Below, piece after piece: positions 1 to 25,655 of a stretch of 25,655 bases of DNA. The stretch is taken from the IMG/VR virus record IMGVR_UViG_3300001097_000035, positions 6,756-32,410 of that record. One strand, 5' to 3'. Position 1 is the stretch's first letter. Each line of letters begins with the position of its first letter. The notes beneath the pieces are model-generated. The model saw only the letters and a program-made list of their open reading frames with translations. It made no database searches and had not been told where the DNA came from. This DNA comes from a virus. Both the position numbers and the translations under genes were made by a program.

Positions 1-1
1 T

Positions 2-142
2 AAAGCTAAAAGATATGAAAAGTTGCTAAATTTTGTGAAGGCTCAGGCTAGTAAAAATCATATGTGTCTTGTTTGTGTGGGTACAATTTGCGAGGTGTGC
101 GATGCAAAAGAACTACTTGAAGAAATAGGGTGTGCAGAATGA
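2..142 (+). CDS. C-terminal part of a Cys-rich small protein (start outside window)
   Basis: The reading frame is open from the window edge to a TGA at 140-142 and gives 46 residues. It contains Cys pairs CLVC and CEVC about ten residues apart, the spacing of a small zinc-binding knuckle, followed by an acidic helix-like end (KELLEEIGCAE). The stop overlaps the ATG of the next gene as ATGA at 139-142, the usual sign of translational coupling, which supports this frame being real. The start is missing, so total length and fold are unknown. It could be a phage zinc-ribbon protein; no function can be assigned. Confidence 0.55.
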   Translation, partial: KAKRYEKLLNFVKAQASKNHMCLVCVGTICEVCDAKELLEEIGCAE

Positions 143-552
143 AATTGGAATCATTTAATTTAGAACGAGCTATGGCGGGCGATAAAGTTGTTACACGATC
201 TGGGAAAGATGTAGTAGCTTTTTTTCCCAATCCAAAAAAAGCTAACATACATACGCAAATGCTTTTTGTATATAAAGACTCACAAGATATATTTTTTAGC
301 GATTACACTAACTTAAATGGCATATATGACCCAACTGGCCGAAGCGAATGTAATAAAGATCTTTTTATGGTCTCAGTTGCAAAACTTTGTAATTGCGATG
401 CGACTTTTTTACGAGAACAAAAAAATAATGAATCTATTCACCTTTTTGTGAAAGCTTGTATTCACATTTGGGATACAGGTTTATCAATTCAGGCAGGGTC
501 AGCTGTGCACCTTCATCTTGAAGAGCTAATAAATAAAATAGAAAATTTTTAA
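139..552 (+). CDS. Phage hypothetical protein, 137 aa
   Basis: I chose the ATG at 139 rather than the in-frame GTG at 130. It overlaps the upstream stop as ATGA and has an AGGG Shine-Dalgarno at 127-130, eight bases away. The N-terminus (ESFNLERAMAGDKVVTRSGK) resembles a short leader module common in phage accessory proteins, of the form FNLE-x-A-x-x-G-x-x-VxTRxG; this is recall, not a search. The rest (FVYKDSQDIFFSDYTNLNG, later LFVKACIHIWDTGL) is mixed alpha/beta with no catalytic motif I recognise and no membrane segment. It is followed 14 bases later by the Acb2-like gene. Function unknown. Confidence 0.75.
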   Translation: MKLESFNLERAMAGDKVVTRSGKDVVAFFPNPKKANIHTQMLFVYKDSQDIFFSDYTNLNGIYDPTGRSECNKDLFMVSVAKLCNCDATFLREQKNNESIHLFVKACIHIWDTGLSIQAGSAVHLHLEELINKIENF

Positions 553-566
553 ACAGGATCAACACA

Positions 567-788
567 ATGAAAGATACATTTAGAAAAGAGTATAACCCGA
601 TGCACCCAAAAAACACTGGATTGATTGTAGACATTAAAGTAATGGCGGAATCGATAGAAGAAGTTTTCCTGAAAGTTAAAAACCGTGAGATGTCACTAGC
701 AATGACTAATCTTGAGCAATGCATTATGTGGGCAATAAAAGCAATTGTGTTAGCAGATCAAGATAACGGAAGTAAACCGATAGAGTAA
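567..788 (+). CDS. acb2: Acb2-family cyclic-nucleotide sponge (anti-CBASS), probable
   Basis: This 73-residue protein matches, from memory, the Acb2/Tad1 hairpin family. The N-terminus has an aromatic/His/Pro segment (EYNPMHPK, residues 8-15). A first helix spans roughly 18-37, and then comes the family signature REMSLAMTNLEQCIMWAIKA (about 40-59), equivalent to the usual R-E-x-SLALTxLExxxMWAxxAI. Characterised Acb2 proteins form small helical oligomers that bind cyclic di- and trinucleotides and so block activation of CBASS effectors in the host cytoplasm. The ATG has an AGGA Shine-Dalgarno at 555-558 with an eight-base spacer. Length agrees with the family. Ligand and activity here are inferred. 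The alternative is a hairpin-domain relative with a different ligand. Confidence 0.75.
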   Translation: MKDTFRKEYNPMHPKNTGLIVDIKVMAESIEEVFLKVKNREMSLAMTNLEQCIMWAIKAIVLADQDNGSKPIE

Positions 789-811
789 CAAAAAATAAAG
801 GATAAATAAAA

Positions 812-1144
812 ATGCTTGAAGAAATGAAATTAAAAGAAGTAATTCAGTTAGTTGAGATGTTAAAAGCGAAGCTTGATGTTTGTGATGATTTTTGGTGTGT
901 TGGAAATTCTTATTTTATCCGCACTGTTACAATGCATTTGATCGGTAACTTGATAGCAATTAACGAGAAAGAAATGTTACTTGGTAATGCTGTGTGGATC
1001 GCGGATTCTGGCAGATTTCACGATGCACTTAAAACCGGAAAACTAAACGAAGTAGAACCATTTGTTGATCAAGTTATTGTAAATCGTGCATCAATTGTAG
1101 ACGCCACAATATGGAAGCACCCAGTTCCTACAAAGCAACAATAA
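812..1144 (+). CDS. Conserved phage hypothetical protein, 110 aa
   Basis: The ATG is preceded by AAAGGA at 797-802. The protein has an N-terminal helix (MKLKEVIQLVEMLKAKLD) and then a compact domain: YFIRTVTMHLIGNLIAINEK, AVWIADSGRFHDALKTGKL, NEVEPFVDQVIVNRASIVDA, TIWKHPVP. From memory the WIADxGRFxDALKTGxxxEVEPF and IVDATxWxHxLP segments are strongly conserved in a family of small phage proteins of unknown function, predicted mostly beta. Family membership rests on recall, and no reaction is known. The gene sits directly upstream of the Ser-X repeat ORFs, with two bases between its stop and their start, so translation is probably coupled. Confidence 0.8.
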   Translation: MLEEMKLKEVIQLVEMLKAKLDVCDDFWCVGNSYFIRTVTMHLIGNLIAINEKEMLLGNAVWIADSGRFHDALKTGKLNEVEPFVDQVIVNRASIVDATIWKHPVPTKQQ

Positions 1145-1146
1145 AA

Positions 1147-1395
1147 ATGATGCAGCTATTTAATGTTAATACTCGCTCGCGGTTTTGGTCTGGTTCTAAG
1201 TCTAAGTCTTGGTCTATGTCTGGGTCTGTTTCTGGGGCTGTTTCTGGGGCTGTGTCTAAGTCTTGGTCTATGTCTGGGTCTGTTTCTGGGGCTGTGTCTA
1301 AGTCTTGGTCTGAGTCTGGGTCTTGGTCTGCGTCTGAGTCTTGGTCTAGGTCAAGGTCTAGGTCTAGGTCTAGGTCGGGGTCGAGGACACGATGA
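1147..1395 (+). CDS. Ser-X dipeptide-repeat protein A, 82 aa
   Basis: After a short non-repetitive head (MMQLFNVNTRSRFW) the whole protein is a Ser-X dipeptide repeat: SGSKSKSWSMSGSVSGAVSG and onward, ending SRSRSRSRSGSRTR. X is mostly Gly, Lys, Trp, Val, Arg or Glu. Strict alternation would place Ser on one face of an extended beta strand. The DNA is a degenerate hexanucleotide array (TCTNNN). The double ATG at 1147/1150 lies two bases after the upstream TAA. There is no strong Shine-Dalgarno, so re-initiation is likely. It is followed by a second ORF of the same design whose ATG overlaps this stop. The shared head and frame argue that this frame, not the Gly-Leu frame or the antisense Pro-Arg frame, is expressed. 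Function unknown. Confidence 0.55.
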   Translation: MMQLFNVNTRSRFWSGSKSKSWSMSGSVSGAVSGAVSKSWSMSGSVSGAVSKSWSESGSWSASESWSRSRSRSRSRSGSRTR

Positions 1396-1556
1396 TGAAG
1401 ATAATTGATATTGGTACATGCTCTCGGTCTGGGTCTAGGTCTAGGTCTAGGTCTTGGTCTGGATGTTGGTGTAGGTCGTGGTCTAGGTCTGGGTCTTGGC
1501 CTTGGCCTAGGCCTAGGTCTAGGTCTGGGTCTGGGTCGGGGTCTAAGTCTTGGGAT
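1183..1556 (+). repeat. Degenerate hexanucleotide (TCTNNN) array in two blocks
   Basis: Two blocks, about 1183-1385 and 1422-1556, consist almost wholly of six-base units of the form TCT followed by GGG, AGG, TGG, AAG, ATG, GTT or GAG. The blocks are separated by the non-repetitive start of ORF B. Units drift singly, but a perfect 41-bp copy is repeated at 1201-1241 and 1255-1295, which indicates recent slippage or unequal recombination. Period six keeps every frame in register, so length changes by whole units would not shift the reading frame. Confidence 0.9.
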
Positions 1557-1562
1557 AGGTAG
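1392..1562 (+). CDS. Ser-X dipeptide-repeat protein B, 56 aa
   Basis: The ATG at 1392 overlaps the stop of repeat ORF A as ATGA and has GAGG at 1383-1386, five bases upstream. The protein starts MMKIIDIGTCSRSGSRSRSR and continues as Ser-X or Pro-X repeats (SWSGCWCRSW, SWPWPRPRSRSGSGSGSKSW) to a TAG. Its head parallels that of ORF A: MM, two residues, F/I, N/D, V/I, N/G, T, R/C, S, R. The pair therefore looks like a tandem duplication with divergent repeat tails. No signal peptide or membrane segment is visible. The two non-Ser/Pro repeat positions are Cys (GCWC), which could form a disulfide or be simple drift. Function unknown. Confidence 0.5.
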   Translation: MMKIIDIGTCSRSGSRSRSRSWSGCWCRSWSRSGSWPWPRPRSRSGSGSGSKSWDR

Positions 1563-1579
1563 AAAAAAAGAGTAACAAA

Positions 1580-1624
1580 ATGGAAAATGAAAAGTTAGAT
1601 TCACAAAGTAAGGATGAAGCATGA
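1580..1624 (+). CDS. Possible 14-aa coupling peptide
   Basis: ATG at 1580 opens a short frame coding MENEKLDSQSKDEA and ends in a TGA that overlaps the next ATG as ATGA at 1621-1624. A purine-rich AAAGAG lies seven bases upstream of the start. The same frame is open further upstream through the second repeat block as a Gly-Leu repeat, without an ATG start. It may be a translational coupling leader, the C-terminal end of an alternative-frame repeat protein, or nothing. Confidence 0.25.
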   Translation: MENEKLDSQSKDEA

Positions 1625-2073
1625 CCGACATATCAACGCACGTTACTAGTCGTGATCTGAGTAAAAAACTTTACTTACTAAAAGTAAAACAAGAAAGCCA
1701 TTTTTACTTTAGTGCATTCAATCATTTCGATGATGACTTAAGTTTAGATCAATTAAAAGATTTACAAGATAAAGGCCAATGGGATTTAGGTCAAGATGAA
1801 GGCAAAAATGCAAGGAAAACTCGATACTCAGCATTTTTAGCAACAGAGTTAGCAGAGATGGCTATGACAAAAATAAACAGCACGCTTTTTGAAATAATAA
1901 AAGTGCATAGCATTACATGCGGTAAAACGTTGTATTGCGCTAGATATTATGATCAAAGAATTATTGCTAAAGCAGATGAAAACATGTCAAACGCAATAGC
2001 TAATCTTTTAATTGTGCTTATCGAAAACAACTTGGTTGATAAAAAATGGAAAAAAAGGTGGCTTACTGAATAG
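1621..2073 (+). CDS. Conserved phage hypothetical protein, 150 aa
   Basis: The ATG has AAGGA at 1610-1614, six bases upstream. The opening (THVTSRDLSKKLYLLKVKQE, then SHFYF) and the central RYSAFLATELAEMAMTKINS segment resemble, from memory, a widespread family of small phage proteins with the pattern ITSRELSxKLxxLGVKQES-x-FY and a later SAFLxxELxEML. No enzymatic residues are known for the family. The C-terminus (NAIANLLIVLIENNLVDKKW) is a probable helix and is too polar around it to be a membrane anchor. It is the last gene of the rightward cluster and is followed by a terminator. Confidence 0.78.
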   Translation: MTDISTHVTSRDLSKKLYLLKVKQESHFYFSAFNHFDDDLSLDQLKDLQDKGQWDLGQDEGKNARKTRYSAFLATELAEMAMTKINSTLFEIIKVHSITCGKTLYCARYYDQRIIAKADENMSNAIANLLIVLIENNLVDKKWKKRWLTE

Positions 2074-2131
2074 CCTTTGCACTTGATCTTTTACAAAAAC
2101 ATTTATCTGTCGGACGCACCATATGCTTAAT

Positions 2132-2160
2132 AAAAAGGGCTTTTACAGCCCCTTTTATTT
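2132..2160. terminator. Bidirectional intrinsic terminator between convergent gene blocks
   Basis: The sequence folds as AAAA, A, GGGCT, loop TTTAC, AGCCC, C, TTTT: a five-bp GC stem, one A/C mismatch, then four A-T pairs, running into T-rich sequence. The A-rich 5' flank supplies the U tract on the opposite strand. Its position 59 bases after the last rightward stop and just past the last leftward stop (2174) fits termination from both sides. Confidence 0.8.
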
Positions 2161-2173
2161 TATAAAGTAAAAC

Positions 2174-2854
2174 TTAAACAGTCGGAATAACGCTATACCA
2201 AACATGGGCTACCATTGCACTATTACCCGTTGTAAATGCAGTAGTAATGTTTGATAAGTATAAGCCCTTGTTCACGCAAGTGCTAAACGTCTCAGCTACT
2301 ACGCCCGCATTAAAGTTCCACGCAGTGCTAGCAGCATCTTGAAAAGTAGCAGCCGCTAACGTGCTTGAAGCAATGACACCAGCGCCGTTTGCGGTGCTGT
2401 CGTACTGAATCGCAGTAACACCACCTGCAGCGTAATTTGCAGAATTGTAAGTCATCAACAATTGCACTTTATCCAACACTAACAAAGTATTTGCGCCACG
2501 AGCTGGGACTAATAACTTAGGTGCTGCATACATGCCGTTGAATTCTGCCGCGGTAATTGGCACTGCTATGTATGATGCGGAGTTAACCCACGCCACAAGC
2601 GTAATCAGTTTGTTAACAATAAGTGGCTGCAAATAAATTAATTTTCCCGTGTCTGTTATTTCGTTGTAATCATATAAACACTCGATTACATCGGAAGGTG
2701 CTAATAAAAGGCTTGGTTGAATCTGATTGCCTACGCCGTTTAAATATCCCGTTGATGTAACAGTCGCAAGATTTGCGCTTGATACCATTTTAACAGATCC
2801 CGGTTTAACGCCAACTTGACCCAAGCTGATTCTTTCAAGATTTAATGTACCCAT
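2174..2854 (-). CDS. Phage virion/tail protein, 226 aa
   Basis: The last gene of the leftward late block starts at ATG 2854 with a strong AAGGA Shine-Dalgarno. The N-terminal half (LGQVGVKPGSVKMVSSANLATVTSTGYL) resembles, from memory, a module in minor structural proteins of podoviruses, with the pattern GVKPGxxKMVSxxNLATVTxxGYL. The C-terminal half from about residue 80 (LVNKLITLVAWVNSAS, LLVPARGANTLLVLDKVQLL, NAGVVAETFSTCVNKGLYLS, MVAHVWYSVIP) is a beta-sandwich-like domain seen in phage surface proteins. Position downstream of the fibre genes suggests a tail or head-surface protein that contacts the host. The exact role is unknown. Confidence 0.7.
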   Translation of the reverse strand: MGTLNLERISLGQVGVKPGSVKMVSSANLATVTSTGYLNGVGNQIQPSLLLAPSDVIECLYDYNEITDTGKLIYLQPLIVNKLITLVAWVNSASYIAVPITAAEFNGMYAAPKLLVPARGANTLLVLDKVQLLMTYNSANYAAGGVTAIQYDSTANGAGVIASSTLAAATFQDAASTAWNFNAGVVAETFSTCVNKGLYLSNITTAFTTGNSAMVAHVWYSVIPTV

Positions 2855-2896
2855 CGATCATTCCTTTTTAAGTTAATTTATAAGTCATTTATTCTT

Positions 2897-3214
2897 TTAA
2901 AATGTTTCTAAAAACACAATAAAATCTTTAAATGTGGCGGAAGGATTAGTTGATAAATAAAGCTTATATTCACGACGATAAAGCGGATCGCTTTTAACTT
3001 TATCTACAAGCTGTCTTAACTTGTCTTTTTCTTTTTCCTCGTCATCATAAACAAAATTATCAACTACGTCTTTAGCTGCATTTTTTTGTTGTGGTGTTGC
3101 TGACTCATCAAAGTCTATGCGCCACGTTCGTTTATCATTTAAATCACCAAATGAAATACCAGCAATTGGGCTTACTAATCTAACTTTTTCGTCTAAACTA
3201 TCTTGTAATGGCAT
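2897..3214 (-). CDS. Small phage protein in the tail cassette, 105 aa
   Basis: I place the start at the ATG at 3214 (MPLQDSLDEKVRLVSPIAGI). It has GGAG six bases upstream, whereas the longer frame would need a TTG. The segment RTWRIDFDESATPQQKNAAK followed by DVVDNF resembles short conserved stretches of small phage tail-region proteins (W-x-I-x-F-x-x-x-A-T-x-x-Q). The C-terminal half is charged and helical (KEKDKLRQLVDKVKSDPLYR). The length and soluble character would suit a fibre chaperone or structural accessory protein, but this is inference. It lies between a fibre-like gene and the last tail gene. Confidence 0.65.
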   Translation of the reverse strand: MPLQDSLDEKVRLVSPIAGISFGDLNDKRTWRIDFDESATPQQKNAAKDVVDNFVYDDEEKEKDKLRQLVDKVKSDPLYRREYKLYLSTNPSATFKDFIVFLETF

Positions 3215-3229
3215 GTCATTCTCCAAGAT

Positions 3230-4147
3230 TTAGCATAAAATATTTGCTGTGATGCCCGATGACGGCGAGCCACTAACTATACCCCACCAAGTCACTGTAG
3301 GTAAGTTGCTGGGTGCAATCTCTAGCCATGAAAAATAATGATAACCTATTCCAGTGTAACCATTCCAAGTCTGGTTAAATTGTTTCAGCAAAGTATCGGC
3401 AGCCAATGATCCTGTTAATGCAATGCCAGTCGTGTCACCCGCTACAAAAGCGACTATAGAATCGAGGCCAATACCTGCAATATTATTTGCATTGTTAGTT
3501 GCTAGACTGCAAGTGTGTTTAAGATTACAAGATACAATATCTTCTGACACGCCTGTGATCAAATTAATTTGATTTAATACATTTGCATTTGCTTGTCGTA
3601 TAACATTTGTTGAATACGTCCAACTTGCAGTAGTCTCAACTCTTGTTAATGACTTTACAACTCGATTATAATAATTCCAAAGAAACCTGTTCGCAGTTGA
3701 ATCTTCTGTCTGTCCGCTAACTGCCGTAGTTCTAAAAGTGCCTAAATATCTTCGAGTTGTCGCGCCAGATCGAACGTAAACGCCATTTTGAAATGCAATT
3801 GCAGTTACTCTAGCGGTAGCACTTGACCATGCAGTAAGTTCAAGTGTTAACGTGCCGGCATTGTCATAAACAAAAACATCATATAACGTTGCGGTCGTTG
3901 CAGGTACAGCGATAGAAAGTTGCGTAAAAGAATACAGATTCCATCTTGTGCCATCATACAGTGCAAGCGTTGATCCAAAATAAGGCGTAAAAAATAGTGT
4001 AGTTGCTGCTGTTACATTTGCGGTAGTAACGGGTACGCCTGTCGTTATCGTTAGTCTACCTTGGCATGGAAAACCTAGCGAAGTTACGCCAGTTCCGCCC
4101 TTAAAAACGGGTACAGGTATATCTAGACCGATGGAATTTACTGTCAT
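3230..4147 (-). CDS. Tail fibre-like structural protein, 305 aa
   Basis: Translation starts at ATG 4147 with AGGGG eight bases upstream. The N-terminus has the short fibre linker PVPVFKGGTGVTSLG. Then comes a domain recognised from many phage tail proteins: GRLTITTGVPVTTANVTAAT, TLFFTPYFGSTLALYDGTRW, LYDVFVYDNAGTLTLELTAW, VYVRSGATTRRYLGTFRTTA, RFLWNYYNRV (residues about 30-165). The C-terminal half has IAGIGLDSIVAFVAG and GYTGIGYHYFSWLEIAP. Members of this group form tail or surface structures; receptor binding is likely but not shown. It is adjacent to the GGTMTG-repeat fibre and probably belongs to the same host-recognition module. Confidence 0.75.
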   Translation of the reverse strand: MTVNSIGLDIPVPVFKGGTGVTSLGFPCQGRLTITTGVPVTTANVTAATTLFFTPYFGSTLALYDGTRWNLYSFTQLSIAVPATTATLYDVFVYDNAGTLTLELTAWSSATARVTAIAFQNGVYVRSGATTRRYLGTFRTTAVSGQTEDSTANRFLWNYYNRVVKSLTRVETTASWTYSTNVIRQANANVLNQINLITGVSEDIVSCNLKHTCSLATNNANNIAGIGLDSIVAFVAGDTTGIALTGSLAADTLLKQFNQTWNGYTGIGYHYFSWLEIAPSNLPTVTWWGIVSGSPSSGITANILC

Positions 4148-4159
4148 TTAAAACCCCTA

Positions 4160-5482
4160 CTAAACTAAAGTGAAATTACCGGCGGACGCTTTAACAACAA
4201 AATTTGTATTCGCTGTGATACATATCACTTGTAAACTAGCGTACCTATCAACTGCTGTTAACGAGCCACCAACGCCAGCTGTTGTTGAGTCACCGGATAT
4301 ATGCACGGTTTGTAACGCGTTTTGTGCAAGCCTAAATAATCCAGCGCCTTTGCCAACAAGTTCGAAAATTTGACCTATTGCCGCCGTTGCAGGAAGTGTT
4401 GCAGTTACCAGCGCGGCATTATTTAAAATATAGCCGTTTTGTACTGCAATGGCTTGAGTCGTTCCTGTTTGTTCTGACCACGTTAAACTTCCACCACCAA
4501 CTGCAGTATCAACGTAAGCTTTTACACTTTGCTGAGTTGGTACAGCGGTAGCGCTATTAGATACCATGTTATCTTCGTCAAGAATCGCATTGATAGCTGT
4601 TGTGCTTTGTATGTTAAAAGTGCCGGGTAAATTTACAGTCGATGATAAAGATAAAATAGGATTTTGCGGATCAGTAGCATCAACATTTAGTTGATTAGCT
4701 GTACCAACGACACTCACCATTGAGCCTGCTGTATTCGCAATCCACGTCATTACGCCAAGTGTTGATGATCCTAAAATATAACCATTAATGCTGGGAAATG
4801 TTGGCGGCAAAACATAATTGCTATTTCCTGCCAACGTTGGCGCGGTGAAACTAACAGTGAAACCGCTATTAGCAAAAGACATTGTGCCAATGGCAGCAAC
4901 ATTATTGCCGTTCATCGCAATAGCACCCGTCATTGTGCCGCCAGCTAATGCCAACTTAAGGTCGGCATATGCTTTCGTGACAGCATCAGCAGCACTTAAG
5001 GGGGTGGCTAAATTGGATATCAAATTGACACCCATATTTATGTTGCCCGTCATCGTACCGCCAGCTAACGCAAGAAAAGACCCTGAAGCAGCAGCATCGG
5101 CGTATGCTTTTGTTGCTGCGTCTTGCGCTAGCAATGGGTTTGACAGTCCAGTGATACGAAAGTTACCCATGGCAATCGCACCCGTCATTGTTCCGCCAGC
5201 CAACGACAAGTAACCGCTTACTGAAGTAGCAATAGCAGAATCAACATAAGCTTTAGTCGTAGCATCAGCAGCACTTACGGGGGTGGCTAAATTGGATATC
5301 AGATTGACACCCATGTTTATATTGCCCGTCATTGTTCCGCCCGACAACGGCAGAAATACGCCTGTTGGGTCAGTGAAACTGAATCTGGTATTCACGCCTG
5401 CACGCAAGCCCACAACAATATCATTTGGTGCTAATGCGCCGCCGTCAGCGAAGTTGCTAAACTTACTATTTATTGCTGCCAT
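4160..5482 (-). CDS. Tail fibre with GGTMTG/TKAYVD repeats, 440 aa
   Basis: The first half has four repeats of the form LxLSGGTMTGxIxM, then about nine residues, N/GLxxP, then AADAxTKAYxD (starting near residues 44, 91, 137 and 177). This is the standard shaft repeat of phage tail fibres, and the trailing TKAYVD helices are thought to support trimer packing. A fifth KAYVD occurs near residue 325 (TQQSVKAYVDTAVGG). The C-terminal region (VQNGYILNNAALVTATLPAT, FELVGKGAGLFRLAQN, VHISGDSTTAGVGGSLTAVD) is a beta-rich tip domain found in other fibres. ATG 5482 has GAGGA upstream. The DNA repeats are close enough to recombine (see the separate repeat entries). It likely binds the cell surface. Confidence 0.85.
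   Translation of the reverse strand: MAAINSKFSNFADGGALAPNDIVVGLRAGVNTRFSFTDPTGVFLPLSGGTMTGNINMGVNLISNLATPVSAADATTKAYVDSAIATSVSGYLSLAGGTMTGAIAMGNFRITGLSNPLLAQDAATKAYADAAASGSFLALAGGTMTGNINMGVNLISNLATPLSAADAVTKAYADLKLALAGGTMTGAIAMNGNNVAAIGTMSFANSGFTVSFTAPTLAGNSNYVLPPTFPSINGYILGSSTLGVMTWIANTAGSMVSVVGTANQLNVDATDPQNPILSLSSTVNLPGTFNIQSTTAINAILDEDNMVSNSATAVPTQQSVKAYVDTAVGGGSLTWSEQTGTTQAIAVQNGYILNNAALVTATLPATAAIGQIFELVGKGAGLFRLAQNALQTVHISGDSTTAGVGGSLTAVDRYASLQVICITANTNFVVKASAGNFTLV
4982..5061 (-). repeat. Fibre-gene direct repeat, copy 2
   Basis: This 80-bp stretch of the fibre gene matches 5261-5340 at a distance of 279 bp with about six mismatches counted by eye. It encodes GGTMTGNINMGVNLISNLAT followed by P-L-S-A-A-D-A. 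The protein repeat is identical between the copies over most of its length, while neighbouring repeats have diverged. This indicates recent duplication or gene conversion within the fibre shaft. Confidence 0.8.
5261..5340 (-). repeat. Fibre-gene direct repeat, copy 1
   Basis: This is the partner of 4982-5061. It encodes the first shaft unit (GGTMTGNINMGVNLISNLAT, then P-V-S-A-A-D-A). The differences are mostly third-position changes, so purifying selection appears to act on the protein. Confidence 0.8.
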
Positions 5483-5499
5483 GATTTTTCCTCATTTTC

Positions 5500-5898
5500 T
5501 TAGCTTGATAGCGCGTAAAAAGCAACACTAATGCTTGGTGTCGTTGCTGCTTTTGAGAAAAAACTTAAAACTTGACCAACGTTTAATGTATAGGCTTTTT
5601 CAGCGCCCGCAGGAATTAATTCCGAGGTGTCTTTTACAAAAGACGCACCACTTGGCACGTCAGCAACTAGATCAACAGACACCCAGACAGCTAAATCAGT
5701 GTGAATAACCGCTCTAACTTTATTGTTTGCATTGCTGCCAGCATACGATGACATGCCGCCCATTACCCCGCCGCCGGGTACTGTTAAAGTGGTTTCAGTC
5801 GCCGCAACCAATGTCGCGCTATAAATTTGATCTGAAAAAATTTGGCCAAAATCATTTATGGCCTTTATTTCTTGTTGCGTTCTGAATTGCTGTGTCAT
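5500..5898 (-). CDS. Small virion-associated protein, 132 aa
   Basis: ATG 5898 is preceded by an AAAGGA-type site. The protein reads as an N-terminal helix (QFRTQQEIKAINDFGQIFSD) followed by a beta-rich domain: ATETTLTVPGGGVMGG, NNKVRAVIHTDLAVWVSVDL, ASFVKDTSELIPAGAEKAYT, LNVGQVLSFFSKAATTPSIS, VAFYAL. This pattern (TLTVP near the start, W-V-S in the middle, PSISVAFY at the end) is familiar from small proteins between phage tail genes. A surface or fibre-tip role is plausible but unproven. It lies between the large 723-aa tail protein and the repeat fibre, all in one leftward transcription unit. Confidence 0.7.
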   Translation of the reverse strand: MTQQFRTQQEIKAINDFGQIFSDQIYSATLVAATETTLTVPGGGVMGGMSSYAGSNANNKVRAVIHTDLAVWVSVDLVADVPSGASFVKDTSELIPAGAEKAYTLNVGQVLSFFSKAATTPSISVAFYALSS

Positions 5899-5916
5899 GA
5901 TATTTTTTTCCTTTTG

Positions 5917-8088
5917 TTAAACGCCGAGACGAGCATCTGCCTCGTAATGAAATTCTGTCTGTACGTAGTACTGTTGGAAATTTGCACCTGAAGATGACAC
6001 CTCGGCCGCGAGTTTTGGTAAATAATAAAAATTTGTTTTGCTTGCGCTGAGCACTGCATAACCTGTCGAAACAGCAATATCTGATCTTGTTATTACTGTG
6101 TTACCGTTGCTGTCTCTAAGTAAAATGCTTACTCTGTCTGATGTCGTAGCGTTAGAACCGTAAAGATGCATAGTTGGCACTTTGTTTTTAACTTGCATGA
6201 AGTCGCTACCAAACGCCCTGCGTTTAACTGAGGTGTTACCGCCGTTTTCTATGTAATCATTTTTGCTAAAGCGCACGCCAACATTTGTTACAACACCCGT
6301 TCCTGACGCTGGTTGAAAAACATCATAGCTATGTTCAAAATAGAATTGGCATTTTGCTATGCTTTGATCTTCAGTTTCGGGCTCAGCTTCAATCGCAAAA
6401 TCGTTGTGAACGAGAGAAACGCTATCAAAAAGAATCTGATCTGGAGTATTGGTGCTATCAAGATTGTTCATCATTATAATCATAACGCCAAGGGTCATGT
6501 CTGCATTAGTAGAAGCAGGCAGCTGGAAACCGTTAAATGAATAATAATCCTCTGTTACGGTCAGAGTATATAAAGGGTCATTCGTTGCATTAATGTAAGT
6601 CCAGCCTGCAAGAGTAGGAATGCTGTTATTTGCGTTATCCCAAGCTGAAACTGGCACTGTCTGCGTCATCGGTGTTGCGGGTAAGCCTGCTCGATATACA
6701 AGCCTAACTTTAAACTGTGGTGTCGTTACGTTGGGCGCGGTAATAATGCTAGAAGCCTTAACCATCACAGACACTTTCTTACCCCAATAAGGTCTTGCCG
6801 TTTGCGGAGCCACATATTGCAACATGCAGAATTTATTTGTTGCAGTGACAGACTTAACCAAAAATCCGTAATTTTGCGTCAGAGAACCTTGCTGTACAGA
6901 AACATTATTACCTGTTGCTGAGTCGACAAAAGCTTGCTGAATAATAATAGTTTGATCTGCGGTATACGTGTTGTTTGCGACATTAGACACAGCAGGGTTT
7001 CTAAACTGCCAAGGATTTAATCCAAAATTCCAGCCTGCTAAAATATTAGATTTCGGCTGTTTAACAAGCGAGTTTTCATAATAGTGAAAAAGCTGGTCTT
7101 TTTGCCTGTTTGCTGACTGTTCATCAAAAACTAAATTTACCGAGTAACTCACGCCAACAACTTGAATGCTTGTGATAGCAATAACGCGTGAAGTGGGTAT
7201 TAAAACATTTATATCAACGTACCCAGTGCTAGCGGGGTCGCTTATGTTGTCTGCTACAGCAGCATTACCGCTAATAACATGATAAGCACCATCCGTTGAA
7301 ATTGCTGTATTTGCTATAATAGTGGTGGTGGTGGTACCAGTTGACGGTATATAAGTCATACTGATATTAGCTGATCCGCCGCTTAAAACTGCAGCTGCTA
7401 AAGTACCGCTCGCGAATTCTGAGCGCATTAAAGCAGGTGAGTTTAACAATCGCTGTCTTAGCGTCACTGTTGCACCTAGAGACGCACCAGCGCTAATACT
7501 TAGCGCATAGGGAGGGTTGGTTGGTATCCCTGCAGCAGTTGGCTCTAATCTCTGCAAGACTACATCACCAGTGCCGCTCGTTATTAAATCCCAACTCGGC
7601 GCAATCGGCGTAACCGTATTTGATCCCGTAACGCTTATTGTCATGCTAGCGCCGGGAAAAGATATCTCGACAAATTGCGGGTTACTTAACTCGTTTGCCG
7701 TGTTGCTTCTTTCAGATGGTGAAACGCCGCCGGCGCCAACGTAGGGTACCGCTTCACGCGTAAATTGCTCAACCAATCCAGCACTTTTAACAGTGACATA
7801 ATAAAGGCCTAAAACGCCCAGTGCGTTATATGGGTAAGCGTAAGGAACAAAAGGGTTCCCACTTGCATCAACAAAAGTTCCCGATATGCCTAAGGTGAAA
7901 ACCGCGCCAACGTCTAAAAAAGTATAATCTGGACTAATGCCTGTTATCTTAAAAACAGATTTTGGATTTAACCGTTGCTCATCTTCAAAAAAAGTAACAA
8001 TGCCGCCCGACAGCGGTAAGCCAGTGTCTTTATTTAATATGACCTCTTCGATATTAAAGAGTGGTATATAAAGCGGGTTAATCGACAT
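5917..8088 (-). CDS. Large tail/receptor-binding structural protein, 723 aa
   Basis: ATG 8088 has AAAGGA eight bases upstream. The N-terminal ~120 residues (NPLYIPLFNIEEVILNKDTG, LPLSGGIVTFFEDEQR, TGISPDYTFLDVGAVFTLGI, SGTFVDASGNPFVPYAYPYN, LYYVTVKSAGLVEQFTREAV) form a conserved virion-attachment domain of podovirus tail proteins. The middle contains repeated beta-sandwich-like stretches resembling carbohydrate-binding modules, for example around NILAGWNFGLNPWQFRNPAV and TLGVMIIMMNNLDSTNTPDQ. The C-terminal part (AKCQFYFEHSYDVFQPASGT to the terminal FHYEADARLGV) is another conserved end domain. No enzymatic depolymerase motif is recognisable. The likely role is a tail spike or appendage that binds host glycans. 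Confidence 0.82.
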   Translation of the reverse strand: MSINPLYIPLFNIEEVILNKDTGLPLSGGIVTFFEDEQRLNPKSVFKITGISPDYTFLDVGAVFTLGISGTFVDASGNPFVPYAYPYNALGVLGLYYVTVKSAGLVEQFTREAVPYVGAGGVSPSERSNTANELSNPQFVEISFPGASMTISVTGSNTVTPIAPSWDLITSGTGDVVLQRLEPTAAGIPTNPPYALSISAGASLGATVTLRQRLLNSPALMRSEFASGTLAAAVLSGGSANISMTYIPSTGTTTTTIIANTAISTDGAYHVISGNAAVADNISDPASTGYVDINVLIPTSRVIAITSIQVVGVSYSVNLVFDEQSANRQKDQLFHYYENSLVKQPKSNILAGWNFGLNPWQFRNPAVSNVANNTYTADQTIIIQQAFVDSATGNNVSVQQGSLTQNYGFLVKSVTATNKFCMLQYVAPQTARPYWGKKVSVMVKASSIITAPNVTTPQFKVRLVYRAGLPATPMTQTVPVSAWDNANNSIPTLAGWTYINATNDPLYTLTVTEDYYSFNGFQLPASTNADMTLGVMIIMMNNLDSTNTPDQILFDSVSLVHNDFAIEAEPETEDQSIAKCQFYFEHSYDVFQPASGTGVVTNVGVRFSKNDYIENGGNTSVKRRAFGSDFMQVKNKVPTMHLYGSNATTSDRVSILLRDSNGNTVITRSDIAVSTGYAVLSASKTNFYYLPKLAAEVSSSGANFQQYYVQTEFHYEADARLGV

Positions 8089-8100
8089 CTTTAAATTCCT

Positions 8101-10185
8101 TTAGTTCTTTTTTCTAGTATTTGACAATTGTTCAGTAAACATTTGCAGCCAGTCTGGGTTTGTCATTAGCTTAACAGATGCAACGTCATGCTCTTTACCG
8201 TACTTTTCATCTAATTCTTGTTTCAAAGCATCAAGCTTATTTCTTGGTGTAGACATACCCATTCTTTTTAACTTAGTAGCTTCTCTGATCGTCATCTCAT
8301 TGGGGATGATATCACCACCAAGTAAATGAATGTCTGCCAGTGTTTGCTTTGCATCAGGCAAAGCCTTAATTTTTTCAGATAAATTATTGTAATTTTTTGA
8401 GCTTGATAAATACTTGTGCCAGTTATTTAGGGTCATTGGTCTTTTATCAAAGTAATTCTCAAGATTATTCCTTGTATGCTGCCGCTCTGAAATACTTCTA
8501 GCAACAGGATAGTCGTCTGGTTTAATGGCATCCATTTCTCGCACAATATTTTTCCGTGTGTTGCCTATTTCTGTTGATTGTGTTGTAGGCTTGCCAATTT
8601 TTGACGTTTTTGCGTCTTCCATGTCGTATAAAACGCGCTTCATTATATCCCAATATCTAAACGTCTTTGGGTTAACTTTATCGAGCGGAACTCCTAGTTC
8701 ACGTTCGATTATTTGCCTGTACGATGCATCAGTATTTATTTTATTCATGGCACTTGCAATTACAGGTAGCTGAGAATGCTTTTGGATAAATTCATGACTA
8801 ACTCTGCCGTTCATTGTTTCTTCATATCTATTTTTCATTTCTTGCGACAATTCTTTATCATTGTAAATCTCATCAAGGAACCTGCTTGATGCATTAATTT
8901 CATCTTGAGCGCGTATTCCACCTTGCTTATATAGCTCTTGTGAGCCAGCCGAAGTTTTACCAATGCCACCTTGCTTCTCTGCCTCAAAAGTTGATAAGGC
9001 AGCTTCTGCAGGCGATAGATAAGATAGACCTAACCTTTTTGCTGCGCCCATTCTTTCTTGCATTATTGGAACCTGTGCTTCTTTTAAATCACCAAAAATT
9101 TTTCTTGTTGCCATTTCTTCTGGCGGAACGGAAAGATGTTTTAGATACGAAGCCAAAGCACCAAAGGTCGGCTGAGTAATTGATTGAGTCATTTTCGGTG
9201 ACATATCAGCCGCTTTCTCTAAAATAGAGGCCGTGGTTTTTCCTGCAATTTCTGGAATTTTCATTGTAGCTTTCGCAAGAGTTTTACCAAGATTTGTCGC
9301 TGCAGCCGGAATGTTGCTAATCGTGTTCATATAGCCCGGAGTCGTTGGCATTCCCAGCATGTTCGCCTGCAATTGTGGCGTTCCTACTGCCTGCACTTGT
9401 GGCGTTTCTACTGGCTGTTGTGCTGTCGATTTATCAGCCGCTTCTTGCATTTGCGGGATGATTTGGGTATCGGCCTGCATCGATTGTGGATTTTGATTTA
9501 AACCACCATCTCCACTGCTTTCATCAGGTGGTAACATCGGCTTAGCTTGTGGTTTATTCATTCCAGCCGCGCTATTGATACCTTTGGATGCGCTTTTAGC
9601 TAAAAGATCACCTGCCATCGCTAAAATAGCCGCGTGCAGTGGGTCACCGCCTTTGCCGCCTTGCTCTGCTGCAATCGCGCCAGTTCTCGATAACATGTTG
9701 GGAAGCTTAGATAGTACCTTCCCGCCACCAAGCAAGCCGCCCACGTTTCTTACGCTTTCCTCGCCGTCTCTAGCGGACATGCCATGGTTTTTTTCAAAGT
9801 CCATAATACCTTCGTAAAAAGTTGGATCTTTAAAATCATTCTTGATTGATTTCGGGAATTTTTCTGATAGGTATCGCATGAGCATTTGAGGCGAGCTCAA
9901 CAAGCCCGCGCCAGACTCGACTGCCCCTGCGCCAAGGTTTGCGAATGTCGAAACTGGATTATTGCTAAGTGCATAACTGCCTGCTTTTTTGATGCCATCC
10001 GGAATTGATTTAAGCATATCGCCTAACGCCGCTGGCGCTGAACCTAAAGAGTCAGAAATATCATTGGTTATACCCTTGAAGCCTTTTTGTTCGCGTGGCG
10101 CCACTTGTTTAAACTGAGACCGTGGTACTTGTATGGTCTCACCAGTTTTTTTGTTTCGTATAGAAATCATGTCATTTCTTAGCAT
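8101..10185 (-). CDS. Probable DNA-ejection (internal virion) protein, 694 aa
   Basis: Its ATG overlaps the stop of the upstream gene by one base (TAATG at 10183-10187), with GGGAGGA a few bases upstream, showing coupling. The N-terminus (MISIRNKKTGETIQVPRSQF) is a short basic tag. Residues about 75-220 hold small-residue, amphipathic stretches (SNPVSTFANLGAGAVESGAG, VGGLLGGGKVLSKLPNML, AAILAMAGDLLAKSASKG). A Gln/Pro-rich linker (about 230-290) follows, then a long charged helical region to the end. Large, helical, Ala/Gly/Gln-rich proteins at this locus in P22-like phages are ejected with DNA and form a channel across the envelope. The assignment rests on context and composition rather than on a motif. 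No lytic transglycosylase signature was seen. Confidence 0.65.
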   Translation of the reverse strand: MLRNDMISIRNKKTGETIQVPRSQFKQVAPREQKGFKGITNDISDSLGSAPAALGDMLKSIPDGIKKAGSYALSNNPVSTFANLGAGAVESGAGLLSSPQMLMRYLSEKFPKSIKNDFKDPTFYEGIMDFEKNHGMSARDGEESVRNVGGLLGGGKVLSKLPNMLSRTGAIAAEQGGKGGDPLHAAILAMAGDLLAKSASKGINSAAGMNKPQAKPMLPPDESSGDGGLNQNPQSMQADTQIIPQMQEAADKSTAQQPVETPQVQAVGTPQLQANMLGMPTTPGYMNTISNIPAAATNLGKTLAKATMKIPEIAGKTTASILEKAADMSPKMTQSITQPTFGALASYLKHLSVPPEEMATRKIFGDLKEAQVPIMQERMGAAKRLGLSYLSPAEAALSTFEAEKQGGIGKTSAGSQELYKQGGIRAQDEINASSRFLDEIYNDKELSQEMKNRYEETMNGRVSHEFIQKHSQLPVIASAMNKINTDASYRQIIERELGVPLDKVNPKTFRYWDIMKRVLYDMEDAKTSKIGKPTTQSTEIGNTRKNIVREMDAIKPDDYPVARSISERQHTRNNLENYFDKRPMTLNNWHKYLSSSKNYNNLSEKIKALPDAKQTLADIHLLGGDIIPNEMTIREATKLKRMGMSTPRNKLDALKQELDEKYGKEHDVASVKLMTNPDWLQMFTEQLSNTRKKN

Positions 10186-11534
10186 TAAACTTCCTCCCAG
10201 TCATTCGATGAGAAGCTTGAATTCTCACCGCTATCTATTGGTGGATTTTTTGCCGATTTTTTAACTTCTTTTGCCGAATACGCTTGACGTGTTTTTAGGT
10301 CTTCAAGAAGATTTTTTAATCTTTTTTTGTATGCTACATCGGTTTCGCCGTGACTGATCAGCAATTGTTTTTTTACGGTTTCGATACCCTCGTTTGACAT
10401 AGGCAAGCCGTACGCGCCGACCAATGAATCTAACGCCGAGCTAACGAGCGCCTCGTACTCTGTAGACTTACTTTGATTGCCGGGAATCCAACCTAAGCCG
10501 GGTAATGCGCCGGACGATCGCGGAAATTGTTCCCAGTCACCTTGATTCAAATCTAATATTTTTTCAATGGTTGGAATCGCATTATCTACTGCTGCAATAA
10601 TACCTTGGTGCTTACTTACCATTTTACTGGTCAGCGGAGTTTCCAAAGATTCGGCATTGCTAGCTGTTGATTGAGTCGTTACACGACCGCTCGGGTAAGT
10701 TGTAAGAATAGTTGTTTGTCCGGTTTTGGCATTAAACTTAATGTCCTGCTTTTTACTAAAACCCTTTTTCTTCAAAAATTCTCTTGAAAGTGGGTTTGCA
10801 TCCCACATTTTATCTACCCCGTACTGTGACGGATTGCCTTTTTCTAAAAGTTGTACATTGTTATTTTCGGTAAGCGCTGCAGAAGACGGATGATCATCTT
10901 GTGGGTTGCCCAATGATGTTAAGCCGCTAGCTTGTTGTTGCTGTTGTTGTTGTAAAGATGGCTGCACTTGTTGAGCTGCCTGTTTTTGCAAAACGTCAGC
11001 TAGCGCAGGATTAATTTTTCTCATCGCACTGACTGCATCATCAACATAGGTCATTTTGCGCGGTGGTTGCTGTCTTTGTCCTTGCTGCGGCATCTGGAAA
11101 CCTTGGCCGCCTTGCTGTGGCAATTGACCGCTAGGCATTGATTGCTGTGGCAATTGACCGCCTTGGCCACCTTGGCCGCCTTGATTCATATAATTGCGCA
11201 ACTGATTTTCTAGCTCTTTCTGCTGCTGCATTTCTAAAACCATTTTATCGATGTCTAAGCCAGTTTTTCGATTTGACAAACGAGATGTAGCTAAACTTTG
11301 CTCAGCATTTGGGCGCGCATATTCATTTTGTATGCCAGCAAGATAGTTTGCTAACTGTGATGATTTTAACGCTTCTTCTTCTTTCGGCCGCGCAAACTCT
11401 GCCTGAATTTTTTTTATCAAGGCATCTTGCGGCATGTTCATGCCTTGATAAAAATTGTTATAAACATCACTAATGCCTGACTCATCAGGCTTTACAAGTT
11501 GAGCTGATAAAAAATTAGGAAACGAAATTGCCAT
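10185..11534 (-). CDS. Probable DNA-ejection protein with Gln-rich linker, 449 aa
   Basis: ATG 11534 has AAAGGG upstream. Residues 1-115 are helical with two related segments (QAEFARPKEEEALKSSQLAN, QNEYARPNAEQSLATSRLSN), an internal duplication. A low-complexity Gly/Gln region follows at about 118-205 (NQGGQGGQGGQLPQQ, later seven Gln in a row). The C-terminal domain (about 300-420: HQGIIAAVDNAIPTIEKILD, PRSSGALPGLGWIPGNQSKS, TEYEALVSSALDSLVGAYGL, VKKQLLISHGETDVAYKKRL) resembles a domain common in podoviral DNA-transfer proteins, in which an alpha-helical bundle precedes a GxPxTxE-like turn. It probably travels with the DNA into the cell. The assignment comes from position between the gp7-like protein and the other ejection candidate, plus recalled similarity. 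Confidence 0.65.
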   Translation of the reverse strand: MAISFPNFLSAQLVKPDESGISDVYNNFYQGMNMPQDALIKKIQAEFARPKEEEALKSSQLANYLAGIQNEYARPNAEQSLATSRLSNRKTGLDIDKMVLEMQQQKELENQLRNYMNQGGQGGQGGQLPQQSMPSGQLPQQGGQGFQMPQQGQRQQPPRKMTYVDDAVSAMRKINPALADVLQKQAAQQVQPSLQQQQQQQASGLTSLGNPQDDHPSSAALTENNNVQLLEKGNPSQYGVDKMWDANPLSREFLKKKGFSKKQDIKFNAKTGQTTILTTYPSGRVTTQSTASNAESLETPLTSKMVSKHQGIIAAVDNAIPTIEKILDLNQGDWEQFPRSSGALPGLGWIPGNQSKSTEYEALVSSALDSLVGAYGLPMSNEGIETVKKQLLISHGETDVAYKKRLKNLLEDLKTRQAYSAKEVKKSAKNPPIDSGENSSFSSNDWEEV

Positions 11535-11561
11535 GATGTACCCTTTTTCCTGTATTTGATT

Positions 11562-12182
11562 TTAGCCGCCTGCGCCTGCGCCCTGTGCGAGAGCTTTCAT
11601 TAGTGCATTTCGCATTGCGTTACGATCCATATTTTTTTGATTCGCTTGCTGATATGCCATCGTTCCTTGGGATGCAAGATTGCCACCGATCATATCTGCT
11701 GCTGACCCTGAGGCGTTAAAGCCTTTGCCATATATATCTTGTTCGCCAGATAATGCGCCTGCATGAATGCCTAAAGCGTCCATTAAGTACTGGTGCATGT
11801 CTTGACTCATAATACCTTCCGACATCTCCCCGAACTGACGCTGATGATCAGGAGTGCCAGCAATGCCGCCTGCTGCAGCCGTTGCACTAATGCCTTGACC
11901 GAGCTGGTCGCGCTGATACTCGGCGCCTTTTGACATTTTGTACTTACCCATAATTTCATCCATAAAAGCCGTTGGATCCATCATCTTGTCGTACTGGCCT
12001 TGTAGCTTTTCACCAGCTTGCTGGCCACTTTTAATAAACGGATTAAAATATTTGTCTGCAACGCCCGGAATTTGATCCATGTAGCGATTCGCGTCTTTTG
12101 ACGGGTCGTTATGACCAAATAGCATATCGAACCCGCCTTGCGGGCTAAAAGGACTTTGTTTGTAGTTATCCCAAAGTGACAT
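11562..12182 (-). CDS. DNA transfer protein, P22 gp7-like, 206 aa
   Basis: ATG 12182 is preceded by AGGAG. The protein shows the familiar layout of the podoviral gp7-type ejection protein. After a short head it has DPSKDANRYMDQIPGVADKY, FNPFIKSGQQAGEKLQGQYD, a DPTAFMDEIMGKYK segment, and a Gly/Ala hinge (QLGQGISATAAAGGIAGTPD). It then has QDMHQYLMDALGIHAGALSG, EQDIYGKGFNASGSAADMIG and an Ala/Gln-rich tail. Length is close to P22 gp7 (about 229 aa). In P22 gp7 is a minor virion protein required for DNA entry. The location directly below the gp10-like and small hypothetical genes agrees. Family recognition is from memory. Confidence 0.8.
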   Translation of the reverse strand: MSLWDNYKQSPFSPQGGFDMLFGHNDPSKDANRYMDQIPGVADKYFNPFIKSGQQAGEKLQGQYDKMMDPTAFMDEIMGKYKMSKGAEYQRDQLGQGISATAAAGGIAGTPDHQRQFGEMSEGIMSQDMHQYLMDALGIHAGALSGEQDIYGKGFNASGSAADMIGGNLASQGTMAYQQANQKNMDRNAMRNALMKALAQGAGAGG

Positions 12183-12196
12183 ATAAACTCCTAAAA

Positions 12197-12469
12197 TTAT
12201 GGATACGCAGTCGTTGTGATCTTTCGCAACGCGCCGTTAACTTTGCACACTATCTCGTGACTGTCTAAGTCATACCACATAGTGCCGTCTGGCATCTCGA
12301 TTTGTATAGTCGCAATCTCAGCAGCGGTTAATTGGGGAAGTGTCCAGCCATCGTTGCTTAAACCGCCCATCAAAGTTTGAATTAAGTTATCAATAAACAG
12401 CTGCATTTCATTTGTTAAATAGCCATTCTCTTCAACAAATTTAACAGATATGAAAGCTTGAAGATTCAT
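12197..12469 (-). CDS. Small late hypothetical protein, 90 aa
   Basis: The ATG is three bases after the stop of the gp10-like gene, with GGAGG seven bases upstream, so it is strongly translated and coupled. The sequence (NLQAFISVKFVEENGYLTNE, MQLFIDNLIQTLMGGLSNDG, WTLPQLTAAEIATI, PDGTMWYDLDSHEIVCKVNG) has a helical first half and a beta second half. The C-terminal MPDGTMWYDxxxHExVCKxNG pattern occurs in small podoviral proteins at the same locus, as I recall. It may be a minor virion or assembly factor. No function is established. Confidence 0.75.
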   Translation of the reverse strand: MNLQAFISVKFVEENGYLTNEMQLFIDNLIQTLMGGLSNDGWTLPQLTAAEIATIQIEMPDGTMWYDLDSHEIVCKVNGALRKITTTAYP

Positions 12470-12472
12470 TTT

Positions 12473-14107
12473 TTAGCCTCCAATTTCCATTGTGCCATTT
12501 TTAACAACTTTTCTACCTGAACCCCAGAATCTTAGTTGATAAGTTATCTGTTGTGCATAGCCTAAATTGATAAAACGCGGTTGATTGTGAAAATTACCAG
12601 TTGCCTTTAGTTCGTATGAAACGACATTGCTGTAACTGTTCCCGCCGTTTTTGGATATCGTCAAGTCAACTCTTGGCTTGTTTGTGTAACAGTAACCGCC
12701 TTCTACTAACAAAGGTAGATCGTTTTCGTCGTATATGATGCCGTTAGTCTGCTCGTTTAGTATATAGCCAAAACATATCGGGATGTCGTAAGCGTTAGCA
12801 GTAGTGCCGCTTTCCATCACGAAAGTAAAAAGGTTAATTTTTTGTTTTTCTGGTCGAGTAAGCCGATGAGTATTCGTTATCCTTTGGCACGGTATGTCGT
12901 AGATTCTATCTACTCGCTCGGGCGTGGCGTTCGGAAATGTGTCGTATGTCGTGAAATCGCTGCTCAACTGATACATCTTGCCATCTTTATAGCTGATAAA
13001 ATAAGTTTTATTGTTGAAATAGATGATCTGACGCGCGGGAAACGCTGTAAAATTCCAGTCAGTTAAGTCAAAAAACTTTTTAGTCGTAAAGTCATAAAAG
13101 ATTGTAAAGTTATCAGCAATATCAGTAAACGTTAAAACATAAAAAGTATGCCCACCTTGACGATAAAGAAACGCGGTTGATCTTTCGGGAAATTTAACTC
13201 TTTCCAAAACATGATCGATGCCATCAGTTGATATTTCTTCTGCGCCGCCGCCGGTCATCACCATGATTGACGCCGTGGATTTTTCATTTATCCCGAGCCA
13301 CGCCACAAATTGATCGTTAGCTGCAATGGTCGATACTGACACCGTGCCAAAATCGATGTTAACTGATGAATTTCGCTGGTAAACTTTTTGGCCGCCAACA
13401 TTAGTCCATATCTCTGCAACTGTTGAGCCATAAACTATAAGGTTATTTCCTTTGCCGGGGATTCTTAAAGCCGCTCTGGCAAAGTCTGATTTAGTTTGCA
13501 ACGTTAAAAGTTTTACAAATTTTATCGAGCTCGGCGTTACAGTACTATCTTGTTCGAAGATGTACCATTGCGAGCCTGCGCTAGTCGATACAGCATTACC
13601 AAAAATAAAATAGGTATTTTGATACGTCACGTAATTCGGTAAAAAGTCGGACGATGTAGGCGCGCCTGCGCCAGTGTAGGCTGCAAGTGACACTGTGTTG
13701 GGGGCTAACAGATAATTATAGATGTATGCCTTTTGTCCGCCAACGATACAGATTTGACCCGACAAATTTTCATCAATAACAACTTCGCCAGTCGTGGAAT
13801 CCATTGTGCCAATTTGTGTTGGCTCTTCAGTAAATGCGTTAATCCTAAATATTGCACCAGCAACAACTGCAATGACAAATCCACCTCTTATCGATCGAAA
13901 TGTGCCTCTTCCTTCTAAATTTGTTTCAAACATTTCAAGGATAGCAGCGTAACCCGGAAAGTTAACTAACCACTCCTCCTCGCCGTTGCCTGATCGTGTG
14001 ATATACATGTTATACGTTCGTTCGGCTGACACGGTTTGATATATACCGAACACCGATGAGCCGACAATGCGAACAGGTACTTCTTGTGAATTAGCCGTAA
14101 GTGTCAT
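12473..14107 (-). CDS. Packaged-DNA stabilisation / tail hub protein, P22 gp10-like, 544 aa
   Basis: ATG 14107 has AGGAA upstream. The N-terminus (VPVRIVGSSVFGIYQTVSAE, RTYNMYIT) and the repeated beta-blade character (RGTFRSIRGGFVIAVVAGAI, GQICIVGGQKAYIYNYLLAP, RIPGKGNNLIVYGSTVAEIW, TVSTIAANDQFVAWLGINEK) fit the P22 gp10 family, whose hexamer plugs the portal-connector channel after packaging. P22 gp10 is about 472 aa, and this protein is about 70 residues longer at the C-terminus (GTTANAYDIPICFGYILNEQ, YCYTNKPRVDLTISKNGGNS, RFINLGYAQQITYQLRFWGS). The position directly after the connector gene matches gp4-gp10 order. Confidence 0.85.
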   Translation of the reverse strand: MTLTANSQEVPVRIVGSSVFGIYQTVSAERTYNMYITRSGNGEEEWLVNFPGYAAILEMFETNLEGRGTFRSIRGGFVIAVVAGAIFRINAFTEEPTQIGTMDSTTGEVVIDENLSGQICIVGGQKAYIYNYLLAPNTVSLAAYTGAGAPTSSDFLPNYVTYQNTYFIFGNAVSTSAGSQWYIFEQDSTVTPSSIKFVKLLTLQTKSDFARAALRIPGKGNNLIVYGSTVAEIWTNVGGQKVYQRNSSVNIDFGTVSVSTIAANDQFVAWLGINEKSTASIMVMTGGGAEEISTDGIDHVLERVKFPERSTAFLYRQGGHTFYVLTFTDIADNFTIFYDFTTKKFFDLTDWNFTAFPARQIIYFNNKTYFISYKDGKMYQLSSDFTTYDTFPNATPERVDRIYDIPCQRITNTHRLTRPEKQKINLFTFVMESGTTANAYDIPICFGYILNEQTNGIIYDENDLPLLVEGGYCYTNKPRVDLTISKNGGNSYSNVVSYELKATGNFHNQPRFINLGYAQQITYQLRFWGSGRKVVKNGTMEIGG

Positions 14108-14130
14108 TACTTTTCCTAAGAAAAAACAGT

Positions 14131-14841
14131 TTATCTGTTAGGAACCCATCCGCCGCTCAAATTTACCATGCCCCAATTAATGCCGTATGAACCGCCGAGC
14201 GAACTATATTTTCTTTGACGCAAGTCCATTACATTTTTGTTTTTATCTATCCATTGGTAATAATTGGATAACTGCCTCGATACATCGGCGGGAACAGAAA
14301 ACGAATTAAACTGACATAAACGCTGAACCAATAAATATTTTAAAAAGTTACGATAAGGCTTATCAATCGTTAACTCTAAATCTTGAAATTCTGTAACTGA
14401 GTTTAGGCTAAAAGTTCCCCAAACTTCCATGGGATAAGCTACATTAGGTGTAAAATATAATGATAAATTCCCACCGTTTAAACTTCTTTCGAAGTGCCAT
14501 TCAAACGGCAAACTTGCGATATTTGTTGCTCTATAAGAACCAAAAAACTCATTCCTTTGTTGGTTTACAGTCTGATATCTAATAGAGTTTATGTAAAAAA
14601 CAAAGATATTTACATCAATACAGCCTAAAAGAAAATACTCTGATTGACCCGGAACCGCAGTAATCGCGAGTTTGCTAGTAAATGGAATTGTCCCTCTATC
14701 GAGCGTTCTGTCTGCAATGACGTCATTTAAAAGATTTAAGCCATCACTCATTTGAGATCCTGTAGGTGTCTCAAACTCTCGACTAACAATGCTGCTTAGA
14801 TAATAAGCATCAGTAATAAGTTCGCTAGTTAAGTAAGGCAT
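14131..14841 (-). CDS. Head-tail connector/adaptor protein (P22 gp4 position), 236 aa
   Basis: ATG 14841 is preceded by AAGGAAA. The N-terminus (LTSELITDAYYLSSIVSREF, then ETPTGSQMSDGLNLLND) and C-terminal helices (QRLCQFNSFSVPADVSRQLS, NYYQWIDKNKNVMDLRQRK) are familiar from a podoviral adaptor family found between coat and gp10-like genes. The middle is beta-rich (KLAITAVPGQSEYFLLGCID, PFEWHFERSLNGGNLSLYFT, PMEVWGTFSLNSVTEFQDLE). Such proteins dock onto the portal dodecamer and carry the next tail ring. It is longer than P22 gp4 (166 aa), so the equivalence is by place and general pattern, not proven homology. It ends GGWVPNR. Confidence 0.72.
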   Translation of the reverse strand: MPYLTSELITDAYYLSSIVSREFETPTGSQMSDGLNLLNDVIADRTLDRGTIPFTSKLAITAVPGQSEYFLLGCIDVNIFVFYINSIRYQTVNQQRNEFFGSYRATNIASLPFEWHFERSLNGGNLSLYFTPNVAYPMEVWGTFSLNSVTEFQDLELTIDKPYRNFLKYLLVQRLCQFNSFSVPADVSRQLSNYYQWIDKNKNVMDLRQRKYSSLGGSYGINWGMVNLSGGWVPNR

Positions 14842-14864
14842 GGCTTATTTCCTTTTTAATGTTA

Positions 14865-15611
14865 TTAAATGCTGTAATTGTAGGCCGCAACATTTAATGC
14901 AACAGCATCACCGCCACCAGCCGACCATAGATACTCTAAGCTAGGCTTGCCTGCATTAAGCTGAGCCTGCACAAGAGCAGTGCCGCGTACAACTATAGAC
15001 GTTACCTGTGAAGTAGCTTGAAAAAATACGCCTGTAGCGCCGTAAGGCTTGAGTGTTAGCGTTCTACTCGCGGCCGCTGGCGTCATAACGTAGTTTATCA
15101 AAACTTCCAAGCCTTGGGTTGGCGGTACAAAAGTGTCGAGAATTACTTCAGTATCCGTAGTTGCTGCACCGGCCGTAATTGCCGTAGCTATTGGCGCATC
15201 GTAGCTAAACATTCTATCGTTAGCTGACCCACTCCAATATCCAAGCAACATCGCCGCGGCGCCGCTCGTACGTACATAACCGATCAAACGGATCATGTCG
15301 TAATTAGCCGGAACAGTTGGTGCAGTTAAGCTAGCTGACAACATGAAACCTGAGGTGCTGTTGTAAGTAGAATCACCAACCGCATAAATGCCATACAGCG
15401 TGCTGTTAGCTAAAGCGCCTGCATCAATGCCGTTGATACCGATTACAGCTGCGTTAATCGTTACCGATGCACTAGAAACGATGTCATTAACATTAGTGCT
15501 ATTTCTCGCGCTGCCTGCTTGAACCGTTAACGTTGTTCCGCTTGCCCATGAAATTTGTAATCCAGAAACTGCAAGATATGCCTTGTTCACGATAGGGATA
15601 TTTACACTCAT
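14865..15611 (-). CDS. Head-associated structural protein, 248 aa
   Basis: It starts at ATG 15611 with AGGAG upstream. Opening segments LAVSGLQISWASGTTLTVQA, GSARNSTNVNDIV, INGIDAGALANSTLYGIYAV, GDSTYN, PANYDMIRLIGYVRTSGAAA, LLGYWSG (residues about 13-125) are a conserved beta-rich domain known to me from proteins encoded right after podoviral coat genes. The second half is a looser beta domain (ATTDTEVILDTFVPPTQGLE, VLINYVMTPAAASRTLTLKP). A surface-decoration or head-fibre role is plausible but no experiment is recalled. Residues are small and polar with only one Cys-free core, as expected for a secreted-like capsid surface protein. Confidence 0.72.
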   Translation of the reverse strand: MSVNIPIVNKAYLAVSGLQISWASGTTLTVQAGSARNSTNVNDIVSSASVTINAAVIGINGIDAGALANSTLYGIYAVGDSTYNSTSGFMLSASLTAPTVPANYDMIRLIGYVRTSGAAAMLLGYWSGSANDRMFSYDAPIATAITAGAATTDTEVILDTFVPPTQGLEVLINYVMTPAAASRTLTLKPYGATGVFFQATSQVTSIVVRGTALVQAQLNAGKPSLEYLWSAGGGDAVALNVAAYNYSI

Positions 15612-15627
15612 TATTATGTCACTCCTA

Positions 15628-16878
15628 TTAAACAGGGAAAATAATTGCTAAGGCGTTATCAGAAACTTGAGTTTTACCCCAAATTGCGTCCGTTACTGTG
15701 CCATATAAGTTTTGGCCGAACTGCGCGCCCGTGTAGAGCCGTAAACTACAGCCAGTTTCTTGGTCGGTCACAACAGAAGTTTTGAACGGGTCACAATCAG
15801 GTAAAGGTGGAATCGCAGCATATAGCTGATTGCCCGACTGAACCATGCCAACTCTGTGTGATGGTAGAACTTTGACTTGCATACCAGCAACAATCGCTTG
15901 CGTAGTGTTTTGGTTACGTCCAGCGGTTGCTTGTAAAGGCGGATCAATGGTAACCGTTACACGTGATGCGCCAGTGCTAGCTGCAGCTGCGGTAGATTTA
16001 AACTGTACAGGTGACGCAGAAGGCTTGTGACCGATAAACGTTCTGAAACGAATGTTCGGCAAAGCGGCAACATTATCTTGGAATTGAAATCTGTCATGAA
16101 TTGCAACTGAGCTTGCATCAGACGCCGCAGAAGTACCGCTAAATTCGATTGCGGTGACAGCACCGTCTGCATCAACCGTTGTGCTTACAACTGTAAGAGT
16201 GACACCCGCTTGACCTTCTGAACCCGAGGTATGCTCTGGTAACAAGTTTGATGTGTACCAACTACATTTACTAAATGCACCAAGCTCCCAACTGTTTCTT
16301 AACTTTTCGTTAGACTCAGGAACAAACTGATTTAAGCCTGTGCCAACGATGTCAGGTATAGCAACATCGGAAAGATAGGCTTTTGTGTCGTGAAGAGATG
16401 CACCAAAGTTTCGGAAAAAAGCAAGCATCTGGCCAAGTTGATTAAACGATGAAATCGGAGTCACGCCGTTGCCATAAAATCGGTAAGGACTGGTTTCGCA
16501 AAGAGTAGCAATATCAGATTCAATTTCCGCACCAAGTTCTTGTATCGCACCGCGACCGAAACGATCCATATAATCGTCAACGTTAAAAATTAATTGCTGC
16601 GCTGTTACATTGATGCCGACATTTCTTGCTTTATCTACTTTTAACTGTTGCACGCGTTGTTCAACACCTTGAAACGACACTTCTAAACCATCGTTAGCAA
16701 CGAACCGAGGTGGTTTATCAAAACTGATAATGTCGCCCAAATTCGCTGGGTTTGCTTTTTGAAAGTCTCTGTATTTTTTGTTCGAGGTTTCGATAAAGCA
16801 GCTATAATTTTGTAAGTATGCTAAATCAGCTTCGTTGTAAGTTTGGACATTTTGTAAAATATTGTTTGGCACAGGCAT
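15628..16878 (-). CDS. Major capsid (coat) protein, P22 gp5-like, 416 aa
   Basis: ATG 16878 has GGAG seven bases upstream. The length is close to P22 coat (430 aa). The N-terminal region (PVPNNILQNVQTYNEADLAY), the G-D-I-I-x-F-D-K-P-P-R segment (about 48-58), and VEQRVQQLKVDKARNVGINV, TAQQLIFNVDDYMDRFGRGA, IQELGAEIESDIATLCETSP (about 71-131) follow the P22 gp5-type coat pattern of N-arm, E-loop and spine helix. A beta-rich insertion-like stretch follows around 225-330, then ATAGRNQNTTQAIVAGMQVK and the C-terminal VTDAIWGKTQVSDNALAIIF. The place after the scaffold and before head-completion genes fits. It forms the HK97-fold shell. Confidence 0.87.
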   Translation of the reverse strand: MPVPNNILQNVQTYNEADLAYLQNYSCFIETSNKKYRDFQKANPANLGDIISFDKPPRFVANDGLEVSFQGVEQRVQQLKVDKARNVGINVTAQQLIFNVDDYMDRFGRGAIQELGAEIESDIATLCETSPYRFYGNGVTPISSFNQLGQMLAFFRNFGASLHDTKAYLSDVAIPDIVGTGLNQFVPESNEKLRNSWELGAFSKCSWYTSNLLPEHTSGSEGQAGVTLTVVSTTVDADGAVTAIEFSGTSAASDASSVAIHDRFQFQDNVAALPNIRFRTFIGHKPSASPVQFKSTAAAASTGASRVTVTIDPPLQATAGRNQNTTQAIVAGMQVKVLPSHRVGMVQSGNQLYAAIPPLPDCDPFKTSVVTDQETGCSLRLYTGAQFGQNLYGTVTDAIWGKTQVSDNALAIIFPV

Positions 16879-16928
16879 GTGATATCTCCGTTAAAAAAAA
16901 ACAGAAGCCAAAACATGGTTAGGCCGAA

Positions 16929-17708
16929 CTATCCTCTGTATTTATCTTTGAAATCGCGCAGAGTCGGCTTGCCATTGTCTTGACCGGTGATCGAAGATGA
17001 CAAACGATTTAGCGGCGGAGCAATGTCTTGCTCATTATCTTTAGCTTGATTATTAGCAATGATGGAAGAACTAATACTTGCTATCATTTTCTGAGCGGCC
17101 TTTGGGTCACGCTCTGAAAGTACTGCTATGGTTGCCCACTTATTTGGGTTTTTCATCAGCTCATACATAACAGCAGGTGTATTTTCCATTTTGTTAGCTA
17201 AAAAAACCATGTTTGGAAATGCAGAAGGGTCAAAGTCAGCCATAATGTCATCAAAATCCTCGTACGTATCTTTACCAGTACGCATTTTGGAATGATATTC
17301 ATCAGCTATTTTCTTAGCTTCATCGTTCATCTCTTTTTCAGCACGAGCCTTGTTAGATTCTTGAAACTTTTGCTCAAGGTCAGACATAATTAACTTTCTG
17401 ATCTCGTCAACATTGACAGGAGCAGACATACCGCCCATGCTTCCTGCGTTTTGCTTCAAGCTAGCATTTTCCGCTCTTACTGATTCGAGTTCTTCTTGCA
17501 CTTGGTCTCTCCCCTTGAGTTTAGCTTTTTTTACAAGTTCCTCAACGCGAGATGCCGGAATCATTTTTTCTACAGCCACATCTTCTACTGAAGCTGCGTT
17601 GCCAGAAAGTAATGTTTCTCCGATATCTAAAGATGCCTCATCAATCATTGTTATCTCACTGTTGCCGTTGTGAACGTGTCCGCACAGTTTAAGTCTGTGA
17701 TCTATCAT
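16929..17708 (-). CDS. Scaffolding protein, 259 aa
   Basis: The protein is acidic and helical. A central coiled coil runs from about residue 55 to 140 (VEELVKKAKLKGRDQVQEEL, ESVRAENASLKQN, QKFQESNKARAEKEMNDEAK). Next comes YEDFDDIMADFDPSAFPNMV and ENTPAVMYELMKNPNKWATI, then DPKAAQKMIASISSSI, a pattern typical of podoviral scaffolds. The C-terminus is basic (GKPTLRDFKDKYRG), as in P22 gp8, whose basic end binds coat. Two starts are possible: ATG 17708 with a GCGGGA site, or ATG 17648 (MIDEASLDIGETL), which removes 20 His/Cys-containing residues. Neither has a strong site. It sits immediately before the coat gene. Confidence 0.8.
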   Translation of the reverse strand: MIDHRLKLCGHVHNGNSEITMIDEASLDIGETLLSGNAASVEDVAVEKMIPASRVEELVKKAKLKGRDQVQEELESVRAENASLKQNAGSMGGMSAPVNVDEIRKLIMSDLEQKFQESNKARAEKEMNDEAKKIADEYHSKMRTGKDTYEDFDDIMADFDPSAFPNMVFLANKMENTPAVMYELMKNPNKWATIAVLSERDPKAAQKMIASISSSIIANNQAKDNEQDIAPPLNRLSSSITGQDNGKPTLRDFKDKYRG

Positions 17709-17768
17709 TTTCCCGCATGATTGCGTGGTCGCCGGAGATGTGCTTTCCGTAAGCTATTTCAGAAGATA

Positions 17769-17792
17769 GTACAGATAAAAAACTATTTGTAC
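17769..17792 (-). other. RNA hairpin between basic ORF and scaffold gene
   Basis: GTACAGATA and TATTTGTAC pair over nine positions (one G-T wobble) around a six-base loop. There is no U tract on the minus-strand side, so it is not a standard terminator. It could protect or separate the transcript between portal and the highly expressed scaffold/coat genes. Confidence 0.4.
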
Positions 17793-17794
17793 AA

Positions 17795-17899
17795 CTACCG
17801 TTTTTTCTTCATCTTTTTATAGCTCTCATCTAAAACCGCACGTTTTTTGGTCGTTGGACTCTCACTTTTGGTCGATTTTGCCAATTTCTTGACTGGCAT
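17795..17899 (-). CDS. Basic 34-aa peptide between portal and scaffold
   Basis: A short frame from ATG 17899 to TAG 17795 encodes MPVKKLAKSTKSESPTTKKR followed by AVLDESYKKMKKKR. It lies 16 bases after the portal stop, in the same direction, and fills a gap that would otherwise be about 200 bases long. Fourteen of 34 residues are Lys or Arg, so it would bind nucleic acid or acidic protein surfaces. The ribosome site is weak (no GGA within 12 bases), so expression could depend on coupling to the portal. A pseudo-frame in AT-rich DNA is the alternative. A minor virion or assembly peptide is a guess. Confidence 0.4.
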   Translation of the reverse strand: MPVKKLAKSTKSESPTTKKRAVLDESYKKMKKKR

Positions 17900-17915
17900 A
17901 TCAACTAAAATAGTT

Positions 17916-20075
17916 TTACTCTTGGGCTTGCTCGTTATCTTGCCTTTCATTTGCTTGTTCCCCTATTTTTGACTTGTTTCCCATTTCTTGCATGTGACTG
18001 CTAAGCTTTGTCACTGCTTCAACTGCTGTCCTAGCGTTTTCGCTAGCAACCTTTTCTTGTTGCAGCGCACGATCAAGATCAGCGCCCTGAACCTTGCTCA
18101 TCACTTCCAAAAATTTAATATCAATTTCTTTGTTTTTAATAGCTTCATTGGATGCAACCTTAGCTGCTTCGATGCTCGCCTCTAGCCTGCTTATTTGTGC
18201 CTCAGAATCAATTTTCTTGTTCTCAGTTTGTATCTGCGCTTTCGCTATTTGCTCAGGTGTTACTTGATTTTTAGCTTGCTCAGCAGCTTGTGCGGCCTTC
18301 TCTTTCTGTTGCTCCATCCAGTTCTGCGCTAAGAATCTTAGCTTGTCTATGCCTTTGATGTCGATGTTTTCCAGCAACACTTCTAGACCTTCTGACTCCA
18401 TAAAACTTCTAAAACTTTCGCTGATATCCATTAAATGCTCTAGCGTTTTCATCGCAATTTGTTTCTGCACAGCGAAGTTAACGCCCGGCTCTATAGATAC
18501 ATCTAAAGCGGAAACGTCATAATCGAATTTAATGTTTTTACCAGCCTTGTCATTAATTTCGTAGTAGTCGCGCTTACCGTTTGGCAGCATCACAGGAATT
18601 GAACGGGGAGTGACGTAATATTTAGGCAGCAAGTTTAGGTAAATCTCTCCGCACCGCGCCCAACCATTAATGAAGCCCATCGTGTAAGGCATGGCTGCAG
18701 CGTTCGAATGCATTGCGCCCTGCATCATTGCAACACCTGATAGCTCACCGTTGGTGTCTCCTTGAGCCGCATCGTATGAGCCTAGAATAACCTGCACAGT
18801 TTGATCTGCCATCTGAAAAGTAGATGTAATTTCAGGTGGAATCGGTGGCCTAATAATTTCGCGTGGCGGATTAAGTGGCACGTTTACATCACCATCTTTA
18901 TATTGCTGATAAAGCACGATTGAAGCTTTCTGCGGCTCAGTGTAAGCAAGCTTATAATCTTCATTGTCCGGTATGCCTTCAACCGGAGCCGACCACTTGT
19001 GCTGCATCATGTTTTCGATTTCATTACAAAGCGTCTGACCTGCCAGATTTTTCATTCTTTGCGTATCACGCGCATGATAAACGTACGGTCTAACTACTTG
19101 TTCAGCTTGACTGTTGTTGTCTGACCGAACAACTACGCTGTTACCGTCAAAAAACACCAATGGCAACATAGAGAAATTTGTATCTGTATGCTCAATTATT
19201 TTACTGCCAGTAATAATGTATTTATCTATCGTCTCGATATCAGTAATACGACTTTTCATAATCGCGGGCGGCTGCTCAAGTATTCCAGCCTGTTCCCATT
19301 TTTCCAGAAAAGCTTGATAATGTTTTTCAGTTACAGAATGCCCGTTAGCAAGCTTTAAAATTTTTACCTTTTTTATTTTCTTTTTAAAATACTCACCGAA
19401 TAAAATGATGTCTTCTTTTTGATTTCTATAAGTCCAATTGAATTGATCTATGCTAGTGCTTCGCGAAAATTTTGCGTCTTTAAGTATATCACTGCCGTAC
19501 ATTTCTTCTGCTTCGCCAACACTCTTAGGAAAAAGTTCACAGCAAAACCTGCCATCGCCTTTATGTGATTTTCTTGCGAGAGGATCAAATACTGTTAGTG
19601 TCGGATCGAAAACGCGTTCTACATAAATTTTCTGGTCAAAACTCATGGGGTCACCGTAGTCAGTGTAAATTTTCGCAACGCTAAAACCGCCTGATAAGAT
19701 ATCTCTGTAAAGATGATAACTCAGCGCGTTCTTATCACATGACACAAATGCCGCTTTTAAATGCGCTTCAACTAGCTCGATAACACGTGGGTCTATCAGC
19801 TTAACGCCTTCTTTTGACCTGACAGAAAATGCTGGATCCATTTTTGAAAACTCACCGCATAATCTACTGATGTAAGATTCTAAAATGTTATATTCCATAC
19901 TTGGTCGGTCAAGTTCGTTATTCACTGCAATGTCCGCACCGTCCAAGCTGCTTTTAAAAACAAAGCGGATAAAATCGTTATACATCTTGTAGTTATTTTT
20001 AAAGTATAGATAACCGTGTTCTATATCGTCTTTTATGTTATCAAAGCTGTCTTTTTCGCTTTTTTTAACGTACAT
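17916..20075 (-). CDS. Portal protein, P22 gp1-like, 719 aa
   Basis: Length is nearly that of P22 portal (725 aa). Diagnostic stretches include NELDRPSMEYNILESYISRL, KNALSYHLYRDILSGGFSVA, KIYTDYGDPMSFDQKIYVER and FDPTLTVFDPLARKSHKGDG (about 52-180). Also present are YHARDTQRMKNLAGQTLCNE and MADQTVQVILGSYDAAQGDT, followed by NGELSGVAMMQGAMHSNAAA (about 338-465). The last 150 residues are a long Ala/Gln/Glu coiled coil (EQAKNQVTPEQIAKAQIQTE, SRLEASIEAAKVASNEAIKN), as in the P22 barrel helix. The ATG overlaps the end of the terminase frame by 11 bases, with GAGGG upstream. It forms the dodecameric ring for DNA entry and exit. Confidence 0.88.
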   Translation of the reverse strand: MYVKKSEKDSFDNIKDDIEHGYLYFKNNYKMYNDFIRFVFKSSLDGADIAVNNELDRPSMEYNILESYISRLCGEFSKMDPAFSVRSKEGVKLIDPRVIELVEAHLKAAFVSCDKNALSYHLYRDILSGGFSVAKIYTDYGDPMSFDQKIYVERVFDPTLTVFDPLARKSHKGDGRFCCELFPKSVGEAEEMYGSDILKDAKFSRSTSIDQFNWTYRNQKEDIILFGEYFKKKIKKVKILKLANGHSVTEKHYQAFLEKWEQAGILEQPPAIMKSRITDIETIDKYIITGSKIIEHTDTNFSMLPLVFFDGNSVVVRSDNNSQAEQVVRPYVYHARDTQRMKNLAGQTLCNEIENMMQHKWSAPVEGIPDNEDYKLAYTEPQKASIVLYQQYKDGDVNVPLNPPREIIRPPIPPEITSTFQMADQTVQVILGSYDAAQGDTNGELSGVAMMQGAMHSNAAAMPYTMGFINGWARCGEIYLNLLPKYYVTPRSIPVMLPNGKRDYYEINDKAGKNIKFDYDVSALDVSIEPGVNFAVQKQIAMKTLEHLMDISESFRSFMESEGLEVLLENIDIKGIDKLRFLAQNWMEQQKEKAAQAAEQAKNQVTPEQIAKAQIQTENKKIDSEAQISRLEASIEAAKVASNEAIKNKEIDIKFLEVMSKVQGADLDRALQQEKVASENARTAVEAVTKLSSHMQEMGNKSKIGEQANERQDNEQAQE

Positions 20076-22599
20076 TTCGGTTTGCCCTCGCTGCGTGTTG
20101 CCGTCTCATTTGTTGGCCTATGGCAGACATAACGTCATCACCTGCGGATTTGGTTTTGCTGTTAAACTTGTATAGTGACTTATCTATTAACCCTATCTTA
20201 ATTCCATCGTAAAGTGTATCGCAATTCTGTAATAAAATTCCGTTACAATAATATACGCCGTAATTTTCAACGGTGAGACTATAAACTTGCTTTATGTCGT
20301 AATGATCTGGTGCTTGATTGACACGACTTACCGCAAGTTTTTCTATTTCTAGATTGTGGATGTTGTTTTTTCGCAGTGAAATCATTTCCACAGACAATAC
20401 ATTTTCCCGCAAAATTTCCAAGTCTCGATCGATATTTGTTGGTGTTGCACTGCAAACTGCATGTTTCTGCAATTTTCCCGGGCTTAGTAAATAAAAATTT
20501 TTTATTGCAAATAATACAACTTGCTTCACGCTCGATAAATATTTTCGGCAAGCATTTGATAATATTTTCCCTATGCCATTTCCTGCCTTCTTCACTTCTG
20601 TGCCATTTCTTGGCAGCTTCTTGAGCTTTCCGAAGATTAGCAAGACCGCTTTCTGACTTTGCATAATCAATTTTTTGTTGGCGATGTTCCTGCATGTGTT
20701 GCTTAAACGAAATGCACTCCAAATTGTCAAAGTCGTTATTAAAATGGTTGCTGTCTTTGTGATGAATAACAAAGCCTTTAGGAACTGCCTTGCCCGAATG
20801 AAATTCCCAAATTGCAACATGAAGTCCTTTCGCAAACTTCCTCGATGAATTTGTTGTTGACTGGCTAATATAATATCGCTTCTTACTGACAAGTGAGTAT
20901 TTGATTCCGTTAAACACAATAGTTTTAAGTATTTCCACCTTAACAACCCTTTCAGTGATAAATGATCTATTTTAGCATCATCGTTCAGTGTATCAAGGGG
21001 AATAAACCCGTCAGGGGTATAAACCTTATGATTTGGCGTGCTTGTTAAGCCGAATTTGCTTATCACTTTATGAAATCCAGTCGAGCCACAAGCTGACACA
21101 TAGCCAATGCCAAAAGGCGTAATAACTTTATCGCCTATTCTTATATCCTCAACATTTTTATTGCCGTAGATGGTCGCTATCTTGCTTCCAGCTATATGAC
21201 AAATATCATCGTGACGATGTGTATTATTAGCTGTAATCTTTTCCATGTGAGTCTTGCAGTTAGCAACGTGCCTTCCGCCCCGCGTAAATGTCACTCGCTT
21301 GCTAGCGATGTACGGCGTCATTTCTATGTATCTAGCAGTCTTACTGCCTGACGCCGCTGTTCTCTCAACTTCTTTAATTTTAATGCCTTGAATTTTATTT
21401 AAGGCAGCAATTAAAGTTACACCTGTTGATTTTTTTTCAATTGCCGCAACAAATGGCGGCACAGTATGACGACAACACTCCGTCCAAAAGTCTAAAACGA
21501 AATCCTCTAGGTCTTTAGCATCAATCCATCCTTCGATACAGTCTATCCAATGGAGTCCTAGCTCGCCCGTTTTTTTTCCGAAAGCTTCGATCTCATAGAT
21601 GCCGAAAAAGCTGATAGCTGTGGGGTCATTGTAGTTTTTATCGGTTTCTGCCGAATCAACGGTTAAAAATGTATGCAGCATCTTTGGTTCTTCTTCCAGT
21701 TCCAAAAACCACTCTGAGCTAAAAAGGCCACCTCCCGCAGGGGATGGGATTTGCTGATACTGTGACGCAAAAACATACGGTGACTTGTCTTGCAGCGCTA
21801 ACAACTTCTCAACGGGGTCTATCTCGGGATAAAGAGCATTACCAGCATCGTCCATCGCTTTTAAAACTAAAGATTCCCACGTACAAATATCATTATCTTC
21901 AATTAAAAAATCTGATAAGTCAGCTTCGTGAACCCGCTGTCCAACGTTAATTATTGGCACGTTAATGCCGCGAGGCCGCTGTCTGATTGTCTCAACGTAA
22001 TTATCTATTACCTTTTTCCTCTGCGTGTCTGAATGCGCCTCATCTACTTTGTGCGCATCGTCTATAACAACACCGCCTGAAAATCGGTCAAGGCCGGGCA
22101 AGCCTGCATCTTGGCCTGTAATCGCACCCCCTGAACCAAAAGCCTTGATCTTTCCGCCTGCTGATGTCTCAAAAGCGTCCTTGGCTCTGCTTTCTTTTTT
22201 GAGCTCAACATCGAATAAATACCGATACATTTTTGAATCGATAATAGTCTTAATAAAAGCTGTGTGTTTGACGGCAAGGTCAAACGAGTAGCTTATATAA
22301 AGAAAGTTAGAATCAGGATACTCAGCGATGCACCATGCTATCCACATGCAAAGAATAGTTGATTTACCATATCCCGGCGGAACGTTGATATTAAGTCGGT
22401 GGTTCGGTATCTCTAAGCGCTTAAGTGCTGTTAACGCTCTACATAGCGTGATGTGATGCGATTCTCGGCCAATGGGCTTGCTGATAATGAAATCGCGTGA
22501 TGTTATATGCTTAAAAAAATATTTGATGAATAAAATAAGGGAGCCTTTTAGCTCAGATGCCGTTATTTCTTTCTCAATCATTTCAATTCTATTTAGCAT
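20065..22599 (-). CDS. Terminase large subunit interrupted by an intein (844-aa precursor, 518 aa after splicing)
   Basis: The ATPase half has a Walker A motif, NVPPGYGKST (residues 72-81), and a Walker B-like VVIDDAH (177-183). The RNase H-like nuclease half has the first Asp in TVDSAETDKNYNDPTA (D315), a likely Glu in AIEKKSTG (E388), and the final Asp pair in HRHDDI (D464, D465). An intein (C467-N792) follows directly, and the extein resumes CDTLYDGIKIGLIDKSLY. Without the intein, the 518-residue protein is a normal podoviral TerL length. The ATG overlaps the small-subunit stop by one base (TAATG). The product cuts concatemers and drives DNA through the portal. Nuclease activity should require splicing because the Asp motif is split from its C-terminal helix. 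Residues about 554-774 are the overprinted shadow of an HNH gene. Confidence 0.9.
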   Translation of the reverse strand: MLNRIEMIEKEITASELKGSLILFIKYFFKHITSRDFIISKPIGRESHHITLCRALTALKRLEIPNHRLNINVPPGYGKSTILCMWIAWCIAEYPDSNFLYISYSFDLAVKHTAFIKTIIDSKMYRYLFDVELKKESRAKDAFETSAGGKIKAFGSGGAITGQDAGLPGLDRFSGGVVIDDAHKVDEAHSDTQRKKVIDNYVETIRQRPRGINVPIINVGQRVHEADLSDFLIEDNDICTWESLVLKAMDDAGNALYPEIDPVEKLLALQDKSPYVFASQYQQIPSPAGGGLFSSEWFLELEEEPKMLHTFLTVDSAETDKNYNDPTAISFFGIYEIEAFGKKTGELGLHWIDCIEGWIDAKDLEDFVLDFWTECCRHTVPPFVAAIEKKSTGVTLIAALNKIQGIKIKEVERTAASGSKTARYIEMTPYIASKRVTFTRGGRHVANCKTHMEKITANNTHRHDDICHIAGSKIATIYGNKNVEDIRIGDKVITPFGIGYVSACGSTGFHKVISKFGLTSTPNHKVYTPDGFIPLDTLNDDAKIDHLSLKGLLRWKYLKLLCLTESNTHLSVRSDIILASQQQIHRGSLRKDFMLQFGNFIRARQFLKALLFITKTATILITTLTIWSAFRLSNTCRNIANKKLIMQSQKAVLLIFGKLKKLPRNGTEVKKAGNGIGKILSNACRKYLSSVKQVVLFAIKNFYLLSPGKLQKHAVCSATPTNIDRDLEILRENVLSVEMISLRKNNIHNLEIEKLAVSRVNQAPDHYDIKQVYSLTVENYGVYYCNGILLQNCDTLYDGIKIGLIDKSLYKFNSKTKSAGDDVMSAIGQQMRRQHAARANRNVR
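20224..21201 (-). mobile_element. Intein in terminase large subunit, 326 aa
   Basis: Block A is CHIAGSKIATIYGN followed by VEDIRIGDKV (first residue Cys467). Block B is GLTSTPNHKVYT with the TxxH motif (T521, H524). Blocks F and G are QVYSLTVENYGVYYCNGILL then QN, followed by Cys793 as the +1 residue. The usual block F His and the penultimate His of block G are replaced (Gly and Gln), which some natural inteins tolerate. The splicing parts add up to roughly 120 residues (467-555 and 763-792). The 200 residues between them show no endonuclease in this frame; an HNH gene lies there in another frame. Junctions were set by Cys1, Asn-Cys and the continuity of the terminase Asp motif. Confidence 0.85.
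20279..20938 (-). CDS. HNH homing endonuclease overprinted in the -1 frame of the intein, 219 aa
   Basis: Translation starts at GTG 20938 with AAAGGG at 20947-20952, eight bases away. The frame is closed upstream by TAA at 20972-20974 and ends TAG at 20279-20281. Residues 38-74 hold an HNH core of the type AIWEFHSGKAVPKGFVIHHK followed by DSNHFNNDFDNLE: H59, H60, D62, N64, N68, N72. A basic helical linker (about 80-130) precedes two zinc clusters, C141/C144/C160/C164 and C180/C183/C202/C206, probably for DNA binding. It would cut intein-less terminase alleles to spread the intein. The whole gene lies inside the terminase-intein frame, and its last about 50 bases also encode intein block F. 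Either an independent start or -1 frameshifting could express it. Confidence 0.85.
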   Translation of the reverse strand: MEILKTIVFNGIKYSLVSKKRYYISQSTTNSSRKFAKGLHVAIWEFHSGKAVPKGFVIHHKDSNHFNNDFDNLECISFKQHMQEHRQQKIDYAKSESGLANLRKAQEAAKKWHRSEEGRKWHRENIIKCLPKIFIEREASCIICNKKFLFTKPGKIAETCSLQCNTNKYRSRLGNFAGKCIVCGNDFTAKKQHPQSRNRKTCGKSCQSSTRSLRHKASL

Positions 22600-23126
22600 T
22601 AATACTCTTTTTTATTTTGTTCAATTATTTCTTGTCGAAGTTCTTTCATCTCTGCAATAAGTTCGGCATTTTGACTCTCAAGGTTTTCAACTCTTCGAGC
22701 ATCACCATAAATTTTTGGCGCTAATTTCGAAGCATACCATTTTCTCGTATCAACTCTTAAGCGTGATCTTTGTATAACGTCAGAGTCGGTTTTAACAAGA
22801 CCCTCATCATCGATATAGGTATCATTAAACCCGTCATCGGCTATATCAATAATTTCTTCTGCGAGCAATTCAGCTTGTTGGGCTTTGGCTTTTGCATAGT
22901 TCTCAGCAAATTTTTGATGACGATAACGCCACTTATAAATAGTATCTTGTGACGGCATCCATGCTTTATGGATCAAGCAAAGTTTGTTAGTACCTAAATT
23001 GCTTGTTGCAACAACCTCGCAAATTTTGTCTGCAAGTTTTGTATTGTAAATTGTTGGCGATCCAACTTTTCTTTTAGCTTTTGGTTTGTTTTTTGGTGGC
23101 TCTTTTTTCTTTTTCTTTTCTGCCAT
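22599..23126 (-). CDS. Terminase small subunit, Sf6/gp3-type, 175 aa
   Basis: A perfect AGGAGG lies eight bases before ATG 23126, the strongest ribosome site in the window. A very basic N-terminus (AEKKKKKEPPKNKPKAKRKV) leads into an HTH-like DNA-binding region (GSPTIYNTKLADKICEVVAT, WMPSQDTIYKWRYRHQKFAE). Next is the family signature QQAELLAEEIIDIADDG followed by RSRLRVDTRKWYASKLAPKI and YGD, known from Sf6-type small terminases. A short C-terminal coiled coil (ESQNAELIAEMKELRQEIIE) would support oligomerisation. It recognises the packaging site and recruits TerL. Its TAA overlaps the TerL ATG, so the two subunits are translationally coupled. Confidence 0.88.
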   Translation of the reverse strand: MAEKKKKKEPPKNKPKAKRKVGSPTIYNTKLADKICEVVATSNLGTNKLCLIHKAWMPSQDTIYKWRYRHQKFAENYAKAKAQQAELLAEEIIDIADDGFNDTYIDDEGLVKTDSDVIQRSRLRVDTRKWYASKLAPKIYGDARRVENLESQNAELIAEMKELRQEIIEQNKKEY

Positions 23127-23129
23127 GGC

Positions 23130-23348
23130 TTATTCCTCCTGCGCAGGAACTATTTTTTTAGGCCTGCCCATTTTTTTCTTACTGTCATCGCCAAGAAAAA
23201 CGGCTTCGCTCGTATCTTTTATAACCGCTTCAACTTTATCACTAGCAGTCGCGCCCAGCCCTTTACAAGTCGGGCATTTTGTTTTGATGCCGCCCATCGC
23301 CGCTATTTGTTTATTGCCTCTGCATTTTCCGCATACTTTCATTTTCAT
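23130..23348 (-). CDS. Small zinc-finger protein with AT-hook-like tail, 72 aa
   Basis: Residues 6-9 (CGKC) and 25-28 (CPTC) with following RGNK and KGLG make one CxxCxGxG-type zinc site like half of the DnaJ cysteine-rich domain. Residues 57-66 (KKKMGRPKKI) carry the GRP core of an AT-hook, flanked by Lys. Together they suggest a protein that binds AT-rich DNA. ATG 23348 is two codons upstream of a second ATG (23342) that has the better site (AAGG, seven bases), so it may be 70 aa. It lies directly upstream of the small terminase and its last codons contain that gene's Shine-Dalgarno. Helping packaging-site recognition is possible but inferred. Confidence 0.72.
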   Translation of the reverse strand: MKMKVCGKCRGNKQIAAMGGIKTKCPTCKGLGATASDKVEAVIKDTSEAVFLGDDSKKKMGRPKKIVPAQEE

Positions 23349-23351
23349 GCC

Positions 23352-23792
23352 TTAAGTTCCATATAGAACATTGGGTTTTGATGGTGTGACAAGTTCGAAG
23401 TGCAGCAAGTCGTTAAATTTTTGGTCTGTAATGTCACCGTCTCCATCCCAATCGCCGCCGTATCTTACTTTGTGCGTGATAATTCCGTGCTGCAGCAGTA
23501 TTTCAGCGATGCCCATGACGTAGCCGCCGAACCAATAAAACCGTTTGTGGTTATCCCAAACGATAGGAAAAGGAGCAACATCAACCGCCATGCTCGGATT
23601 GCTATTGTGTTTCCCATTTGGGAATTTAAGCTTGGACTTTCCAGCGGTGAAAGCTGCGTCTTGATCTTTCTGATTGCGATGACCGCAAATGATTGAGCAA
23701 TCAACGTGCCTAATAACTTCTTTAAAAAGAATTTGTAAATCAGGATGACAAGAATGCAATTTATCGAGCGATATTTGATTAAATTTATACAT
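23352..23792 (-). CDS. Endolysin, M15-family L-alanyl-D-glutamate peptidase, 146 aa
   Basis: The zinc ligands of the VanY/T5-endolysin family are visible: H62 and D71 in KHNSNPSMAVDVAPFP and H131 in DLLHFEL, with D128 as likely catalytic acid. A Ca-binding-like loop, DWDGDGDITD (114-123), precedes the last motif, as in related calcium-dependent phage endolysins. The N-terminus (LDKLHSCHPDLQILFKEVIR) is the usual first helix. Length is typical (about 137-150). There is no signal peptide, so export needs a holin, and a candidate lies just upstream. ATG 23792 has AGGGG five bases away. It cleaves the peptide stem of peptidoglycan during lysis. Confidence 0.9.
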   Translation of the reverse strand: MYKFNQISLDKLHSCHPDLQILFKEVIRHVDCSIICGHRNQKDQDAAFTAGKSKLKFPNGKHNSNPSMAVDVAPFPIVWDNHKRFYWFGGYVMGIAEILLQHGIITHKVRYGGDWDGDGDITDQKFNDLLHFELVTPSKPNVLYGT

Positions 23793-23811
23793 TTTTACCC
23801 CTTTTCTTCTA

Positions 23812-24030
23812 TTATTTTTTTTTGAATTTTAGGTAAGCCATGACTGATGACAAAATAATCAGATTAATTCCGTCGCCAAATTTGAGTAAAACCTCAAGCT
23901 CATCGTGTGAAATTAAGCCGTCTTCCAGCGAATGCATAAGCATCATTAAAAACTCAACAGCATTTAAAACGAGGGGTATACCAATAACTTTCGTTATATT
24001 ATTTTCTAAAAAATTCCAAATTTTGTTCAT
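23812..24030 (-). CDS. Small membrane protein, holin candidate, 72 aa
   Basis: Two hydrophobic stretches flank a charged middle: VIGIPLVLNAVEFLMMLM (about 15-32) and INLIILSSVMAYL (about 55-67). The C-terminus is basic (KFKKK) as in holins. The middle (EDGLISHDELEVLLKFGDG) is acidic. ATG 24030 has AAGGGA seven bases upstream. Its place 19 bases before the endolysin ATG, with two predicted membrane segments and a small size, fits a class II-like holin. No family is recognised with certainty, so an antiholin or other inner-membrane phage protein is possible. No spanin gene is seen nearby. Confidence 0.6.
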   Translation of the reverse strand: MNKIWNFLENNITKVIGIPLVLNAVEFLMMLMHSLEDGLISHDELEVLLKFGDGINLIILSSVMAYLKFKKK

Positions 24031-24075
24031 AATATTCCCTTTTTTTTTGTAAATGTTCTTTTTCGCACAGACTGA

Positions 24076-24375
24076 CTAACATTTTATCATACTTTTCCTG
24101 AGTGCTAAAACATCATTTTCTGAGCGCAAGATGCAACAATATCCATCCCAGTCCGAAAAAAACTTTACTTGATCTTGCGTGAGTTTTTGCGCGCTGAGAA
24201 ATTTTTTACCGTCTTTTACTTCGCAGAGTTTGAGCAGTCCGTTGCAGCCGACAAGCAAGTCTGGCACGCCTCGTCCCACGCTTGAGAGCACTAGCACGCG
24301 CATTCCAAGCTGTCTCATCATCTCGACTAAACGCGCTTGATTAGCGTCTACGCGCTTGCTGTATCCTAATTGCAT
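24076..24375 (-). CDS. PD-(D/E)XK phage nuclease (VRR-NUC-like), 99 aa
   Basis: The motif GRGVPDLLVG (D39) followed by CEVKDGKK (E52, K54) is the D...ExK active site of small phage nucleases. The preceding DANQARLVEMMRQLGMRVLV helix-strand and the following SAQKLTQDQVKFFSDWDGYC then CILRSENDVLAL complete the fold. VRR-NUC-type proteins act on branched DNA, and a resolvase-like role in clearing junctions before packaging would suit its place in the late block. ATG 24375 has TGGAG eight bases upstream. Active-site assignment is from the motif; substrate is inference. Confidence 0.82.
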   Translation of the reverse strand: MQLGYSKRVDANQARLVEMMRQLGMRVLVLSSVGRGVPDLLVGCNGLLKLCEVKDGKKFLSAQKLTQDQVKFFSDWDGYCCILRSENDVLALRKSMIKC

Positions 24376-24410
24376 TTGTGCTACTCCATTCGTGCATAAC
24401 TTAACAGCGC

Positions 24411-24569
24411 TTAAATCTGGGCGGTTCCTACAGGTTTCTGCGGTCGTTTTTGAATGCCTCGCGGATTATGCCCGGGCTTTATCGTTTTTAAAGCATCAAG
24501 TTGCTCAGTTGTAAGTCTTTCTGACAATTTGAAAATGTCTTTCGTTTTTTTGTGATTAACGTCTTTCAC
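24411..24569 (-). CDS. Small unknown protein, 52 aa
   Basis: From GTG 24569 to TAA 24411 the frame encodes a protein beginning MKDVNHKKTKDIFKLSERLT and continuing TEQLDALKTIKPGHNPRGIQ, ending KRPQKPVGTAQI. It overlaps the end of the upstream ORF by 14 bases and would fill the otherwise empty 24376-24555 gap. The composition (basic, one clear helix SERLTTEQLDALKTI, a Pro-rich tail) is protein-like. The only start is GTG with a weak GGG/TGG site, so it may depend on coupling. Function unknown. Confidence 0.5.
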   Translation of the reverse strand: MKDVNHKKTKDIFKLSERLTTEQLDALKTIKPGHNPRGIQKRPQKPVGTAQI

Positions 24570-24798
24570 ATGCCAGCCCGTTCAAGTCTTTTCGTTTTTT
24601 GACCGTAATTTGGATTTTAGGTTTTAAAGTTGGCTCAAGAATCGCTTCAGGCTCAATTCTAGCCCCACAGTACGTACTTTGCCCCAAGCTTACATCTTTG
24701 GGCATAGGTATGTCATAAAGCTCATTTAAACGCAACAGCTTAGCTTTAAGCTCGATCGGTGACATTTCGAACCAACCTGTTCTTTTGTTTAAAAACAT
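24556..24798 (-). CDS. Small unknown protein, 80 aa
   Basis: ATG 24798 overlaps the upstream gene by ten bases. The N-terminal half (TGWFEMSPIELKAKLLRLNE, LYDIPMPKDVSLGQ) begins with a SPIEL helix cap and is followed by a beta-like, charged C-terminal half (PKIQITVKKRKDLNGLACER). No motif is recognised. It belongs to a tightly packed group of four to five small overlapping ORFs at the start of the leftward block. Tight overlaps and in-phase direction are the evidence for coding. Function unknown. Confidence 0.6.
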   Translation of the reverse strand: MFLNKRTGWFEMSPIELKAKLLRLNELYDIPMPKDVSLGQSTYCGARIEPEAILEPTLKPKIQITVKKRKDLNGLACERR

Positions 24799-25019
24799 GC
24801 TCTAGCCCTGAATTGTAAAATGTTAGTAACTGCAGCTGCTGTCGAGTGAGTTTGCGATATGCCCAGACTTTCAACAAAAAACTCAAGCTCTTCGGCTAGC
24901 CTCAAGGTAGCTTTCAGCTTGTCAAAAATGGCCGCATCAAAAACGGCTTTATGCAGCTCATAAACAATTAGCTTAGAGTAGCTTTTTATCTGTTCCAGCT
25001 CTTTTGTCGTCATGCGCAT
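24789..25019 (-). CDS. Small helical unknown protein, 76 aa
   Basis: The sequence is almost entirely helical (TTKELEQIKSYSKLIVYELH, KAVFDAAIFDKLKATLRLAE, ELEFFVESLG) with a short Ala/Thr-rich end. Two starts occur: ATG 25019 and ATG 25013. The second has AGGA at a seven-base spacing and is preferred, giving 74 aa. It is separated by two bases from the stop of the upstream ORF, which supports co-translation. There is no membrane segment or catalytic motif. Function unknown. Confidence 0.62.
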   Translation of the reverse strand: MRMTTKELEQIKSYSKLIVYELHKAVFDAAIFDKLKATLRLAEELEFFVESLGISQTHSTAAAVTNILQFRARACF

Positions 25020-25021
25020 TC

Positions 25022-25234
25022 CTATTCCAAATATTCCAAAAATTTGTCTTTGTTAGTTGAAGTCTTGTAACTAAGTCTTAATCGGCTTAAAAAAAGCTCA
25101 TAGTAGAAACTCGCTGGCTTGCTTGCATCAAGCTGATATGCAGCTAGAGACATATCGAGCAAAAGCTGCCGCGTTTTTTTGGATAACTGCTTTTTAGGCT
25201 GTGTAGTCGCTAATCTATCACGTATTGACATCAT
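25022..25234 (-). CDS. Small basic unknown protein, 70 aa
   Basis: Double ATG at 25234/25231 overlaps the TGA of the preceding ORF (ATGATG). The protein is basic (RDRLATTQPKKQLSKKTRQL) and then helical with aromatic residues (LDMSLAAYQLDASKPASFYY, ELFLSRLRLSYK). It could be a nucleic-acid-binding or regulatory protein, but nothing distinctive is seen. No clear Shine-Dalgarno, so coupling is likely. Confidence 0.58.
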   Translation of the reverse strand: MMSIRDRLATTQPKKQLSKKTRQLLLDMSLAAYQLDASKPASFYYELFLSRLRLSYKTSTNKDKFLEYLE

Positions 25235-25581
25235 TTGTATTTGCTCGCTATTTTTTCCGCAAGTATGTCTTTGTACTTGTATGACCTATTTTTGCCCAAG
25301 ACAACGGGTTGAGGTTTGTAGCTCGTGGATTGGCTTTCAACGTCCGCAAAGCAATTGACCGTTGATCTCGGCTCGTTAGCTCGCGTGTCGTTAAAAGCAT
25401 GGTTATCACGCTTAGCAGCCGGCTTGTACTGCTCGTTTTGTTCAATGTGGCGCTTTTCACAAGCCATGGCATTCATGCTTCCAGCAAAGTCATGTTTAAC
25501 GCTGTTAGCTAAAGCCTTGCGCGGTTTTTCAATTTTAACCGTTGCAAGGTTTCCGTTGCACGGTTGATTTTCGCTTTCCAT
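25231..25581 (-). CDS. Unknown hydrophilic protein, first gene of the leftward block, 116 aa
   Basis: The frame opens at ATG 25581 and is Asn/Lys/Ser-rich with almost no hydrophobic core (SENQPCNGNLATVKIEKPRK, KPAAKRDNHAFNDTRANEPR, ADVESQSTSYKPQPVVLGKN), so it is probably largely disordered. A TATAAT-like box sits directly before the ATG. Together with the absence of a Shine-Dalgarno, this suggests that translation may begin at a later Met (residue 36 or 39) or that the true promoter is elsewhere. The C-terminal RSYKYKDILAEKIASKYK is a helix. Function unknown. Confidence 0.5.
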   Translation of the reverse strand: MESENQPCNGNLATVKIEKPRKALANSVKHDFAGSMNAMACEKRHIEQNEQYKPAAKRDNHAFNDTRANEPRSTVNCFADVESQSTSYKPQPVVLGKNRSYKYKDILAEKIASKYK

Positions 25582-25589
25582 ATTATAAG

Positions 25590-25619
25590 AGCTTTTATTA
25601 ATATTATTATTTAAAAGCT
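25590..25619. promoter_or_regulatory. AT-rich inverted repeat upstream of the leftward block
   Basis: AGCTTTTA and TAAAAGCT form a perfect eight-bp inverted repeat around a 14-base AT-only spacer, nine bases before the first leftward ORF. A TATAAT on the minus strand (25582-25587) lies just inside it. The arrangement could be a protein-binding operator or a promoter region, but no convincing -35 box was found. Confidence 0.35.
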
Positions 25620-25629
25620 TAGTATTTAA

Positions 25630-25655
25630 GGGGGTCGGCTGCCGACCCCCCCCCC
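25630..25655. repeat. GC-rich perfect hairpin and C-tract at window end
   Basis: Five G followed by TCGG pair with CCGA and five C over nine bp around a CTG loop (25630-25650), and the C run continues to ten bases at the last position. It stands out against AT-rich surroundings. It may be a real hairpin at a genome or contig boundary, or an assembly artefact where reads ended in a homopolymer. Confidence 0.7.

Follow-up and report, generated by a model that had tools for sequence, protein, structure and literature searches.

Introduction

Within the gene for the large terminase subunit (TerL) of a virus, an intein and a complete HNH endonuclease gene occupy the same nucleotides in two different reading frames. 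This locus raises the question of whether the open intein frame is a matter of chance or of sequence error, or whether the two genes form a mobile intein that carries its endonuclease as a separate gene, and which of the overlapping frames is then selected as protein. The DNA analysed here (the window) is a stretch of 25,655 nucleotides and part of a 32,410-bp IMG/VR virus record.

The terminase locus

On the minus strand of the window terL follows a TerS-like gene and is itself followed by a portal-like one, the two neighbours being putative and named by position and sequence. The features of the locus are given in Table 1. TerL residues 9-466 match the terminase large subunit family phrog_38 (E 1.6e-75), and across the intein junction the proteins of intein-free relatives align straight through. 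Close relatives of the window's own TerL with an empty site were not found; the nearest extein relative (59%) is itself intein-bearing. The nested region has exactly the same sequence in a second IMG/VR record (L002), so that an indel in a single assembly is unlikely. At this point it has to be noted that the second record is not fully independent and may share its sampling site with the first.

Two side observations belong to the sequence itself. Two further PHROG families, phrog_30251 and phrog_35162, have matches in the intein frame over TerL residues 599-796 and hence across the overlap. The function of phrog_35162 is unknown, and this family may have been assembled from translations of the overlap frame. 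Positions 1111-1631 of the window are of low complexity. Both strands carry long ORFs there, rich in Ser on the plus strand and with Arg-Pro repeats on the minus strand, and the stretch looks like a simple repeat, not a gene.

Table 1. Features of the nested terL locus, in window coordinates
Feature	Position	Strand	Remarks
TerL precursor ORF	20065..22599	(-)	844 aa; open through intein and HNH region; phrog_38 match
N-extein (TerL residues 1-466)	21202..22599	(-)	ends at nuclease motif HRHDDI
Intein, TerL residues 467-792 (Cys1 ... Gln-Asn)	20224..21201	(-)	motifs; HINT fold
N-terminal splicing half	20941..21201	(-)	block A Cys1; block B T-x-x-H = intein T55/H58; pLDDT ~97 for residues 1-70
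AAAGGG, possible weak Shine-Dalgarno	20947..20952	(-)	8 nt before HNH GTG; weak evidence alone
HNH homing endonuclease gene	20279..20938	(-)	219 aa, GTG start, TAG stop, offset +2 (= -1) to TerL
C-terminal splicing segment after HNH stop	20224..20277	(-)	rest of block F, block G, terminal Asn792; pLDDT ~96 for residues 301-326
C-extein (TerL residues 793-844)	20068..20223	(-)	Cys793 = +1 nucleophile

Intein motifs and predicted fold

The intein comprises 326 residues, which leaves 518 of the 844 residues for the predicted spliced TerL, a length the earlier note on this DNA had also given and which holds as a computed value only. A class 1 intein is recognised by Cys or Ser at position 1 together with the T-x-x-H of block B, and by a C-terminal Asn that precedes Cys, Ser or Thr. 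The window intein satisfies both criteria: Cys467 is present, T55 and H58 are invariant in 48 aligned inteins, and Asn792 is followed by Cys793. Of 87 inteins, 80 have Cys as the +1 residue and the other 7 have Ser. The criterion of a penultimate His fails, the window intein having Gln at this position; among the 87 inteins His is found in 56, Ser in 24 and other residues in 7. Non-His penultimate residues occur in natural inteins, so this criterion is not decisive, and a penultimate Gln instead of His can slow splicing. The halves of a split intein would lie in two ORFs, and this does not apply to the window with its continuous ORF of 844 codons.

The criterion of a HINT fold is met as well. 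The best structural match of the AlphaFold model is the gp41-1 intein (Z 17.9, 112 residues, 1.8 A), and the RecA and DnaB inteins are also matched, with Z of about 17-18 for these and gp41-1. Between the two confidently modelled ends (Table 1), pLDDT is mostly 43-83; judged by the model, the confident splicing fold comes from the two intein ends only. A search of the intein against plasmids gave no match.

The nested HNH gene

The HNH ORF of 220 codons overlaps roughly two thirds of the intein (TerL residues 554-774), its place being behind the N-terminal splicing half and ahead of block F. In a canonical bifunctional intein the endonuclease stands in the intein frame, a criterion which the window fails by the offset of its HNH gene. 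The earlier note, made from the sequence alone, had described a complete HNH gene in the -1 frame, with GTG start and its own stop, inside a continuous TerL intein, and both ORFs are confirmed at the positions in Table 1. The residues it had named (H59, H60, N68 and two zinc clusters) are among those invariant across the nested homologues, namely H40, H59, H60, N67, N68, N72, H81, C141, C144, C160 and C164, and with the HNH motif and the zinc-binding Cys clusters the motif criterion for an HNH homing endonuclease is fulfilled. The protein matches Pfam HNH_3 (E 2.4e-13), and its AlphaFold model folds at pLDDT 92. The described overlap of the HNH 3' end with block F is likewise found: the TAG stop falls inside the Tyr-Ser codons (TATAGT).

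The AAAGGG that had been taken as the Shine-Dalgarno sequence of the gene is present, but it is weak as evidence, for a match of at least 4 nt is also found at 29% of control starts. Across loci, matches of at least 5 nt occur at 23% of the HNH starts vs 8% of controls. The support from Shine-Dalgarno sequences is modest overall and weak for the HNH of the window. As start contexts are mixed, with Shine-Dalgarno sequences enriched and not universal, weak initiation or translational coupling is likely at many loci including this one.

Distribution and anatomy of related loci

The first homologues with an identical layout were L003 (49% TerL identity), L004, L005, L007, L008 and the phages Highwayman, TJE1 and LS06. 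A search of viral contigs and one-per-species genomes with the HNH alignment yielded 127 loci, most of which, together with the earlier matches, make up a classified set of 118. In 89 of these 118 a long ORF is open across the HNH gene; 88 remain when L095 is dropped, which passes the open-frame filter without an intein motif. The frame relation is conserved among the collected homologues, 81 of the 88 nested intein loci showing that of the window and seven the other one. The remaining classified loci are nine split inteins and about 20 HNH genes elsewhere, and no in-frame HNH fusion was detected among the 118. The nested loci belong to phages and prophages of bacteria and to one archaeal MAG (L099), to which a haloarchaeal plasmid is added: in Halobacterium sp. 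GSL-19 (L148 960-3272) a terminase-like gene with a nested HNH is annotated solely as 'Hint domain-containing protein'. When the N-exteins of 69 hosts were scanned, the families matched were almost throughout terminase families.

The HNH start mostly lies 78-110 codons past intein Cys1, beyond block B, and the stop 4-29 codons ahead of the last Asn, at a distance of 15 in 21 loci and of 19 in 26 (47 of 87). The stops are built from block F codons, as in Val-Glu gtTGAa, Tyr-Asp taTGAt, Tyr-Asn taTAAc and, in the window, Tyr-Ser taTAGt. With its start after block B and its stop in block F, the HNH gene sits between the two splicing halves, where an intein normally holds its endonuclease. The annotations of TJE1, Highwayman and LS06 list TerL alone at the nested locus; annotation pipelines overlook nested HNH genes.

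A second layout was observed in L004 and L152, with a different HNH subtype, the intein at another TerL site and the other offset. In L004 (4803-8363) one TerL gene contains two inteins, each with an out-of-frame HNH of different subtype and different offset; the first of these two types is also present in L152, at the same site. As a further observation, un-nested HNH relatives often stand beside terL, terS or portal genes; those of L012, L013, L016, L149 and L150 are placed between terL and portal or upstream of terS. It looks as if the HNH family targets the terminase region.

Avoidance of stop codons in the intein frame

An intein frame left open by luck, or an HNH gene that truly is in frame and was displaced by an assembly indel, would be the simplest explanation of the overlap. 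In the window alone, with the HNH protein fixed, 20,000 synonymous shuffles gave a mean of 3.7 intein-frame stops and P(0)=0.003, and with the gene's own codon usage 7.0 stops were expected and none of 1000 resamples was stop-free. A chance open frame is accordingly unlikely, as the earlier note had argued. A single gene may nevertheless be open by chance, as is exemplified by TJE1 with a resampled P(0) of 0.147. The argument is decided by the whole set: in 15,657 overlapped codons of 82 loci, these being the 81 inteins in the frame relation of the window and the doubtful L095, not one intein-frame stop is seen vs 204 expected by synonymous shuffle and 358 by own codon usage.

The same test on the unused third frame gave 1606 stops (1508-1650 expected), and the un-nested HNH relatives contain 204 (183-207 expected). 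No stop was found in the seven loci with the other frame relation, where 73-106 were expected, nor in the HNH of the second layout in L004, where 17 were expected. A Met directly before Ile, Lys, Met, Asn or Thr makes a stop in the +1 frame unavoidable; such dipeptides occur 25 times in 28 un-nested genes and not once in the 82 loci. Together with the identical second record and the same frame relation in the published genomes of Highwayman, TJE1 and LS06, these multi-locus sequence data appear to rule out chance or an indel, a reading that we regard as already refuted. That selection keeps the intein frame open, as had been proposed, is supported by the 88 loci and the un-nested controls.

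Constraint on the two frames

With the intein frame at HNH+1, position 3 of an HNH codon is position 2 of an intein codon. For pairs at 60-98% HNH identity, the differences at intein positions 1, 2 and 3 amount to 0.224, 0.470 and 0.275 in the overlap and to 0.325, 0.267 and 0.515 in the upstream part of the intein that adjoins it. Intein position 2 is thus fastest in the overlap and position 3 upstream, which identifies the HNH frame as the selected protein. Judging from these substitutions, the overlapped intein-frame peptide behaves as a spacer that would only have to stay open, without clear purifying selection beyond the absence of stops. The fourfold-site identity is slightly higher in nested than in un-nested HNHs (0.309 vs 0.272; 0.347 vs 0.287), and this excess leaves room for a small, weak additional constraint.

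The same excess could be cited for true dual coding, that is, for a functional overlapped peptide selected at the amino-acid level, and so could the PHROG matches of the intein frame that extend through the overlap. Such matches are, however, expected from HNH conservation alone, and the fast intein position 2 as well as the low AlphaFold confidence in the overlapped stretch speak against it, so that we give dual coding a low probability. The peptide alone found no match in a tblastn search against phages. A free-standing gene 'overprinted on the splicing protein', in the words of the earlier note, is correct as to the nested overlap but overstated as to the protein, for what is overprinted is a spacer.

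Split relatives and signs of mobility

Relatives with a broken intein frame, which had been named as a case that would refute the nested reading, do exist in nine loci (L049, L054, L070, L096, L105, L108, L109, L111 and L118), but in these the intein is divided between two ORFs. TerL-N and intein-N end at or near the HNH start, while intein-C and TerL-C form a second ORF, whose own ribosome-binding site and start are clearest in L054, L108 and L118 (at least three of the nine). It is possible that split inteins around an HNH are an intermediate or an end state beside the continuous nested form; the HNH tree, which is weakly supported, requires several changes between the states.

In Acinetobacter phage Highwayman (L009), intein and HNH form an exact insert of 981 bp compared with the empty TerL of Acba_21 (L147), and without it the Highwayman TerL has the length of the Acba_21 protein (434 aa). 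The flanks are 98.8% identical, with 15 differences in 1302 bases. All 15 lie in a stretch of 176 nt around the junction, and none of 200,000 random placements clusters as tightly. Among the differences is a Leu to Cys change at the +1 residue needed after the intein. This pattern, seen in the sequences of two phages, bears signs of homing with co-conversion and may reflect a recent jump; its direction is inferred and no activity assay stands behind it. The signature comes from a relative and not from the phage of the window, and a comparison of empty and occupied sites alone gives no direction. The pair of Highwayman and Acba_21 makes homing directly testable.

Proposed mechanism and alternative explanations

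Considering the observed anatomy, its conservation, the stop avoidance and the constrained frame together with the predicted fold and the empty site with clustered differences in a relative, the locus is very probably a mobile phage terminase intein with a complete out-of-frame endonuclease gene at the usual insertion position, for which no expression, splicing or cleavage data are available. In the mechanism we propose, terL would be translated from its own start into a precursor of 844 aa. Its two intein ends would together form the HINT splicing domain, from which the overlapped stretch of about 220 residues would loop out, and splicing would release the TerL of 518 aa. Internal initiation at the HNH start would deliver a separate HNH protein of 219 aa, which would cut intein-free terL, and repair would copy intein and HNH into the cut gene. 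Splicing, separate HNH translation and target cleavage are inferred here. An HNH gene that keeps its own stop would truncate TerL if placed in frame and must therefore be out of frame. Its codons would be selected against stops in the intein frame, as otherwise the intein becomes split.

A programmed frameshift inside the intein could also give access to the HNH frame, the product being a fusion of TerL-N, intein-N and HNH and not a free HNH. Frameshifts to -1 are the commoner kind, and -1 is where the HNH frame lies relative to the intein at most loci, which would suit this idea. In the window, however, an in-frame TAA 12 codons upstream of the HNH start leaves only a short stretch for the shift, and the sole slippery-like heptamer found there lies upstream of that TAA and out of phase. 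As the HNHs moreover possess start codons with a family-like N-terminus and seven loci use the other frame relation, frameshifting seems very unlikely. Still less can be said for RNA splicing, by which the HNH would reside in a group I or II intron of terL and the open frame would be irrelevant. Phage introns often contain HNH genes, and introns also occur in terminase genes, the terL of ICP1 being spliced (PMC10448857). However, stop avoidance spans the whole HNH, and the protein-splicing motifs are clear, with the terminal Asn and the +1 Cys/Ser invariant; we consider an intron extremely improbable. An Rfam scan of 19900-22700 with E up to 5 revealed no group I or II intron family. A sub-threshold lncRNA match in Rfam was rejected as chance.

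The HNH might rather be a domesticated packaging nuclease that works with TerL and is kept in the intein for co-expression, without being an active homing enzyme. Un-nested relatives adjoin terL, terS or portal genes, some phage HNH nucleases assist terminase, and an HNH near the terminase has been noted in packaging for HK97 (PMC10448857). Against this stand the patchy distribution with more than one TerL site and the exact insertion with junction-clustered differences in Highwayman, and we judge domestication to be unlikely. Under the preferred reading as a mobile intein, the loci show a free-standing homing gene that entered an intein with its own start and stop kept, and they offer an observable route between continuous and split inteins. 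They also provide a large natural set of long same-strand overlaps in which one frame is selected as protein and the other only avoids stops, a clean test for models of overlapping genes.

Comparison with known systems

I-HmuI is an intron-encoded endonuclease. Its structure (1u3e) is the closest profile match of the window HNH (E 0.0021) and the HNH core is shared; unlike a full counterpart, however, the match is restricted to residues 40-107, and a Foldseek search of the HNH model against the PDB gave no significant whole-fold match. Fractured genes, or split inteins with an intervening homing endonuclease, were reportedly described by Dassa et al. in 2009. They resemble the present system in the separate endonuclease gene between intein halves, a layout that the nine split relatives have, and the predicted fold of the window intein is nearest to gp41-1. 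The window intein differs in being continuous, with the endonuclease overlapping it in another frame. With canonical large inteins, which contain LAGLIDADG or HNH endonucleases in frame at a conserved insertion site (PMC6801210), it shares the HINT fold and the insertion between blocks B and F, whereas its endonuclease is encoded by a gene of its own in another frame and is not a domain.

An out-of-frame HNH inside a true intein was not described in the full-text literature searched, which has partial coverage and does not include a 2025 bioRxiv preprint on actinobacteriophage inteins of 'non-canonical architecture' (10.1101/2025.01.02.630785). As far as its title and its citation for overlapping frames in PMC11855218 allow a judgement, related arrangements are suggested there, and the preprint may be prior art for the nested HNH. 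The notion of a 'distinct class of mobile intein' put forward in the earlier note is fair, but out-of-frame HNH insertions as such have already been published with the ShiLan domain. We lean slightly towards the view that the loci form a widespread, unrecognised class of mobile inteins in terminases of bacterial and archaeal phages, with a nested endonuclease in another frame, a splicing frame selected only against stops, multiple origins, in view of the two frame relations and of no fewer than two HNH subtypes, and interconversion with split inteins.

The closest published precedent is the ShiLan domain, which together with the Pacc40 insertion represents HNH genes hidden in the DNA methylase genes of phages (Arsenault, Gosselin, Gogarten 2025, PMC11855218). 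There, too, the HNH is out of frame (in ShiLan in the third frame, with a GTG start) in an insertion that is open in the host frame, and the patchy distribution of ShiLan, indicating homing, is a further likeness. In contrast, no splicing domain was found in ShiLan and the insert is thought to be retained in the protein (PMC11855218), whereas the HNH of the window lies within a recognisable intein with a clear HINT domain, in an essential gene and in an arrangement that recurs at about ninety loci.
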